Below are positions 1 to 64,000 of a stretch of 64,000 bases of DNA, in pieces (the stretch's first letter is position 1; every line of letters starts with the position of its first letter). The notes beneath the pieces were generated by a model that saw nothing but the letters and a program-made list of their open reading frames with translations, was not told where the DNA came from and made no database searches. The position numbers and the translations under genes are program-made. The stretch comes from Anthocerotibacter panamensis C109 (GTDB taxonomy: Bacteria; Cyanobacteriota; Cyanobacteriia; Gloeobacterales; Anthocerotibacteraceae). The stretch covers positions 933,501 through 997,500 of the forward strand of contig NZ_CP062698.1 in NCBI RefSeq assembly GCF_018389385.1. Direction: 5' to 3'.

Positions 1-1265
1 CGGTCCTCTATGGCAATGCCAACTTCAGCGCTTTGAGCTACGAATATGAAGGAACCAACCGCAACGTTAACGTCGCCCTCCCTCAATCGGGGACTGGGCT
101 ATTGACCACTCGGCTCACCGGCTTACTCGACCCTACAGGCCGCTCTGCCATTTTGCCAGGAACCAAAGACACCAATGCCCCTGAGGGGGATGGGGACACC
201 GACCCTCAGGCGGTGGGTGGTTATCTCTGGGATGCGGTGCTGCGAGCTGGCAAAACGGTGCGCAACTACGGTGTCTTTATGGACCTCGCCTACTACGGCA
301 CCCGCCAACTCGACCCAACGCAGCCTGACCCCACCAACCCGATCTATATCCCGATCTCAGCCACGCCCTTCGCTGCCAATCTCCCTCAAGCCGTGGAGAC
401 CAAACCCGTCCTGCGCAATAACAACACCGATGTGTATTACCGGGGCTTTGACCAAAAGAATGCTGATACCTATCTGTTTAACGAGTGGCTGCGCGAGTTT
501 CAGGGCTATGTCAGCAACGGCAACCTACCGAATCTGAGCCTGGTGCGCTTGGCCCATGACCACTTCGGAGCCTTTGGCAACCCTGTTGCCAACCTCAACA
601 CCCCGCAAGTGCAGATGGCTGACAACGACTACGCCCTGGGCAAACTGGTGGAAGCTGTCTCCAACTCCCCCTACTGGCGCGATACCGTCATCGCGGTGCT
701 CGAAGATGACTCTCAGGATGGTCCAGACCATATAGATTCCCATCGGTCCATCGCCTACCTTGTCTCGGCTTATACCAAACGCAAGGCAGTGGTGAGTACC
801 AACTACACGACCGTCAATATGCTGCGGACGATTGAAGACCTGCTCGGCATTGATCACCTGGCCCAGACAGACGCCAACGCCCAACCTATGGCGGATGTGT
901 TCACGTTCCGACCCGACTTCACGCCCTACCAAGCCGTCTTGCCGGGTATCCTCTGTACCAATGCCAATGGTGCTACGGCCTCGGCCCTTGGGTTAACGGC
1001 AGCCTGCCAAGGCACAAACGTGGTGAAATCGGCGGCTATTGCTCCTTTGCATAATGGCACATGGTGGACCGCCCAAACCCGCAACTTTGACTTTCACACC
1101 GAAGACCACCTCAACACGGGCAGTTTCAATCGCCTGTTGTGGAGCGGGATCAAGGGTGAAAAAATTGCGTATCCTACCGTGCGCACCGGTCTAAACCTGC
1201 GGGAGAATCGCCAGGCGCTACTCAACGCCTCGACCAGCAACCAGGAGTCTGCCCTGCTTAAGTAA
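1..1265 (+). CDS. Phosphoesterase-family (phospholipase C/alkaline phosphatase-like) protein, C-terminal part
   Basis: The reading frame is already open at base 3 and runs to the TAA ending at 1265, so this is the C-terminal 420 or so residues of a longer protein whose start lies outside the window. The TTG at 33 is not a credible start. The segment with LVRLAHDHFGAFG, then ADNDYALGKLVEAV, then LEDDSQDGPDHIDSHRS matches the end of the phosphoesterase fold of the PF04185 type, where acidic and histidine residues bind metal. Bacterial relatives are usually exported and often carry an N-terminal beta-propeller, which cannot be checked here. The substrate is unknown. The last 100 residues contain a cysteine-containing stretch not typical of the core fold. 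A hairpin follows at 1323. Family assignment is fairly firm; function is not. Confidence 0.75.
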   Translation, partial: VLYGNANFSALSYEYEGTNRNVNVALPQSGTGLLTTRLTGLLDPTGRSAILPGTKDTNAPEGDGDTDPQAVGGYLWDAVLRAGKTVRNYGVFMDLAYYGTRQLDPTQPDPTNPIYIPISATPFAANLPQAVETKPVLRNNNTDVYYRGFDQKNADTYLFNEWLREFQGYVSNGNLPNLSLVRLAHDHFGAFGNPVANLNTPQVQMADNDYALGKLVEAVSNSPYWRDTVIAVLEDDSQDGPDHIDSHRSIAYLVSAYTKRKAVVSTNYTTVNMLRTIEDLLGIDHLAQTDANAQPMADVFTFRPDFTPYQAVLPGILCTNANGATASALGLTAACQGTNVVKSAAIAPLHNGTWWTAQTRNFDFHTEDHLNTGSFNRLLWSGIKGEKIAYPTVRTGLNLRENRQALLNASTSNQESALLK

Positions 1266-1322
1266 TGCTGCTTACTGGCATGCGCTTGTGGGCTCAGGCG
1301 AACCGTCCATAAAAACCCCAGG

Positions 1323-1354
1323 CCCCCACGCCGACAGCACTATCAGCGTGGGGG
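1323..1354. terminator. Hairpin downstream of phosphoesterase gene, possible terminator
   Basis: A perfect 9-base inverted repeat (CCCCCACGC at 1323-1331, GCGTGGGGG at 1346-1354) with a 14-base loop lies 58 bases after the stop codon. There is no T-run on the plus strand. On the minus strand the hairpin is followed by GGGGTTTTTA, so it fits a minus-strand terminator better by sequence. Confidence 0.45.
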
Positions 1355-1559
1355 TCTACAAAAGGAGGGCTTCTCCAGGAGCATCTTGGTCATGGATCAT
1401 CCGACTGCCAATACTGGGGGAGGGAATCAGCCCCCAGCGCGTGTGAACAAGTTCTCCGCGCCCATCTTCACAGGGGGTCTTAATTCACCCCTGGCGACAG
1501 CCTCTGGCACCGCGAACGAATAACGCCCTAGCACGTTGGTAGGTTCATGAATCAGTGGC

Positions 1560-1763
1560 GTGAGTTGGATAAATGTATCGTGCCGCTTGTCTTCATCTCG
1601 CAAGGAAGGACACGTTGGCAGTCGTCGCCCCCAACTCAAACCACACCAGGAACAAGAAATTGTACAGTTGGTGAGTTCAGGGCAAAAGACTGCTGCCGCT
1701 GCCGCCCGACTTTTCAAGGTGCATCCGGCTACAGTGTCACGCTTACTTGCGTGCAACAGGTGA
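1560..1763 (+). pseudogene. Remnant of a serine recombinase C-terminal helix-turn-helix
   Basis: The 67-residue frame encodes, from about residue 14, a basic linker (SRKEGHVGSRRPQL) followed by KPHQEQEIVQLVSSGQ and a second helix pair ending FKVHPATVSRLLA. This is the pattern of the DNA-binding Hin/resolvase tail, where a Gly-Arg-Arg-Pro linker precedes a helix-turn-helix. No catalytic resolvase domain with its serine can be read in any frame upstream, and the first 13 residues do not match the family, so I call it a truncated remnant. A small free-standing DNA-binding protein is the alternative. The rest of 1266-1872 holds only the hairpin at 1323 and a short inverted repeat (AGTAGA 1836-1841, TCTACT 1849-1854) just after proA. 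Confidence 0.5.
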
Positions 1764-1872
1764 CTGCAATGGAACTTGGACCTTAAGTGCATTTACCGTT
1801 CCATTACTCCCCAAACCCCACCTTGCAGGATCTCCAGTAGAATTCCGCTCTACTAGCTAGCTCGCAAGCATC

Positions 1873-3114
1873 CTAACGGATCTGCCCATTGCCCTCTACG
1901 ACATATTTAGTCGTCGTCAGCTCCGGCAATCCTATCGGACCACGCGCATGGAGTTTCTGCGTCGAGATCCCGATCTCCGCCCCAAAACCAAACTCGAAGC
2001 CATCGGTGAATCGTGTCGAAGCATTGACATAGACCGCCGCCGCATCCACCTGCTGCTGAAACTGTTGGGCCTCGCTGTAAGACTGCGTGATAATACACTC
2101 TGAATGACGGGTTCCGTAGTGGTTGATCCACTCGATAGCCTCCGTGCTCGAATCCACCACCTTAATGGCAATAATGAGGTCTAAGTATTCCGTGGGCCAA
2201 TCCTCAGCCGTCGCCAGAGAAACTTCCGGTACGAGGGCTTGCGTCCGTTCACAGCCGCGCACCTTGACGCCTGCTTGCTGGAGCGCCTGAATCAGTGTTG
2301 GGAGTTGGTCCATGGCATTGCGGTGGATCAGGACTTTCTCGGCGGAATTGCACACCGAAGGGCGCTGAACTTTGGCATTCAAGACAATCGCTTGGGCCAT
2401 AGCCGGGTCCGCGCCCTGGTCTATATAGATATGACAGTTGCCCACTCCGGTCTCCAGAACCGGAACCGTCGCATACTGGGTGACGTAATGAATCAGCCCC
2501 GCTCCGCCGCGGGGGATGATCAAAGAAAGATAGGGAAGTTTGATCAGTTGCTCGACTATGGTGCGGTCTGTGCCCGGAATCTGTTGGATCGAGCCGCTGG
2601 GAATACCTTCAGCGTAGGCTGCCTCCTGCAACAGAGCACTGATCGCCTGGTTGGAGTGCTCCGCTTCCTTGCCCCCCTTGAGCAAAACTCCGTTACCAGA
2701 CTTGAGGCATAGACCGATCGCGTCCGCTGTGACATTGGGACGCGCTTCATAGATGACCCCGATCAAGCCCAAAGGCACACGGACTTGACGGATCTCCATA
2801 CCGTTGGGGTGCCGCCAACCGCGGCTGATTTGACCGATCGGGTCCGGCAGGCGGGCAATTTCCTCCAGCCCCACCGCCATAGCCTCGATCCGGTTTGGGT
2901 TGAGCTTGAGCCGGTCTAGTAAACCCTCCCCCAGACCCATCTCCCGTCCTGTTTCTAAATCCAGCGTGTTGGCCTGTAAAAGCTCCTGCTTACGTTCGCG
3001 TAGGACCGCCGCCATAGCCTTGAGCGCCTGATTTTTTTGGGTGGTAGAGACTAGAGCCAGTGCTTGGGTTGCAGTTAGGGCAATTCGCCCGAGAGTATCC
3101 AGATCCGTCATCAC
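1873..3114 (-). CDS. proA: Gamma-glutamyl phosphate reductase (proline biosynthesis)
   Basis: ProA reduces L-glutamyl 5-phosphate to glutamate semialdehyde with NADPH, the second step of proline synthesis in the cytoplasm. The 413-residue protein has the full family length. An aldehyde-dehydrogenase-like nucleotide-binding part includes GLIGVIYEARPNVTADA (about 117-132) and LKGGKEAEHSN. The catalytic cysteine is Cys255 in the motif KVQRPSVCNSAEKVL. The C-terminal segment TRFTDGFEFGFGAEIGIST is also typical. The protein begins MMTDLDTLGR; either of the first two methionines could be used. It is followed 17 bases upstream by the small zinc-ribbon gene on the same strand, so the two could be cotranscribed. 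No proB is nearby. Confidence 0.95.
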   Translation of the reverse strand: MMTDLDTLGRIALTATQALALVSTTQKNQALKAMAAVLRERKQELLQANTLDLETGREMGLGEGLLDRLKLNPNRIEAMAVGLEEIARLPDPIGQISRGWRHPNGMEIRQVRVPLGLIGVIYEARPNVTADAIGLCLKSGNGVLLKGGKEAEHSNQAISALLQEAAYAEGIPSGSIQQIPGTDRTIVEQLIKLPYLSLIIPRGGAGLIHYVTQYATVPVLETGVGNCHIYIDQGADPAMAQAIVLNAKVQRPSVCNSAEKVLIHRNAMDQLPTLIQALQQAGVKVRGCERTQALVPEVSLATAEDWPTEYLDLIIAIKVVDSSTEAIEWINHYGTRHSECIITQSYSEAQQFQQQVDAAAVYVNASTRFTDGFEFGFGAEIGISTQKLHARGPIGLPELTTTKYVVEGNGQIR

Positions 3115-3131
3115 TTCCTGCCTTCAGTAGC

Positions 3132-3539
3132 CTAGCGCCGCTGGCGCAACGTAAACCAAAACATCAACGCTGGGATCACCAGCAAAAACCCGGTCATCAG
3201 CGACCAGAGCACCATCCCCGGACCGCGGGGGAGACTCATCGAAGCGGGGAGCCATAACAACAACAACGGCAGGAGCACCACCAAAATCGCCGCGGGGAGG
3301 TACGTACTGTCGATCCCCCGGCTATCGTCGCGCCACATCGATCCCGTCCACTGCCACGCTTTTTTGTAGGGATAGCTGGTGGAGAGTTGTTCCAGGGTGA
3401 AATTTTCCTCGCTCAGCCCAAAGATCTGGTTACAGCGGTCGCAGCCAAAAGCCTCAGTAAGCACAATCGCTTTGAGTTGACCGCGCTTGCAGCGCGGGCA
3501 GGGGTAGTACTCATCCAGACTTATCTTCTCCGGCTTCAT
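3132..3539 (-). CDS. Small membrane protein with N-terminal zinc ribbon
   Basis: This 135-residue protein is not one I can name. The first 40 residues hold two Cys-X2-Cys pairs (CPRCKRG and CDRCNQIF), which would fold as a zinc ribbon. Residues about 80-130 form two strongly hydrophobic segments (ILVVLLPLLLLWLPA and a second ending ALMFWFTL), so the protein should be an inner-membrane protein with the zinc ribbon at one end and a basic tail (RQRR). It lies 17 bases upstream of proA on the same strand. The layout resembles conserved cyanobacterial hypothetical proteins; the function is unknown. Confidence 0.75.
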   Translation of the reverse strand: MKPEKISLDEYYPCPRCKRGQLKAIVLTEAFGCDRCNQIFGLSEENFTLEQLSTSYPYKKAWQWTGSMWRDDSRGIDSTYLPAAILVVLLPLLLLWLPASMSLPRGPGMVLWSLMTGFLLVIPALMFWFTLRQRR

Positions 3540-3741
3540 GGTGTGCCCTATCGCTATCCCAGAGATTCCAAAATTTTAGCAAACAGTCTTCTCATCCCTC
3601 CCTACCTTACACCCTGAGACACGTCTGAGAACTACGTCTGAAGGGCGGCAGCCAGCACCATACGAGCGTGGCGAAGCTATAGGCTATTACTTGTCCTTCA
3701 TAGGAGGATGGGGAGCCCGAGCCAACAGCCCTGGTTTTGCT

Positions 3742-3767
3742 CCCCAACCCCATTATTGGGGTTGGGG
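3742..3767. repeat. Perfect 10-bp inverted repeat in a gene-free stretch
   Basis: CCCCAACCCC (3742-3751) and GGGGTTGGGG (3758-3767) form a perfect stem with a six-base loop. It sits 75 bases beyond the stop codon of the ATP synthase gamma gene (minus strand), so it could end that transcript, but there is no clear T-run on either side. The rest of the 303-base gap 3540-3842 shows no gene that I can support. Confidence 0.6.
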
Positions 3768-3842
3768 CATAACTGAAAAAGCCCGCCATCTTGCAGCAGC
3801 CCGAGTCGATTTTCTGCATCCGTTACTCAAGCTGCTAGCAAG

Positions 3843-4787
3843 CTAGCTCATCGCCTCGGCACCGCCCACGACCTCCATGATCTGCTGGGTAATGCTGGCT
3901 TGACGGGCTTTGTTGTATTCCAGGGTGAGGCGGCTAATCAGCTTTTTGGCGTTGTCGGAGGCCGAACTCATCGCCGTCATCCGCGAAGCCAGTTCACTGG
4001 CTGCCGATTCCTGAAGGGCGCGCAGAATCTGGTTTTGCAGATAGAGGGGCAACAGCGCATCCAGAATTTCAATCGGATTTTGCTCGAAGATCATGTCCGG
4101 CGGCAAGTCGGTAAACGTAAGTTTTACTTTCTCGCGCGCGACCTGAAAGTTGCCCTCCTCCGTGGTCATACGGAAGATCTCATCCTCTTGGGTCAAAACC
4201 GTAGGGTCGATGGGAACAAGCGTCTGAATGACAGGCTTCGAGGCAATCAGAGAGACGAAACGGGTGTAGATCATCAGGACTTGGTCCACTTCTCCTGAGA
4301 GGAACGCTGAGAGCAACTCATCGGAGATCGCCAGTGCATCTTCGGCTCGGGGGACCTGCGGCAGGTTGCTGTAGGTCTTCTCGACAGTAAAGTTGGAGCG
4401 CCGGAAGAACGTTACGGCTTTGGTGCCCACCGGATAGACGCGGACTTCTTTGCCTTCGTCTTGCAGACGGCGGATCTCACTTACAGCCCGACGCAGGATG
4501 TTGGCATTGTAGCCCCCGCATAGGCCCCGATCGGAGCTGAGGATCAAGACCGCAACCCGTTTCACCTCGCGCGTGCGCAACAGCGGTAAGTCGGAACTCT
4601 CTAGAGTCAGGCGCGATTGCAAGCGGTAGATGACCGCAGCCAATTTATCAGCAAAGGGTCTCCTCCCCAACACCTGCTCTTGGGCTCGCCGCACCTTGGC
4701 AGCAGCGACTAGGCGCATTGCCTTGGTGATTTTTTGCGTATTGGTAACTGACTTGATCCGGTCTCGGATGCCGCGCAAATTCGCCAT
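3843..4787 (-). CDS. atpC: ATP synthase F1 gamma subunit
   Basis: The gamma subunit is the central rotor shaft of the F1Fo ATP synthase. The 314-residue protein starts MANLRGIRDRIKSVTNTQKI and ends in SRLTLEYNKARQASITQQI, the two helices of the coiled-coil shaft. Between about residues 195 and 235 it carries the extra segment found in cyanobacterial and chloroplast gamma subunits, here without the redox-active cysteine pair of chloroplasts, as expected for cyanobacteria. In many cyanobacteria this gene follows atpA; here it stands alone, with a divergent unrelated gene upstream and a gene-free stretch downstream. The name atpG is used for the same subunit in E. coli. Confidence 0.96.
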   Translation of the reverse strand: MANLRGIRDRIKSVTNTQKITKAMRLVAAAKVRRAQEQVLGRRPFADKLAAVIYRLQSRLTLESSDLPLLRTREVKRVAVLILSSDRGLCGGYNANILRRAVSEIRRLQDEGKEVRVYPVGTKAVTFFRRSNFTVEKTYSNLPQVPRAEDALAISDELLSAFLSGEVDQVLMIYTRFVSLIASKPVIQTLVPIDPTVLTQEDEIFRMTTEEGNFQVAREKVKLTFTDLPPDMIFEQNPIEILDALLPLYLQNQILRALQESAASELASRMTAMSSASDNAKKLISRLTLEYNKARQASITQQIMEVVGGAEAMS

Positions 4788-5006
4788 GACTGCCTTTGCA
4801 ATTTTTCTTTACGCATTTTATCATGAGCCGGTTTTGCACTCAAAAGTCTCGGGTAATCCTAGGTGCCACAAGTTTCTACGCAAATAACCTGAGTAAGACC
4901 GCGAGATGTAGCATAAAACAGCAGCTTTATCTTAAAAAATACCGAGGATTATCTCGCTTCTGTCCCCAGTTCTCTAGAATGGCGAAGTTGATGGGTACTA
5001 AAAACC

Positions 5007-5348
5007 ATGGCGTCTAAAGAGTCCAATGAGCAAAGTACAGAGCGCTTAGATAGCAAGTTGGACCAATTACAACGCGCCGTTGACAATTTGCCTGAGCGCC
5101 TTACGGCACTCCTTCAAGAACAATCCGTCAGCAGGAAATCTCGTCCAACCGGACTAGGTGATCTGCAAGCCATGACGTCCAAAGACGTCTTGAGCGATGA
5201 CGAACCCGGCATCTATCAACCCGGTGCCAATGGTCGCACCCTCTCGCCCGAAGCGCAGATTCAACGGCTCACAGCCCAGCTCACCGCCGCTTATAACCGT
5301 ATCGCTGCGCTTGAAGAGCAGCTATTGTACAAGCGCCATCTCGTCTGA
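5007..5348 (+). CDS. Small coiled-coil protein of unknown function
   Basis: The 113-residue product has no domain that I recognise. Residues 10-45 (ERLDSKLDQLQRAVDNL and following) and the C-terminal 30 residues (LTAQLTAAYNRIAALEEQLL) have heptad-like leucine spacing and should form two coiled-coil segments, separated by a Ser/Pro/Gly-rich linker. It looks soluble, with no signal peptide or membrane segment. It is divergent from the ATP synthase gamma gene (219-base spacer), and its last 27 bases overlap the end of panD on the other strand. A weak -10-like TAGAAT lies at 4975. Confidence 0.65.
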   Translation: MASKESNEQSTERLDSKLDQLQRAVDNLPERLTALLQEQSVSRKSRPTGLGDLQAMTSKDVLSDDEPGIYQPGANGRTLSPEAQIQRLTAQLTAAYNRIAALEEQLLYKRHLV

Positions 5349-5708
5349 GAGACCAGGATGGCGGACTTCCAAGATGTGGTTGTCGTCGTCTACCAAGACA
5401 ATATTAGGCCGGTAGGTCAGTAGTTCTGCCGGGGTAAATTGTCCATAGGCCAAGATAATAACTTTATCACCTGGGGCGGCAAGGCGAGCCGCTGCCCCAT
5501 TAAGAACGATGTCGCCTGAAGAACCGACCATGGCATAGGTCACGAGTCGGCTGCCATTGGTGACGTTGACGACATGCACCTGCTCATAGTTCTCAAAGCC
5601 CGCTGCTTCGAGCAAAACAGCGTCAATGGTGATACTGCCCACGTAACTAATGTCCGCAGCAGTAACGGTGGCGCGATGGATCTTCCCCGTCAAGAAGGTG
5701 CGTAGCAT
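5322..5708 (-). CDS. panD: Aspartate 1-decarboxylase precursor
   Basis: PanD makes beta-alanine from aspartate for pantothenate and coenzyme A synthesis. The enzyme is made as a proenzyme that cleaves itself to form a pyruvoyl cofactor. Starting at the ATG at 5708 gives 128 residues, MLRTFLTGKIHRATVT..., and places the cleavage motif at Tyr22-Val-Gly24-Ser25, the canonical Gly24-Ser25 position; a start 12 codons upstream is possible but would displace it. The motif NGAAARLAAPGDKVIILAYG is also typical. It lies 50 bases downstream of ppa on the same strand. The 3' end overlaps the convergent gene at 5007 by 27 bases. Confidence 0.95.
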   Translation of the reverse strand: MLRTFLTGKIHRATVTAADISYVGSITIDAVLLEAAGFENYEQVHVVNVTNGSRLVTYAMVGSSGDIVLNGAAARLAAPGDKVIILAYGQFTPAELLTYRPNIVLVDDDNHILEVRHPGLSDEMALVQ

Positions 5709-5758
5709 AGCCTGATTATCTCGTCTTCCACCGCCGTTACGCAAATGGGGGCGGCGGA

Positions 5759-6274
5759 CTACTTAGCGTACTGAGCTATCGCCTTGGCTACAAGCCCTTC
5801 GACTGCGGTGAGGTCCAACCAGCCGGTGATCTCGACGCTCTTTTTCTCCAGGCGCTTGTAGGTCAAGAAGAACTCGGAAATTTCGTCCAGACGGTGTTGG
5901 GCGATATCAGCCAGGGTTTTGACGGTACTGAAGCGCGGGTCTTTAGCCGGGACACAGAGGATCTTTTCGTCCCCCTCCCCCCCATCAATCATGCCCAGCG
6001 CCCCAATCGGGCGGGCGGCGATCAAGCAGCCAGGAAAGGTAGGTTGGTCAATCAGCACCATGGCATCGAGGGGATCGCCATCGTCGCCCAGGGTATTGGG
6101 GATGAAGCCATAGTCGGCAGGATAGTACACCGCTGAGTACAGCACACGGTCCAGGGCGAAAGTACCCAGATCTTTGTCGAATTCGTACTTGTTGTGGCTT
6201 CCCCCAGGGATCTCAATCAAGACATTTAAGATCCCAGGCTTGGGTTGGGGCGGGATTTTGCTTAGATCAATCAC
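5759..6274 (-). CDS. ppa: Inorganic pyrophosphatase (family I)
   Basis: This soluble enzyme hydrolyses pyrophosphate to two phosphates and so pulls biosynthetic reactions forward. The 171-residue length fits the prokaryotic hexameric family I enzyme. The metal-binding signature [14 protein letters not shown] is present at about residues 63-76, along with YELVE-type elements such as [10 protein letters not shown] near the start and [10 protein letters not shown]. The C-terminal part with KVEITGW-like sequence ([10 protein letters not shown]) is also usual. It is probably cotranscribed with panD downstream. Confidence 0.95.
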
Positions 6275-6373
6275 GGTTTTTCGCTCGTCTTCCGCCCGTC
6301 AGATTACCATAAACAGGAGCGGGACATAGCACCATCGGGGGAGATAGGGACGGCTTTTTATGGTCCAGAGGCT

Positions 6374-7084
6374 TCACCAGACTACGGGGATCAATCCCTC
6401 CAGCGCAATTCCCTCCGGGCTCACCCTAAAGCGATAGGGCAACACCAAGACGCCCCGACTGTGGGCAAGGCGCAATAGCCGTCCATATTCCGGGTCCGCT
6501 TTTTCTCCCGGAGCAAATACGGGACAGTCCCCGCGATTGACAAAAAAAACTATCGCTGCCGCCACACCCTGCTCCACCAAAAGTATCAACTCGCGCAGGT
6601 GCTTGTGCCCCCGCGTCGTCACTGTGTCCGGGAAGAGGGCGATTTTGCCCGCGCCGTAGGGGAGCGCCCAGGTCGTGTTTTTCACTTCGACATAAGTAGG
6701 TGCTGGACCACGAAGCAGGAAATCGATGCGGCTATGCTCTTCGCCATAGCGCACTTCCGGCTGGATCTCAGTATAGGGAGGCAGTCCGGGCAGTTGATGT
6801 TCTTTGAGCGCAAGGTGAATGATGCGGTTCGGCAAACTGGTGTTGATCCCCACCCAAGTCCCATCCACCTCAATCAATTCCCAGGTATAGAGCAAGGTCC
6901 GTCCCTTGGCAGTCGCCCGCGAAATACAGACCGGGCTACCGACTTGAGAGACTCCCGTCATCGGTCCTGTATTCGGACAGTGGGCAGTCACCACCTCCCC
7001 TGATTCCAGGGCGACCTCTGCAAAAAAACGCTTATAGCGACGCACCAAAGTCCCTTGGAGCAAAGGCGGGTAGCGGTAAATCAT
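6374..7084 (-). CDS. sfsA: SfsA family DNA/RNA nuclease-like protein
   Basis: The 236-residue protein from the ATG at 7084 has the layout of SfsA: an N-terminal OB-like part (LVRRYKRFFAEVALESGEVV and CPNTGPMTG) and a nuclease-like core with RIDFLLRG, YVEVKNTTWA and FPDTVTTRGHKHLREL. The Asp, Glu and Lys residues in these stretches form a PD-(D/E)XK-type site. SfsA was first described as a regulator of sugar fermentation in E. coli; its role in cyanobacteria is not settled. A longer frame upstream exists, but the chosen start is supported by a TGATG overlap with the stop codon of the DUF3285 gene, which implies coupled translation. Confidence 0.9.
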   Translation of the reverse strand: MIYRYPPLLQGTLVRRYKRFFAEVALESGEVVTAHCPNTGPMTGVSQVGSPVCISRATAKGRTLLYTWELIEVDGTWVGINTSLPNRIIHLALKEHQLPGLPPYTEIQPEVRYGEEHSRIDFLLRGPAPTYVEVKNTTWALPYGAGKIALFPDTVTTRGHKHLRELILLVEQGVAAAIVFFVNRGDCPVFAPGEKADPEYGRLLRLAHSRGVLVLPYRFRVSPEGIALEGLIPVVW

Positions 7085-7248
7085 CAGCGAAAGAACAGAC
7101 TCAAGCCCACCAAGAAGGCCATCGTCACCAGACTGGTCAAGAAAAAATGGAACAGGGAAGTACCCCGTTTTTTTACCATGTTGCGCATAGCCAGCTTGAC
7201 GTAGCTGGGCTTGGGCTCGGTGTTCGGGGTGGTTGTTTCCTGGCTCAT
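7084..7248 (-). CDS. DUF3285-type small membrane protein
   Basis: The 54-residue product has a polar N-terminus, the conserved-looking segment PSYVKLAMRNMVKKRGTSLF and one C-terminal membrane helix (HFFLTSLVTMAFLVGLSLFF). This matches my memory of the cyanobacterial DUF3285 family; the function is unknown. I chose the ATG at 7248 rather than a frame start 19 codons upstream because the conserved part begins just after it. Its stop codon overlaps the start codon of sfsA by one base. Confidence 0.75.
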   Translation of the reverse strand: MSQETTTPNTEPKPSYVKLAMRNMVKKRGTSLFHFFLTSLVTMAFLVGLSLFFR

Positions 7249-7348
7249 TGCGCCTATCCAAACTCTCTCCAATGTAACAGCCTCCACCAGTCTCGTAACA
7301 CCCACCCGCCGTGCGCTATCGTTAAGAGGAGGTTTTGGAGCGGGTGAG

Positions 7349-8491
7349 TTGAAAGTCGCGCTTCCGGTCGGAGTTTCGCGCTTAGACCGCTACCTTCTGT
7401 CAGAGATGGCACTGCCATTTTTGTTCGGGGTGGGGGCCTTTGTTTCGCTGGTCATGACAATCGGTTCGTTCTTTGAACTTGTCCGTCTCATGGTTGAGAG
7501 TGGTTTGCCTTTGGAGACAGCCGCCCGTATTTTCGGGTTGCGCCTGTGGGGATTTATTGTACTCACGTTCCCGATGTCTATGCTCCTCACGGCCCTGCTC
7601 GCCTATAGTCGTCTGAGTGCAGATAGCGAGATCGTTGCTCTCAAAGCCTGCGGGGTGAGTGCCTCGCGTCTGATAGCCCCGGCGCTGGTGATGAGTTTAT
7701 GCGTCACGGCGCTCACCTTCGTCTTTAACGAACAGATCGTGCCTTCTGCCAACTACGAAGCCAACGTCACTCTAGCGCGTGCCCTCAACCAAGACGCACC
7801 TTCTTTTAAGCGCAGCAACATCACCTACCAAGAGTTTGAAGACCGTCAGGGTCCAGATGGAAATTTTAGCCGCCAGTTGGCCCGCATCCTCTACGCCAAA
7901 AACTATGATGAGGGGGTGCTCCAAGAGATGACCGTCCTTGATTTTACCCAGGACAATCTGACGCAGATCGTCAAAGCCCAGCGCGGTACCTGGCTTCCCA
8001 AACAACAAAAGTGGCTCTTCGAGCAGGGGCGCATCTATACCATTGATAGCGCTGGCAGCTACCGCAACATCCTCCAGTTTGACAAACAGCAGGTCAATAT
8101 CTCGCACCGCCCCATTGACTGGATCGAAGGCAGCAAACGCCGTCCCGAAGAAATGACCATCCGGGAGCTTGGGCGCTTTATCCAACTCTCTGCGGACGCA
8201 GGTCAGGACACGCGCAGCCTGTGGGTCCAGTACTACCAAAAATTTTCCTTCCCGTTTGTCTGTGTGGCCTTTGCCTTGGTCGGGGCTACCTTAGGGATGC
8301 GCCCGCAGCGCACAACCCGCGCTGTCGGGCTCGGCTTGTGTATCCTCATCATCTTTGGCTATTATGTTTTCTCCGTTTTGGCGGGGGCTTGGGGACAGTT
8401 GGGCTATCTCACTCCAATAGTCGCTGCCTGGTTGCCCATTTTTGTCACCGTAGGGGTCGGTGGAATCCTCCTATGGCGGGTGTCTCGATAG
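7349..8491 (+). CDS. LptF/LptG-family permease
   Basis: This is a YjgP/YjgQ-type inner-membrane protein. In E. coli the LptF-LptG pair, with the LptB ATPase, extracts lipopolysaccharide from the inner membrane. The product has the family layout: LDRYLLSEMALPFLFG at the start, three membrane segments in the first 130 residues, a soluble beta-jellyroll region (about 140-280), and three C-terminal membrane segments, ending GVGGILLWRVSR. The frame is open further upstream, but the first conserved residues follow a TTG at 7349 that has GGAG eight bases upstream. An ATG at 7406 is the alternative and would cut off conserved residues. Cyanobacteria often have a single such gene. Start confidence is moderate. 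Confidence 0.85.
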   Translation: MKVALPVGVSRLDRYLLSEMALPFLFGVGAFVSLVMTIGSFFELVRLMVESGLPLETAARIFGLRLWGFIVLTFPMSMLLTALLAYSRLSADSEIVALKACGVSASRLIAPALVMSLCVTALTFVFNEQIVPSANYEANVTLARALNQDAPSFKRSNITYQEFEDRQGPDGNFSRQLARILYAKNYDEGVLQEMTVLDFTQDNLTQIVKAQRGTWLPKQQKWLFEQGRIYTIDSAGSYRNILQFDKQQVNISHRPIDWIEGSKRRPEEMTIRELGRFIQLSADAGQDTRSLWVQYYQKFSFPFVCVAFALVGATLGMRPQRTTRAVGLGLCILIIFGYYVFSVLAGAWGQLGYLTPIVAAWLPIFVTVGVGGILLWRVSR

Positions 8492-8540
8492 TGGACTTCC
8501 GTCCTCTGAGTGCGTAAGATAGCGAAAAACGAGGAAGCAC

Positions 8541-9275
8541 ATGGTCAACACCATTCAAGCAGCGCTCAAGGCGCGTAGCTGCGTGAAGATTATCAGTGGC
8601 CTGAATAATTTCGATAGGGCGCAGGTAGCACGGGTAGTCCGCGCAGCCCAACAGGGTGGAGCGACCTATGTAGACATCGCTTGTGACCGGGAATTGGTCG
8701 CTCTGGCTAAAAAAATGAGTCCCCTGCCTGTGTGCGTCTCCGCCGTCACAGCCCCGGAGTTGGCTCAGGCTATCCATTGGGGGGCGGACTTGGTCGAATT
8801 GGGAAATTTTGACAGCTTCTATGCTCAAGGCCGCCTTTTTGGTGCTGAAGAAGTTCTGGCCCTCACCCGCGAAACCCGCGCCTTACTCCCGCAGGGTACC
8901 CTGCTCACCGTGACTGTTCCTCATACCCTGACGCTGGTCGAGCAGGTCCATCTGGCTCAAGCTCTGGTTCAAGCCGGGGCAGACTGCCTGCAAACCGAGG
9001 GCGGCACCAGTGCCCAACCCCAACAGGGCGGCACCCTGGGTCTGATTCAAAAAGCGGCACCCACCCTCGCCAGCGCCTATGAACTCAGCCGCGCAGTAGA
9101 GATTCCGGTCCTGTGTGCTTCAGGGCTCTCGGTGGTGACGATACCCATGGCTCTTGCGGCTGGAGCTTGTGGCGTAGGCGTAGGGCAGGCCATCAACCGA
9201 CTGAACGACGAGGTGGCGATGGCGGCTACGGTGCGTTCGTTGGTGGAGGCTGTCCCTCAGTTGATACGGGTTTAA
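8541..9275 (+). CDS. ycf23: DUF561/Ycf23 family TIM-barrel protein
   Basis: The 244-residue protein begins MVNTIQAALKARSCVKIISG and has the pattern of the Ycf23/DUF561 family, found in cyanobacteria and red-lineage plastids. Elements such as GGATYVDIACD, LVELGNFDSFYAQGR, TLLTVTVPHTLTL and VPVLCASGLS-like sequence suggest a TIM-barrel with a phosphate-binding glycine-rich loop near the end (AAGACGVGVGQAINRL). The reaction is unknown. It starts 49 bases after the permease gene and ends 30 bases before argC on the same strand, so the three may be cotranscribed. Confidence 0.88.
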   Translation: MVNTIQAALKARSCVKIISGLNNFDRAQVARVVRAAQQGGATYVDIACDRELVALAKKMSPLPVCVSAVTAPELAQAIHWGADLVELGNFDSFYAQGRLFGAEEVLALTRETRALLPQGTLLTVTVPHTLTLVEQVHLAQALVQAGADCLQTEGGTSAQPQQGGTLGLIQKAAPTLASAYELSRAVEIPVLCASGLSVVTIPMALAAGACGVGVGQAINRLNDEVAMAATVRSLVEAVPQLIRV

Positions 9276-9305
9276 CATCGATTTGTTGTAGCGCTAAGGA
9301 GTGCC

Positions 9306-10349
9306 GTGAGCACCAAGACCCGAGTTGGAATTGTTGGTGCGACAGGCTATGGGGGGGTCCAGTTAATCCGCCTCCTGGAGAACCATCCTGAGGCCGAGCT
9401 GGTCTACCTCGGAGCCCATCAGAATACCGGGGTCAGTATCCAAAAGATCTATCCTTTTTTGGATACTGACCGTCTGGTTGAGGTCGTAGACCCCGCCCGC
9501 ATCCTGGAGCAGTGCGAAGTGGTCTTTCTGGCTGCTCCCAATGGGGTGGCGGCGGAACTTGCCTCCCAACTGGTAGGCCATTGCCCGGTTTTGGACCTGT
9601 CCGCCGACTACCGCTTCACCAGCCTCAAGACCTATGAGGAATGGTACGGTCTGAAGCGCACCGACCAGATCCTCAACGAAAAAGCGGTCTATGGCTTGCC
9701 TGAACTCTACCGCGACCGCATCGCCCATAGCCGTCTGGTCGGCTGTCCGGGCTGTTATCCAACCGCCACCCTCCTAGCGGCTGCCCCCTTGCTCAAGCAA
9801 GGGCTAATCCTGCCCGATAGCCTCATCATTGATGCTAAATCTGGGGTTTCGGGGGCAGGACGCACGCCGCATGTCGAAAACCTCTTCGCTGAGGCCGACG
9901 CCAGTATCGGAGCTTACAAAATCGGCAGGCACCGCCACACCCCTGAGATCGAACAAGTCTGTAGCGATTTGGCAGGCACCCCGATCCAGGTCCAGTTCAC
10001 ACCCCATCTCATCCCAATGGCTAGGGGAATCCTGGTCACGCTGTACGCTCAGATGCGCGACCCTGGACTGGTGACCGAGGATTTGCTCACCATTTACCAG
10101 GCTTTTTATCGCAGTGCCCCCTTTGTAAAAGTCCTCAGCAGTGGGGTCTACCCGCAGACCAAGTGGGTATCGGGTACCAATAACTGCCTGATTGGGATGG
10201 AGGCTGATGGACGGACCGGGCGGGTCGTCGTCGTTGCAGTGATTGACAATCTACTTAAGGGCCAGTCTTCTCAGGCTGTGCAGTGTTTGAATCTGATGAT
10301 GGGCTGGCCGGAGACCCTGGGCTTGCCGCGCTCGAATTTTTATCCGTGA
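9306..10349 (+). CDS. argC: N-acetyl-gamma-glutamyl-phosphate reductase
   Basis: ArgC reduces N-acetylglutamyl phosphate to the semialdehyde with NADPH in arginine synthesis. The 347-residue protein has an N-terminal Rossmann motif ([18 protein letters not shown]), the substrate-domain motif [15 protein letters not shown] that contains the catalytic cysteine, and [15 protein letters not shown] further on. The start is a GTG at 9306 preceded by AAGGAG five bases upstream. Its last 95 bases overlap the end of the TPR gene on the other strand. Confidence 0.95.
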
Positions 10350-10806
10350 GGTTTTGCTTCTCGATTGTCTCCAGGATGAAGCTTGCCAAAGGGGCATTCC
10401 CGGAACTGAGGGCCAGAGCTGTGCTGAGTTCTCGCTGGGCTTCGGCTTTTTTGCCCTTGCCTGCGTAGAGCAAGCCCAAGTTAAAATGCCCCTTTAGATG
10501 GTCAGGTTTGATACGAAGAGCCTGTTCTAGCGATGCGACCGCTTGGTCTGTCTGCTCAGTATTGATGAATAAAAGCGCCAAATTGAAGTGTAGGGAGGCA
10601 TCCTGGCGGACCAAAGGTTTTTCGGCGTCCAGGACGATAGCACGCTGATAGATCTCCATGGCACTCGTCACATAGCCGTTGTCCGCCAGTTGGCTTGCTT
10701 GGTCCGCCAATTCCTGAACTGGACTGGCTGAGACTAGCGCAGGCCCCTGCCACAGCAAAGTAACTAAACTCACACGCACCCAGGCCCCAAATACTCTGCC
10801 CATCAC
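10255..10806 (-). CDS. Exported TPR-repeat protein
   Basis: The 183-residue product has an N-terminal hydrophobic signal ([20 protein letters not shown]) with a likely cleavage near residue 28. After that come about three tetratricopeptide repeats: one around 35-60 ([20 protein letters not shown]), one around 74-100 ([19 protein letters not shown]) and one around 108-135 ([18 protein letters not shown]). The C-terminal 30 residues are Ser/Pro-rich and disordered. It should act as a protein-protein scaffold in the periplasm or at a membrane surface. The partner is unknown. It converges on argC with a 95-base overlap. Confidence 0.8.
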
Positions 10807-11049
10807 AAAACTCCCTCGTCCTTCCTAGAATAGCGAATCACTTAGAGCATGGGTAGATAGAGCAGACAAAGCGCTTGACGATATCCCTAAGATTTTGTGG
10901 TAAGAAAGGTATAGTACCTATCTAAATACAGGGCTCAGCCCGCTCATGGGAATGTCCAATCTGCTGTCCGGGTCACTATTCTTTCTTGCTCATCCCCATC
11001 CGGCAGGCATAGGGACTGGGCTGACAACTATTATTTTAGGGAGTGGGGT

Positions 11050-12216
11050 ATGAGCGAAGAAGGGATCCATCAACCTACCCTGCTGGTTATTGATGATGAT
11101 TGGAGCATGCGCTCCGCCCTGGTCAGCCGCTTACGCATGGAGGACTATGTGGTCCTTGAAGCCCGCAATGGTCGGGAGGGACTCAATCTCATCCGCACAA
11201 TCAAGCCTGAAGTAGTGCTCTCAGACTGGATGATGCCTGAGATGGATGGGATGGAGTTGTGCCGTACCCTCAAGGCGGACGAGCAGTTGCGCCATATCTA
11301 TTTCATTCTGGTAACCGGGCGAGACACCATTGCTGACCGGGTGCACAGCCGCGATGGGGGCGTAGACGACTTGCTCAACAAACCCATCGATGTAGCCGAA
11401 CTCTTGGCTCGGGTCCGTACCGGACTCAGGATGCACACGATGCAGCAGGAGATCCTAGCGAAAAACTCCCAACTCCAGCGGCTCAACCAATTCAAGTCAG
11501 ATATGCTCGCCTTTGCCAGCCACGAACTCAAGACGCCCATTGCCGTCATGCGCATCAATCTGGAGATGCTGCGCTTGGAGGACGATGATAGCCTCAAAGA
11601 GGAGTATCTCAGTACGGCAGAACAACAGGTGTTGCGCCTCAATGAGATGGTCAACACCCTCCTCGACCTTAGGCGCTTGGAAGAAGGAAAACTCACCTAC
11701 AAGCTTGAGCCTGTGGACCTATGTGCGATTGTGGAAGCCGCCGTTCAGACCCAGTCGCCTGTCGCCCGTATCAAGCGCCAGCATATTGGCGTCGCCACGA
11801 CCTCTGCTCCTGTCCTTGCTGACCGGGACAAGCTCCAGCATGTGGTGGAGAACCTACTCAACAACGCCATCAAATACTCCCCTGAAGAATCTCGCGTCCT
11901 TGTCCAGATGACCCAGGGACAGACCGACATCATCGTCGGCTTTATCGACGAAGGACCGGGGATCCCCCCAGAGCGTCAGTCGCAATTGTTTTTACGCTAT
12001 AGCCAACTCCAAGGAGAGTACAGTGACCAGCGATTTAAAAGTACAGGTCTCGGTCTGATCCTCGCCAATGAGTTCATTGAGGGGATGGGTGGGCATATTG
12101 GGGTCTATTCCAAAGGTGTGGGCAAGGGTTCGTGCTTTTGGATCCAGTTGCCGCTCATCGGTCATGGGTGGGGCGATGCACAACCTGACCACCGGGCTAA
12201 CTGCGTCAGTCCTTGA
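11050..12216 (+). CDS. Receiver domain-histidine kinase hybrid
   Basis: The 388-residue protein has a CheY-like receiver first (residues about 10-125): acidic Asp15-Asp17, phospho-acceptor Asp59 in VVLSDWMMPEMDG and Lys111 in LNKPID. A HisKA domain follows, with His158 in FASHELKTP, then an HATPase domain with the N box HVVENLLNNAIKYSP, the G1 box DEGPGIP and the G2 box STGLGLILANEF. There is no membrane segment, so it is a soluble signalling protein. This order (receiver before kinase) is common in cyanobacteria. A response regulator partner is not adjacent. The 243-base upstream gap has no gene; the plus-strand start has GGGAGTGGGGT just before the ATG. Confidence 0.92.
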   Translation: MSEEGIHQPTLLVIDDDWSMRSALVSRLRMEDYVVLEARNGREGLNLIRTIKPEVVLSDWMMPEMDGMELCRTLKADEQLRHIYFILVTGRDTIADRVHSRDGGVDDLLNKPIDVAELLARVRTGLRMHTMQQEILAKNSQLQRLNQFKSDMLAFASHELKTPIAVMRINLEMLRLEDDDSLKEEYLSTAEQQVLRLNEMVNTLLDLRRLEEGKLTYKLEPVDLCAIVEAAVQTQSPVARIKRQHIGVATTSAPVLADRDKLQHVVENLLNNAIKYSPEESRVLVQMTQGQTDIIVGFIDEGPGIPPERQSQLFLRYSQLQGEYSDQRFKSTGLGLILANEFIEGMGGHIGVYSKGVGKGSCFWIQLPLIGHGWGDAQPDHRANCVSP

Positions 12217-12264
12217 TACAACAGACAGCACTATAGAGATACAAGGTAAGGCGTGACCTTCATC

Positions 12265-12306
12265 AAAAAATTGACAGGCGACCTCAAGACACGCCTGATC
12301 CCTGTC
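12265..12306 (-). terminator. Likely intrinsic terminator of the DUF6761-like gene
   Basis: Read on the minus strand, a stem-loop (outer arms GACAGG at 12273-12278 and CCTGTC at 12301-12306; an alternative inner stem AGGCG/CGCCT) is followed after two bases by six T residues (12270-12265). It lies 13 bases past the stop codon at 12319. Confidence 0.65.
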
Positions 12307-12318
12307 GAAATTGGGGGC

Positions 12319-12567
12319 TTAGTACTCTAACTCCGGCAAAGCCAAGGGCTCCGGCATAAAGCTCCCTGGATCACGCAGGAAACGCTCCACTTCTTCTTCG
12401 AGGCGGTTGACCTGATAGTTCTCGATTCCCTGGGTAAAGCGCAGGGCGGCAAGATACCCGTTGACAAAGATGCGTAACTCTTCCGGGCGGTAGCCCCGGT
12501 AGACGAGTTCCGAGAGGTTGTCGGTGAGTCGCTGGTAATGGCGAATCGTGGTGGGGTCTTGGAGCAT
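12319..12567 (-). CDS. DUF6761-like small protein
   Basis: The 82-residue protein from the ATG at 12567 reads MLQDPTTIRHYQRLTDNLSE, then GYRPEELRIFVNGYLAALR and VNRLEEEVERFLRDP. This matches what I remember of a small all-helical cyanobacterial family (DUF6761); the assignment rests on memory and is moderate. The ATG four codons further upstream is less likely because GAGAGG is placed to serve the chosen start. The function is unknown. An intrinsic terminator follows. Confidence 0.7.
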   Translation of the reverse strand: MLQDPTTIRHYQRLTDNLSELVYRGYRPEELRIFVNGYLAALRFTQGIENYQVNRLEEEVERFLRDPGSFMPEPLALPELEY

Positions 12568-12722
12568 GGGACCTCTCATACTCGATACTTTGATTTTGTC
12601 ACCCTACATCCTTGCCTTCAAGCCCCAAGCGAACATTTCAGGAAAAATCAGTCTCCCAAACTAGGCTATGGGGATCATGCTTGGGTACGGTCTGCGAATT
12701 TTTGCCAGCGAGCGCTGAAAGG

Positions 12723-13304
12723 CTAGGGTCCTTGAAGCAGATCGGATGCACCCAAAGGCTGCCGCAGGCGGCGGGCGTGGGCGACCACCGAGCGGACCAG
12801 TGCTCTGAGCCGCTCTTCGAGTTGGGGGTCGAGGAGTTGGTCTTGAGCATCAAAGTGCTTCCACGCTTGCCCAATAGCTACCTGCTCGGGGACCATCCAG
12901 CCGTGGACCCAGCGCACGACTAAACGTAGGTCATTGAGGGCGTTGGCGTTTTGTCCGCCCCCAAGGACACTGACAGCACCAAACACCTTGCCTGCTAGTT
13001 CATCGAAGCCGAGGAGATCGAGGGTGTTTTTCAGAACCCCACTCATCCCACCATGGTACTCAGGGGTACTCAGGATGAAGGCATCGGCTGCTTTAGCCTG
13101 TTTTTGGAGCAACGCCACATTCGGAAAACTTGTATAGTCGTCGCCACCATGGCAGAGGGGGAGCGGGTGAGCCACCGGGTCAAAAAATGCTACCTCAGCC
13201 CCTTCTTGAATGCTCATCTTGAGCGCGAGCATCAAGGCGGCGCGGCTACGTGACTCTGGGCGTAGACTACCTAATAAGCCCAAGACTTTGACAGGTTGCA
13301 TCAT
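12723..13304 (-). CDS. NADPH-dependent FMN reductase
   Basis: The 193-residue protein is a flavodoxin-like NAD(P)H:FMN reductase. The phosphate-binding loop for FMN is seen in LGLLGSLRPESRSR, and the second FMN contact in LSTPEYHGGMSGVLKNTLD. These cytoplasmic enzymes supply reduced flavin or reduce quinones and azo compounds; the substrate cannot be told from sequence. I chose the ATG at 13304 because GGAG lies nine bases upstream; a GTG five codons earlier is possible. Divergent from the G8 gene across an AT-rich 307-base spacer. Confidence 0.9.
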   Translation of the reverse strand: MMQPVKVLGLLGSLRPESRSRAALMLALKMSIQEGAEVAFFDPVAHPLPLCHGGDDYTSFPNVALLQKQAKAADAFILSTPEYHGGMSGVLKNTLDLLGFDELAGKVFGAVSVLGGGQNANALNDLRLVVRWVHGWMVPEQVAIGQAWKHFDAQDQLLDPQLEERLRALVRSVVAHARRLRQPLGASDLLQGP

Positions 13305-13423
13305 ATTTTTACGCTCCACTTCCCCTATAGTATGACAGCTTGGGTCGCGCTTTCTCCAAAGCCTCTTCTGTCAGATTATTATAATAACTACCCAGGGTAT
13401 TCTACTTAGTTTTTTTGGCTCAA

Positions 13424-13456
13424 CTATAATTTTTTATTTCAAAAAAGAAATTATAG
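13424..13456. repeat. AT-rich inverted repeat in the divergent spacer
   Basis: CTATAATTT (13424-13432) and AAATTATAG (13448-13456) are perfect inverted repeats; the inner T and A runs extend the stem with one bulged G. Each arm contains TATAAT reading outward, so the palindrome may hold -10-like elements for both divergent genes. It sits in the 307-base gap 13305-13611, which is much richer in A+T than its surroundings and has no gene. Confidence 0.55.
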
Positions 13457-13573
13457 ATCGAGAAAGTATTTTTTTAGGAAAACTGGCGTTAATTTTTAAC
13501 AAAATATTTGGAAAATATAAGGGTTTTACCTGGTTTATATAGCTAATCTCCTATGCTATTTCTACTTAGTAAC

Positions 13574-13596
13574 CTGTCATATTTCAGCAGTGACAG
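13574..13596 (+). promoter_or_regulatory. Inverted repeat just before the G8-protein start
   Basis: CTGTCA (13574-13579) and TGACAG (13591-13596) form a 6-base inverted repeat with an 11-base spacing, ending 15 bases before the ATG at 13612. It could be an operator or an RNA hairpin near the ribosome site, which is itself weak (AGGTAAAGCC). This is inferred from position only. Confidence 0.4.
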
Positions 13597-13611
13597 ATAT
13601 TAGGTAAAGCC

Positions 13612-16050
13612 ATGATTAGTAATCGACTTGCCTGGTTAACTGTGCTTTTTTTGTTCACCACTCCCGCCTCTGCCCAAACCCAGCAACGCTGGTCTGATCC
13701 AGCCACTTGGGGCGGCGTGCTCCCGCAATCAGGGGATGAAGTGGTCATCCCCAGCAATCGCAATATCCTCCTGGATATCAGTCCTCCACCCCTCAAGAGC
13801 TTGACGATTCAAGGTGGATTGAGTTTTGACAATAGAGATATCACTTTGACTTCAGATTGGATTATCGTGATGGGCGGACGCTTTCAGATCGGCACCGCCC
13901 AAGTTCCCTACCCAAATCGCGCTGTAGTCACCCTGACTGGCAACGATCCCAACGTGAATATTATGGGTATGGGAAATAAATTCCTAGCAGCCATGAGTGG
14001 GGGGAGTATTGAGATGCACGGTGCTCCTAAAACAAGTTGGGTGCGCTTAAATGCCAATGCCTTAACAGGTACAACGCAACTGGTACTCAACCAGCCTGTC
14101 AACTGGCAGCCGAACGACCAACTTGTGGTCGCATCCACTAACTTTAATCCCTATGAAGCTGAGGTCGTCCGCATCAAAAACTTTGAGAAGGACGGCACGG
14201 TCAACCTCACGACCCCGCTGGCCCACCTCCACTGGGGCACGCTCCAGACCTACGGTCAGAGCACCCTGGATGAACGGGCTGAGGTCGGGTTACTGAACCG
14301 CAATATCCTGATTCAGGGTGATGCGACTTCCCCCGAGACAGGTTTTGGTGGACACATCATGGCGATGGATGGCAGCCAACTCATCGCCGAAGGGGTGGAG
14401 TTGTATCGTCTGGGCCAGCAAGGACGACTGGGACGCTACCCCTGGCACTGGCACCTACTAGGGAATGGAGGAACAGGTCAATACATCAAGAACTCCTCGG
14501 TCCATGACAGTTTCAACCGCTGCATTACTGTCCATGGGACCAACAACACGCTGGTGCAGGGGAATGTCGCCTACAATGCCAGCGGTCACTGCTTTTTTGT
14601 AGAGGACGGTGTTGAGGTCGGCAACACATTTGACAGCAATCTGGGGCTGGTGACCAAGCGCTCCGTTGCTCCTCTCATTCCCTCAGACTCAACCCCCGCC
14701 ACCTACTGGATCAGCAACCCCAATAACCGGTTCACCAACAACGTCGCCGCTGGTGCCGATGACTTTGGATTTTGGTACGATATTCCGCCCAATCCCACCG
14801 GTCCGTCAGCCGACCCCAACTACTTTCCTCAGCAGCAGCCTTTTGGCGGGTTTGACTCGAACGTGGCCCACTCTACGCTCGGGGGGACATTTTCAGGCGT
14901 GGGTATCTGGTTAGAGAACGTCCTGAGGTCAGCTACGATCACCAACAACACCAGCTACAAAAACGTCAACCGCGCTATTTACTTGGGCTTGGCAGGCAGT
15001 GACCCCTTTGCGGGGCACACGGCGCTCCACTCGGTCTCGGCTGATTCTCCCACCCACTACTACGGGTGGAATGCCACATTTGACGGGGGACTGGCGGTTG
15101 CCACTAGCGCGAATGTCGATGACCTAAGCGTATTTACGACGCTGTCCTGGAATGGTGGTGTGCTGCGGGGTATAGAGGAATACGACGGCTGGATCAGAGC
15201 CCGTAACACCACCTTCGTCAACTTTATCGGCACTGGAAACCCGGAGCTTCAAAACGCAGCACCCTGGGCGGGAGTGGCAACCGTGAGTGATGCCCACTTT
15301 ACCAATAACCCACTCAGCGGCTTCCAAAAGGTCACGCTGATCAACTCCTACCCTGCCTACTATCGTCCGCCTGGAGATGTGGTAACGCAGCCCTCTACAT
15401 TCACCGTGGAGGACACAGATGGTTCACTCGGGGGGGTGCCAGGATTTGTGGTCTACAACCGTCCGCTCTTATTGGCTGCCGGATGTGTGCCGCTGCCTAC
15501 CCTTACCAACGCCCAAGCGTGTCCCGGCAGCTACGGGGGCGCTGTGATCCTAAGCGCGGGGGACCCCGTCAACAATAATTTGGCCCCCCTCTATCTGCAA
15601 AGGGATGATGGCGCGCAGGGCCAAGTTTCAAGCAATATCGCCGCCTTTCAAAGTGCACCGGGGTCAATGGGACTAAGTTTCTCCAACCTCCAGACCCGGC
15701 GGACCTACACCCTCTTGCGCAACTTTGGTCAAAGTGCCCAGCCGCTCCCTCCCTACCTGGAGTTTTCGCTCAGTTCCCGCAGCCCCGCCGAGTGGATAGC
15801 CTTTACCTTTAGCGCCCCTTCGGAGGTCTTTGCCTATCTCCCCTACGCCTACACTGATGACCGGATTGTGGCTCCAGCCAGTAGTTTGACGGCACTCCTC
15901 GACAGTCCAACTCGTGGGTATTTTCAGGATCCAACCACTAGGCAGGTTTGGGTCAAAGTGTTTGGGCTTGAAAACTCTAACGCCGAGGCCATCGGTAACT
16001 TCGAACAGGCCATTGATATCTGTTTGGTACGTGGCTGTCCCAATCGCTAA
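13612..16050 (+). CDS. Secreted G8-domain / right-handed beta-helix protein
   Basis: The 812-residue protein starts with a signal peptide (LAWLTVLFLFTTPASA, cleavage before QTQQ). Residues about 25-160 fit a G8 domain: WSDPATWGG, PQSGDEVVIPSNRNILLDI, LTIQGGLSFD. This domain is known from CEMIP, TMEM2 and fibrocystin-like proteins. The middle is rich in Asn/Gly repeats such as HGTNNTLVQGNVAYNASG and NNRFTNNVAAGADDFGFW, as in parallel beta-helix surfaces; YPWHWHLLGN is His-rich and could be an active-site or metal-binding spot. Animal CEMIP/TMEM2 act on hyaluronan, but that activity cannot be carried over. No membrane anchor is seen. It ends 8 bases from the convergent mreD. Start: ATG 13612, weak ribosome site. 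Confidence 0.82.
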   Translation: MISNRLAWLTVLFLFTTPASAQTQQRWSDPATWGGVLPQSGDEVVIPSNRNILLDISPPPLKSLTIQGGLSFDNRDITLTSDWIIVMGGRFQIGTAQVPYPNRAVVTLTGNDPNVNIMGMGNKFLAAMSGGSIEMHGAPKTSWVRLNANALTGTTQLVLNQPVNWQPNDQLVVASTNFNPYEAEVVRIKNFEKDGTVNLTTPLAHLHWGTLQTYGQSTLDERAEVGLLNRNILIQGDATSPETGFGGHIMAMDGSQLIAEGVELYRLGQQGRLGRYPWHWHLLGNGGTGQYIKNSSVHDSFNRCITVHGTNNTLVQGNVAYNASGHCFFVEDGVEVGNTFDSNLGLVTKRSVAPLIPSDSTPATYWISNPNNRFTNNVAAGADDFGFWYDIPPNPTGPSADPNYFPQQQPFGGFDSNVAHSTLGGTFSGVGIWLENVLRSATITNNTSYKNVNRAIYLGLAGSDPFAGHTALHSVSADSPTHYYGWNATFDGGLAVATSANVDDLSVFTTLSWNGGVLRGIEEYDGWIRARNTTFVNFIGTGNPELQNAAPWAGVATVSDAHFTNNPLSGFQKVTLINSYPAYYRPPGDVVTQPSTFTVEDTDGSLGGVPGFVVYNRPLLLAAGCVPLPTLTNAQACPGSYGGAVILSAGDPVNNNLAPLYLQRDDGAQGQVSSNIAAFQSAPGSMGLSFSNLQTRRTYTLLRNFGQSAQPLPPYLEFSLSSRSPAEWIAFTFSAPSEVFAYLPYAYTDDRIVAPASSLTALLDSPTRGYFQDPTTRQVWVKVFGLENSNAEAIGNFEQAIDICLVRGCPNR

Positions 16051-16058
16051 ACGAACGC

Positions 16059-16589
16059 CTAGTCCTCCAAGGCTTCTCCCCAAGCCCAAAATCGCTGGAG
16101 GAGCCACCAGACCAAAGGAGCCCACAGACAGGTGACCAGACCTGAGGCGAGACTAATTTTTTGGTGGTGTGCCCATAGCAGCGCAGGGTCAATCTCGCCC
16201 AAGGCCATAAATTGGAGGGCCAGCGTCGTTTCCTGGACGACGGTGAGCCCGAAGGTCAGGAGCGCCACCGCCAGGGTTTCTGACTGTAAAAAGCGATATT
16301 CGCGTAGACGAGCGGTGAGGACGCCGACCAGAATCAGCCCCGGACCATGGGTAGGAATGGGTGCGGTGAGTCCATCGAGGAGCAACCCCAGCACTAGACC
16401 AGCAGCAGCACCCTGGAGCATAGTCCGCTCAAGACTCCAGCAGACCACCCAGATCACCGGCCAATCCACACCCACTCCAGCCAGACTCAATCCGGGCAGA
16501 TGAACCCACTCAGCCCACAGGCAGAAGAGCGCCGAAGCCCCGGTCCCGAGGCGGCGGAAGAAGCGACGGTTACGGAGTGGACTGAGCAT
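16059..16589 (-). CDS. mreD: Rod-shape determining protein MreD
   Basis: MreD is the integral-membrane partner of MreC in the elongasome that guides cell-wall synthesis. The 176-residue product has five or so hydrophobic segments (for example VDWPVIWVVCWSLE, GAAAGLVLGLLLDGLT and LAVALLTFGLTVVQETTLAL). Its identity rests on length, membrane pattern and position: third gene of mreB-mreC-mreD, overlapping the end of mreC by 20 bases. Confidence 0.87.
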   Translation of the reverse strand: MLSPLRNRRFFRRLGTGASALFCLWAEWVHLPGLSLAGVGVDWPVIWVVCWSLERTMLQGAAAGLVLGLLLDGLTAPIPTHGPGLILVGVLTARLREYRFLQSETLAVALLTFGLTVVQETTLALQFMALGEIDPALLWAHHQKISLASGLVTCLWAPLVWWLLQRFWAWGEALED

Positions 16590-17367
16590 GGTCAGACGCT
16601 GTACCCCCTGTCAAACCACGGTTGGCTACCCCTGGATAGATATACACCCAATTCAAGCCATCGAGCGCAGCACTAAAATGTACTGTCGCCTGGAGTGGTT
16701 GGACGCGTTTATCCGGTAGTGCAGTGACCTTGCCCACGACAATATTGGCTGGAAACCGAGAGCTGAGCCCTGAGGTGACGATGACATCGCCTACTTTGGC
16801 TTGGGCTTGATTGTCAAAAAACTCCAGACTCGCCTCACTGCGCCAGAGCCCGGAGATCACCCCCATCGCCCCGGTACGGGTGGCGGTCACTCCTATTTTG
16901 CTCAAAGGGTCGGTAACCAATAAGACACGTGCTGTGTGAGCGGAAGTAGCCACCACTTCACCGACCAATCCCCCCGGTGCTACGACCGGATTGCCTTTGC
17001 TTACGCCATCGGCCCAACCCCGGTTGAGGATTACTTGCCGCCACCAGTGGTCACCATCGCGCCCGATAACCTGAGCAGCTAGAGGCTTACCAAGACTGCC
17101 TGCGGGAAGTGCCAGCATCTCTCTGAGCCGTCGATTCTCTTCTTCCAGCCCACTGAGACGGCCCTCTAGCTCGATCACACGGCTGTTGGTGAAGTCGGGG
17201 GGGGCGGCATTGGTGAAGGTCAAAGTCGGCCAGTTGAGCCAGTACCAAACTTCGGCGAGGAGTTCAGCTTGCGTACTGCGGACCCAGACCGCAAAGGTCG
17301 CTAGCGTAAAGGCCGCAAACAAGGGCCACAGGTTGCGGCCCCACCACTTGCGGAGCCCATCGAGCAT
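16570..17367 (-). CDS. mreC: Rod-shape determining protein MreC
   Basis: MreC is a bitopic membrane protein that links cytoplasmic MreB filaments to the periplasmic wall enzymes. The 265-residue protein has one N-terminal membrane segment (LWPLFAAFTLATFAVWV), a short coiled coil (RVIELEGRLSGLEEENRRLRE, about 62-82 in part) and a C-terminal beta-barrel-type domain with GDHWWRQVILNRGWADGV and GDVIVTSGLSSRFPANIVVG. It lies 3 bases after mreB and overlaps mreD. Confidence 0.94.
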   Translation of the reverse strand: MLDGLRKWWGRNLWPLFAAFTLATFAVWVRSTQAELLAEVWYWLNWPTLTFTNAAPPDFTNSRVIELEGRLSGLEEENRRLREMLALPAGSLGKPLAAQVIGRDGDHWWRQVILNRGWADGVSKGNPVVAPGGLVGEVVATSAHTARVLLVTDPLSKIGVTATRTGAMGVISGLWRSEASLEFFDNQAQAKVGDVIVTSGLSSRFPANIVVGKVTALPDKRVQPLQATVHFSAALDGLNWVYIYPGVANRGLTGGTASDHAQSTP

Positions 17368-17370
17368 GGC

Positions 17371-18492
<1,122 letters not shown>

Positions 18493-18536
18493 TCAGCAGC
18501 GCGACCAGATCCGTTGGCTTGGGGCGGGCAAAGTTC

Positions 18537-19349
18537 TTATTTCTCAAAAATTTTAGTGACGGGCACCCCGGATTTACCGGCAGGACCAAGGAGTTGGTTG
18601 TTGTAGGTGAGGACGACACCTCCGGGATTGCCCATGCGTACCTTAAGTTTTTTTTGGGCTTGCCACTGCCGACTGTCGCCCTTGACGAGCGTGCCCTTAA
18701 ACTCCGTCTTACCGTCTACTTCAACCATCGCCCAGGAATCGGCGGTCAGAGAAACTGCCAAGTTGAGCGGCTGCGTGGAATCAGCGACAGGGCTTGAGAC
18801 CTCAGGCTGAGGCAAGGCGGCGATGGAAGTTGTGGGGGAGCCCGGAGGGTTGCTCCGCTGCGCTACCTCCTGAGTAGCCGCTACCGCCTCAGGTTTAACC
18901 GCAGGACCGGACGTCTCTGCGGGCTGTGTCAGAGCGGGCGGGGAGACAGTGGCTTGCGGGAAATAAGTATTAAGCCCAGCACTCAGCGCAACCACCACCA
19001 CACAGACCGTCGCGCCATAGCCTAACCACAAGACCCAGGGTGCAACCTGACGCTTTGAGGGAGGGGCAGATTTTTTGGGCGATGGTGTAGCTTCAGCATT
19101 GATTTTTAGAAATTGGAGAATCGTGAGGTCACTCTCAAGACCCAGAGCCTGAGCGTACTTGCGAATGAAGCCGCGCACGTACACAGGTTCGGGGAGCCGG
19201 TCCCCCTGCGCCTGCTCTATCGCAATCAGGTAGTGCTTGGGGATGCGTAGTTGTTCGCTGAGGGTTTCTAGACTTAGGTTACGACTGGTGCGGGCCTGTA
19301 CAAAGAGCAGTCCCAGGGCTTCAAGCTGTTCGGGCGTGGGTTTACTCAT
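18537..19349 (-). CDS. rodZ: RodZ-like cytoskeletal membrane protein
   Basis: RodZ ties MreB to the membrane. The 270-residue protein has an N-terminal Cro/CI-type helix-turn-helix (residues about 8-75: LGLLFVQARTSRNLSLETLS, LRIPKHYLIAIEQAQGDRLP, VYVRGFIRKYAQALGL), a basic juxtamembrane stretch, one membrane helix (VLWLGYGATVCVVVVALSAGL, about 108-130), a Pro/Ala-rich linker and a C-terminal DUF4115-type domain (DSWAMVEVDGKTEFKGTLVK). Position just upstream of mreB supports the role. Its start codon overlaps the end of the pseudouridine synthase gene by four bases. Confidence 0.9.
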   Translation of the reverse strand: MSKPTPEQLEALGLLFVQARTSRNLSLETLSEQLRIPKHYLIAIEQAQGDRLPEPVYVRGFIRKYAQALGLESDLTILQFLKINAEATPSPKKSAPPSKRQVAPWVLWLGYGATVCVVVVALSAGLNTYFPQATVSPPALTQPAETSGPAVKPEAVAATQEVAQRSNPPGSPTTSIAALPQPEVSSPVADSTQPLNLAVSLTADSWAMVEVDGKTEFKGTLVKGDSRQWQAQKKLKVRMGNPGGVVLTYNNQLLGPAGKSGVPVTKIFEK

Positions 19350-20101
19350 GAGCGCAAACCAGATACTGGAACCATCAGCGAGGGGGCGGCGTGGAGTTGC
19401 TGAACTTCCCGATGCGTCAGCGAACGGTATTTTCCAGCAGGAAGGTCACCTAGTACCAGAGGGCCAATGGCTACCCTCGTCAATGATTGTATAGGATACC
19501 CCAAAAGCTGGGCTATTCTACGAATTTGTCGGTTTCGCCCCTCGCGCAGGTGCACTTCGAGTTGCGTCCGTTCCCCTTGCGTGAGCAGGACTTGGACACG
19601 AGCCGGGAGGGTCAACCGCCCGTCCAAGGGGATACCCCTGCGCCACGCCGCCAGCGCTTCGGCGGTGGGAATCCCCCGCACCCAGACGCGATAAACTTTC
19701 CATAGTACGTGGCTGGGATGGGTGAGCTTTTGGGTGAGCGCTCCATCGTTAGTCAGCAAAAGTGCCCCCTCGCTCTCTTGGTCGAGGCGGCCTACCGGGT
19801 AGAGTCCCTGACGTTCAGCGGACGGGAGGAGGCTCAAAACCGTAGGACGACCTTGGGGATCAAAACAGGTGGAGACCAGCCCCCTGGGTTTGTGGACCAG
19901 ATAATAGCGCAAGGAAACAGAGCTCAGGAGTTGACCATGGACCCGGACTTCGGCGGTGGTCGGGTCGATACAGGTACCCAATTGGGTAACCGTCTGTCCG
20001 TTGACCTGGACAGCACCAGCGGCAATCAGTTCTTCCGCCCGACGCCGGGAGCATAGTCCGTGGCTAGCGAGGTACTTTTGGAGACGTACTGCCGCTGCCA
20101 T
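19346..20101 (-). CDS. RsuA/RluB-family pseudouridine synthase
   Basis: The enzyme converts a specific uridine of rRNA to pseudouridine. The 251-residue protein has an N-terminal S4 RNA-binding domain (RLQKYLASHGLCSRRRAEEL) and the catalytic core with Asp107 in YPVGRLDQESEGALLL, followed by KVYRVWVRG and LREGRNRQIRRIAQLLGYP. RluB (23S rRNA) is the nearest functional guess; RsuA-type 16S activity cannot be excluded. A longer frame extends 55 codons upstream, but the S4 domain begins right after the ATG at 20101. The first 38 bases overlap the preceding gene, and the end overlaps rodZ by four bases. Confidence 0.92.
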   Translation of the reverse strand: MAAAVRLQKYLASHGLCSRRRAEELIAAGAVQVNGQTVTQLGTCIDPTTAEVRVHGQLLSSVSLRYYLVHKPRGLVSTCFDPQGRPTVLSLLPSAERQGLYPVGRLDQESEGALLLTNDGALTQKLTHPSHVLWKVYRVWVRGIPTAEALAAWRRGIPLDGRLTLPARVQVLLTQGERTQLEVHLREGRNRQIRRIAQLLGYPIQSLTRVAIGPLVLGDLPAGKYRSLTHREVQQLHAAPSLMVPVSGLRS

Positions 20102-20531
20102 AGTAATAACTGCCTCCCTCACCGTTAGGTTCTTCGTCCAGGTGCACCAGTTGACAGTCGAATTCCTCGGCCAGACGATGGACTTCGCGCAGGTCTTCCT
20201 CAGACCAAATGGTCCAACTGCCGCGCAGTTCCTCGCCCACACGCACTTCCACGCGATTGCCCACAATGCACATCATGCGCTGACGCTGGGCGACTTGGAG
20301 GGCTTTTTGGCGTAGGACAGCAACGGGGTCAATGCCCAATAAGCGCATCGCCACCAGTAAGCGCGGTAGAGCCTCGGTGATTTCTTCGCGCGAACGGGTC
20401 TGGTTGCCACGTAGCCAAGCAATGAGGGCTTCGGTCACCTCCTCGTTGAGCGCTTTGATCGCTTCAAGGGGGGACTTCGCCTGATAGCGCTGATCTTCAC
20501 AGACCCTGGCTAACGCTTCTTCTAAATCCAT
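20064..20531 (-). CDS. Unknown cytoplasmic protein at head of rluB-rodZ operon
   Basis: The 155-residue protein is not one I recognise firmly. Residues 1-95 are helical, with NEEVTEALIAWLRGNQ and EEITEALPRLLVAMRLLGID; the paired acidic motifs loosely recall all-alpha NTP pyrophosphatases (MazG type), but the full set of metal-binding residues is not evident. The C-terminal part (GSWTIWSEEDLREVHRLAEE and a Gly/Ser/Tyr-rich tail) is distinct. Being first in a chain of overlapping genes with the pseudouridine synthase and rodZ suggests coexpression with them. Confidence 0.7.
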   Translation of the reverse strand: MDLEEALARVCEDQRYQAKSPLEAIKALNEEVTEALIAWLRGNQTRSREEITEALPRLLVAMRLLGIDPVAVLRQKALQVAQRQRMMCIVGNRVEVRVGEELRGSWTIWSEEDLREVHRLAEEFDCQLVHLDEEPNGEGGSYYYGSGSTSPKVPR

Positions 20532-20931
20532 GGCACCTTAGCCTATTCAAAGTGAGTCTAACAAATTTTTTGTTAACTGACAGGTTTAAATACAAACTTA
20601 TCGAGATTAGCGACATAAATCTGAAGCTCAAGGGCATTTCTGTCAACGATGGGGCCGGATTATAAGATCGCAACCTGTGCGGTTAGGCTTTTGCACAACA
20701 CCAATTGGCGCTTCAGGGCCATGCGCCTCACCCCTGGAGGGTTTTCCGCCAGCGGGAGGAAAGCACTTTTGCGGTGAACGTCTCCGGCTAGGCCCGCCCG
20801 AGGACTGTCCTTGATTGAAAACCAGCCCACACTCTCTAGACTATTTCAAGCAGCGTTAAGAATAGTCGGGGTCCACGAATCCAAACTGGAGGGTCAGGAT
20901 TTGCAGAAAACAGGGTGGGCCACCGACAGCG
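20532..20931. other. Gene-free 400-base spacer with a GC-rich, foldable core
   Basis: The first 110 bases are AT-rich and probably hold the promoter of the minus-strand operon starting at 20531. Between 20651 and 20795 the sequence becomes GC-rich and can be drawn as a closed multi-hairpin: GGGCC (20652-20656) with GGCCC (20790-20794), TGTGC with GCACA, GGCGC with GCGCC, and GGAG with CTCC. I could not match this to 6S, SRP, tmRNA, RNase P or a named riboswitch. A long plus-strand frame starting at 20811 is only the shadow of the M56 gene. Confidence 0.4.
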
Positions 20932-21786
20932 CTAGCAAAAGAGCAGGCAAAGATGGGTATGAAAAGGGACCATCCCCAAGGGAACTAGCGGGAGGAGTAA
21001 CCAGAACCAGCTCACGCAAGGGTCGGGAGCGGGGGGAGCGGGTTGTTGCAGGAGTACTTCTACCCGCTCGACCAAATAGTGGGGTGAAGAGACTACAGAG
21101 GCGCACAGGTATTCCTGGTCTAGGTGATGAGCAGCCCCGCTTAACTGGACCAAGGCTTCAGCTAGCAAGAGCGGTTCCACCCGAGCGGTGGCCCAACGGT
21201 CTGCTCTCAATTCGCGCAGGGCGAGCAGTTCGCGCCATAGGAGCGCACTGTTGGGGAGCCATCCGGTTGCCCGAGCCATCCATCCAAGCCAGAAAAACCA
21301 GAAGGTGTCGTGATAGTGGTCATGGGCTGCTTCATGGGCCAGAACCGCCTCCAAATGTTGGGGGCTCAAGGTGGCAAGTAGACCCCGGCTCACCAGGAGT
21401 TGCGGTCTCCAAAAGCCTACTTGAGCAATAAAGGGGTGAGGACTGTCGAGTAGGCGTCCGGGGTTGTCGAGCACCATGACCGGAGGATAGGTCGCCATTT
21501 GTCGCCGGACGCTCAGCACCGCCCAGGCCAGTTTTAACCCGACCGCGCCCACCCAAAGGAGGAACAACCCAGCCAGACCATAGGTGAGCCAGCCGTCCCA
21601 GGGCCCCAGGGTCGTACCCTCCGGCCCCATCCAGAGAATCGCCACCGCCGTGGTCAACAGGGTGCACGGGGGGAGAAGAAACTGGTTGCGCGTCCTAGAC
21701 CAGCGTCCCTGCCAAGCTCCCTGTACGGTATACATCCGACCCATCCAGGCCGCAGCTAGGGACAGAAGCATCAAGATCACATGCAT
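20932..21786 (-). CDS. M56-family (BlaR1-like) membrane metalloprotease
   Basis: The 284-residue protein has four hydrophobic segments (N-terminal, about 40-55, 66-92, and near the end) and the zinc protease motif HEAAH at His151-Glu152-His155, preceded by SPQHLEAVLA and followed by a second acidic motif RELRADRWA that would give the third ligand. In BlaR1/MecR1 systems such a protease cleaves the BlaI repressor. There is no penicillin-binding sensor domain here. It overlaps the BlaI gene by one base. In Synechocystis a similar pair, PetR-PetP, controls the plastocyanin/cytochrome c6 switch in response to copper; orthology is plausible but unproven. Confidence 0.88.
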   Translation of the reverse strand: MHVILMLLSLAAAWMGRMYTVQGAWQGRWSRTRNQFLLPPCTLLTTAVAILWMGPEGTTLGPWDGWLTYGLAGLFLLWVGAVGLKLAWAVLSVRRQMATYPPVMVLDNPGRLLDSPHPFIAQVGFWRPQLLVSRGLLATLSPQHLEAVLAHEAAHDHYHDTFWFFWLGWMARATGWLPNSALLWRELLALRELRADRWATARVEPLLLAEALVQLSGAAHHLDQEYLCASVVSSPHYLVERVEVLLQQPAPPAPDPCVSWFWLLLPLVPLGMVPFHTHLCLLFC

Positions 21787-22235
21787 CAGGATTCTCCTCT
21801 AAACTCGTGGATGGGCCGTTGGGCTTGTTGTTGGGCGCGGGCTTGCTCGACACTGCGGGCAATCGACTGGAGTTGGGCGACGCTCGTCGGGTCGAGGTGG
21901 TCGGCAAAGGCGGCGATGGCCTCAGGGGTGACCGCCTGTAAAAATTTCTGGAGCTGGTCGTGAGCTTCCAGGGCCTGTGCCTGGGCTCGGGACACCGTGG
22001 GCTGCCATAGAAAGGCGCGACCCGTCTCATCGCAGGTGAGCCAGCCTTTTTGGGTTAGGCGCTTGAGCACGGTCATCACCGAGGCGCAGGCGAGTTCGCG
22101 GTCGGGGTCTGCAAGCAGACGTTCATAAACATCCCGAGTCGCAGCGGGTCCGCAGTCCCAAAGGATCTCCAGAATTTCGCGCTCGAGTGGCCCGAGACTC
22201 AGACGATTGGGACGATAGCCGGGTAGGTGGGGCAT
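21786..22235 (-). CDS. BlaI/MecI/CopY-family transcriptional repressor
   Basis: The 149-residue protein has an N-terminal winged helix (LGPLEREILEILWDCGPAAT, VYERLLADPDRELACASVMT, VLKRLTQKGWLTCDETGRAF) that matches the BlaI family, and a C-terminal helical dimerisation part. Such repressors dimerise on short palindromes and are inactivated by cleavage by a partner membrane protease, here encoded directly downstream with a one-base overlap. The likely operator region is 22236-22331, just upstream; I did not find a clear TACA-TGTA palindrome by eye. Confidence 0.9.
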   Translation of the reverse strand: MPHLPGYRPNRLSLGPLEREILEILWDCGPAATRDVYERLLADPDRELACASVMTVLKRLTQKGWLTCDETGRAFLWQPTVSRAQAQALEAHDQLQKFLQAVTPEAIAAFADHLDPTSVAQLQSIARSVEQARAQQQAQRPIHEFRGES

Positions 22236-22331
22236 CCACAGGGCTCACAAGGACATTGCCGCTGATTTTACTCTGTACGCCCGTGGAGCGTGTTGACAGC
22301 CTGTCGTTGAGAGTCGCTTTGACGGTAGCGT

Positions 22332-22586
22332 TCATAGGGGTGCTGCTTCTGTAGCTCCTTGCTCGTGTGGCCTAGTTGCTTGCGCTAGGTGGTCAGGCGA
22401 AGTTTTTCCCAGTTCTTGGTGCTCACCCTGCTCCATCAGTACGTTCACCCGGTCGGAACCGTCAGAACGCTCCCCCCCGATCCCCAAAAAGCGCAGGGCT
22501 TCTTGATAGTTAGGTTTGACCGCTGTCGGCTGGGCACCACAACAGCCCCCATGTACTCGTGTGGTAGGGTTTAGAGCGCATGACAA
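22332..22586 (-). CDS. Possible small protein between glycosyltransferase and BlaI genes
   Basis: An 84-residue frame on the same strand as its neighbours, with a TTG start overlapping the glycosyltransferase end by 16 bases. Codon choice resembles real genes of the window. The product contains HGGCCGAQPTAVKPNYQEAL and FLGIGGERSDGSDRVNVLME; the Gly-Gly-Cys-Cys-Gly stretch is notable. I do not recognise a family. No good ribosome site is seen before the TTG, so it may be a gene remnant or a false frame. It occupies most of the 335-base gap between 22236 and 22570. Confidence 0.35.
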   Translation of the reverse strand: MSCALNPTTRVHGGCCGAQPTAVKPNYQEALRFLGIGGERSDGSDRVNVLMEQGEHQELGKTSPDHLAQATRPHEQGATEAAPL

Positions 22587-23599
22587 GTCCCCCGATTAAG
22601 TACTTCCTGGACTGCTGCTAACACCATATCCAAGCTGCTTCCGGGGAGGACGACGCGATGCCGCTCCCGGTCTAGCGCAGCCCAACGGTCGGGGTCCGAC
22701 CCAGTGAAGATGATTACACTCGGAACCTCTAGCGCCACTGCGAGGTGAGCCACCCCCGTATCATTGGCGATCAGGAGTTTGGCCCCTTTGAGGAGCGCAG
22801 CAAAGCTCCCCAGCGTTGTCAGTCCACAGAGGTTACTCAAAGGAGCCCGTAGGGTCGCTTCTACCTGCCGGATGAGTCCCGCCTCCGTAGACACCCCGGT
22901 GAGAACCGGATGCAACCCTTGACGCGCAAGGTACATACCGACACAGGCGAAGTGCTCCGGGGACCAGCATCGCTCAGGATTACGGGCTCCAGGATGGATA
23001 CAGACATAGTCCTTCGCCAATCCCTGAGCCTGAACCAACAGCTTCCCGGCGCGACAGTCGGTTTCTGTCATCGGAAACTCCAAATGCTCCCCCTGTAGCG
23101 CAATGCCCAAATGCTTCAGCAGGTGAAGGGGGCGACGGATCTCAGGCAGTTCTTCGGGATAGGGCAGGAAGAAGCGTGGGTCGGGGCAGTAGTCTCCCGG
23201 TGCAAAAAACCCCGCGTTCAACCGGGCACCCAACAAAACCGTGAGGGGATTGGTAAGGATACCCTTGCCATGCAGTTGTAAGGCGAGATCAAAATGCTGA
23301 GCTTGAGCCTGAGCCAGAAAGTGCGGGAGCCGGTCAGTCTGAAAAGGATACTCCGGGAGCCCCGGATAGCCTGGAAATTCTAAAAATTCATCTACATAAT
23401 CACGGAAGCGGTCTACAAATCCCTTGGCCCAAGGTAGGCCAGCCAGGGTAATGCGACATTGCGGCCACGCCAGCCGCAGGGCTCGCAGGGCCGGTACAGC
23501 ACATAACAGGTCCCCCAACTGAAGCGCTCGGAGGACCACGAGTTGTTCGGGAGGTCCCCCCAATTCCTGGACAATGGCATTGATCCTGTTCTGCCCCAT
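22571..23599 (-). CDS. Glycosyltransferase family 9 (heptosyltransferase-like)
   Basis: The protein belongs to GT9, ADP-heptose:LPS heptosyltransferase type, which adds sugars to the lipopolysaccharide core on the inner face of the inner membrane. Motifs are VLRALQLGDLLCAVPALRAL at the start, HPGARNPERCWSPEHFA in the middle and LLIANDTGVAHLAVALEVPS with TGSDPDRW near the end, forming the nucleotide-sugar site. The frame is open 36 codons further upstream, but the chosen ATG at 23599 gives the usual length (342 residues); GAGGAGG lies just before it, closer than normal. Cyanobacteria often lack heptose, so the donor sugar is uncertain. Confidence 0.85.
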   Translation of the reverse strand: MGQNRINAIVQELGGPPEQLVVLRALQLGDLLCAVPALRALRLAWPQCRITLAGLPWAKGFVDRFRDYVDEFLEFPGYPGLPEYPFQTDRLPHFLAQAQAQHFDLALQLHGKGILTNPLTVLLGARLNAGFFAPGDYCPDPRFFLPYPEELPEIRRPLHLLKHLGIALQGEHLEFPMTETDCRAGKLLVQAQGLAKDYVCIHPGARNPERCWSPEHFACVGMYLARQGLHPVLTGVSTEAGLIRQVEATLRAPLSNLCGLTTLGSFAALLKGAKLLIANDTGVAHLAVALEVPSVIIFTGSDPDRWAALDRERHRVVLPGSSLDMVLAAVQEVLNRGTCHAL

Positions 23600-23843
23600 A
23601 GCCTCCTCACACGTTTGTTCTGATGACCACCCCTCTCGTCCTATGGTTTTTACCCTAGAGAACTGTACGGCTTTGATTGCGTCACCCGTTTCCCAAAACA
23701 CCTCCACCTTCTACCCCACCCTCAAATTCTGCCGATCTACCTGGGGTCTGATTTCCCCGCTGCATGAGGACCCTAAGCGCTATACCCCAAGGGTCCAGGA
23801 GATTCTCTACTAGCCAAGTCTCTTCAGCACAGGTGGATACAGC

Positions 23844-24569
23844 GTGAGCTATCGTAAGCGTATGGCTGTTCTAGCGTCTACTGTGGTCCATCTGCATGCT
23901 CGCACCGTAACCTACCCCAGCACCGATGGTGAGCCTGTGGCTAAAACCTATGTGCACCTCTATGCCATGCTCATCACTCTGGAGGTACTCAGGCAATATT
24001 TGCAAGGGCGGCAGGCTACAGTCCTTGCCAATCAATTCCTCTACTACGCCGAGGGTTTCCCAAAACTGCGGGTGGCACCGGATGTGATGGTCATTTTTGA
24101 CGTTACCCCCGGTGGACGGGATAACTACAAGCTTTGGGAAGAGCGGCAGGTTCCTGCTGTCATCTTTGAAATAACTTCTAAAGCGACCCAGGAAAAAGAT
24201 AAAGGTTTTAACAAGGAACTCTATGCCCAACTCGGGATCAAAGAATACTGGCTCTTTGACCCCAAGGGTGAATGGATTGTGGAGCAATTGCGCGGCTATC
24301 GACTCATACCCATCACTCTTGAAGGCGAAGAGGTCGAAGTTTACATGCTCATCCAGGATAGCCGCTGCCAACCCCTGGGCCTACACCTGGAAGTGCAAGG
24401 AGAACGCATCAGCTTCTACCGGGAAGATACGGGCGAGAAACTCCCGATTCCCGATGAGTTACAGGTCCAATTAAACCAAGCCCGCCAAGCCCAAGAACAG
24501 GCAGAGCAGCGGGCAGAACGGCTTGCTCAGCGGTTACGTGCGTTGGGCATCGACCCGGAGGAAGCCTGA
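23844..24569 (+). CDS. Uma2-family (DUF820) putative endonuclease
   Basis: The 241-residue protein has the PD-(D/E)XK-like core common in cyanobacterial Uma2 proteins: RVAPDVMVIFDV, VPAVIFEITSKATQEKDKG, and YAQLGIKEYWLFDP. The Asp, Glu and Lys in these stretches are the expected catalytic set. The C-terminal 40 residues are a Gln/Glu/Arg-rich coiled coil. Start: GTG at 23844 with AGGTGGA seven bases upstream; an ATG six codons later is possible. The biological role of this expanded family is unknown. A second, dissimilar copy is at 29747. Confidence 0.87.
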   Translation: MSYRKRMAVLASTVVHLHARTVTYPSTDGEPVAKTYVHLYAMLITLEVLRQYLQGRQATVLANQFLYYAEGFPKLRVAPDVMVIFDVTPGGRDNYKLWEERQVPAVIFEITSKATQEKDKGFNKELYAQLGIKEYWLFDPKGEWIVEQLRGYRLIPITLEGEEVEVYMLIQDSRCQPLGLHLEVQGERISFYREDTGEKLPIPDELQVQLNQARQAQEQAEQRAERLAQRLRALGIDPEEA

Positions 24570-24673
24570 TGTATAGAGAGCTGTCCCAACCCCTGAGGCA
24601 GTTGTAACGCACGGCACAGTCTGAGGTCTAGACTGTAGTAAAGTACGAAGGCCACAGGAAGAGCCAAAGCCTG

Positions 24674-25672
24674 ATGCTGAGTCGGATTGCTGAATACCAC
24701 TACTGGATGGGTCGCTATATCGAGCGCGCGGAGAACAATGCCCGCGTGGTGGGGGATTTTTACCAGACCCAACTGGACAACTACACGGATGGCAATCTCG
24801 GCTGGGGCATGGTGCTGGAGATCACGGGCGAGCGGGCAAACTACCAGAAGCAGTTCAGCGCAGTCCACGCGGCTGAAGTAGAAAACTATTTGACCTTTAA
24901 TCCCACCAATCCCAACTCGATCCTCTCCTGCCTCACCCAGGCACGGGAAAACGCTCGGGGCATCCGCGACCAGATCTCCTCAGAACTATGGCTTGCCCTC
25001 AATCGCCTCTACCTGGAAATCCGCGAAACCCGTTGGGAGGGCATGGGGGATGCACAAGCAGTCAATTTCTACGAGCGGATCAAAGAGCAGTCGCAGTTGA
25101 TCGATGGCCTCGCCCACAGTACGATTCTGCGGGGGACCGGCTGGCACTTCATCCGGTTGGGGCGCTTCCTGGAGCGGGCTATCCAAGTATCGCGTATCCT
25201 GGGCGTCCGCTATGCCTACCTCCAGACCACTACCTCCCCCGAAACCAATCTACTCACCTCCCAACAGGCTCAGCAGTGGTACTCTCTGTTGCGGTCGGTG
25301 AGTTGCTTTGAGGTCTACCTCAAGCTCTATCGCGCGACGTTAGTTCCTCAGCATGTGGTGGAATTGCTGGTTCTCCACCCAGATGCTCCGCGCTCGGTGC
25401 GCTTTGCGGTAAATAAAGTGCACAGCACGCTCGCAGCCCTAGTGCAGCAGCCTTCCCCAGGCTATCGCCATGAGGCACAGCGTTTGGCAGGACGCCTCGA
25501 TGCTACCCTGGCCTTCACGACCTCGGGGGAAATTGACCAGCAAGGGGTTGTGCCCTATTTAAGAAAGGTGGAAGCTGCCCTCAATCAGATTGGTGAGCAT
25601 ATTCACCACATCTACTTTAAATACCCCGCGCCGCAGGGGCACCTACAGACCCAGACGCTCTCCCAACTGTAG
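24674..25672 (+). CDS. Alpha-E domain protein (DUF403)
   Basis: The 332-residue, mainly helical protein starts MLSRIAEYHYWMGRYIERAE, the hallmark of the alpha-E family, with ARENARGIRDQISSELWLAL and GWHFIRLGRFLERAIQVSRI further on. The family usually occurs with a circularly permuted ATP-grasp protein and a transglutaminase-like protease in a putative peptide-ligase system. Neither partner lies next to it here, within the window. Function is inferred only from family context. Confidence 0.88.
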   Translation: MLSRIAEYHYWMGRYIERAENNARVVGDFYQTQLDNYTDGNLGWGMVLEITGERANYQKQFSAVHAAEVENYLTFNPTNPNSILSCLTQARENARGIRDQISSELWLALNRLYLEIRETRWEGMGDAQAVNFYERIKEQSQLIDGLAHSTILRGTGWHFIRLGRFLERAIQVSRILGVRYAYLQTTTSPETNLLTSQQAQQWYSLLRSVSCFEVYLKLYRATLVPQHVVELLVLHPDAPRSVRFAVNKVHSTLAALVQQPSPGYRHEAQRLAGRLDATLAFTTSGEIDQQGVVPYLRKVEAALNQIGEHIHHIYFKYPAPQGHLQTQTLSQL

Positions 25673-25847
25673 GAGCTTGTCTACCATTCTCCACCAGCAG
25701 ATCGGCCTCTCGCTTAGGGGGTAAAGTAATACTTCGTAGCAAAAGCGGCCTTTAAAGCTCCAGATATAGGCACCAGTAGGGCTCTAAGTCTTAGTATTTT
25801 ATGTAAAGTTAATTTTTGTGGAGTCAATGTTAAGAAGACCAGATTTT

Positions 25848-25878
25848 TTGAGGAGATCGCAGAAGCCCTTACTACAAT
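25848..25878 (+). promoter_or_regulatory. Possible promoter of ndhF-ndhD
   Basis: TTGAGG (25848-25853) and TACAAT (25873-25878) are separated by 19 bases, longer than the ideal 17, and lie 64 bases before the ndhF start. The rest of the 25673-25941 gap shows no gene. Confidence 0.35.
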
Positions 25879-25941
25879 ACCCTGTGGAGATAGGAACCTG
25901 GAGTAAGCCGCTTGCGGACTCTGAAGGTAAGGAACTAAATC

Positions 25942-28038
25942 ATGACACCAGTCTTCGAACTTGCCTGGCTTATCCCGGTCTATCCGTTGCTGGCTGCAAC
26001 GGTCATCGGTCTGGGGCTGGTTTTCTTTAAGGAGCAGATGGCTCGCCAGCGCCTCCTCGCTGCCGCAATGAGCATTGGTCTCATCGCTGTATCCTTCGTC
26101 CATTCCCTCACCGTGGCATTCGCGGTGGTGGCGCAGAAGGCAGAACCCTACACCTGGAACTTTGTATGGGCACAGGCTGGGTCATTCTCTTTGCGCATGG
26201 GTTTTGTCGTTGATAATTTAGCGGCGCTGATGCTGGTCATCGTGACGAGTGTCGCTCTGTTGGTCATGGTCTACTCGCATGGCTATATGGAGCACGACCC
26301 GAGCTACGTCCGTTTTTTTGTCTATCTGAGTCTTTTTTCGTCCTCCATGCTGGGGCTGGTCATCTCGCCCAATCTGGTCCAGATCTATGTCTTCTGGGAG
26401 CTGGTCGGGATGTGCTCGTACCTGTTGATCGGGTTCTGGTTCTATAAAAAGGCAGCGGCGGACGCCTGCCAGAAAGCCTTCATCACCAACCGGGTCGGGG
26501 ACTTTGGTCTGTTACTCGGCATTCTCGGACTCTTTACTATCACGCAATCTTTTGAATTTGGTCCCATCGCCGAGAGCCTCAAAGCTCAACTCAGTGCGGG
26601 GACTATTATTGGTGGAGCAGCGACCGTCACCCTACTGTGTATTTTGGTCTTTCTGGGGCCGATGGCGAAGTCAGCGCAGTTCCCGCTACACGTATGGCTA
26701 CCTGACGCTATGGAAGGCCCCACGCCTATTTCGGCTTTGATCCATGCGGCTACGATGGTCGCAGCTGGGGTCTTTTTGACCGCCCGGATGTTCCCGGTCT
26801 TTTTGGGCAGTCCTGAGACGATGGCTGTTATTAGCTGGATCGGTGGGATTACGGCGGTGCTCGGGGCCACGATTGCTCTGACCCAAATGGATATCAAACG
26901 TGGTCTGGCCTATTCCACGGTCTCTCAGTTGGGCTACATGATCGTAGCGATGGGCCTTGGGGCTTATGGGGCGGGGCTTTTTCACCTGATGACCCATGCT
27001 TTCTTTAAGGCGATGCTCTTTTTGGGCTCCGGCTCGGTCATTCACGCGATGGAGGGGGCTGTTCCCCACCGTTATGCGCAGGATATGCGGGCGATGGGCG
27101 GATTGCGTAAGTACATGCCCGTCACTTCAGCGACCTTCTTTATCGGATGTGTGGCGATTTCCGGGATTCCGCCTCTGAGTGGCTTCTGGTCCAAAGATGA
27201 GATCTTGGGTGCCGCTTTCACGGCAGGGACTGAGGGCAATGTGCAGGCGTTGGTTCTCTACGTCACGTTGGCGGCGACGGCGCTACTCACAGCCTTTTAT
27301 ATGTTCCGCATCTACTTCATGACCTTTGAGGGCGAGTTCCGGGGCAATAAAGCCGAAGTCCTGTCCCACATTGATGAGGCCAACGCGCAGGAGATGCCGG
27401 TCTTAGCCTTTGGTCCTGGAGCGATGCACCGCGAGGAACTGGCCCATACCACTCACGGCCACGACGAAGGCCATGAGGAGGGTCACTACCACGATCCCCA
27501 CGAATCCACCTGGACGATGACGCTGCCCTTGGTTGTTCTGGCGGTGCCCTCGGTCTTCATTGGGTTGATTGGTACGCCTTTTAACAACTTCTTTGAGGCG
27601 TATATCCATCCACCCGGAGAACTGGTCGCGCATGGTGCAGAACATTCTTTTAATCTGAATGAATTTCTGCTGGTAGGGGGTTCCTCGACGCTCTTCTCCC
27701 TGATTGGGATTAGTGTCGCCTACTACCTCTATCGGGTGCGCACGGATCTGCCGGGAAGGATTGCCCGTCAACTCCAGCCCTTGTATCAGTTCTCCCTGCA
27801 CAAGTGGTACATCGATGACCTGTACGATCTCCTCTTCGTCCGGGGGTCACGTACCGTGGCTAAAGTCGCCCTCACCAACGACCAAAAAGTGGTGGACGGG
27901 GTGGTAAACGCTTCAGGGTTTGCGACCTTGTTTGCCGGGGAGGGTCTGAAGTACTTCGAGTCGGGGCGCGCCCAATTCTACACCCTGATTATCTTTGCCT
28001 CCGTAGTGGTCCTGGTCTGGTTCCTGGGATTACTCTAG
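25942..28038 (+). CDS. ndhF: NDH-1 subunit 5 (proton-pumping membrane subunit)
   Basis: NdhF is an antiporter-like membrane subunit of the NDH-1 complex, which takes electrons from ferredoxin to plastoquinone in respiration and cyclic electron flow. The 698-residue protein has many membrane segments and the core antiporter motifs: [20 protein letters not shown]-like sequence (glutamate in the helix), [20 protein letters not shown] and [15 protein letters not shown] His-rich loop near residues 490-520 ([14 protein letters not shown]) is common in cyanobacterial NdhF. The pairing with ndhD 28 bases downstream suggests the respiratory ndhF1-ndhD1 type rather than the CO2-uptake type, but this was not tested. 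Confidence 0.95.
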
Positions 28039-28066
28039 CGCCTGCATTGCTGCGAGGGATTGCCGT

Positions 28067-29671
28067 ATGTTCCCCTGGTTAAGTGTCATTGTTCTGTTGC
28101 CTTTGGTGGCTTGTCTGGTCATTCCCTTCCTCTCTGAAAAGAATGGCGGGGCTCAGATCAAGTGGTTCACGCTGGTGGTCGCCTTGGTGGACTTCCTGTT
28201 GATGGTAGCCGCGTTCTACCTCCACTACGACCCGAGTAGTCCGGGGATGCAGTTGGTCGAGCGCTATGTCTGGGTCGCCCCGGTCGGGCTGGAGTGGTCG
28301 CTGGGGGTAGATGGGCTCTCGATGCCCTTGGTCCTCCTCACGGGCTTTATTACGACCCTGGCTGTCGTCGCCTCTTGGCCGGTGACCCTGAGGCCCAAGT
28401 TTTTCTTCTTCCTGATGCTCATTATGCTGACGGGGATGGCTGGGGTCTTCATGGTCCAGGATATGGTGCTGTTCTTCCTGTTCTGGGAACTAGAACTGAT
28501 CCCGGTCTACTTACTCCTTGCGATCTGGGGCGGCTATGGACGCCTCTACGCAGCGACTAAGTTCATTCTCTATACCGCCCTCAGTTCTCTATTCATCCTG
28601 GTCGTGGGCCTTGCGCTCTACTTCCAAGCCGGGACGTTGAACATGGTCGCGTTGAGTAACAAAACCTATCCGATCACGTTCCAACTGTTGTGCTTCGCCG
28701 GACTCTTTATCGCCTACGCGGTCAAGCTGCCCATTTTCCCCTTCCACACTTGGCTCCCAGATGCCCACGGGGAGGCTACGGCTCCGGTGCACATGCTCCT
28801 GGCGGGGATCTTGCTTAAGATGGGCGGGTATGCGCTGATCCGTATGAATGTGGGGTTCTTCCCGGATGCGACGCGCTATTTCGCGCCGGTTCTCATTGGT
28901 CTCGGGATCATCAACATCATCTACGCAGCCCTGACCTCTTTCGCACAGCCCAACCTCAAGCGGAAGATCGCCTATTCTTCGATCTCGCACATGGGGTTTG
29001 TGTTGATCGGGATCGGTTCCTTGACGGAGATCGGGATGAACGGAGCGATGCTCCAAATGGTCTCCCACGGGCTTATCGGGGCGTCTCTGTTCTTCCTAGT
29101 CGGGGCGACCTATGACCGTACCCATACGCTGATTCTCAAGCAGATGGGCGGGATTGCCGAGAAGATGCCGCGCATCTTTACTATGTTTACCGTCTGCTCC
29201 TTTGCTTCTTTGGCCTTACCAGGAATGAGCGGCTTCGTGGCGGAACTGATGGTCTTTATCGGGATGGCGACTTCTCCTGCCTACAATGACCCTTTTAAGG
29301 CCCTTGTTGTGTTCTTGGCAGCGGTTGGCGTCATCCTCACGCCGATCTATCTGCTCTCCATGCTCCGCGAGATCTTCTACAGCAAGCTCAATCATGACGT
29401 GCTCCACGAAGAAGATCTGGTGGACGCCGAGCCCCGCGAACTCTTCGTCATTGGCTGCTTGCTCGTACCCATTTTTGGGATCGGTCTCTATCCAAAGCTG
29501 ACTACAGATATGTATGAGGCGACGACGACGCATTTGGTCCAAATGACCAAGGAGCGCTTCCAGCAACCTGTAGCTGCGCTCCCACCTGCCCTTCAAGCGG
29601 TCTTTAACCCGGACCCTGTCGCCAAGACACAGAAGATCAGCAGCAGCATGAAGACAGGAACGGCTGAGTAA
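28067..29671 (+). CDS. ndhD: NDH-1 subunit 4 (proton-pumping membrane subunit)
   Basis: NdhD is the second large antiporter-like subunit of NDH-1. The 534-residue protein is highly hydrophobic with the typical motifs [38 protein letters not shown] and [20 protein letters not shown]. The starting [15 protein letters not shown] is also normal. It follows ndhF closely and is ended by a strong intrinsic terminator at 29691. Confidence 0.95.
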
Positions 29672-29690
29672 ACGGTCGGACCAACTTCTG

Positions 29691-29723
29691 AAACACGGTC
29701 CTTGTGCAAGGGGACCGTGTTTT
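29691..29723 (+). terminator. Intrinsic terminator of ndhF-ndhD
   Basis: A long stem (AAACACGGTCC from 29691; GGACCGTGTTT to 29722) with a short loop is followed by the end of the T-run. It begins 20 bases after the ndhD stop. Confidence 0.85.
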
Positions 29724-29746
29724 ATCATTCAAAATCGATCCGTGAA

Positions 29747-30304
29747 TTAGAGGAGTTCGGCTTCCTCAAAAATTTCTTTTATGGAGAGCGATAGCCCCGG
29801 AAACAGTGGGTCTGTGATGGGGATATCCCCGGTATAGATTTGGCTGGGGCGGTCAGGGAAGAAGACTTGTAAAAATAGGGCATCCGGTTCCACCAACCAC
29901 ATCCGTAAGACACCCGCAGCAAAGTAATCCTGGGCTTTGTTCTCAAATTCCTGGATGGTCTGACCGGGTGAGAGAATTTCAAGGACTAGCTCGGGAGGGA
30001 CAGGACAGGCACGCGTGCGCCTGACGCTAGCCGGTAGACGCTCATAGGAAATATACGTCACATCGGGTACGGGTGCCCAGTCTTCACCGCGACGTTTCAA
30101 GGCCAAGGCCCACTCTAGCCGGACCCGACCATGGAATTTGGCCCAACGGCTTAAGAGGGTGGTCAGGGTAAAAGTCAATATAGAATGCGTTTCTTGGGGG
30201 GACACTTTAGGAACTGCCTGACCGTCTACTAATTCATAGGTTACGTCTCCTGCGGGTAGGGCGAGAAACGCTTCTAGTGTAAGTTTTGTGCCAGCGCTGA
30301 CCAT
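29747..30304 (-). CDS. Uma2-family (DUF820) putative endonuclease, second copy
   Basis: The 185-residue protein matches the compact Uma2 form: LTLEAFLALPAGDVTYELVD at the start, PVPDVTYISYERLP, and PELVLEILSPGQTIQEFENK followed by YFAAGVLRMWLVEPD. Asp, Glu and Lys of the nuclease-like site are present. It lacks the C-terminal coiled coil of the copy at 23844 and is only distantly similar to it. It is monocistronic and converges on ndhD. Confidence 0.87.
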   Translation of the reverse strand: MVSAGTKLTLEAFLALPAGDVTYELVDGQAVPKVSPQETHSILTFTLTTLLSRWAKFHGRVRLEWALALKRRGEDWAPVPDVTYISYERLPASVRRTRACPVPPELVLEILSPGQTIQEFENKAQDYFAAGVLRMWLVEPDALFLQVFFPDRPSQIYTGDIPITDPLFPGLSLSIKEIFEEAELL

Positions 30305-30475
30305 GAGAATCCCTAAGGCACAGACAGGTATATTTTATCGCAGCGACAGCAAAGGTCCCCTGAATAGCCTCATGGCTTGCCCTTGCCTTCTGGATCAAAC
30401 AGGACTAAATTGGTATGGTATCGAGCAGCCAGACCTAAGCAACTATTCCTGGCTGGAACCATTCGTGAGGCCCTG

Positions 30476-31699
30476 ATGGCGACGACCCGTCCGATTTACC
30501 TGGACAACAATGCGACGACCCCGGTAGACCCCAGGGTTATGGAAATCATGGTGCCCTACTTCACCGAGAAATTCGGGAATGCAGCCTCCCGGAACCACTC
30601 CTATGGCTGGGAGGCAGAGGAAGCTGTCGAGCACGCCCGTGAGCAAGTGGCACAGGCGATCAACGCTAATTCCAAAGAGATTATCTTCACCAGCGGCGCA
30701 ACAGAGTCCAATAACCTCGTGCTCAAGGGTGTAGCCGAGATGTACCAGGACAAGGGCAAGCACGTCATCACCACGGTCACCGAGCACAAGTGCATCCTTG
30801 ACAGCGCCAAATATTTGGAGCAGAAGGGCTACGAAGTGACCTATCTGCCGGTCCAGCCCAATGGCCTCATCGACCTTGAAGAACTGAAGCGCACGATCCG
30901 CGAAGACACGATCCTGGTCTCGGTCATGATGGCTAACAACGAGATTGGCGTTCTACAGCCGGTAGCTGAAATTGGGCAGCTTTGCCATGAACGGGGCGTT
31001 CTTTTCCATACAGACGCAGCGCAGGCAGCAGGCAAAGTGCCTATTGACGTGATAGCGCAAAATATTGACCTGTTGAGCATCTCAGCCCATAAATTCTATG
31101 GACCGAAAGGAATCGGGGCACTCTACGTCCGGCGCAAAAATCCCAGAGTCCGACTGTCACCTCAAATGCATGGCGGCGGGCACGAACGGGGGATGCGCTC
31201 CGGCACGCTCTATGTCCCTTTGATTGTGGGGATGGGAGCGGCTTTGGAATTGGCGGTGAATCATCAGCAGGAGGAAGCTCAACGGCTACGTACACTACGC
31301 AACCGGCTCAAAGACCAGCTTCAAGCGCGTCTCCCCGAAGTTTATGTCAATGGCGATGAAGAGCAGCGTCTACCCAACAACCTGAACTTGAGCTTTGCCT
31401 TTGTCGAAGGGGAATCGCTGCTGATGGGCCTCAATGATACGGTCGCGCTCTCCTCCGGTTCCGCTTGCACCTCAGCTTCCCTGGAGCCCTCCTACGTGCT
31501 CAAGGCGTTAGGGGTTGGCGACGAGCTGGCTCATTCCTCGCTACGTTTTGGCCTGGGCCGTTTTACCACAGAAGCGGATGTGGACCGGGTGGTGGACAAA
31601 GTTGTGGCCGTAGTTGAGCGGCTGCGCGAAATGTCCCCCCTTTGGGAGATGCACCAGGAAGGGATTGACCTGAAACAGGTAGTCTGGGCAGCCCATTGA
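30476..31699 (+). CDS. iscS: Cysteine desulfurase (IscS/NifS type)
   Basis: The PLP enzyme takes sulfur from cysteine for iron-sulfur clusters and tRNA thiolation. The 407-residue protein from the ATG at 30476 (GAGG five bases upstream) begins [20 protein letters not shown]. The PLP lysine is Lys206 in [12 protein letters not shown], and the sulfur-carrying cysteine is Cys331 in [20 protein letters not shown], within the long flexible loop of group I enzymes. The frame continues 33 codons upstream, but these residues are not family-like. No other Isc gene is adjacent. Confidence 0.95.
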
Positions 31700-31785
31700 G
31701 CAAGGCGGGACTCTGTCTTGCGTGAGAGGAGCGCCGGTCCAGGGTCAGGGAACTATGGAGATGCCCAAATGGACAGGCGCTTAAC

Positions 31786-32604
31786 ATGGAGATGATGCAT
31801 TTTTGGGATGAAGTGGTCACCCTACAGCGCCGGACCCATGAAGTACTAGACCAAGTGGGAGCCCGGCTACAGGAAGTGGGTGGGGTGGTCTATACCCGGA
31901 CCCAGCAGGTGAACCAGCAGGTAGGGCAGCAGTTGGACGCCCTTCAGCAGAACTGGTTAGTACGGCAGATTTCCCGGCGCTTTGGGACAAATTGGGTCCT
32001 GGATCTGGTCAATCAAGTGGATGCGCAACGGACCCAGGAGGAGGTGAACCGCTTGCTGGTGCAACTGCCTGGAGTCACCCCGCAGCAGATCAGTGAGCGC
32101 TTAATCCAGCAGAAACTGCTCTACGTCGGGGGGCTGGGGTTGGCTTCAGGGCTTGTACCGGTCAATCTGCCTTTTCTAGCTCTGGACATCGTGGCAACAC
32201 TCCGGCTACAGGTAGATCTGGTCTACGAGATTGCCTGTGCCTATGGCCTGGACCTAAACGAACCAACCCGTAAAGCGGAAGTGCTCTGGGTGCTAGCCTT
32301 GGGGATTGGCGCAGAACGGACCATTACACAAGGTGTTCAGGTCTTTGAACGGGTAGCAGCTCCGCACCTGACGCCCATACTCCTGGAGCAACTGACCCGC
32401 AGACTGGGCATGAGAATTGCTGAAAAGCTTTCCTCCCGGCTGATTCCTCTGGTGGGCGCAGTCTTGAGCGCTGGCGCAAACGTCACCTTCCTCTATGCCT
32501 TGGGCCGGACTGCTATCAATTTTTACGAGCAACAACGACAGAACGAACGGGTGTTTACCGAGGTAATGGGTCTAAAGCCCTGCCCTTCTAGGGCAGCTTT
32601 TTGA
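31786..32604 (+). CDS. EcsC-family protein
   Basis: The 272-residue product has a helical, Gln-rich N-terminus (QVNQQVGQQLDALQQNW) and a membrane-associated region with KLLYVGGLGLASGLVPVNLP and FLALDIVATLRLQVDLVYEI, typical of the EcsC family, ending with LIPLVGAVLSAGANVTFLYA. EcsC was first named for a B. subtilis gene next to an ABC transporter; its biochemical role is unknown. The last eight codons are contained in an apparent intrinsic terminator. Confidence 0.8.
   Translation: MEMMHFWDEVVTLQRRTHEVLDQVGARLQEVGGVVYTRTQQVNQQVGQQLDALQQNWLVRQISRRFGTNWVLDLVNQVDAQRTQEEVNRLLVQLPGVTPQQISERLIQQKLLYVGGLGLASGLVPVNLPFLALDIVATLRLQVDLVYEIACAYGLDLNEPTRKAEVLWVLALGIGAERTITQGVQVFERVAAPHLTPILLEQLTRRLGMRIAEKLSSRLIPLVGAVLSAGANVTFLYALGRTAINFYEQQRQNERVFTEVMGLKPCPSRAAF
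32580..32602 (+). terminator. Intrinsic terminator overlapping the end of the EcsC-family gene
   Basis: CTGCCCT (32580-32586), loop TCT, AGGGCAG (32590-32596), then C and five T residues to 32602. The stop codon TGA is at 32602-32604, so the hairpin lies inside the coding sequence. Confidence 0.75.
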
Positions 32605-32659
32605 TATACTTCGGCTGACCATGCGCAAACGCCACGAAAGCCACTATTGGCACCTCGCT

Positions 32660-32775
32660 AACCACAATGCTCAGCTTCGTGCGACATACTGTGGGAAGAG
32701 AAAGACCATTGAAGCAATCTAGGGAATCCCATAGCCCGCCTGGAGGCATAGCTTTTAGGCCGGGGAGGATGTCAA
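32660..32775 (+). mobile_element. Decayed right end of an IS200/IS605-type (TnpB) element
   Basis: The segment contains ACCATTGAAGCAATCTAGGG, then AGCCCGCCTGGAGGCATAGC and TTTTAGGCCGGGGAGGATGT followed by CAA. The order (end of a tnpB-like frame with a stop after ATTGAAGCAATC, an imperfect hairpin, then GGGGAGGATGTCAA) is what I remember from the right ends of such elements, where the TnpB guide RNA (omega RNA) is also encoded. No tnpB reading frame or transposase remains upstream. The right edge lies 11 bases from the purB stop. Recognised from memory, not by alignment. Confidence 0.55.
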
Positions 32776-32785
32776 CCAGTAGTCG

Positions 32786-34090
32786 TCACGAAGTTTTGGC
32801 GAGCACGCGCTCGAAGACCTCATCCAGATGCTGGAGTTGGAGGCTGGCATCAAAACATTCAGTAAGTTCACGTTCGCTCAGATAGCGCTGCACCTCGGGG
32901 TCGGCGCGTAACTGTGCCCCAAAATCGCCCCCCGGCTGATTCCAGGCAGTATGTGCGTGGGTCTGAGCAATGCGGTAGGCATCCTCGCGAGAAAGCCCCT
33001 TCTTCACCAAAGCAAGGAGAACTTTTTGGGAGAAGATGACCCCGCCGTAGACTTCCAGGTTGCGCTTCATATTGTGGGGATGGACGAGCAGATTTGCCAT
33101 CAGATCGTCGAACTTGACCAACATATAGTGGAGCAAGATAGAGGAATCAGGAAGGATGACCCGTTCGACACTGCTGTGGGAGATGTCGCGCTCGTGCCAA
33201 AGGGGCATATTTTCCAGCGCAGCAAGGCTGTTACTACGGATGAGGCGGGCAAGGCCACAGAGTTGCTCGGAGGTCACGGGGTTACGCTTGTGGGGCATGG
33301 CCGACGAGCCTTTTTGCCCCTTGCTAAAATATTCCTCGACTTCTAGGACGTCGGTGCGCTGGAGGTTACGCAGTTCTACACAGAAGCGCTCGAGGGACGC
33401 AGCGATGAGGGCGAGGACCTGACAGTATTCGGCGTGATGGTCGCGGGAGATGACCTGGGTCGAGCAACGATCGGGCTTAAGACCCAACTGGGCGCAAGCA
33501 ATTTCCTCGACCCGGGGCGAGAGATGGGCAAACGTCCCCACCGCCCCGGAGAATTTGCCGACAGCCAAGCGGACGCGCACCTGCTCCAGCCGTTCCTGAT
33601 GGCGCTGTAGCTCAGCAATCCAGCCACATAGCTTAAACCCAAAGGTGATCGGCTCGGCATGAATCCCGTGGGTCCGTCCCACCATCAGCGTATGGCGTTC
33701 GGCTTCAGCACGCCGGGTGAGCGTGGCAATGCAGTCAGCCAGAGTCTCGAGGAGTAGGTCTATAGCTTGGACCAGTTGTAGGGCGAGGGCTGTATCCAGC
33801 ACATCCGAGGAAGTCATCCCCATATGGATATAGCGGCCTGCCTCGCCTACATATTCATTCACATTGGTCAAAAAGGCGATGACATCGTGTTTCAGTTCGT
33901 GCTCCAACACCTGGATCCGTTCGACGGAGAAGTTGGCCTTGGTCTGGATCTCGGCTAGAGCCTCAGGGGGGACCTCCCCTAGTTCAGTGAGGGCTTGACA
34001 GGCAGCGATCTCGACGGTGAGCCAGTTGTGGTATTTCTGCTGCTCACTCCAGATCTGGGACATGGCAGGGAGGCTATAGCGTTCGATCAT
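32786..34090 (-). CDS. purB: Adenylosuccinate lyase
   Basis: PurB removes fumarate twice in purine synthesis: from SAICAR and from adenylosuccinate. The 434-residue protein starts MIERYSLPAMSQIWSEQQKY and has the superfamily signature GSSAMPHKRNPVTSEQLCGL (about 261-280 in part), plus VGRTHGIHAEPITFGFK with a catalytic histidine. The first four bases overlap the end of sppA, so they are cotranscribed. Confidence 0.96.
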   Translation of the reverse strand: MIERYSLPAMSQIWSEQQKYHNWLTVEIAACQALTELGEVPPEALAEIQTKANFSVERIQVLEHELKHDVIAFLTNVNEYVGEAGRYIHMGMTSSDVLDTALALQLVQAIDLLLETLADCIATLTRRAEAERHTLMVGRTHGIHAEPITFGFKLCGWIAELQRHQERLEQVRVRLAVGKFSGAVGTFAHLSPRVEEIACAQLGLKPDRCSTQVISRDHHAEYCQVLALIAASLERFCVELRNLQRTDVLEVEEYFSKGQKGSSAMPHKRNPVTSEQLCGLARLIRSNSLAALENMPLWHERDISHSSVERVILPDSSILLHYMLVKFDDLMANLLVHPHNMKRNLEVYGGVIFSQKVLLALVKKGLSREDAYRIAQTHAHTAWNQPGGDFGAQLRADPEVQRYLSERELTECFDASLQLQHLDEVFERVLAKTS

Positions 34091-35046
34091 CTTAAATTCC
34101 TAAGTCCAGGGGCGAGCCAGAGCGGTTGCAGGGAGTTGTTGAGGTCTAAAGCGGGAGCGGGGGTGTGGATCTCCAACTTATTCGAGGAGAAGATCCGCCG
34201 AAAGAAGTCCGAAAAACCGGGTGGCCCCTCGGTAAAGGGTAAGTCTTCCTCGATCTTAAAGCGTTCGCGGGCCAACTTTTGGAGCGCTGCTTTGGCCTCA
34301 GCCTGCCCGCCCAATTCATCGACTAGACCCAACGCCTGAGCCTGTCGCCCGGTGAAGATTCGACCATCGGCTAGGGGCCGAAGTTGTGCGATGGGCTTAT
34401 TGCGCCCCTTCGACACATCCTGGAGAAACTGATTATACGTGTCGTTGATGGTCGCTTGTAGCAAAGACCGCTCATCGGGGGTAAGGGCACGATTGAGGCT
34501 CAGGATGTCCTTAAATTTGCCGGACTTGACGACCTGCGGCTCGACCCCCAGTGTGCTCAGGAGACGGCTTGCGCTGTACCCCGAAATAATGACCCCGATG
34601 GAGCCCGTCAGGGTACCTGGATTGGCGAAGATACGGTCCCCCGCCGCTGCAATGTAGTACCCTCCACTCGCAGCCACATCGCCCATGCTGACCACGACGG
34701 GCTTTTTGGCCCGCACCGCCATAACCGCGTTGTAAACTTCTTCGCTCGCTCCCACAGTACCGCCGGGGCTATCGATACGCAGCAGGACGCCTTTGATACG
34801 CTCATCCTTGGCCGCCTCCAGGAGCCGGTCGCGGATGCCCAGCGCTGAGCCATCCGCACCCAAAGGGCTACCGCTAGCGCTACCGCTGATGGCACCCTCC
34901 AGGGTCAACAGGAGCAGGCGGTCACCGAAAGCCAGGGTATCCGAGGCTGTGCTGGGTGCCGTCGCTTTGCCCACGCCCACAAGGGTAGCAGCAGCACACA
35001 GGACAATCAGGATCAGCGCTAGGAGACGGTTGAGGTTCTGTGGCAT
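34087..35046 (-). CDS. sppA: Signal peptide peptidase SppA (short form)
   Basis: SppA is a membrane-anchored serine protease that degrades leftover signal peptides. The 319-residue protein has an N-terminal membrane anchor (RLLALILIVLCAAATLVGV) and a single protease domain. The nucleophile is Ser127 in MGDVAASGGYYIAAA, and the general base is probably Lys179 in KSGKFKD, 52 residues on, the same spacing as in the B. subtilis enzyme. GSIGVI in TLTGSIGVIISGYSA is also family-like. It precedes purB with a four-base overlap. Confidence 0.92.
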   Translation of the reverse strand: MPQNLNRLLALILIVLCAAATLVGVGKATAPSTASDTLAFGDRLLLLTLEGAISGSASGSPLGADGSALGIRDRLLEAAKDERIKGVLLRIDSPGGTVGASEEVYNAVMAVRAKKPVVVSMGDVAASGGYYIAAAGDRIFANPGTLTGSIGVIISGYSASRLLSTLGVEPQVVKSGKFKDILSLNRALTPDERSLLQATINDTYNQFLQDVSKGRNKPIAQLRPLADGRIFTGRQAQALGLVDELGGQAEAKAALQKLARERFKIEEDLPFTEGPPGFSDFFRRIFSSNKLEIHTPAPALDLNNSLQPLWLAPGLRNLR

Positions 35047-35108
35047 GAGCTATCCCAGGAGGAGGACAAGGGGTCAGCAGACAAACAATCATTGTAGCCA
35101 GTCCGAGC

Positions 35109-35669
35109 ATGTACAGGATACAGACCCCAAATTCTAGCGGGGATAGAAGCTCAGGGGTGATAATCAAGAACAATAGACGCAAGGAGTCCCGGTATCCTGT
35201 GAACGAGTTTAAGCCTCCCGAGGGCCTTAACTTTCATTGTGCAGAAGATCTATCGATTCTGGCTCTCGCTTCGGGATTGGGTTCGGTGGCCTCATTTCTC
35301 CTGGAGTTAGATCCTCGCGCTCGCCTCTATACCTATACCGACTGGTGGGAGCACGATGGACTGCATTTTCCTAAGGGGAAGACTGACCTCCATGGGCTTT
35401 TTGAAATGATTAAGACCCCCCAAGCTCTCTTGCGGTCCATGCCGGGGTACAACAAAGTATTTGTTGGAGTCGCGCCTGCGAGTAACCTCTGGTACCTGCG
35501 CTTCTATGTCGATTGGGATGACCATGGCGCACATCTGATGGGGCGATTTGACCTGACGCTGCCGCTGGACTGTGTGCGTCTTTTCAAGAGTCGGGTGCTT
35601 CCCTTGATCGAAGGCTCTTTAATCCAGCAGGAGGCCAGTGCCTACTACGCTACGATCCTCCGTAGCTAA
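35109..35669 (+). CDS. Unknown protein
   Basis: The 186-residue product is not recognised. It has no signal peptide or membrane segment. The core is rich in aromatic residues (LYTYTDWWEHDGLHF, NLWYLRFYVDWDDHGAHL) with a beta-strand look at the centre and helices at the end. The start is uncertain: the ATG at 35109 or a GTG at 35199, which has AGGAG about a dozen bases upstream and begins just before the better-looking part. It ends 5 bases before the convergent methyltransferase. Confidence 0.6.
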   Translation: MYRIQTPNSSGDRSSGVIIKNNRRKESRYPVNEFKPPEGLNFHCAEDLSILALASGLGSVASFLLELDPRARLYTYTDWWEHDGLHFPKGKTDLHGLFEMIKTPQALLRSMPGYNKVFVGVAPASNLWYLRFYVDWDDHGAHLMGRFDLTLPLDCVRLFKSRVLPLIEGSLIQQEASAYYATILRS

Positions 35670-35673
35670 GCGG

Positions 35674-36399
35674 TCAGCTTGTAGGCTTAGAAAAAACCAT
35701 CAGGTGCTGGTAGGGCAAGAAATTTTTGGTTTCTTGCCAGACTAGACCCGCTCCTGCCATCTCCCGTCGGGCTTGTTCCTGGGTCATTTTGTGGAGTGCC
35801 TTAATCGGAATGTTGCCGTCCTCGCCTCGATATTCGATGAGGACCACGCGTCCACCCGGCTTGAGGGCTTGGACGATACCCGCCATCATCTCCCGAGGAT
35901 GAGAGAGTTCGTGGTAGGTGTCCACCATCAAGGCCAAATCAACGCTTTGAGCAGGGAGTTTGGGGTCGGTTATCGTGCCGAGAATCGGGGTGACATTGGG
36001 AATATGGCGGTCTTTTGTGAGGCCCGTCAGGACCGTGATCATCTCGGGTTGGACATCCACAGCCAGAACTTTACCCTGAGGAACCAGCGGGCTGATGCGG
36101 AAGGTGAAATATCCGGTCCCGGCTCCGATATCAGCCACCACGTCAGTGGGCCGGAGGTCGAGGCTCTGAAGGACGCGCTCAGGCTGCTCTGTCTGTTCGC
36201 GGCTCGCCCGCTCCAACCACGCCGCCCCGGAAAAGCCCATAACGTTGGCGATCTCGCGGCCCATATAAAACTTCCCAATGCCTTCCGGGTCATGGAGGGT
36301 CCGCTCCTCGTAGGTCACCGCTTGGGTCAGCGGTTTTGGAGCACAACTGACCAGAGTCAGCCCGAGGCATAAGGGAAGCAGATAGATTCGCAGGGCCAT
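35674..36399 (-). CDS. Lipobox-bearing SAM-dependent methyltransferase
   Basis: The 241-residue protein has a class I methyltransferase fold: motif I VADIGAGTGYFTFRIS (about 88-103), an acidic strand end LAVDVQPEMI, then SVDLALMVDTYHELSHPREM and GGRVVLIEYR. It also has a bacterial lipoprotein signal: MALRIYLLPLCLGLTLVSC with Cys19 in the lipobox LVSC. This predicts a methyltransferase anchored outside the cytoplasm, where S-adenosylmethionine is not normally available. The sequence resembles the exported methyltransferase-domain proteins seen in several bacteria; the substrate is unknown. Confidence 0.85.
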   Translation of the reverse strand: MALRIYLLPLCLGLTLVSCAPKPLTQAVTYEERTLHDPEGIGKFYMGREIANVMGFSGAAWLERASREQTEQPERVLQSLDLRPTDVVADIGAGTGYFTFRISPLVPQGKVLAVDVQPEMITVLTGLTKDRHIPNVTPILGTITDPKLPAQSVDLALMVDTYHELSHPREMMAGIVQALKPGGRVVLIEYRGEDGNIPIKALHKMTQEQARREMAGAGLVWQETKNFLPYQHLMVFSKPTS

Positions 36400-36456
36400 G
36401 ATGGTTAGCAGAAGGACAGCACGCTTCCCAATGTAGCGCGAGTCCTGCTGTAGCAG

Positions 36457-36780
36457 TCACCCACCATCCTCCGACACATGCTGCGCTCCTTGATCCTCTG
36501 ACTCAAGGCTCAATTGGCGCAAATGGGCCAACAGGGTTTGGATATGGTTGCGCGGGAGAATCGGCCAAGTACCTTGTTCTTCCATCTCAACAAGGGTTTG
36601 ATAGAGATCCTTACGCGTCTGGGGAAGCGCTTGCATATAGGCCCCGTCGCGGATCATGATATAGCACTCCTCCAGCAGGTTGAGTAGCTCTATCAAGCGC
36701 TGGAGGTCTCCATTACGCTCTTTGGTGAGCCGCGCAATCTCTTTCTTAAGCGCCAACAGGTCGGGAGGGTAGGAGTTCAC
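36457..36780 (-). CDS. Small helical protein coupled to purC
   Basis: The 107-residue product is helical, with heptad-like MNSYPPDLLALKKEIARLTK and RLIELLNLLEECYIMIRDG in the first half and a charged, acidic C-terminus. There is no named domain. Its start overlaps the end of purC by four bases, so it is translated from the same message. It could be a conserved cyanobacterial family, but I cannot name it. Confidence 0.65.
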   Translation of the reverse strand: MNSYPPDLLALKKEIARLTKERNGDLQRLIELLNLLEECYIMIRDGAYMQALPQTRKDLYQTLVEMEEQGTWPILPRNHIQTLLAHLRQLSLESEDQGAQHVSEDGG

Positions 36781-37484
36781 AGTTGGAGGACCCGCTGCAT
36801 GACCTCGTAGTAGGACTGGTCTACCCCACCCATATCGAGGCGGAAGCGGTCCTTGTCCAGGACCCGGTCACCATCGATGTCCCACAGGCGGCAGTTGTCC
36901 GGGCTCAGTTCGTCGCCCAGAGACAGTTGACCCGCTTCATCCCAGCCATACTCCAGCTTGAAATCGATAAGCCGGATGCCCCTTTGGGCATAAAAAGCCC
37001 GCAACCACTCGTTCACGGCTAGGGCTGAAGTACGGATCTGAGCCAGTTGCGCAGGAGTAGCGAGTTCTAATAGCGCGATGTGCTCATCGTTGAAAAGAGG
37101 ATCGCCGAGGCTATCGTTCTTATAGAAAAACTCCACCAAAGGAGCAAGAAGGACTTGGCCCCGAGGCAGTCCTGTACGCGTGCACAGCGAGCCTGCGACT
37201 ACGTTGCGGACTACCACTTCCAGAGGGATCATCCGCAACTGCCGGAAGCGCAACTGGTTAGGGGCAGGCTGGTCGATAAAATGGTTGCGGACCCCCTGCT
37301 CGGCCAAAAAGCGAAAAAGCTGCGCGGAAACGGTGGCGTTTACCTGGCCCTTATTGCCGATGGTCCCTCGCTTTTGGGCATTGAAGGCCGTCGCGTTGTC
37401 CTTGAAAACCGCGAGCAGGACTCCCGGTTCCTCCGTGGCGTAAATAATCTTAGCCTTGCCCTCATAGAGCAGCGTATTGGTCAT
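36777..37484 (-). CDS. purC: SAICAR synthetase
   Basis: PurC joins aspartate to CAIR in purine synthesis, using ATP. The 235-residue protein begins LLYEGKAKIIYAT after a short leader, and contains KDNATAFNAQKRGTIGNKG, IPLEVVVRNVVAGSL and LIDFKLEYGWD with SLGDELSPDNCRLWD, all typical of the family. It lies 7 bases after a Fur-family gene on the same strand. Confidence 0.96.
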   Translation of the reverse strand: MTNTLLYEGKAKIIYATEEPGVLLAVFKDNATAFNAQKRGTIGNKGQVNATVSAQLFRFLAEQGVRNHFIDQPAPNQLRFRQLRMIPLEVVVRNVVAGSLCTRTGLPRGQVLLAPLVEFFYKNDSLGDPLFNDEHIALLELATPAQLAQIRTSALAVNEWLRAFYAQRGIRLIDFKLEYGWDEAGQLSLGDELSPDNCRLWDIDGDRVLDKDRFRLDMGGVDQSYYEVMQRVLQL

Positions 37485-37491
37485 CCTTCAC

Positions 37492-37896
37492 CTAGGGAAG
37501 GGCCGCACAAGCGTGGCACAGCCCGAAGAAATCTAGCACATGATAGTCAATGGTGAAATGGTGCTGTCGCGAGAGCTGATGCTCTAATTCACCAACCGGG
37601 CACGCTGGGAGTGGGACCACCCGCTTACAGACCCGGCAGATCAGGTGATGGCTGCCGTGGCGGTGGCTGCCTTTGATTTGATAATACGTCTGTTGATCCT
37701 CGCCGATGCTGATCGCTTGGATGCGGCCTCGGGTGACCAACATCTCCAAGGCCCGATAGACCGTGGCAAGACCCACTTCCTGTGGAGTATCGCGCAATTG
37801 CGTGTAGATTTGCTGGGCAGACAAAAGGTGTTCTTTGCCCTGGAGAACTTCCAGTACTGTCTTTTGCCCGCGGGTCCAACGCTGTTGTGTGTCCAT
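37492..37896 (-). CDS. Fur-family metal-responsive repressor
   Basis: The 134-residue protein has the Fur winged helix (TRGQKTVLEVLQGKEHLLSA, then EVGLATVYRALEMLVTRG) and the metal/dimerisation domain with HRHGSHHLICRVCKRVVPL and a second CHAC pair at the end. The two Cys-X2-Cys motifs would hold structural zinc. Whether it is Fur, Zur or PerR cannot be told from sequence. It sits between DUF1825 and purC, all on the same strand with gaps of 12 and 7 bases. Confidence 0.9.
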   Translation of the reverse strand: MDTQQRWTRGQKTVLEVLQGKEHLLSAQQIYTQLRDTPQEVGLATVYRALEMLVTRGRIQAISIGEDQQTYYQIKGSHRHGSHHLICRVCKRVVPLPACPVGELEHQLSRQHHFTIDYHVLDFFGLCHACAALP

Positions 37897-37908
37897 GCAA
37901 ATATGAGT

Positions 37909-38223
37909 TTACCGGATTTCTTGCTTCATCTGTCTCAGTCTGAGTGTCATGTGCTCAAACATCTGCTGGGGCTGGATTCCGAAGGTTTTTAGTTGCTCTT
38001 GCAAATCCTTCATCGCAACTTGTGCCTGGAAGTCGTCGGACAGGTCCATGCGTTTCATAAAAATGGAGTAGCGGTCTAGCAGTTCTTCCATTTGCTGGAT
38101 GTACATTTCCTTGCCGACTCGGTCGAATTTGCCGTAGTTGCTGCCCAAGGCCACCAGGCTTTGATAATCAACCATGAAACGATGGGCTTCTTCCTGCACA
38201 ATGGGCGAGTCGAAAAATCCCAT
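37909..38223 (-). CDS. DUF1825 family protein
   Basis: The 104-residue protein starts MGFFDSPIVQEEAHRFMVDY and continues LVALGSNYGKFDRVGKEMYI, then RYSIFMKRMDLSDDFQ; this is the pattern of the cyanobacterial DUF1825 family, small helical proteins of unknown role. The ATG at 38223 is preceded by AGGAGG, which decides against a start 15 codons earlier. It leads the Fur-purC gene set. Confidence 0.88.
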   Translation of the reverse strand: MGFFDSPIVQEEAHRFMVDYQSLVALGSNYGKFDRVGKEMYIQQMEELLDRYSIFMKRMDLSDDFQAQVAMKDLQEQLKTFGIQPQQMFEHMTLRLRQMKQEIR

Positions 38224-38371
38224 GGTTGCCTCCTGGAGTGTTTTCTCTTTCTTCTTCCATGTTACCAAAACTTATAAATTGCTAAAGATACAGGTGTTTG
38301 GATAAGGGTTAGAACGAGCATGAGAGGGCTGCTAGCTAGACAATCGCGCACCCATCAAGGACCATAGAAGG

Positions 38372-39076
38372 ATGCACCTCTTGGACAGCACCACCAACCG
38401 CCCCGGTCGTAATACGCGCCAACTTGAGGCGCGGCGGACTAACCGAGCTTTGGGCCTAGCTGCGGCGACAGTGCTCTTGGCCGTACTTGCTGTCGCGTTG
38501 TTGCTGTTTAGCCCAATCGCGGTATTTCTGGCAGCGCCACTACTTTTTCTCTCTATTTTTATTGGTAACCGGCTCAATCAGCAGAGTCTCCTAGTCTACA
38601 ATGCCCGCCGGGGTGCTCAAGCAGAAGAACAGGTGGGCCGCGCCCTAGAAGAAAATTTTCCCGATTGGCGAATCTATCACAACCTTTTGCTCCCAGACTT
38701 GGGTGATATGGACCATTTGGCAGTCGGTCCCGGCGGGGTGGTGCTCGTCGAAACCAAGAGCCAGCGCGGTACTCTGGTTATATCTCGGGGCCGTCTGGGT
38801 TTCCGGCAGCCCCTAGGTACCCGTTGGTCAGGTAAAGACTTGGTCAATCAGGTCCGCAAGCTCAGCGATTTATTGAAGCAAAAGCAACTCCCTGTCACAT
38901 CCTGGCTATGCTTCCCCTTCGCTCAGGTCAAACCGCTCAAAGTCCGGGGGGTGCACCTGGTAGACCTGGAGGGCCTGATTACCAGTATCCGTGCATTGCC
39001 GCTGATCTTGACTCCAGAGCAAGTCGAGGATGCCTGTCTGGTCATCCAGGATTTGCAAGGTATGCGCATGCTTTAA
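38372..39076 (+). CDS. NERD-domain membrane protein
   Basis: The 234-residue protein has two hydrophobic segments (about residues 26-70, LGLAAATVLLAVLAVALLLF and the next one) followed by a nuclease-related domain: EEQVGRALEENFPDWRIYHN, GDMDHLAVGPGGVVLVETKS with Asp and Glu-X-Lys as in restriction-type nucleases. Activity is not shown for most family members. It converges on topA, and the two stop codons overlap by bases 39073-39076. Confidence 0.85.
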   Translation: MHLLDSTTNRPGRNTRQLEARRTNRALGLAAATVLLAVLAVALLLFSPIAVFLAAPLLFLSIFIGNRLNQQSLLVYNARRGAQAEEQVGRALEENFPDWRIYHNLLLPDLGDMDHLAVGPGGVVLVETKSQRGTLVISRGRLGFRQPLGTRWSGKDLVNQVRKLSDLLKQKQLPVTSWLCFPFAQVKPLKVRGVHLVDLEGLITSIRALPLILTPEQVEDACLVIQDLQGMRML

Positions 39077-41325
39077 GCTGGTTGGACTTCGCTCTCGCCC
39101 ATAAAGGTCACAGCCTCGTCGATGAAGTCACATTGCGTACAAGAAGCGATGTCTTCAGTACGTTTGCGTGGTTTGAGCACGACGATGCCGTTGCACTTGG
39201 GACAGGGCTTGGGCAGGGGCTTTTGCCATAGCGAGAAGTCGCAGGTGGGATAGGTGCTACAGCCGTAGAAGAACCGCCCGAAGCGGGACTTGCGTTCGAC
39301 AAGGTCCCCGGTATGGCACTTAGGACAGATGACCCCGGTTTTTTTGAGCAGGCGGCGCTTGGCGCTACATTGCGGGCACTTGAGATACTCACCATAGGGG
39401 CCAAAGGCGATGATCATCGGCTCGTGACCGCACTCGGTACAGCTTTCACCAGGAGCAGGGCGGTCTTTGGGCGCGGGGATGTTTTCTTTGGTCAGCGGGT
39501 GGGTATGTTTGCAGGCGGGGTAGCCGGAGCAGCCCAGGAAGTTGCCGTACTTGCTCGATTTCTGGACCATGGGCAAGCCGCATTTTTCGCAGAGATAATC
39601 CGTCACGATCAAGACCCGGTCCATCTCCTCGGTAGCGGCGGTCAGCGTCTTGAGAAACGGTTCGTAGAACTCGCCCAAGGTCACAGTCCAAGGCCGTTCG
39701 CCGCGCTCGATGGCATCGAGTTGGGATTCCATTTGGGCGGTGAAGTCCGTGTCTACAATATCCGGGAAGTACTGGGTCAACTGATCGCTCACGGTTAGGC
39801 CCAAGGGGGTAGGGGTGAGGGAGCGTCCCGTTTTGACCACATAGCCCCGGTCCACAACGGTCGAGATCGTCGGGGCATAGGTACTAGGGCGACCGATACC
39901 CAGTTCCTCCAAGGTCTTGACCAGCGTAGCTTCCGAATAGTAGGCAGGGGGTTGGGTAAAGTGCTGCTTGGGGAGGAACTCCTGGAAGACGAGGGTTTCG
40001 CCTTGTGTCAGTTCGGGTAGGCGCTGGGAATCGTCTGCCTCCTGTTCTGCCTCCTGGTAGACCCGAGTATAGCCGTCAAAAACGGTCTGGGTATCCGAAG
40101 CGCGAAACAGGGCTTTTTGGTGGCCGGAGGCTTCGGTCTCGACGGTCCGCGTCGCCAGCGTCTGTGCAGCCATCTGGGAGCCGACGAAGCGCTGCCAAAT
40201 CAAGCGATAGAGCTTATATTGTTCTGCACTGAGGTGGGCTTTGAGTTGCTCTGGGTCACGTCCGACGGTGGTGGGGCGGATGGCTTCGTGGGCGTCCTGA
40301 CCACCCTTAGCTGCTTTGCCTTGACGTGCTTGGGCCGGAAGATATTTTTTGCCGTACTGCTCCTCAATGAAAGCTGCACAAGCTTCCTGGGCTTCCTGGG
40401 CAATGCGCGTCGAGTCGGTACGCATGTAGGTGATGAGTCCCACGGGTCCTTCGGAGCCCAGCTCTATGCCCTCGTAGAGTTCCTGGGCGATCTTCATGGT
40501 CCGCTTGACGGTGAAATTCAGCGCGTTGGCTGCTTCGCGCTGGAGGGTGGAGGTAATAAAAGGTGCAGAGGGTTCTTTTTTGCGCTCTTTGTTTTTGACC
40601 GACTGCACGGTAAAGGGAGCGCCAACTAGGGCTTGTTGGATAGCGTCGGTATCAGCCTGGGTGTTGAGGTCTGGTTTCTTGCCCGCCCACTTGACTAGTT
40701 CAGCACTGAAGGCCCGTTTTTGGCCTTCTTTGTGGAGGTTGACCGCCAAGGTCCAGTACTCTTTGCTTACAAAGGCATCGATTTCTCGATTGCGGTCGCA
40801 GATAAGGCGCAGGGCTACGGATTGGACCCGGCCTGCTGAGAGCCCGCGCTGGATCTTTTTCCACAACAGCGGTGAGATTTTGTAGCCCACCAGACGGTCG
40901 AGGACGCGGCGAGCCTGTTGGGCATCGACGCGGTTGATATCGATGGGGCGGGGGTTATCGACCGCTCTTCGGACCGCATCCTGGGTGATTTCGTGAAACT
41001 CGATGCGCTTGAGCCGCTCCGGCGGGACTTCCAATAGTTGAGAGAGGTGCCAAGCGATGGCCTCCCCTTCGCGATCAGGGTCTGGAGCCAAGTAGACCGC
41101 AATAGCTCCTTCGGCGGAGTCGTGCAGTTCTTTGACAATATCTTCTTTTTTGGGAATGATGACGTACTTGGGGGCAAAGTTGTCGTTCACATCCACACCC
41201 ATTTCTTTTTGGGGCAGATCGCGGACGTGGCCCGCCGAAGCTTTGACCACGTAGCCCTTGCCCAGGATTTTACTGATGGTCTTGGCTTTGGCTGGAGATT
41301 CGACAATAACGAGCGTTTTACTCAT
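39073..41325 (-). CDS. topA: DNA topoisomerase I
   Basis: TopA relaxes negative supercoils. From the ATG at 41325 the protein has 750 residues: a Toprim domain (Glu9 in LVIVESPAKAKT, acidic PDPDREGE at 81-88), the active-site Tyr300 in GLITYMRTDSTRI, and four C-terminal Cys4 zinc ribbons (CEKCGLPM..., CTECGHEP..., CPKCHTGD..., CPKCNGIV...). A 17-codon extension upstream is open but not family-like. The neighbouring NERD gene overlaps its stop. Confidence 0.97.
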   Translation of the reverse strand: MSKTLVIVESPAKAKTISKILGKGYVVKASAGHVRDLPQKEMGVDVNDNFAPKYVIIPKKEDIVKELHDSAEGAIAVYLAPDPDREGEAIAWHLSQLLEVPPERLKRIEFHEITQDAVRRAVDNPRPIDINRVDAQQARRVLDRLVGYKISPLLWKKIQRGLSAGRVQSVALRLICDRNREIDAFVSKEYWTLAVNLHKEGQKRAFSAELVKWAGKKPDLNTQADTDAIQQALVGAPFTVQSVKNKERKKEPSAPFITSTLQREAANALNFTVKRTMKIAQELYEGIELGSEGPVGLITYMRTDSTRIAQEAQEACAAFIEEQYGKKYLPAQARQGKAAKGGQDAHEAIRPTTVGRDPEQLKAHLSAEQYKLYRLIWQRFVGSQMAAQTLATRTVETEASGHQKALFRASDTQTVFDGYTRVYQEAEQEADDSQRLPELTQGETLVFQEFLPKQHFTQPPAYYSEATLVKTLEELGIGRPSTYAPTISTVVDRGYVVKTGRSLTPTPLGLTVSDQLTQYFPDIVDTDFTAQMESQLDAIERGERPWTVTLGEFYEPFLKTLTAATEEMDRVLIVTDYLCEKCGLPMVQKSSKYGNFLGCSGYPACKHTHPLTKENIPAPKDRPAPGESCTECGHEPMIIAFGPYGEYLKCPQCSAKRRLLKKTGVICPKCHTGDLVERKSRFGRFFYGCSTYPTCDFSLWQKPLPKPCPKCNGIVVLKPRKRTEDIASCTQCDFIDEAVTFMGESEVQPA

Positions 41326-41448
41326 GGTTTCACGGAGGGGATGGTTCAAAGGTGCCCCTTTTTTCATTATTAACACGCGCTGTCAAGAGCCAAGGGGGAA
41401 TAGCCCCACCAACAAGGCAGAAAAACCGATCCAGAAACCGGCTCCTTG

Positions 41449-41640
41449 CTAGAGTCCCGCTTTATTGAGTTCATCTTTGAGGGCGGGCAGGCGTCGGTAT
41501 TCCTCCCGCAGCATGATTGCCAGCGCTGCGCTTCTCCTAGTTGTTGGTAGAGGTCGTGCACCCTTTTTGCCACACTTTAAGGAGATGGATAATCGCCCGG
41601 TCATGGGCATAACTCATGCCTTTGCTGAAGGAAGATTCCC
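41449..41640 (-). pseudogene. Frameshifted C-terminal fragment (SWIM-type zinc-finger protein end)
   Basis: Three reading frames, read in order on the minus strand, join into one plausible C-terminus: SYAHDRAIIHLLKVWQ, then KRVHDLYQQLGEAQRWQ, then MLREEYRRLPALKDELNKAGL followed by TAG at 41449-41451. Two single-base shifts would restore it. The final motif (paired Arg, Leu-Pro-Ala-Leu, Asp-Glu-Leu, Lys-Ala-Gly-Leu) is what I remember from the ends of bacterial SWIM zinc-finger proteins; the family call is from memory. The N-terminal part is absent. The rest of 41326-41704 shows only topA upstream sequence. Confidence 0.5.
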
Positions 41641-41704
41641 CAACCCTGTTGCGAGACGGCTTCCATCGGCTATAGTGACGAGATAATTTTTTACGGGCTG
41701 GGGG

Positions 41705-42961
41705 GTGCTCATGGGGTGGACCCGTCGTCGTTGGTTACAGACCGCTTTGGGTACTTTGGCTGCTTGGCGTAACCCGGTCTATGCGAACGAATTTTCGGCC
41801 CTGAGTACCCCTGCTGAAGCAACGCAGCTTGCTACCTTTGAGGACTCCCAGACCCAAGCGCTCCAATATCTGGTCTCCCACCGTGACGGGACTGACCTGC
41901 TCTATGCCGTGGACTACCATTTCCTGAGCGTTTTTAATACCGTCAGCGCTGACGACCTCAAGACCATGGCGGACCTCGTGACCCGTGATCTCCCCCACAG
42001 TAAGACCCGTCAGCGCTTCTTGGAACAGTGCCTGGAGTACTGCCGGACTACGGATGTCATGGCTAATCAGACGAAACTCCAAGAGTTGACCCAAGGGCGT
42101 CGCCAGGGTAGCTTGTTCATGGAATTTTACCGGACCCAAACTTTTGACGAGCGCAACCAGAGCATTGACCGCTTCACTAAGATCCTGCTACCCCAACGGC
42201 AGCACCTTGACCTGAGCCCAGTGCTAGAGGGAGCCGAGGTAGTCTTTTTTGGGGAATCGCACAGCGAACAGGGGACGAAAGACTACCTCAAAACTCATCT
42301 GGAAATGCTTAAGGAGCGCGGATTCGGAGCCTTTGCCCTGGAATTCGTCTCCGGGGATGAGCAGGACTTCCTCGACAGCTACCGCCCCATAGCCCGCGAC
42401 CAACTCCTCAAGCGCATCCTCTGGAAAGAACCCCAGCCCTACGCCGACCTCATTGACCGCATGATAGCTATGGATATCCGCCCCATCGGCATCGGTCAGG
42501 GCAGCAAACACCTGCCCCCCGCCAACGGCTTTGTCACCGAGAACCGCAACTTCCAACTCGCACACTACCTGATGGAATATTTGCGGCAACCCAACAAAAC
42601 CCGCATTGCCGTCTTGACCGGAGCCAACCACGCGGGCTATTCCCAGGACACTTTTGAGGGTTTCCAAGTCCTCACGCGCACCCACCCCGTCCCGGATATT
42701 CCTACGCTGGTCAAGCGCTACTTCCCGCACATCAAGGTCCACACCGCCATCTTTGAGGGCAGCAACGTCACCCCGCCGCGCGCACTCCCCAACCCTGATG
42801 GCGGTCCTATCCGCTATTGGCGCACGGTCAAGAGCGAAATTGCTCTGTTGGGTGCCGGAAAGGAACCGTTCATGGTCGCCCTTCCCTCCACCCTTGATGA
42901 TCGCCCCCTCACCGATTGGGAGCGCCGCTACGACTTCTACCTCCACCTGCCGCAGGTTTAA
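41705..42961 (+). CDS. Exported EreA/ChaN-superfamily protein with Tat-type signal
   Basis: The 418-residue protein begins with a GTG (an ATG two codons on is equally good) and a twin-arginine-like signal: TRRRWLQTALGTLAAW with likely cleavage after NPVYA. The second half has VVFFGESHSEQGTKDYLKTH, the Gly-Glu-Ser-His motif of the EreA/ChaN/Tiki superfamily, and later IAVLTGANHAGY with the second His. ChaN-type proteins bind haem and EreA types are esterases; neither role can be assigned. The first 180 residues are helical and of unknown function. Confidence 0.75.
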   Translation: MLMGWTRRRWLQTALGTLAAWRNPVYANEFSALSTPAEATQLATFEDSQTQALQYLVSHRDGTDLLYAVDYHFLSVFNTVSADDLKTMADLVTRDLPHSKTRQRFLEQCLEYCRTTDVMANQTKLQELTQGRRQGSLFMEFYRTQTFDERNQSIDRFTKILLPQRQHLDLSPVLEGAEVVFFGESHSEQGTKDYLKTHLEMLKERGFGAFALEFVSGDEQDFLDSYRPIARDQLLKRILWKEPQPYADLIDRMIAMDIRPIGIGQGSKHLPPANGFVTENRNFQLAHYLMEYLRQPNKTRIAVLTGANHAGYSQDTFEGFQVLTRTHPVPDIPTLVKRYFPHIKVHTAIFEGSNVTPPRALPNPDGGPIRYWRTVKSEIALLGAGKEPFMVALPSTLDDRPLTDWERRYDFYLHLPQV

Positions 42962-43069
42962 GAATTTGGGCTCTATCAATTGGCAAAACCTTGCCTAAAT
43001 GTGCACAATCTCACAAGTCTCCTCGCGTCCTTCCTCTATGATCGAGAGACGACCTCTATCCTGAAGCCC

Positions 43070-45082
43070 ATGGCTGCACCACGTCGGCTGCTGTTCTTTT
43101 TCCTGGGGGGTATGACGCTGACCCTAGGCGGTTTACTGGTCTATCTGAACTTGGGGCTGCCGGACGTGCGGCAGGTACAAAATTTCCGTCCCGATGGCAG
43201 CATCACGATGACCGCCCGCAATGGCGCGGTGATCTACAACCAAGGGAGCGGTCCCCAACAAAAGACAGCCTCGCAGCAATTGCCGGAAGTCCTCAAAAAA
43301 GCTGCTATTGCCAGCGAGGACCGCCGTTTTTATGAGCACAACGGTGTGGACCTGATGGGTATCGCTCGTGCCCTCGTGAGTAATGTACGCCAAGGCGAAC
43401 TAGCAGAAGGCGGGAGCACGATCACCCAACAGTTGGCGCGCGTCCTCTTTCTCAGTCAGGATAAGAACCTCGGGCGCAAGTTTCAAGAAGCCCTACTCGC
43501 CCTCAAGCTCGAACAGACCTACAGTAAAGACGAAATTCTCACCTATTATCTCAACTACAGCTATTTCGGAAGCGGTGCCTATGGCGTTGCGGATGCCAGC
43601 CATGTCTACTTCAACAAACCCGTCTCCCGCCTGACCCTCAACGAAGCCGCGCTCCTTATTGGGCTGCTGCCTGCCCCTAGCATCTATAGTCCGATTAATA
43701 ATCCCGACCTCGCCCGCAAGCGCCGCGATATCGTCCTCGAACGGATGACCCGCGCCGGGTTTATTACCGAGAATCAGCGCCGAGAAGCTATGGCTCGCGC
43801 ACCCCGCTACCGGTTTAACCGGGTTGACCGCAGTGCCAATGCCTACTTCACCACCTATGTCCTAGATCAGTTGCCCAATTTTATCGATAAAGATGTTTTA
43901 GAGAACGGGGGGCTGACCGTGGAGACCACACTGGATGTCCAAGCCCAAAGCACCGCCCAAAGCACGCTGCGCCGCCGCCTCCAAGCCCAGCGTCGGGTGG
44001 AGCAAGGCGCGGTTGTGAGCCTCGACCCGGCTACGGGAGAAGTCCGTGCCCTGGTGGGTGGGGTGGATTATGAGGCGAGTAAATTTAACCGGGCGACCCA
44101 AGCTCGTCGTCAGCCCGGTTCAGCTTTTAAGACGTTTGTGTATCTCACGGCTCTAGAGCAGGGTTACGCCCCCACGCTCACCTATGTGGACCGTCCGATT
44201 GCTATTAATGGCTACCAGCCCAGAAATGCCGACGGGGAATACCGGGGTGCGATGAACCTGATGGATGCCCTGGCTCAATCACGCAATCCCATTGCCGTGC
44301 AGCTACTCCTGGACGTGGGGATTGACCGGACTATTGCCACTTGCCGCCGCTTGGGTATCACCACTCCTCTATCCAACAATGCCAGTCTGGCTTTGGGCTC
44401 TTCTGAGGTACAACTGCTGGAATTCACCAGCGCCTATGCTGTTCTCGCCAACGGGGGCGTGCGTATTCCCCCTTGGGCTATTCGCCGGGTCAAAAACCGT
44501 CAAGGCGAGACGATCTACGAAGCCCGTCCCCACGGTGAACGTGTTGTAGCTTCGGACATTGCCTGGATGATGACCCAGTTTCTTGCGCATGTCGTCGCCA
44601 CGGGGACCGGACGGGCTACCGATGTGCCGTTTCCAGCAGCCGGGAAGACCGGGACTACAGACGGCGGGCGGGATTTACTCTTTGTGGGCTACACGCCCAA
44701 GCTGGTGACTGGGGTGTGGTTGGGCAATGATGATAGCCGTCCGACGGGAGCTTCCAGCCGCCTTGCCGCCCAAATCTGGGGAGCCTACATGCGCCAGATC
44801 ACCCCTGCCGACAGCCCAGACTTCGCAGTGCCCCCCGGTCTCAGACCCGAGACCCATGACCTGATCCTCGCTGCTCTAGAGGGTTTCACCAGCGAACGAG
44901 ACCAACCTTTTAGCTCCTCTGAGTCGTGGACCGAACAGCCCATCCCCCAAGCTGAAGAGGCTCCAGCACCCGACGAGGAACCCACCTTTGACTCCGGGCT
45001 CGCGGCTTTGGACCCCCTGTCCGACTGCTATGACCGCGAAACCCGACTGCGTGACCGCCGCTGCCGCAACCGCAAGAACTAA
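43070..45082 (+). CDS. Class A penicillin-binding protein (PBP1-type)
   Basis: The enzyme both polymerises and cross-links peptidoglycan in the periplasm. The 670-residue protein from the ATG at 43070 has a membrane anchor (LLFFFLGGMTLTLGGLLVYL), a GT51 transglycosylase domain (ASEDRRFYEHNGVD with catalytic Glu, GGSTITQQLARVLFL) and a transpeptidase domain with SXXK in RQPGSAFKTF, SXN in AQSRNPIA and KTG in AAGKTGTTDGG. The C-terminal 60 residues are acidic and disordered. The frame is open 30 codons upstream, but the anchor follows this ATG directly. Confidence 0.93.
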   Translation: MAAPRRLLFFFLGGMTLTLGGLLVYLNLGLPDVRQVQNFRPDGSITMTARNGAVIYNQGSGPQQKTASQQLPEVLKKAAIASEDRRFYEHNGVDLMGIARALVSNVRQGELAEGGSTITQQLARVLFLSQDKNLGRKFQEALLALKLEQTYSKDEILTYYLNYSYFGSGAYGVADASHVYFNKPVSRLTLNEAALLIGLLPAPSIYSPINNPDLARKRRDIVLERMTRAGFITENQRREAMARAPRYRFNRVDRSANAYFTTYVLDQLPNFIDKDVLENGGLTVETTLDVQAQSTAQSTLRRRLQAQRRVEQGAVVSLDPATGEVRALVGGVDYEASKFNRATQARRQPGSAFKTFVYLTALEQGYAPTLTYVDRPIAINGYQPRNADGEYRGAMNLMDALAQSRNPIAVQLLLDVGIDRTIATCRRLGITTPLSNNASLALGSSEVQLLEFTSAYAVLANGGVRIPPWAIRRVKNRQGETIYEARPHGERVVASDIAWMMTQFLAHVVATGTGRATDVPFPAAGKTGTTDGGRDLLFVGYTPKLVTGVWLGNDDSRPTGASSRLAAQIWGAYMRQITPADSPDFAVPPGLRPETHDLILAALEGFTSERDQPFSSSESWTEQPIPQAEEAPAPDEEPTFDSGLAALDPLSDCYDRETRLRDRRCRNRKN

Positions 45083-45143
45083 CCCTGCAAACATAGCAAC
45101 CTAGGACCCTTGGGATAGACTGGCCTCAAGCATGGAGCAGAGC

Positions 45144-45347
45144 ATGAAAGGACTGAAGAATATTCTGCTGTGGACAGGCTTGGGGGCTGTGCTCTACTGG
45201 GGTTCGGTCCACCAGGATAAGATCGTCCGCTGGTTTGATCAGACCACTCAGCCGTTGTTTAACGAAGCAGAGGCAAAAGTCAAGGCAATCCAACAAAAAC
45301 GCGACACCAATGACAAAGTAGAGCAGGTCATTCAAAAAAGTAAGTAG
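45144..45347 (+). CDS. Small single-pass membrane protein
   Basis: The 67-residue product has one N-terminal hydrophobic segment (ILLWTGLGAVLYWGSV) and a charged helical tail (AEAKVKAIQQKRDTNDKVEQ). GGAG six bases before the ATG at 45144 favours this start over the one four codons upstream. No family is recognised. It follows the penicillin-binding protein gene by 61 bases. Confidence 0.55.
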   Translation: MKGLKNILLWTGLGAVLYWGSVHQDKIVRWFDQTTQPLFNEAEAKVKAIQQKRDTNDKVEQVIQKSK

Positions 45348-45352
45348 GCGCA

Positions 45353-45730
45353 CTAATAGGGCAGACGGCGTAGCAGCCAGTCGTACCCCCGCTCTAAGGG
45401 GGAGAGCGCTTCTGGAGGGACAAGACGGGAGAGTTCGCTACCCATAGGCGTCAGGCGGAACCGGTCTGTGATGCCCTGACCGTCCACCTCCCGGCGGAGC
45501 ACTCCGACCTTGATCAGCCACATCAAGTCATCTTCTGCTGCCAGCTCCGAGACCTTAGTCTGTGTAAAACCCTGGTCCACGCCGCGCACGCCCACAAAAT
45601 CCGCCAAGGGAATACTGGCTGTCCGCATGCGCACGAGCGCACGAGCGGTGAGCACAGAACACCGTAAGGCACGCAACGCTCGCTCATGAGAAGTATTTTC
45701 GACAACGACCATGTCTAAGTTCCGTAACAT
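45353..45730 (-). CDS. Npun_F0494-like protein
   Basis: The 125-residue protein has SHERALRALRCSVLTARALV, then ADFVGVRGVDQGFTQTKVSE and LMWLIKVGVLRREVDGQGIT with DRFRLTPMGSEL, a pattern I associate with the cyanobacterial Npun_F0494 family. The central part looks like a winged helix (LRREVDGQGITDRFRLT), so nucleic-acid binding is possible. Function unknown. Only 16 bases separate its start from the divergent small membrane protein gene. Confidence 0.7.
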   Translation of the reverse strand: MLRNLDMVVVENTSHERALRALRCSVLTARALVRMRTASIPLADFVGVRGVDQGFTQTKVSELAAEDDLMWLIKVGVLRREVDGQGITDRFRLTPMGSELSRLVPPEALSPLERGYDWLLRRLPY

Positions 45731-45746
45731 TTGTTAACATAGTTCT

Positions 45747-45932
45747 ATGATAATCCTGACTGCCATTCTTGTCCTCTTTCTCGGCTGGTGGGCGCTCCAC
45801 CTGTTGGAGTTAGGCTATCGCAAACAGGATCAATCTCTGGTGTTCGCGGCTTCGCTGGTCATCATCTCTATCGCTGCGATCTGTGTAGTCCACTTCCTGC
45901 TCGAAGAAATTATGCCGGTCCTAGCCCGTTAG
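45747..45932 (+). CDS. Very small two-segment membrane protein
   Basis: The 61-residue product is almost entirely hydrophobic, with MIILTAILVLFLGWWALHLL and a second segment LVFAASLVIISIAAICVVHF, separated by a polar turn (GYRKQDQS). No family is recognised. It is divergent from the Npun_F0494-like gene and its end is 12 bases from queE on the other strand. No strong ribosome site is seen, so gene status is moderate. Confidence 0.5.
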   Translation: MIILTAILVLFLGWWALHLLELGYRKQDQSLVFAASLVIISIAAICVVHFLLEEIMPVLAR

Positions 45933-45944
45933 CGCCCTGACGCT

Positions 45945-46688
45945 TCAGAGTTGATCCATGAGTTTGTGGGTTTGTGGGATGACGCGCACGCGGGGTAGAG
46001 CCTGACGCACCAATGCTTGCCATTGGAGAATTTGTGCAGGGGTCGGAGCGCGTTCTCCAGCCAGCGGGGTGACAGGTTGGAGGACTACGGCAATGGCGGG
46101 GTCGATGCGGGCGATGAGTTGGCTAGCCTGCTGTAGGTCTTCTACGGTAGTCTCTGCGGTTACGACCCATTTGGTGTAGACGTGCACGTGTTGTTGCACT
46201 GCATGTTCCAGGCACTGACGGTGCTCATCCCACAGAGGGCGCTCCCGGCAGGAGGATGGTAGCTTGAGGTCCATCGAGACCCAGTCGAGATGCGGCAGAA
46301 CCTGTGCGAGTTCCCGAGGGCGATGACCGCCAGTCTCTAAGTAAATGGGCAAAGGGCACTGAGGCAAAAATTCCGCCAAAAACTGGGGATGTAAGAGCGG
46401 TTCACCGCCGGTCAAACTAAGGTGGTCATGGGGGTAGGTCGCCTCTAGTGATTTCACCCAAGCGAGCAGTTGGCTAGGGCTGACGGGATTTTTGATAGTC
46501 ATAAAATCGCGCTCGCCGCTGTGTTGTTCGATGCGGGCTTCAGGGCTCGTCCGATGGGTATGGGGCGAATCACACCAGCTACACCTGAGGTCACACCCTC
46601 CAAAACGGACGAACAACTGCCGCTCCCCCACAAGCGGACCTTCGCCTTGAATGGCGGAAAATATCTCAACGAGCCAACCTTGCGTCAT
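45945..46688 (-). CDS. queE: 7-carboxy-7-deazaguanine synthase
   Basis: QueE is a radical-SAM enzyme that makes the deazaguanine ring for queuosine and related bases. From the ATG at 46688 the protein has 247 residues. The radical-SAM cluster cysteines are Cys32, Cys36 and Cys39 in FGGCDLRCSWCDSPHTHR, preceded by EIFSAIQGEGPLVGERQLFV, the usual QueE start. SLTGGEPLLHPQF follows. The long frame upstream of the start is not family-like. Confidence 0.93.
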   Translation of the reverse strand: MTQGWLVEIFSAIQGEGPLVGERQLFVRFGGCDLRCSWCDSPHTHRTSPEARIEQHSGERDFMTIKNPVSPSQLLAWVKSLEATYPHDHLSLTGGEPLLHPQFLAEFLPQCPLPIYLETGGHRPRELAQVLPHLDWVSMDLKLPSSCRERPLWDEHRQCLEHAVQQHVHVYTKWVVTAETTVEDLQQASQLIARIDPAIAVVLQPVTPLAGERAPTPAQILQWQALVRQALPRVRVIPQTHKLMDQL

Positions 46689-46812
46689 AGTATCTATCGT
46701 ATGTTCTTTACCAAAACTACGGCTACTCACCAATCCTCCCAAGAGCCGACTAGACGGGAATAACCGGCCCCAGCTCGGGAGCAGTATCCTGGAAGTAGGG
46801 CTAAGGAAACGA

Positions 46813-47973
46813 ATGGACCGGATTGTTATTGCAGGCGGAGGGTTTGGAGGTCTATATACAGCCCTCCAGTTACAGAAATTTCCTGGGGCGCGGGCTGTAA
46901 CCTTAGTGGACCGCCAGGAGCACTTTGTCTTCACGCCGCTACTTTACGAGTTGGTGAGCAAAGAATTGGATGCATGGGAGATCGCCCCGACCTTTCGGGA
47001 TCTCTTGGCCGGGACCGGGGTGGAATTTGTCCAAGGTGAAGTGGCTGATCTCGACCTGGAGGGCCAAAAAGTCCTGCTCAGCGACGGCACTGACCTCGGC
47101 TGGGACCAGCTTGTCATCGCTGTGGGTGGGCGCACTCCGACGGAGATCGTCTCTGGAGCCACAGCTTTTGCCCTGCCCTTTCGGACCTTGAGCGACGCCC
47201 AAAAACTCAACCAACGCCTCGCCCAATGGGAAACCGAAGGCCGTGAGGATGTGCGCGTAGCCATCGTTGGCGCGGGCTCCAGCGGCGTCGAACTGGCCTG
47301 CAAACTCGCTGACCGTCTTGGCAGTCGGGGGCGGATCACGCTTATCGAGCGCCTCCCTGAAGCCCTTAAAGATGCCCCAGAACTGCGCTCCATCGCCCTC
47401 AAAGAGCTTAAGGAGCGCGACATCACCTTAAAGCTCAGCACCACAGTAGAGCGGGTCGAGGCCACGCAAATCTTCTTTTCACGGGCTGGTCAGGAGGTAC
47501 GTCCCCTCACCACCGACCTTGTACTCTGGACCGTGGGTACCGCTCCTCCACTCCTTCTTGCGGGTATGGGGGTCAAAAAAGACCGCATCGGGCGGCTCGT
47601 CACCCGCCCCACCCTACAACTAGAGGACCACCCCCGAGTCTTCGCCCTCGGCGATAGCGCCAACAGCGGCCAGAACCTCCCGGTCACGGCCCAAGTTGCG
47701 CTCCAACAGGCTGACTACTGTGCCTGGAACCTATGGGCCAACCGGATGCACCTGCCCCTACTGGAGTTCCAGTACACTTCTTTAGGGCAGATGATGAGTT
47801 TGGGGATCGGTCAGGCTGCCGCCCAACTGGTGGGCGGGATAATTGTAGAAGGAGCCGTCGCCGCCAACCTCCGCCGCCTCATCTACCTCGCTCGAATGCC
47901 AGGGATCCCTCATCAGGCCAGAGTCGGCTTTAACTGGCTGACCCAGCCGCTCCAGAATCTGCTCCCAGCTTGA
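46813..47973 (+). CDS. Type II NAD(P)H dehydrogenase (NdbB/NDC1-like)
   Basis: The 386-residue flavoprotein has an FAD-binding motif at the start (RIVIAGGGFGGLYTALQL), a second nucleotide-binding motif VAIVGAGSSGVELACKL and the late FAD contact FALGDSANSG. Such single-subunit enzymes oxidise NAD(P)H and reduce membrane quinones without pumping protons. The compact length and the absence of an EF-hand resemble NdbB of Synechocystis and plant NDC1, which act in phylloquinone synthesis, but this is inference. Start: ATG 46813 with AAGGA upstream. It diverges from queE. Confidence 0.88.
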   Translation: MDRIVIAGGGFGGLYTALQLQKFPGARAVTLVDRQEHFVFTPLLYELVSKELDAWEIAPTFRDLLAGTGVEFVQGEVADLDLEGQKVLLSDGTDLGWDQLVIAVGGRTPTEIVSGATAFALPFRTLSDAQKLNQRLAQWETEGREDVRVAIVGAGSSGVELACKLADRLGSRGRITLIERLPEALKDAPELRSIALKELKERDITLKLSTTVERVEATQIFFSRAGQEVRPLTTDLVLWTVGTAPPLLLAGMGVKKDRIGRLVTRPTLQLEDHPRVFALGDSANSGQNLPVTAQVALQQADYCAWNLWANRMHLPLLEFQYTSLGQMMSLGIGQAAAQLVGGIIVEGAVAANLRRLIYLARMPGIPHQARVGFNWLTQPLQNLLPA

Positions 47974-48154
47974 GGTTGCACCAACCCAAGTTGATTCTGT
48001 AGGGGTCTATACCTGCTCTGTATAGAGTAAATAAGGCACTTAATTCCCTCCAGGAATACTAAGTAAAACTAAAAAAATCCCTGATTTCACCCACGGACTG
48101 GCATTGTAGCTGTAGGGCCTCCGTCCCTTTCCCAGGAATTCAACACGTAATCTC

Positions 48155-50359
48155 ATGACCAACACCCAAGACAGCGTAGAACAAGGTTTGAGACTCCCAC
48201 GCCCCCTTCGGCGTTTAGTGGATGTAGCCAGGAATTACTGGTGGACCTGGACGCCGGACCGGCTCAGCGTTTTTCGTGATATGGACCCCGCTCTGTGGGT
48301 GAGTTGCGAGCACAATCCGGTCTTGATGCTGCGGCGCATTTCCTTTTTGCGGCTCACTCAGTTGTCCACCGATCCTTGGTACCTCAATCAGGTCGAGAAT
48401 CTGGTGCGCAACTTCGATAGCTACATGAAACAAAAAGACACTTGGGCCTCGCAAATGATGGCTGGGTACGACCTCAAGCGCCCTGTCGCCTATTTCTCGG
48501 CAGAATTCGGTCTGGACGAGTCTCTGCCCACGTACTCTGGGGGTCTAGGTTGCCTTGCTGGGGATCACCTCAAATCAGCCTCCGACTTGGGCGTACCCCT
48601 GGTTGCTGTGGGTCTGCTCTATCGTCAGGGCTATTTTCACCAACGTCTCGACAGCAATAACTGGCAGACCGAGTATTACACCAATTCCAATTTTAATGAC
48701 CTGCCCATCACCTTGATGTGTGACGAAGCAGGGGAACCCTATATGGTCGAAGTCGAGATCCGCAGCCGTCTGGTCAAGGTCCAAGTCTGGCGGGTAGATG
48801 TGGGCCGGGTACAGCTCTATCTGCTCGACACAGACCGTGAGGACAACGACGCGGTAGACCGCTGGATCACCGCGCACCTCTACGGCGGGAATGCCGACAC
48901 CCGCATCAGCCAAGAGATTGTCTTGGGGATCGCTGGACTACGCATGTTACGCAGGATGGGCATCGATCCCTCGGTCTTCCACATGAACGAGGGCCACGCA
49001 GCCTTTATTATCCTGGAGCGGTTGCGCGAAGAGATGGGCAAGGGGGCAGATCTGGCTCATGCCGGGGATATCGTCCGCCAAAGCTGTGTCTTCACGACCC
49101 ATACCCCAGTCCCGGCAGGGCACGATGCCTTCTCCCCCGACCTGATGGACACGTTCTTCTCTAAGTACTGGCCGCAGTTGGGCGTTGACCGCAAGACTTT
49201 TTTGGCGCTCGGTGCGAAGCGGGTGGATGACCCCTGGGATAACTTCAACATGACGGTGCTGGCCCTGCGTTACTCGCGTACCTGTAACGGTGTCAGTGAG
49301 AAGCATGGAGAAGTCTCCCGAGAGATGTTCCAAGTCCTCTATCCCGGCAAGTCCGTAGATGAAGTTCCGATCGGCTATATCACCAACGGCATCCATGCCC
49401 GCTCCTGGATTTCACCGCTGTTTTGGGAAATGTACGACCGCTACTTGGGCGAGCAGTGGGAAGAGCACATGAGTGACCCCGAAGTGTGGGCACGGATAGA
49501 GCGCGTCCCTGACGAAGAACTGTGGTGGAAGCACGAGGCTCTGCGCGAACGTCTGGTAGCCTTCACCCGCCACCGGGTCGCCATGAGTCGTCGTGGTCGT
49601 AATGAACCTGAAGAATGGGTCAATGCCGCCCAAACTAGCCTGCTCAACCCCGATATTCTCACCATTGGCTTCGCCCGTCGCTTCAGCACCTACAAGCGGG
49701 CTAACCTGATCATTCAGGACCCGGACCGTGCTTTGGCTATCTTCAGCAGTGAGACGCATCCGGTCCAACTCATCCTCGCCGGCAAAGCGCATCCGAAGGA
49801 CGAAGAGGGTAAGCGCCTGATTCAAAAGGTCATGGATTGGGCACGCCATCCCAAACTCATCAACCGGGTCGCCTTTGTCGAGGACTACGACATCTACACC
49901 GCCCGCAAACTGGTTCAGGGTGTGGACGTGTGGCTCAACAACCCGCGCCGTCCCCTGGAGGCTTCGGGCACAAGTGGCGAGAAAGTCGCCTTTAACGGAG
50001 CGCTCAATCTCAGCATCCTCGATGGCTGGTGGATCGAAGGCTACAACGGCAAAAACGGCTGGGCTATTGGAGAAGAGATCGAAGGCCACGACATCGCAGC
50101 GCAAGATCACTTTGACGCACAATCGCTCTATAGCATCCTGGAAAATGAGGTCATCCCGATGTTCTATGACCGGGATGAGAAGGGTCTGCCGCGCACTTGG
50201 ATCGCCTGGATGAAGGAGTCGATTCGCACCTTGGCTCCGCAGTTCAATACGGATCGCATGGTGGCTGAGTATGTCTGCAACATTTACGCCGGTGCCTGTG
50301 CGGTACCTAGTGCTACGCGCCCGGTCCTGACGGGAGCTGGCTTCAAAGCCGATTTCTAG
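48155..50359 (+). CDS. glgP: Alpha-glucan (glycogen) phosphorylase
   Basis: The enzyme releases glucose 1-phosphate from glycogen. The 734-residue protein is a GT35-type phosphorylase of the bacterial alpha-glucan phosphorylase form: an N-terminal domain beginning RPLRRLVDVARNYWWTWTPD, FSAEFGLDESLPTYSGGLG, TNGIHARSWISPLF, and the PLP-binding region EASGTSGEKVAFNGALNLSI with the lysine in place. It differs from the classic GlgP type in this last motif. It ends with a strong bidirectional terminator at 50375. Confidence 0.92.
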   Translation: MTNTQDSVEQGLRLPRPLRRLVDVARNYWWTWTPDRLSVFRDMDPALWVSCEHNPVLMLRRISFLRLTQLSTDPWYLNQVENLVRNFDSYMKQKDTWASQMMAGYDLKRPVAYFSAEFGLDESLPTYSGGLGCLAGDHLKSASDLGVPLVAVGLLYRQGYFHQRLDSNNWQTEYYTNSNFNDLPITLMCDEAGEPYMVEVEIRSRLVKVQVWRVDVGRVQLYLLDTDREDNDAVDRWITAHLYGGNADTRISQEIVLGIAGLRMLRRMGIDPSVFHMNEGHAAFIILERLREEMGKGADLAHAGDIVRQSCVFTTHTPVPAGHDAFSPDLMDTFFSKYWPQLGVDRKTFLALGAKRVDDPWDNFNMTVLALRYSRTCNGVSEKHGEVSREMFQVLYPGKSVDEVPIGYITNGIHARSWISPLFWEMYDRYLGEQWEEHMSDPEVWARIERVPDEELWWKHEALRERLVAFTRHRVAMSRRGRNEPEEWVNAAQTSLLNPDILTIGFARRFSTYKRANLIIQDPDRALAIFSSETHPVQLILAGKAHPKDEEGKRLIQKVMDWARHPKLINRVAFVEDYDIYTARKLVQGVDVWLNNPRRPLEASGTSGEKVAFNGALNLSILDGWWIEGYNGKNGWAIGEEIEGHDIAAQDHFDAQSLYSILENEVIPMFYDRDEKGLPRTWIAWMKESIRTLAPQFNTDRMVAEYVCNIYAGACAVPSATRPVLTGAGFKADF

Positions 50360-50790
50360 CGTCTGATTTCCGGGAAAAAGAGAGCGTCTTCGGGTGCTCT
50401 CTTTTTTTGTAAACTACTCCTGCCCAGGAAGTGGGCGAGGTTTAAGACAAGTTGGCGCTGGGCGAGGGTCAGCGGAATCAAGGTGACTGCCGTGGTGGTC
50501 TGCTCCAGCCAACCATCCCCCCATGCCCAACGGCTAAACCCATCCGCCGCTCCCCAGAGCACTAATTCTAGCTGGTCCGCCGTACAGAGGTTGACCCGAT
50601 GACCGATGGCGATAGGCCCAAGGTAGGAGTTAAAAACTAGCCCAGGAGCCAAACTCAGGATATTTGTGGGATATTCCTGGGGCCATGCCCACTGGCGAAT
50701 AAGCGGGATCTGCGTCAGATGTTGGGCAATGATGAGGGCTGGGGCGGGGACTTCTGTGCGTAGAGTCGCCGTCTGGAAGAAACCAAGCAT
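50356..50790 (-). CDS. SRPBCC-like protein of unknown function
   Basis: The 144-residue protein starts MLGFFQTATLRTEVPAPALI and continues with APGLVFNSYLGPIAIGHRVN and RWAWGDGWLEQTTTAVTLIP. The shape (short helix, then beta-strands, then a long C-terminal helix) resembles the START/SRPBCC fold, but no family is named with certainty. The ATG at 50790 has GGAG six bases upstream. It is 42 bases downstream of the FHA gene, so it may belong to the CIS operon. The last 18 or so codons lie within an intrinsic terminator, and its stop overlaps glgP by 4 bases. Confidence 0.65.
   Translation of the reverse strand: MLGFFQTATLRTEVPAPALIIAQHLTQIPLIRQWAWPQEYPTNILSLAPGLVFNSYLGPIAIGHRVNLCTADQLELVLWGAADGFSRWAWGDGWLEQTTTAVTLIPLTLAQRQLVLNLAHFLGRSSLQKKRAPEDALFFPEIRR
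50375..50408. terminator. Strong bidirectional intrinsic terminator
   Basis: AAAAAGAGAGC (50375-50385), a ten-base loop, and GCTCTCTTTTT (50396-50406), with the T-run continuing to 50408. On the minus strand the mirror sequence also ends in a T-run. It serves glgP on the plus strand and, inside the end of the coding region, the minus-strand gene. Confidence 0.85.
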
Positions 50791-50832
50791 AGGCACTCCA
50801 GGGATGTATCCTTCCATAGTGCCATGAGGCCC

Positions 50833-51408
50833 CTAGGTAGCAAGATCAAAGGTGAAACCGACTTTATGCTCTTTTCCTAGGTAGAAAGTGTCCCCTGGTT
50901 GGAGCAGGCGGCGGTGACGGGCACCCGCCGGGAGTGGTTGGTCGTTGAGGAAGGTACCGTTGCTGCTCCCGGCATCTTCCAAAAAGAATGTGGTCTCCTG
51001 GATATGGACTGCAGCATGGATGCGCGAGACGATATCCGAATCTGGCAGGTGAGAGACATCGATATCAGGGGGAAAGTCGTCATTGGCTCTGCCGATGTAG
51101 GCGATGGATTTCTCGACTGGGACCTCCAACCGTGCTCCCGTGCCGAGGTGGACCAGAAAGGCTTCCGTCAGTTGGAGGCGGGTTCCTGAGACCGGAGGGC
51201 TGGAGCGGGGGCGAACAAATACGTCCTCTGTGATCCGCGTCGGGGGGCTAGTCCCGCGCAACACGGAGGCAGCAGCCATCGGGAGTGGCGGGCGCGGTGG
51301 GGGCGGTTCTAGGGGCGCAGCGGGTTGGATCAGCTCCACACCACAATCCTCGCAATAGCGGGTGTCCGGGGGATTGGAGATACCACAACTGGGACAGGCA
51401 AGGGACAT
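50833..51408 (-). CDS. Zinc-ribbon and FHA-domain protein in CIS operon
   Basis: The 191-residue protein begins with a zinc ribbon (CPSCGISNPPDTRYCEDCG, residues 5-23), then a Pro-rich linker, then an FHA domain at about 95-185: IAYIGRANDDFP, SDIVSRIHAAVHIQ and DAGSSNGTFLNDQPL carry the Gly-Arg, Ser-Arg-X-His and Asn-Gly residues that bind phosphothreonine. FHA proteins control type VI secretion assembly in Pseudomonas; here the gene follows the membrane protein by ten bases and would add phospho-signalling to the CIS. A serine/threonine kinase is not in the window. Confidence 0.88.
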   Translation of the reverse strand: MSLACPSCGISNPPDTRYCEDCGVELIQPAAPLEPPPPRPPLPMAAASVLRGTSPPTRITEDVFVRPRSSPPVSGTRLQLTEAFLVHLGTGARLEVPVEKSIAYIGRANDDFPPDIDVSHLPDSDIVSRIHAAVHIQETTFFLEDAGSSNGTFLNDQPLPAGARHRRLLQPGDTFYLGKEHKVGFTFDLAT

Positions 51409-51418
51409 AAAAAACTCC

Positions 51419-53737
51419 TCAAGGATTCTTGGTAGCTGGAGCAGGCGTAGCGGGTGGCAGGGGAGCGGGCGGGACTTCCGGGATTGGTGTTTTGTCGATC
51501 GTCTGAATCGTAACGGTCCGAGAGATGGGGTTGCCCGTCTTGGGGGTCACCCGCAGCGTAATCGTCTCGATGGCTGTAGCCCGATTCAGGGTGTAGGTAT
51601 CTGACTGGGTTGGTTTGGGGCCGACGGTGTTGGGGGCTCCATACTTAATCAGGTCTACAGTGACATCGGTGCCCTCCACCTGCCAGAGCAGTTTCGGGTC
51701 GCGGACGGGTTTTTTGGGGTCGTTGACCTCAAAGGTGAGCTTGGTACCGGAGGGCGGAATGGGTTTGCCGTCAATCGTAAAGGAGATAATGCGCGGTGCG
51801 ATGACTTTAACAGCGGCTTTAGGGGTGGGTTTAATCTCAATCACGTCTGCATCCTGAACGACAGTCTCACCCTGCTTCGTCCTCGCTGTCAACTTGAAGC
51901 GGTACTTACCGGGGCGCTTGGCGGCGGTGCGAATGCTGGTACAGGTCAACACTCCGCCCTCCAAGGGACACTTCAACCCCCCGAAATCACCCTTGCTAAA
52001 GTCGTAGCTGCGGGCCAAGGAACTATCCACGATGCCGTCTCGCTGACCGCTCAGGTCCAATTGCTTAACCTGAGCAACGTTCTCAATACGCCAGTTGAGG
52101 AAGATAAAAGTGCTTTTGCCTTCGAGCAAAATGTAGTCTTCGGTGGTCACCGTCAGTTTAGGCGGCTCGGGCGGGCGTTGTAGCCACAGCACCAACAGGA
52201 CTACCGCTCCAATCAATCCCAGGATGGAGATAGCGACGAAGGCCAGTTGCCACCAGGGCCGAGCCCGCCAGAGCAGGGTACTCTGGGGTAGGTTTGGCGG
52301 GAGTTCCTGACCCTTGGCGTCCTCTAGATCGAGGCGGAAGTTGAGGTCGCGCCCCGCCCCAAAAAGAGGCTGCCGCCACCAAGGACGGGGTTGGACGCGC
52401 AGGTCGATGTTGGCGGTCTTGCCGGGGAGGAGTCGCGCCTGACTGGGCTCTAAGCGAAAGGTGCACAGGTCATCTTCGTCTACATGCAGGGCCTGGATCG
52501 TCAGTTCGCGCACGGTGTTGCCCCGGTTGACGAGCTTTACTGCGTATTGGCCCTCGCTATGGGCGACCTTGCCTAAGATGGTCCGCAGTTCTACCTCTAA
52601 TTCATAGACGGGAGGAACCTGGAGGTAGAGCAGATCGAGGAGGTTGAGGGCGCGGTTGTTGGCTGAGGTGACCTGGATCGTGTGGGCATAGACCCCTGCC
52701 AGCGTTCCTTGGGGCGGCTGAAAGAGTACTATGACTTCGCCACGGGTGCCTGGATTGAGTTCCAGTGCGGTGGCCCCACTGATGATACCCACTCCTCCCA
52801 AACTGCCTCCCTGATAGCGCACCGTGTACCAAGCTTCCTCTAGGTCGGGGCAGGTGACTTGGAAGCGGTCCACCTGGTTGGAGCGGTTGTGGACCTGTAC
52901 GGTGACGGTGAGCGGCGAACTGGGTTTGTAGGGAGTACCCGTGGTGAGTAGGGCAGGCAATTCCGGGCTTGTGACCGGATTGAGGATAAACGTCGGGTCG
53001 TTGTCGCGGACCTGCGCATTGGCAGGCCGGGGCTGGATTACTAGGAGTTGGGAGCGCAGGATCGGGTCGGGGTAGTGCTCGGGAGCCTCGACGAGCACCC
53101 CGTACTCGTAGGTTCCTGAGAGGGCTTGGTCTGGTATCTGAAAGTGGAAGGTGACCTCGGTATATTGTCCGGGGCCAAGGGAGAACCGGCCCTGGCGGGG
53201 CGGCTGGCACCACTGGTACATCTGGGACAGTTCGACGACCGAGACGACCACGGTCGGGCTTTGGGTATCCCGGTTAGTCACGACCACTCCCAGGTCAAAA
53301 CTATCTCCGGGGTAGACGACTTGGCTTCCTGGTGGGTCGAGGACGACTTTGAGTGGGGCACTACCGGAGCTGGTGCGGTCGGGGTTGGTGACTTCTAGCG
53401 CGTGGGCATAGCGCAGTGGCGTTTCGTCCGGGTAATGCTGGGGAGCATCCAAAATAACCGTATAAGGATACTTAGCCACTGGAGTCAGGGCCGGGACCTG
53501 GAAGCGCAGGGTCACCTGACCCGTCTGATCGGGGCCGAGGACCAGCCGTTCGCGCGGGGTGAGTAGCCAGGAGCGCAGGGGTGCGACTTCAGCTTCGACC
53601 GTAACTAAAATCTCAGCGGTCTGGCGGCCTTGATTGCGGATATTCAGGAAAACTTCAGTCGTAGTACCTGGAGAGACCACCCGAGCCTGGATGGGGTCAA
53701 AGCGCAGGAGGAGCGGACTGGGCCGACTGGCGGACAT
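51419..53737 (-). CDS. Ig-like repeat membrane protein of CIS operon (anchor candidate)
   Basis: The 772-residue protein has no signal peptide. Residues 1-490 contain four or so beta-sandwich repeats of the type FDPIQARVVSPGTTTEVFLN ... GQVTLRFQVPALTPVA, similar to NEW3/Ig-like domains. One membrane helix is at about 497-519 (WWQLAFVAISILGLIGAVVL). Residues 520-740 again look like Ig-like beta sheets, and the end is Pro-rich. The first base of its start codon overlaps the last base of the WD40 gene. I know no named function; the position suggests a membrane mount for the CIS. Confidence 0.8.
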   Translation of the reverse strand: MSASRPSPLLLRFDPIQARVVSPGTTTEVFLNIRNQGRQTAEILVTVEAEVAPLRSWLLTPRERLVLGPDQTGQVTLRFQVPALTPVAKYPYTVILDAPQHYPDETPLRYAHALEVTNPDRTSSGSAPLKVVLDPPGSQVVYPGDSFDLGVVVTNRDTQSPTVVVSVVELSQMYQWCQPPRQGRFSLGPGQYTEVTFHFQIPDQALSGTYEYGVLVEAPEHYPDPILRSQLLVIQPRPANAQVRDNDPTFILNPVTSPELPALLTTGTPYKPSSPLTVTVQVHNRSNQVDRFQVTCPDLEEAWYTVRYQGGSLGGVGIISGATALELNPGTRGEVIVLFQPPQGTLAGVYAHTIQVTSANNRALNLLDLLYLQVPPVYELEVELRTILGKVAHSEGQYAVKLVNRGNTVRELTIQALHVDEDDLCTFRLEPSQARLLPGKTANIDLRVQPRPWWRQPLFGAGRDLNFRLDLEDAKGQELPPNLPQSTLLWRARPWWQLAFVAISILGLIGAVVLLVLWLQRPPEPPKLTVTTEDYILLEGKSTFIFLNWRIENVAQVKQLDLSGQRDGIVDSSLARSYDFSKGDFGGLKCPLEGGVLTCTSIRTAAKRPGKYRFKLTARTKQGETVVQDADVIEIKPTPKAAVKVIAPRIISFTIDGKPIPPSGTKLTFEVNDPKKPVRDPKLLWQVEGTDVTVDLIKYGAPNTVGPKPTQSDTYTLNRATAIETITLRVTPKTGNPISRTVTIQTIDKTPIPEVPPAPLPPATPAPATKNP

Positions 53738-55860
53738 CAGCGGGCCTCCAGGCGGTGGAGGGACAGCTTCACTTGAGCATCATCGCCCCCGCTCACAATC
53801 TGGAGGGAAGAGCCCACGGCGATCATATCTACGCTATTGATCGGACGGGAACGGCGTTCGATTTCCTCGCGGGTGCCCTGAATCACGCCGAGGTCGTAGT
53901 CTCCATTGACCGGCAGGGTCCAGAGGACTACCCGTCCGTCAAAGCCCCCACTGACCAGATAGTGCCCATCTTTACTCAAGGCCAGGGAGAGCACCGAGTC
54001 GTGGGCTTTCCAGCGGGCGAGGACCGGACAGATCAGGGGTGCCTCGGGGGTGCTGGGGGCACAGCCCGCCAGATTCCAGAGGGTGATCGCGCCTTGCGTG
54101 TCCCCCATAGCGAGGAGGGTCACGTCTTTGATCTGCACCGTAGCCAGGGTTTGGTTGTAGTTGCCATCCCCGGCATCGCCTTGGACCTGGACGCGGCGCG
54201 GGCGGGCACGCGCAGCACGCCAGTCCCAGAGGACCAGACGGTTGAAGTTGCCCGCGACAACCAGGGTCCGTTCGTTGGCTCCAGCTAGGACCATAGCGGA
54301 ATTGGTAAAGTCGAGGACCTGCTGGTTCAGGAGCGTGGGCGGGGTGTCCCCATCGGGCAATTCCCAGCGCAAGACCCCGTTTTGGGCAATCCCCACAAAC
54401 AGGAACTTCGAGTCGCCCGTAAAGAGCAAGTCGCGTACCCGGTCTTCTTTTTTGTAGACGAACTCTTTGAGGGGCGTCTGCTGGTTTTTGTTGAGGACGT
54501 TCCACAGGTCCACCTCGCCATTTTCGAGCGCGGCAGCCACCTGATCGTTGAATTTGGGGCGGTAGCGCAGACGGGCGATGGCCTTATCCGTCTTGGCGAG
54601 GACCCCATCAGCAGTGAGATGGTCCTCTTGGACCCGCCAACGGCGGATGGTCAGATCATCAGAACCGCTCAAAACCGTGTAGCCATCGCCGCTAAAACGC
54701 ACACTGCGCACCGGTCCGGTATGCCCCTCAGCGGGCCACAAACTGAGGATCAAGAGCACCAGAGCAGCTATCAGCCCCAGTATGGCAAGCTGTAACCAGG
54801 GAGGGATGACCGGCATGACCGCTAGCTCTAAGGTAAGGCTCGCTGGGTCAGTGCTCCCCAACCGTTCGTCGGAGAGCTTGGCAGTAGTCTTCAGGCGCAG
54901 GTATTGAGCAAGGCCAATCCAGGGCCGGGGTTTGCTCGCAGTCAGGCGTAAGCAGGTGGAAGCACCCGGTTCTAGGGGAGCGTCGGATGGGTCTAGGGCA
55001 CAGACGCATAGCGGATCACCCACCACCTGGACTTCGACTTGCTGTTGCAGATTACTTGTGTTTTTGAAAGCTAGATCATAGGCAGCAGGGTCTCCCTTCA
55101 AAATTGGCAACCATCCGCCTTGCTCGGGGTACTGGCGCTTGGGGGTATCGCAGCGAAACTGGACGAAGCCGAAGGGTAAAACCTCCAGGACTCCCGTAGC
55201 GGGTGTAACGGAGCCATCCAGGAGGGCCGTAGCTTCGACAGTGAAAGGATAGTCCTGGCTCAACGCCTGGGTCGGGCTGGGGGGCTGACAGACAAAACTC
55301 ACATCCAGTTTGGCGGCGGGGGGCAACTGCACCCGGCGTTCGCTACCTTCAGGCAACCAAGTGGGGTCGAGCCCCAACAGGCGAACGATAACTTCCGTGG
55401 GCTGGCGGGTGAGATTGCGCAAGCTCACCGGGACTTCGACTTTGTTGCGTGGATAAACGCCAAGGCGACGCACCGGCAACCCCAGGTCTAAGAGCGCACC
55501 CATCGCTCCAGGTTCGATGCGCAACCTGAGTAGACTGCGGCGCTCCTGCCGCAGTTCTGTGGAGAAGACCCGCACAATCAGGTTCACCACTCCCACAAAG
55601 CCAGGAATAGGTGCTTCGACAATGCTCACCTCAAAAGGCGTGACACTGCCGGGGGGCTTTTTGGTCCCGGCTTCGATGGGCAGACGGTACCAGCCGAGGA
55701 CCGGGTTGTATTCAGCCCCAGAAGCAGTTACCTCGATCTGAAAGTCCGCCAGCCGGTCACTCTCGTTGGTGACGGTCACCCGGAAGACAGCGGGTACTCC
55801 TCCAGGGCGGAAGGTGATTTCTTTGTCGGATAGCTCGGCACTGATCAGTCGTTGTTCCAT
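53737..55860 (-). CDS. Ig-like/transmembrane/WD40 protein of CIS operon (anchor candidate)
   Basis: The 707-residue protein has three regions. Residues 1-345 are Ig-like beta domains (GGVPAVFRVTVTNESDRLAD is typical). Residues about 354-375 form one membrane helix (WLQLAILGLIAALVLLILSL). Residues 378-707 are a WD40 propeller of about seven blades: GHTGPVRSVRFSGDGYTVLS, SDDLTIRRW and, near the end, KDGHYLVSGGFDGRVVLW. WD40 domains bind other proteins; the combination puts a beta-propeller on one side of a membrane and Ig-like domains on the other. It overlaps the next gene by one base. Confidence 0.85.
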   Translation of the reverse strand: MEQRLISAELSDKEITFRPGGVPAVFRVTVTNESDRLADFQIEVTASGAEYNPVLGWYRLPIEAGTKKPPGSVTPFEVSIVEAPIPGFVGVVNLIVRVFSTELRQERRSLLRLRIEPGAMGALLDLGLPVRRLGVYPRNKVEVPVSLRNLTRQPTEVIVRLLGLDPTWLPEGSERRVQLPPAAKLDVSFVCQPPSPTQALSQDYPFTVEATALLDGSVTPATGVLEVLPFGFVQFRCDTPKRQYPEQGGWLPILKGDPAAYDLAFKNTSNLQQQVEVQVVGDPLCVCALDPSDAPLEPGASTCLRLTASKPRPWIGLAQYLRLKTTAKLSDERLGSTDPASLTLELAVMPVIPPWLQLAILGLIAALVLLILSLWPAEGHTGPVRSVRFSGDGYTVLSGSDDLTIRRWRVQEDHLTADGVLAKTDKAIARLRYRPKFNDQVAAALENGEVDLWNVLNKNQQTPLKEFVYKKEDRVRDLLFTGDSKFLFVGIAQNGVLRWELPDGDTPPTLLNQQVLDFTNSAMVLAGANERTLVVAGNFNRLVLWDWRAARARPRRVQVQGDAGDGNYNQTLATVQIKDVTLLAMGDTQGAITLWNLAGCAPSTPEAPLICPVLARWKAHDSVLSLALSKDGHYLVSGGFDGRVVLWTLPVNGDYDLGVIQGTREEIERRSRPINSVDMIAVGSSLQIVSGGDDAQVKLSLHRLEAR

Positions 55861-55922
55861 GGCTACGCCTTACCTGCCGCCTGGGGGTAGCGACATTATA
55901 CCTGCTCCCATATATGCTCCTG

Positions 55923-57131
55923 TCAGGTCGAGGATTCCAGGGAATCTTCCGACTGGAGCCCGACCAAACTCTGTCTACGCCAAGCGTAGTGCAGGAGGTT
56001 GACCCCTAACTCCTGAGCGGTGCGGATGGCGACCCTGGAAGAGGACAGCGCTTCATCCAACCCGCAAGCTGCAATCAAATCACCCACCACTAAGATGATC
56101 CCCCCGCCGGTCAGCAGGCGCAGGCTTTGCTGGTTGAGCGTAGGCAGGGCTGCAAACAAGAAGGGCTGGGTACGGAGCGGGTGATTGCGCCTGAGGCGCT
56201 CCAGATAGTCGAGGGGCGTCTTAAACTGTTCAGCCAAGGCCATCGTGCTCTCCATGAGCGCCGGGGCATCGGGGGGAGCCTCTACCAGCAATACCCCACC
56301 CCGAGCGAGATAAGCCGCTAAAACCCGGCGTTGGCCCGCATCCAGATTGAGGCTGTCGCGGCCTGTGAGATAGAGCAGATCGTAGTTTCCTACGGTCTCT
56401 TCCTGGGGATCGAGGGTCACTTGGCCCACATCACCGGCTCCAGCGAGGGCGGGATAGAGGGCCTCTACAGCTCGCAGGAGGTAGGAGAGGTTGAAGAAAT
56501 TGCGGGTGTGGGTCGGGTCGCTGTGGGTTACTTGCGCCACGCGCACCATTGCCTGGGACCGGGCCCGCGCTTGGGAGCGGAAGCGTAGATCGAGATTGTT
56601 GTAGCCCGGAAAGAACACATCGGCGGGCACACTGAGTTGGACCGGTCCGGGTTGGAGCAAGATGCGGCAGACTTCGACCTCGTTATTGGCAGGGAGGCTG
56701 GTCTTGAGGTCGATACGGAAGGTCTCCCGGACCAGCGTGCGGTTACCTGGGAGGCGCAAGTCATCCGGGTCCACATAGCTCACCACCAGATAGACCATCA
56801 GGGGCTCCTCCCCCACCTGCACCGCAATCTGAAAATTCTCGGGCTCGGGCACGACGATGGGATTTCCACTCACATCCAGCGCAATCCCTGGCTGCAACTG
56901 CACAGAGCGACCATCTCGATACTGGTTGGGCACCGCAGCCCCGGTGGGGATGACGCTCACCCCCAGACCGCTCACGATCCCTGGATGGTGCAGCGACTGA
57001 AAGTGAAAGTTTTGGCGCTTGCGGTGGTAGCTGTGGGCAAGGTCCCAGCGCTCAGCGTTGATGAGCAGACCATCGGCGGCTTGGAGTCGCTCAAAGCTCT
57101 GGATTGGTGGGAAGGGGTAAAACTGGCTCAT
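55923..57131 (-). CDS. DUF4159-type CIS-associated protein
   Basis: The 402-residue protein has an N-terminal part with LLINAERWDLAHSYHRKRQN and GIVSGLGVSV, which I associate with CIS or phage tail loci, and a C-terminal part with GNYDLLYLTGRDSLNLDAGQ and YLARGGVLLVEAPPDAP, the pattern of DUF4159 (a flavodoxin-like or GATase-like fold). The role is unknown. It overlaps the tail-protein gene by four bases and is followed, after 62 bases, by the WD40 gene. Confidence 0.75.
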   Translation of the reverse strand: MSQFYPFPPIQSFERLQAADGLLINAERWDLAHSYHRKRQNFHFQSLHHPGIVSGLGVSVIPTGAAVPNQYRDGRSVQLQPGIALDVSGNPIVVPEPENFQIAVQVGEEPLMVYLVVSYVDPDDLRLPGNRTLVRETFRIDLKTSLPANNEVEVCRILLQPGPVQLSVPADVFFPGYNNLDLRFRSQARARSQAMVRVAQVTHSDPTHTRNFFNLSYLLRAVEALYPALAGAGDVGQVTLDPQEETVGNYDLLYLTGRDSLNLDAGQRRVLAAYLARGGVLLVEAPPDAPALMESTMALAEQFKTPLDYLERLRRNHPLRTQPFLFAALPTLNQQSLRLLTGGGIILVVGDLIAACGLDEALSSSRVAIRTAQELGVNLLHYAWRRQSLVGLQSEDSLESST

Positions 57132-58141
57132 AGCGCACTCGCAGGTAGAGAAGTTAGGCCATCAATGTATAGTTCGTAGGTGCAAAAAGCAGGCTTTTCC
57201 TGGTCTAGGATCTGCCGGACCAAGCCCTCATCCACCTGACTTGCACCCCGCAGGTGCACGATGAAGTGGTAGGGGCGGCCTCCTCCGAGCAGGGCTCCTT
57301 CGCCCAAACGCGCTTGCGCCAGCACAAAACCCTGGCCCGTGGGTTCGACGATACTAATATGTTTGGCGGCTTCGGGCAGATCTTCATCCAAGGGGAGCCC
57401 TGTGTACAGATGCAGGTAGAAGCGCAGGCCCCGCCGGGTGCCCCGCCAGCGGTAAATCTCCAGCGCATGGCGGATCAAACGGCGCTGCTGGACTAGCGGC
57501 CAATGGAATTCCACCGGCCAAGCCACCCAGTGCGCTAGAAAGGGCAGCATGGCTTCAGGAGCAGTCAAAGGGTCCAAGTAAGCCCAGAGAGTATCCATAA
57601 TCTGGACTGCTGGCTCGAAGGTCTCTTCAAAGACCTTCAGAAAACGCCCAATAAAATCAACCTCCCGGTACAACTGGGGCAGGTAGTTTAGGTAGAGGCT
57701 GCGAGGCCGGACATGAAAGGGAAATTGTTCGCAGATAATCTGGGTGTCGTTGCCTTCGCGGTAGGTAATGGTGAGGCGGCAAGTATAATCCGCGTTGAGG
57801 GGAGCATGGGAGCGCGCGTCATCCTCAAAGAAAGTGGCCGGTATCTGAAAGTAGAGCACGGCATCCATTTGTTTTTGCGGTAGCAACTCCCGCCCCTCTG
57901 TACCCAAGCGGCACCAATAGGCGGGGAAGTCGCCTTCGACCTGGATCTTTAGGTTGTGTAGCGTCTGGGTAGGACTTTGATTGTAGAGGTGCAGGACCAT
58001 TTCACTGGGTTCGCCGGGATAGGCGACCAACCGTTTGCCCTCCTCCAGCAGGTCCTGCGGTCGGAGTGGCAGAGGGGTTTCGGGCACCTGCATAGGAGTC
58101 AAGGAACAGAATAGCGCCGTGGAGGGAGGGGCCTGACTCAT
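57128..58141 (-). CDS. CIS/phage tail protein with added Ig-like domain
   Basis: The 337-residue protein has two parts. Residues about 148-337 (LYLNYLPQLYREVDFIGRFL, then APEAMLPFLAHWVAWPVEFH and RGTRRGLRFYLHLYTG) fit the TIGR02242-type phage tail protein, a baseplate wedge component. Residues about 30-145 (LVAYPGEPSEMVLHLYNQSP, then WCRLGTEGRELLPQKQ and YFQIPATFFEDD) form a beta domain similar in pattern to the Ig-like repeats of the two membrane proteins in the same operon. It overlaps the baseplate J gene by four bases. Confidence 0.85.
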   Translation of the reverse strand: MSQAPPSTALFCSLTPMQVPETPLPLRPQDLLEEGKRLVAYPGEPSEMVLHLYNQSPTQTLHNLKIQVEGDFPAYWCRLGTEGRELLPQKQMDAVLYFQIPATFFEDDARSHAPLNADYTCRLTITYREGNDTQIICEQFPFHVRPRSLYLNYLPQLYREVDFIGRFLKVFEETFEPAVQIMDTLWAYLDPLTAPEAMLPFLAHWVAWPVEFHWPLVQQRRLIRHALEIYRWRGTRRGLRFYLHLYTGLPLDEDLPEAAKHISIVEPTGQGFVLAQARLGEGALLGGGRPYHFIVHLRGASQVDEGLVRQILDQEKPAFCTYELYIDGLTSLPASAL

Positions 58142-60315
58142 CGCTCGCGGTTGATAAGGTTGACGATATGGCTGGAGCGGCGGCGGCTGTCAGCCCAGGA
58201 GCAGACCAACCCCAAAGGACCGGGGTCCACCATAGGAACCCGTTCGCGCAGCCAAGTATCTCCGGTCGCCCGCAGCCGGAATAGCTGTACATCCCCCAGA
58301 TAGCGCACTCCAGGGATCTGTTGTAGGAGCGCGACGATGTCCGAGGGGTAGACGGGCCGCCCGAAGGGCCAGCCCTGACGCTCCAGACCACCCAGCAACG
58401 GGTTGAGAAAGCGATAGAGGGCCACCCTGAGGCTAAAGAGGATCTCCTGCTGCGCCCGAGGATTATCATAGGCGGGCTCCAGACTCACTTCAGTCTGGAC
58501 AGTCACGCCCACGTATTCTGGCTCCTGGAGGATCACCTGGGTCCCGAGCAATTTGCGCTCATCTAAAAAAGTCTGGACCTGCTCTTGGAGTGCGTGGGTC
58601 AGCGCAAAGATTTCTGGGGCCAGCCCCTCTCCTTGCTGGATGGGTTCGGGGTCAGCCTGAGGAACCAAAAGCAAGCGCACCACTCCCGCTTCTGCCACCT
58701 TGCTAGGAGTGAGGCAAAGAGCACGGGCTACCGCCCCTCGTCCTCCTTGATAGGCGAGGGTTTCATAGTCTTCCTGGGTGACTGCTCGGTCGCGGGTCCT
58801 GAGAATCCGCGGAGCCCGCAAGACCGCTTGGTCGAGGGATTCGGCATCGGCCCCGTTGCGGGCGGGGCCGTGGTTGGTGACGCGGGCGACATAGGGCACC
58901 GCCGACTTGAGTACTCGGAGCGTTTGAGACTGGACATTCCCCTGTCGGCCCCCGCCGGTACGATAGCCCACCATGACCAGGGTCGCCCCCCGAGGCGGAA
59001 CAGCTCCGTACTGGCGCTCCTGACTGGACAACTCCACCATGTCACTCTGTCCGTTGAGGGCTCGAAATTGGGTCTTTAGCTGGAGCTGACCGGGCTCACG
59101 GACCAAGGGGCCAAACTGGAGGACTCCAGTGAGCGAATCCAGGGTGTAATGCAGGTCGTCGGGGCCAGATTCAGCGAAGTCAATGACCTCGCGCCAGGTC
59201 TGAGGAGGGCCACCGGGAGGCGTGACCAAAAGATATTCTTCCAGGCGACGGGCGAGGATGGGTGCCCCCTGGAGTTGGAAGCTTTGTCCGGGGATACCGT
59301 CGCTAGTCCCGACTACTTCATGGCGAATAGTAGTGCTATGGCTGACCGGAATTGTCCCGCCGATGGCTCGGGTCGCCACTCCGGTGATACGCGGGGAACT
59401 GGCGTAGGGCGGCTGGCTAGGGAGCGGTTCGGTGAGCATACAGCGCAGCCAACGGCCCTGGTAAGCGGCTCCAAAGGTGGTCACAGGCCAGTGCTGGGGC
59501 ATGTGCAGCACTACATCAGCCCCCTGGATCGGGTTGGGGCCTTGTTGGGTCTCGCTAAAGCTGAACCCTCGGGTGTGGTCATCCCCCTCCTGCATGAGGA
59601 CCGGCTCCCACCCCTCCCCGCTCCAGGCTTCCCAGCGACGCGGCGGAGTATTGGGGTTGATGCCCGTCGTTGTCGCCTCTGCTCCCCAAAAAGTAACCGA
59701 CAGGACGTTTCCTTCCAAGGGCTGGTCCCCGAAGACCAGATAAAAACAATTCCCAGCCTGCGGTACCTCATCAAAGAGGGCTTGTTCTGTGCCCACCCAC
59801 TGACCGTTGGACCGCTGGTTCCACAGGTCGGTGAAGCGGTCGCGTAGATTTTGAGGCGTCTCCTCCTTAATCTGCGCACTCAGCAGAAGGAGCAACTCAG
59901 GATTGCCGATAAGCAAGGTGCGGTCTGTAGTAAAAGTTATTGCCTCGTCCACCTGGGTCCGTTCTGTGGCGACCTCGGTTCCGGTAGGAATACTGTAGAC
60001 CTCAGGTAGGCTATTAGTCAGGTAGAACGTCACCTCGGTCTGGGCAGGAGCCGGGGGCATCAGCCGGATCCCCAACAGTTCTAGGAAGGTCACGTAGTTA
60101 CGCCGGGGTACCTGATTGAAGCGCAGGAGCATCTGGTCGGTCAGCCACGCAAACAACTCAATGAGCGTGATTCCTGGGTCACTGGCATTGTAGTCAGTCC
60201 ACTCGGGGCAATAGCGAGGGATGCGTAGGATGCATTCCTCGACCAGATCTTTGAAGGTCCGGTCATCTAAATTTGACTTGGGCAGTTGGGTCAGGAACTT
60301 AAATTCCACAGTCAC
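58138..60315 (-). CDS. Baseplate assembly protein (gp6/J-like, TIGR02243 type)
   Basis: The protein forms the wedge ring of a contractile tail baseplate. The 725-residue sequence begins LPKSNLDDRTFKDLVEECIL and has WTDYNASDPGITLIELFAWL, TDQMLLRFNQVPRRNYVTFL (about 50-69) and, in the J-like core, RAPRILRTRDRAVTQEDYET. Its length and these motifs fit the CIS type (Afp11/Pvc11-like). The gene overlaps gp25 and the tail-protein gene by four bases each, as expected for one operon. Confidence 0.93.
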   Translation of the reverse strand: MTVEFKFLTQLPKSNLDDRTFKDLVEECILRIPRYCPEWTDYNASDPGITLIELFAWLTDQMLLRFNQVPRRNYVTFLELLGIRLMPPAPAQTEVTFYLTNSLPEVYSIPTGTEVATERTQVDEAITFTTDRTLLIGNPELLLLLSAQIKEETPQNLRDRFTDLWNQRSNGQWVGTEQALFDEVPQAGNCFYLVFGDQPLEGNVLSVTFWGAEATTTGINPNTPPRRWEAWSGEGWEPVLMQEGDDHTRGFSFSETQQGPNPIQGADVVLHMPQHWPVTTFGAAYQGRWLRCMLTEPLPSQPPYASSPRITGVATRAIGGTIPVSHSTTIRHEVVGTSDGIPGQSFQLQGAPILARRLEEYLLVTPPGGPPQTWREVIDFAESGPDDLHYTLDSLTGVLQFGPLVREPGQLQLKTQFRALNGQSDMVELSSQERQYGAVPPRGATLVMVGYRTGGGRQGNVQSQTLRVLKSAVPYVARVTNHGPARNGADAESLDQAVLRAPRILRTRDRAVTQEDYETLAYQGGRGAVARALCLTPSKVAEAGVVRLLLVPQADPEPIQQGEGLAPEIFALTHALQEQVQTFLDERKLLGTQVILQEPEYVGVTVQTEVSLEPAYDNPRAQQEILFSLRVALYRFLNPLLGGLERQGWPFGRPVYPSDIVALLQQIPGVRYLGDVQLFRLRATGDTWLRERVPMVDPGPLGLVCSWADSRRRSSHIVNLINRER

Positions 60316-60728
60316 TCCGCCTTGGGCAACAAATAAAAGGGAAAGACCATACTCGCTGGATCAGGGCGGTCTTTGATACGGTAGCTGACGAGAATATTCA
60401 CACGGCCCAAGATCGGGTCGGGGTCCGTATCAATGCTCAGGATTTTGATGCGGGGTTCCCAGAGGATGAGGGCTTCTTCTACATGCAGGCGGATGAGCAT
60501 AAGGGTTTCGGTATTGAGCGGGGCGAAGGCCAATTCGGACAGGCGCGAACCAAAATTGGGCCGGTACACGCGCTCCCTAAGGCTAGTACGCAAGATGATC
60601 CGAATCGATTCTTCAATGTCCTGAGCCCCAGGACTGAGTTGAATGCCACCTTGCACATTGATTTGGAGGGGGAAGGACCACCCGTTCCCGAGAAAGGCGG
60701 GCTGTTTACCCCTGACGAGTTCCGCCAT
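60312..60728 (-). CDS. gp25-like baseplate wedge protein
   Basis: The 138-residue protein has the gp25/GPW fold signature: GGIQLSPGAQDIEESIRIIL, RTSLRERVYRPNFGSRLSEL (the Glu-Pro-Arg-type core is partly varied) and EPRIKILSIDTDPD. It joins the sheath-proximal ring to the wedge in contractile tails. The ATG at 60728 is preferred to a GTG three codons upstream. It is 74 bases from the PAAR gene. Confidence 0.92.
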   Translation of the reverse strand: MAELVRGKQPAFLGNGWSFPLQINVQGGIQLSPGAQDIEESIRIILRTSLRERVYRPNFGSRLSELAFAPLNTETLMLIRLHVEEALILWEPRIKILSIDTDPDPILGRVNILVSYRIKDRPDPASMVFPFYLLPKAE

Positions 60729-60802
60729 GTGCCGCACCTAGTAAGCGCTTACATGGTACCAACGCCCCGCTCCATGCGCCTATTCGCCAAAGGTCGAGTG
60801 TC

Positions 60803-61105
60803 TCAAGGTCCGATGAGTACCGTCGGGCAACCCGCAACGATGGGGTTAGGACCACCGGGGGTCTCGATAACTTGATCCATGACCCGGCAGGCCATCATGT
60901 TGTTGATCAAGACGGTGGAGCTGCCCATGATGACCGTCCCGCCCACATCGGGGACGGGGCCTTTGGACCTGGGACAAGCATGGAAATCCATCGTGGTGCG
61001 CCAAGCGGGTTGTCCGCCAATGATTACATTCATACTCCCTGGACCTGGGGCGAGGGGACTACCATGGCTGGTTGCATCACCGACGCGTGCTGCGGGTTGA
61101 CCCAT
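60803..61105 (-). CDS. PAAR-domain spike tip protein
   Basis: The 100-residue protein has the PAAR repeats: MGQPAARVGDATSHGSPLAP, GGTVIMGSSTVLINNMMACR and GGPNPIVAGCPTVLIGP. PAAR proteins form a sharp conical tip on VgrG spikes and bind one metal via His and Cys residues. It starts 12 bases after the VgrG-like gene. It has no effector extension. Confidence 0.93.
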   Translation of the reverse strand: MGQPAARVGDATSHGSPLAPGPGSMNVIIGGQPAWRTTMDFHACPRSKGPVPDVGGTVIMGSSTVLINNMMACRVMDQVIETPGGPNPIVAGCPTVLIGP

Positions 61106-61117
61106 AAATTTCTCCGG

Positions 61118-62932
61118 TTAGTTGAGTTTGATGGGGAAGCCACTGACATTGACCATTGCGCCGGAAATATTGGTCGTGCCGGTCGCTCCTAGCTTCATAG
61201 ATGTGCCCGCATCCATCCCGACGCTCGTGGTGGCCTGAATACTGAAACTGGTCCCAGCCTGGATTTTGATATCCTGCGCCGCCTTGATTTCCATACTGCC
61301 AATCGAACTCATCGTGATTTTTTGGCCTTGGTCATCCAGTCGGAGTTTATGGCCGCCAGCGGTCTGGACTTCGACAAATTTCTCACTGTCGTTGATGCGG
61401 ATGTGGTGTCCGCCCTGAGTCTGGATATAGACCCCGCACTTCGTCGCGCCCTTGTCCTCCTCAACGAATTGGAGCTTGTGACCAAGACGGGTTTTAAAGG
61501 TTCTCAGGCGCGTTTTGCCCCCGACAACATCGTCGTCCACTTTCTCGGGGGTCGGGTCGGTACCGTTCCAGACGCCACCCAGGACATAGGGGCGGTGAAT
61601 ATCCCCATGCTCGAAGGCGACCAGGACTTCATCATTGACCTCCGGGAGGCAGTCAAATCCCCGGTTAGGACCGGCCCCAATGGAGACTACTCTGGCCCAA
61701 TTGCTCTCGTGCGCCTCCGTGAGGGTCGGAAACTTAATCTTGACGCGGCCCCAGCCTTTGGGGTCTTTGTTGTTGGTGACAACACCGACCATGAGGGTCT
61801 GACCGGGCTCCAGACTCCGCGCCGGAGCGAGGATATCAAGGAGCGTCCCGCCTCTGAGTCCCCGCACGCTAAATTCGGTGGTGTAGGTGCGATTTTGGAA
61901 GATGTGGCGGGTCTCCGTGACATAGTACTGACCGGAATAGGTCCCCATCTCCTGGAGCTTGACCACCTTGCCCACCCGGAGTAGCGCATTCCCCTCGCCC
62001 TTGGCATCAGCACAGACAAATTCACCCCCCAACTCGTTGTAGAGGGCTTTGGCGATCTGGTCTGCCTCCGCCACAACAAACATCGGCTGGTCTACAACAA
62101 TAGCCTTGGGCTGGGCTGGTCGAAACTTACTGACACTCGCACTGCCCTTTCCGTTCTCGGTCGAGGTTTGGATCTGTTCGGAGTTAGCCGTGGAGACGAT
62201 AGCTTTTTTGGTAGTGTAGTCCCAGCCGCGCACTTCGACCTCGCCCACTTGCTCGGCACTGGTCATGCGCACCCGGAAACTGTGGATGTCCTTCAGCCAT
62301 TTAAGATCTAACGTGGCATCGACTTTGGGTTTGCGGAAGTTGAGCTTGCCGTTCTGGACGTAGAGTTCAAACCCGAGACGGGCGGCTCGTTCGCGCAGGA
62401 ATTCCATGTTGGTCTGGTTTTCCTGGAAAAGATATTCGTGGGGGCTTCCGGTACGCTCCACAGTGCCCGCTGGGATGCCCACCTCCCCGATAATTCGGTT
62501 GACGATATCGCTGTCAGTCATATTCAGAAAAGAGCGATTGTAGCGCCCCCGGTGCAGCCGATGGGCAACGTCATAGCCACGCACAATAATGGGAGCCTGG
62601 GATTCGCCTGAGAAGTGGGCCTCAATGCCGGTGATCTCTCCTTCCAGAATGCAGGGCTCGTCACGGGCTACGGAGAAGTCTTGAGCCTGAGAGGTGCTGG
62701 AATTGAAGCCAATCTCGACCTTCTTGCCGAGGGTGAGCAGACTGGCGTGACGCCAAGCTTTGTCCTGATCACGGTGTCCTGAAAAGTAGGGATTATCGAT
62801 GACCAGCGTGAACATACCGGGCAAATGTAGACTTTCCTCGACCACAATTTGCAGGATGTCTTCCATTAATTCAGGCGTCGCCTCTTTGCCGTCAATTTTG
62901 AGGATAGGTAGGGGACGATAGCTGGCAGACAT
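61118..62932 (-). CDS. VgrG/gp5-like CIS spike protein
   Basis: The 604-residue protein forms the central spike. Residues 1-370 have gp27-like domains (LPILKIDGKEATPELMEDIL, RYNRSFLNMTDSDIVNRIIG, FLRERAARLGFELYVQNGKL). Residues 380-480 form the OB-like gp5 domain (VGVVTNNKDPKGWGRVKIKF, then NDEVLVAFEHGDIHRPYVLG). The C-terminal 120 residues form a beta-helix spike with repeats such as GSMEIKAAQDIKIQAGTSFS. It is 85 bases from the tube-type gene. Confidence 0.94.
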   Translation of the reverse strand: MSASYRPLPILKIDGKEATPELMEDILQIVVEESLHLPGMFTLVIDNPYFSGHRDQDKAWRHASLLTLGKKVEIGFNSSTSQAQDFSVARDEPCILEGEITGIEAHFSGESQAPIIVRGYDVAHRLHRGRYNRSFLNMTDSDIVNRIIGEVGIPAGTVERTGSPHEYLFQENQTNMEFLRERAARLGFELYVQNGKLNFRKPKVDATLDLKWLKDIHSFRVRMTSAEQVGEVEVRGWDYTTKKAIVSTANSEQIQTSTENGKGSASVSKFRPAQPKAIVVDQPMFVVAEADQIAKALYNELGGEFVCADAKGEGNALLRVGKVVKLQEMGTYSGQYYVTETRHIFQNRTYTTEFSVRGLRGGTLLDILAPARSLEPGQTLMVGVVTNNKDPKGWGRVKIKFPTLTEAHESNWARVVSIGAGPNRGFDCLPEVNDEVLVAFEHGDIHRPYVLGGVWNGTDPTPEKVDDDVVGGKTRLRTFKTRLGHKLQFVEEDKGATKCGVYIQTQGGHHIRINDSEKFVEVQTAGGHKLRLDDQGQKITMSSIGSMEIKAAQDIKIQAGTSFSIQATTSVGMDAGTSMKLGATGTTNISGAMVNVSGFPIKLN

Positions 62933-63017
62933 GTCTGGTCCAGATGGTTTGGCTTAATTGTAGGGGGTGTGGACAGGAATCCTCTATTCCCTAAAGGTCG
63001 AGTCCCGCCAAGTCAGG

Positions 63018-63557
63018 TCAACCTCTGTTTTGGGTGGTAGGAGTAGTTCTGCTACTGCGGGTGTCCGTGCTACGTGTCTGAGCGTCAGCCAAAGGAACGG
63101 GTACATTGGCGGGCGCGACGATGGCGTCTACTTCCTTAAGCGTGAGAGAAGCCTTGGCACGCACCGGGGTACCGTCCGGGCGGAACATGGTCAACTGGTA
63201 GCTAAACTGCTCTACAAAGCAACGTAGGAAATTTTGTTGACCCCAACTGAAAAAATAGATCGGCGGACGATTTAGGGCGGTTACAAATTCCAGCGCTTTA
63301 TTGAAATCATTAATGATGAACAGAACATTTCCGTTTGGGACCTCATAGGCATCAAAAATGATGTTGCTGACAGAGACGGAGCAGGGGGTGGGCTTGGAGA
63401 AAGAGACCTTGGGTTTACCCTGATCTTCGGTGCGGGCGCTACCATCGCCGCTGATGCTATTGCTACGGCTGAAACTGATCTCACTGGGGTTGTACATAAA
63501 CTTAATGGTGGCAACCCTGCCATCGACGGGGATAAGTTGGGCTTTAGCTAAGGTCAT
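63018..63557 (-). CDS. CIS tube-type adaptor protein (Afp7/Pvc7-like)
   Basis: The 179-residue protein has FMYNPSEISFSRSNSISGDG at the start and then FIINDFNKALEFVTALNRPP and YFFSWGQQNFLRCFVEQFSY, the pattern of the CIS tube/LysM-type protein that caps the spike to the inner tube. The C-terminal 35 residues are Thr/Ser/Arg-rich and disordered; there is no LysM domain. It follows the partial gene by 26 bases. Confidence 0.88.
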   Translation of the reverse strand: MTLAKAQLIPVDGRVATIKFMYNPSEISFSRSNSISGDGSARTEDQGKPKVSFSKPTPCSVSVSNIIFDAYEVPNGNVLFIINDFNKALEFVTALNRPPIYFFSWGQQNFLRCFVEQFSYQLTMFRPDGTPVRAKASLTLKEVDAIVAPANVPVPLADAQTRSTDTRSSRTTPTTQNRG

Positions 63558-63583
63558 GGTTAGCTCCTGAGGATGGGGTGGTT

Positions 63584-64000
63584 TTACCAGGGCAAGCGCC
63601 CGGAATAGGAATTTCCGCGCCGTTCGCGCTCGAGTTCAAGACGTTGTCGTACCGTATTGTAGATTTCCCGCGCCAAGGTTTCCAACTGTTCGAGGTCCTC
63701 TTTTTCATCGTGGGGTTCGAAAGTATTGGTAGCTGGGGTTGTTGTAGGGGCAGAGGATGCTACAGGGGTTTCGTCGAAGCGCTGAATAACGGGGGGCTGG
63801 GTGGTGTCTTGGAACCGTTGGATGGGTGCGGAGGGTGGGTGTCCATCCATAAGTTGTTCGATACTAGACCAACTATCGGGGGGCTCTGACGGGGGGGTCT
63901 CTTGCCTGGAACTGCGCTGGACCGAGGGGCTGATCGCATAGGTCAGCGGGGTAAAGCCTTGGTAGGTAGACGTGGCGACTACTGCGGCTGTCGGACGGGA
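63584..64000 (-). CDS. Disordered Pro/Ser/Thr-rich CIS-associated protein, C-terminal part
   Basis: The frame is open to the right edge of the window, so the start is missing; 138 residues are visible. They are rich in Pro, Ser, Thr and Gln, with repeated short motifs (SVQRSS, PIQRF, VIQRF), then an acidic stretch and a C-terminal helix (EQLETLAREIYNTVRQRLEL). Val/Ile-Gln-Arg repeats occur in proteins encoded near extracellular contractile injection systems, for example around DUF4157; this link is from memory. An ATG at 63850 is internal to the longer frame. Confidence 0.7.
   Translation of the reverse strand, partial: SRPTAAVVATSTYQGFTPLTYAISPSVQRSSRQETPPSEPPDSWSSIEQLMDGHPPSAPIQRFQDTTQPPVIQRFDETPVASSAPTTTPATNTFEPHDEKEDLEQLETLAREIYNTVRQRLELERERRGNSYSGRLPW

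What the first reader, a model, noticed from the sequence alone, without database searches (positions are those of the whole stretch)
57128..58141. Baseplate tail protein fused to an Ig-like domain similar to those of the membrane proteins
The first 145 residues are not part of the tail-protein family and share the pattern Tyr-Pro-Gly, a hydrophobic strand, Asn-X-Ser/Gln and Trp with a late Gln/Ile-Pro strand, seen in the two membrane proteins of the operon. The fusion could provide a docking contact between baseplate and membrane.
Basis: partly seen in the sequence, partly recalled or inferred. Interest (0 to 1): 0.72.

Follow-up and report, generated by a model that had tools for sequence, protein, structure and literature searches.

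The report
Ig-tagged baseplate subunit, membrane-linked injection machine
In many cyanobacteria, including the thylakoid-less lineage of this window, one baseplate protein of a phage-tail-like injection machine carries an extra immunoglobulin-like domain from the same small family as domains in two membrane proteins that nearly always accompany the machine, which suggests, but does not prove, how it attaches to a membrane.

Summary
On the minus strand, 57128-58141 encodes a 337-residue Cis12/gpI-type baseplate protein (Tail_P2_I in the C-terminal part). Its N-terminal ~145 residues contain a separate, confidently modelled Ig-like sandwich (residues 38-144). Profile comparison places this domain with the pre-transmembrane Ig repeats of both membrane proteins (best 96%, E 3e-9); shuffled, reversed and other cluster segments score at most 2.6%. 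In 59 genomes the domain's profile matches nothing else except those two proteins. The domain is absent from Streptomyces Cis12 (free-floating cytoplasmic CIS); in one Deinococcus protein an FHA domain sits there instead.

New here: across 194 cyanobacterial genomes the Ig-tagged subunit (49 genomes) co-occurs with the DUF4159 protein (49/49), the WD40-Ig membrane protein (48/49) and the NEW3-Ig membrane protein (48/49). Genomes without it have 0/145 DUF4159, 0/145 WD40-Ig and 7/145 NEW3-like orphans. This holds even where the genes are unlinked.

Docking of baseplate to membrane is the best reading, but contact is inferred; bridging through the DUF4159 protein is a serious rival. The window organism belongs to the thylakoid-less Gloeobacterales, so any anchoring would be at the cytoplasmic membrane.

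The parts
57128..58141 (-). Cis12/gpI-type baseplate protein, 337 aa
   Evidence: Pfam Tail_P2_I E 2.2e-9; best solved relative is Cis12 of the Streptomyces coelicolor CIS, 9GTP chain E, E 1.1e-5
57698..58048 (-). N-terminal Ig-like domain (residues 32-148)
   Evidence: hhalign to Ig repeats of membrane proteins up to 96%; AF2 beta sandwich, ten-residue pLDDT means 79-97; specific in 59 genomes
57164..57697 (-). conserved Cis12/Tail_P2_I core (residues 149-326)
   Evidence: profile hits Deinococcus, Streptomyces, Haloferax and other CIS tail proteins
58138..60315 (-). baseplate J protein (Cis11-like)
   Evidence: PF04865; matches 9GTP Cis11 over 668 residues, E 1e-120
60312..60737 (-). gp25-like wedge (Cis9-like)
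   Evidence: PF04965 E 6.6e-20
60803..61105 (-). PAAR-like spike tip
   Evidence: sequence and position; orthologs; no family scan run
61118..62932 (-). VgrG-like spike (Cis8-like)
   Evidence: PF04717, PF05954
63018..63557 (-). CIS tube-type protein (Cis7-like)
   Evidence: PF19266 E 3.9e-19
55923..57131 (-). DUF4159 protein, start overlaps the stop of the tail gene by 4 bases
   Evidence: PF13709 E 1.2e-11; co-occurs 49/49 with the tagged subunit, 0/145 without
53737..55860 (-). WD40 membrane protein: three Ig repeats, one TM, beta propeller
   Evidence: co-occurs 48/49 and 0/145
55165..55503 (-). WD40 protein Ig2 (residues 120-232), relative of the tail-protein domain
   Evidence: hhalign 95.7% / 82.7%
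51419..53737 (-). NEW3-type membrane protein: Ig repeats, one TM, C-terminal domains
   Evidence: PF10633 E 4.1e-10; AF2 strands 129-490, helix 495-519; co-occurs 48/49 and 7/145
53024..53368 (-). NEW3 protein Ig2 (residues 124-238), closest relative of the tail-protein domain
   Evidence: hhalign 96.1% / 93.2%
52610..53002 (-). NEW3 protein Ig3 (residues 246-376)
   Evidence: hhalign 95.7% / 92.0%
50833..51408 (-). zinc-ribbon FHA protein of the same gene string
   Evidence: PF00498 E 1.1e-13

Best explanation
The gene encodes the Cis12 wedge subunit of a Streptomyces-CIS-like contractile injection system. In cyanobacteria this subunit gained at its N terminus a copy of the same Ig-like domain that is repeated on the predicted cytoplasmic side of two single-pass membrane proteins (NEW3 type and WD40 type). 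By analogy with CIS-Sc, six copies would sit on the baseplate (two Cis11 and one Cis12 per wedge). There they act as adaptor knobs that couple the baseplate to a dedicated membrane module (DUF4159 protein, WD40-Ig protein, NEW3-Ig protein), by Ig-Ig contact (best candidate NEW3 Ig2) or bridged by the DUF4159 protein. Shown by computation: the domain, the relationship, the co-occurrence, the absence from Streptomyces Cis12. Inferred: the peripheral position, the contact, and that the module anchors or triggers the particle at the cytoplasmic membrane (thylakoids are absent in Gloeobacterales).
For: Domain relationship with controls and genome-wide specificity: 8 of 8 non-self hits in the two membrane genes in 59 genomes, while annotated NEW3 domains are nearly absent in cyanobacteria (0 of 20 genomes; 1 of 339), so spread of the domain within the system is the simplest origin. 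Co-occurrence in 194 genomes: WD40-Ig 48/49 vs 0/145, NEW3-Ig 48/49 vs 7/145, DUF4159 49/49 vs 0/145; it holds when the genes are unlinked (17/17 genomes). In PLSDB the WD40-Ig protein was found on only three plasmids, all carrying this baseplate. Topology: no N-terminal signal, one TM after the Ig repeats; in Deinococcus homologs the order is kinase, FHA, Ig repeats, TM, which places the Ig repeats on the cytoplasmic side. Precedent: the Cis12 extra domain forms the wide connector to the thylakoid membrane in Anabaena (PMC8894136), and Cis12/13 are proposed for membrane attachment in haloarchaea (PMC11566945). The fold resembles GGA/adaptin ear and VAP MSP interaction domains.
Against: No direct contact evidence; coevolution specific to the domain is weak. 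The domain could serve DUF4159, whose gene stays next to the tail gene in 75 of 80 loci while WD40/NEW3 are often elsewhere. Deinococcus grandis has an Ig-repeat membrane protein but a Cis12 without this domain, so the tag is not required for such partners. NEW3-like orphans exist without this baseplate (7 genomes). Co-occurrence counts are phylogenetically non-independent. The position of the Cis12 N terminus on the particle was not examined.
Confidence: 0.5

Rival explanations
1. The domain is the docking site for the DUF4159 protein, acting as an accessory in the place where other CIS have a tail fibre, and does not itself face the membrane proteins.
For: The DUF4159 gene directly follows the tail gene in most clusters, with a 4-base overlap in the window, and co-occurs 49/49 vs 0/145.
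Against: In about eight genomes DUF4159 leaves the tail gene and travels with WD40 and NEW3 instead (G107 C44, G144, G070, G192, G085, G168, G162, G137), so it belongs to the membrane module too; no Ig similarity in DUF4159 segments.
Confidence: 0.22
2. The domain is an internal structural part of the baseplate (packing on Cis11, a neighbouring wedge or the spike); its similarity to the membrane proteins reflects only shared ancestry.
For: Extra Cis11/Cis12 domains with structural roles exist in tCIS (PMC8894136); Ig domains are common structural modules.
Against: The domain evolves much faster than the core (mean distance 1.39 vs 0.59) and its linker varies in length, as expected of a peripheral module; absent in the otherwise similar CIS-Sc baseplate; co-occurrence with the membrane module.
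Confidence: 0.2
3. The domain recognises an external ligand (peptide or glycan on a target cell) after release, as in an extracellular CIS.
For: Foldseek hits include Ig linkers of sialidases and GH123 enzymes and peptide-binding ear/MSP domains.
Against: The profile's only other genomic matches are own-cell membrane proteins, present in nearly every genome with the system; ear and MSP binders act inside cells.
Confidence: 0.08

Closest known systems
Streptomyces coelicolor CIS (CIS-Sc, type IId eCIS, PDB 9GTP, PMC12237407)
   Same: Cis11 aligns over almost its whole length (E 1e-120); Cis12 core homologous; a membrane protein (CisA) is needed for firing there
   Different: CIS-Sc Cis12 is 190 aa without the Ig domain; CisA has a largely unstructured cytoplasmic part and a C-terminal domain like periplasmic substrate-binding domains; no Ig or WD40 repeats are described
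Thylakoid-anchored CIS of Anabaena (tCIS, PMC8894136)
   Same: cyanobacterial; an extra domain of Cis12 makes a connection to a membrane
   Different: the unresolved part of tCIS Cis12 has a putative amphipathic helix; the Ig-domain profile hits no PDB sequence at E <= 10; J is closest by far to CIS-Sc; the window organism belongs to thylakoid-less Gloeobacterales
Haloarchaeal membrane-anchored CIS (PMC11566945)
   Same: baseplate feet touch the cytoplasmic membrane; a co-conserved putative membrane anchor protein
   Different: that anchor has six TM helices and a ~150-residue cytoplasmic domain; a Haloferax tail protein has no match to the Ig-domain profile
Deinococcus CIS on plasmids
   Same: Cis12 core and an Ig-repeat membrane partner homologous to NEW3/WD40 Ig regions; D. 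psychrotolerans Cis12 also carries an N-terminal add-on domain
   Different: that add-on is an FHA domain, and the partner carries kinase + FHA + Ig repeats; D. grandis Cis12 has none

Membership tests
CIS-Sc-like (type IId) contractile injection system | Cis11 (J) homologous along its length to CIS-Sc Cis11 | tested here: met
   E 1e-120 over residues 11-678
CIS-Sc-like (type IId) contractile injection system | Cis12 with Tail_P2_I core | tested here: met
CIS-Sc-like (type IId) contractile injection system | sheath and tube genes present in the genome | tested here: met
   sheath and two gp19-type tube genes at 2.61-2.62 Mb, unlinked to the window cluster
CIS-Sc-like (type IId) contractile injection system | wedge of two Cis11 and one Cis12 | not testable with these tools
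   needs a structure
Thylakoid-anchored CIS (tCIS) | thylakoid membranes in the host | tested here: not met
   same-order genomes are Gloeobacterales by contig-length match; Gloeobacterales lack thylakoids (PMC13174344 abstract)
Thylakoid-anchored CIS (tCIS) | Cis11/Cis12 close to the Anabaena baseplate proteins | tested here: inconclusive
   J: PDB hits at E <= 0.01 are only 9gtp, 7aeb (E 3e-6, not identified here) and 8kea; tail protein: 9gtp is the only CIS chain at E <= 10; tCIS chains were not compared directly
Thylakoid-anchored CIS (tCIS) | Cis13 with TM helix and Cis19 crown | not tested
   no query run
NEW3-type Ig-like domain family (PF10633) | curated Pfam score 24.4 bits | tested here: not met
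   tail-protein domain: no hit for the window, 15.6 and 16.5 bits for two orthologs; whole NEW3 membrane protein 40.2 bits
NEW3-type Ig-like domain family (PF10633) | Ig-like beta sandwich fold | tested here: met
   AF2 and Foldseek

The most novel reading that the evidence does not exclude
A membrane-anchoring scheme for contractile injection systems: the baseplate wedge protein and its membrane anchors were wired together by spreading one Ig-like domain between them, and Cis12 N-terminal add-ons (Ig in cyanobacteria, FHA in a Deinococcus) match domains found in each system's own membrane or signalling partner, so the add-on may identify the partner.
Probability: 0.3. Interest if true: 0.8.

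Novelty: new variant of a known kind. Interest (0 to 1): 0.62.

Why it matters
How contractile injection systems other than the classical T6SS attach to or sense their own membrane is open in tCIS, CIS-Sc and haloarchaea. This names a four-protein set (Ig-tagged Cis12, DUF4159, WD40-Ig, NEW3-Ig) with near-complete co-occurrence across cyanobacteria, including the thylakoid-less base of the phylum, and gives a small soluble domain whose binding to specific Ig repeats can be tested directly.

Tried and rejected
Chance similarity: rejected by shuffles, reversals, off-target segments and genome-wide specificity. Generic NEW3 resemblance: made unlikely, since NEW3 domains over threshold are almost absent in cyanobacteria and the one unrelated hit scores <=1%. 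Idea that the tag occurs without the membrane proteins: many Nostocales clusters lack WD40/NEW3 near the baseplate, but all 17 genomes checked have them somewhere. G183 first seemed to lack NEW3 but has a divergent copy beside WD40 and DUF4159. Mirror-tree test: not conclusive. PDB sequence search with the domain profile: no hits. Viral contigs: no relatives. Charge counts around the TM were not informative. Literature: no paper found in the searches run that describes these Ig proteins in CIS. One alignment call and one family scan failed on stop codons and were repeated with corrected coordinates.

Full report
WHAT IS THERE. The window lies in a 4,187,797-base single-contig genome. The minus-strand string is: CIS_tube, VgrG, PAAR, gp25, J, tail protein (57128-58141), DUF4159 protein, WD40 membrane protein, NEW3 membrane protein, FHA protein. 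Sheath and tube genes sit elsewhere, at about 2.61-2.62 Mb.

WHICH CIS. The J protein aligns with Cis11 of the Streptomyces coelicolor CIS over almost its whole length (9GTP, E 1e-120). The tail protein aligns with its Cis12, but only from residue 152 on, where the Streptomyces chain has 20 residues before the match (9GTP identified). The N-terminal part is therefore an addition relative to that cytoplasmic system. In other phyla: Streptomyces clavuligerus Cis12 (222 aa) and D. grandis Cis12 (155 aa) have no match to the domain profile; D. psychrotolerans Cis12 has an FHA domain there; tail proteins of Roseomonas, Cereibacter, Paenibacillus, Haloferax and a second CIS type of Nostoc have long N-terminal parts without a match to it.

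THE DOMAIN. Across 47 orthologs the domain shows G-x-F-P and Trp (residues 70-76) and Phe-Glu (105-106) as invariant. AlphaFold2 gives strands 38-40, 45-54, 61-70, 77-81, 91-99, 118-129, 132-144, with ten-residue means of pLDDT from 79 to 97 (pTM of the whole 0.52, so its placement relative to the core is not reliable). Foldseek finds Ig-type domains: sialidase Ig linkers, GGA and adaptin ears, VAP MSP, PapD-like ASH domains, a FixG-related protein. The NEW3 model finds chains of the ciliary central apparatus first, and chains of the same entries (9ijj, 7som) are also among the hits of the tail-protein model; these are low-TM matches and only indicate fold class.

RELATIONSHIP TO THE MEMBRANE PROTEINS. 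hhalign, 40 tail orthologs: NEW3 Ig2 96.1%, Ig3 95.7%, Ig4 89.7%; WD40 Ig1 86.0%, Ig2 95.7%, Ig3 50.7%; all else at most 2.6% and shuffles at most 1.4%. With other alignments, NEW3 Ig2/Ig3 and WD40 Ig2 stay high and the others fall. Single window sequences still give 65% (NEW3 Ig2) and 52% (WD40 Ig2); an unrelated NEW3-like protein gives <=1%. An hmmsearch of 59 genomes with the domain profile at E <= 0.1 returned, besides the tail proteins, eight matches, all in NEW3 or WD40 genes (E 0.005-0.07 each, so the single matches are weak and it is the pattern that counts). NEW3 domains above threshold were found in 0 of 20 and 1 of 339 cyanobacterial genomes. Spread of one domain within the system is the simplest origin.

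CO-OCCURRENCE. In 194 genomes, strong tail-protein matches occur in 49; WD40-Ig in 48 of these and in none of 145 others; NEW3-Ig in 47 by the search threshold plus a divergent copy in G183, against 7 of 145 others; DUF4159 in 49 and none. The exception (G084) is 79% complete. Fisher values (5e-45) ignore shared descent and are only descriptive. In many genomes WD40 and NEW3 lie far from the baseplate, yet all 17 such or control genomes tested had both. Where the set splits, DUF4159 goes either with the tail gene (most Nostocales) or with WD40-NEW3. G107 has two tail proteins and two WD40-NEW3 sets. Three cyanobacterial plasmids carry both J and WD40; one (Oscillatoria PCC 7112) carries J without a WD40 hit on the same plasmid.

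TOPOLOGY. NEW3 and WD40 proteins show one strong hydrophobic segment after the Ig repeats and no N-terminal signal; flanking charges do not decide orientation. Deinococcus homologs have kinase, FHA, Ig repeats, then TM; kinase and FHA domains act in the cytoplasm, so the Ig repeats there are cytoplasmic. By homology the same is inferred here.

MECHANISM. Inferred: six Ig knobs on the baseplate connect the particle to the DUF4159/WD40/NEW3 module at the cytoplasmic membrane, to hold it or let it fire. Precedents are tCIS, where an extra Cis12 domain is the wide connector and a possible membrane partner is unknown (PMC8894136), and the haloarchaeal system (PMC11566945). A partial mirror-tree test favours NEW3 Ig2 weakly (r 0.22, p 0.028 uncorrected). 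Contact via DUF4159, or a purely structural role, is not excluded.

VERDICT. Observation confirmed; interpretation plausible and strengthened, not demonstrated. New variant of a known kind.

Noticed in passing
L177:13938-14864 and L170:14791-19575 (Deinococcus psychrotolerans plasmid): Cis12 there carries an N-terminal FHA domain and the next gene encodes a kinase-FHA-Ig repeat-TM protein, a parallel case of a domain shared between Cis12 and the membrane partner.
   Followed up: partly
L201:8047-10149 (genome 2.61 Mb): Beside FHA and tube genes and near the sheath gene: a 701-aa protein with zinc-ribbon/kinase-like N-terminal part, one TM and a PBP-like C-terminal domain (E 1.9e-8), reminiscent of Streptomyces CisA (TM plus periplasmic-binding-like C-terminal domain).
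   Followed up: partly
L032 (genome 1001501-1020000): Upstream of the cluster several proteins begin with different enzyme-like parts and share a stretch around 'PFYPQFLLPLGTQTLGVLQPLTIALKEMAGYEPPDYSF'; possibly cargo with a common loading region, a close variant of which is also in the very long low-complexity protein at genome 997084-1001499.
   Followed up: no
G114, G120, G133, G147, G169, G175, G187: NEW3-like membrane proteins in genomes without a strong match to this baseplate protein and without the WD40-Ig protein; orphan role unknown.
   Followed up: partly
51419-53737 and 53737-55860: The membrane-proximal Ig domains of the two membrane proteins (NEW3 Ig4 and WD40 Ig3) match each other at 98%, suggesting the two proteins are ancient paralogs in their Ig-TM part.
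   Followed up: partly
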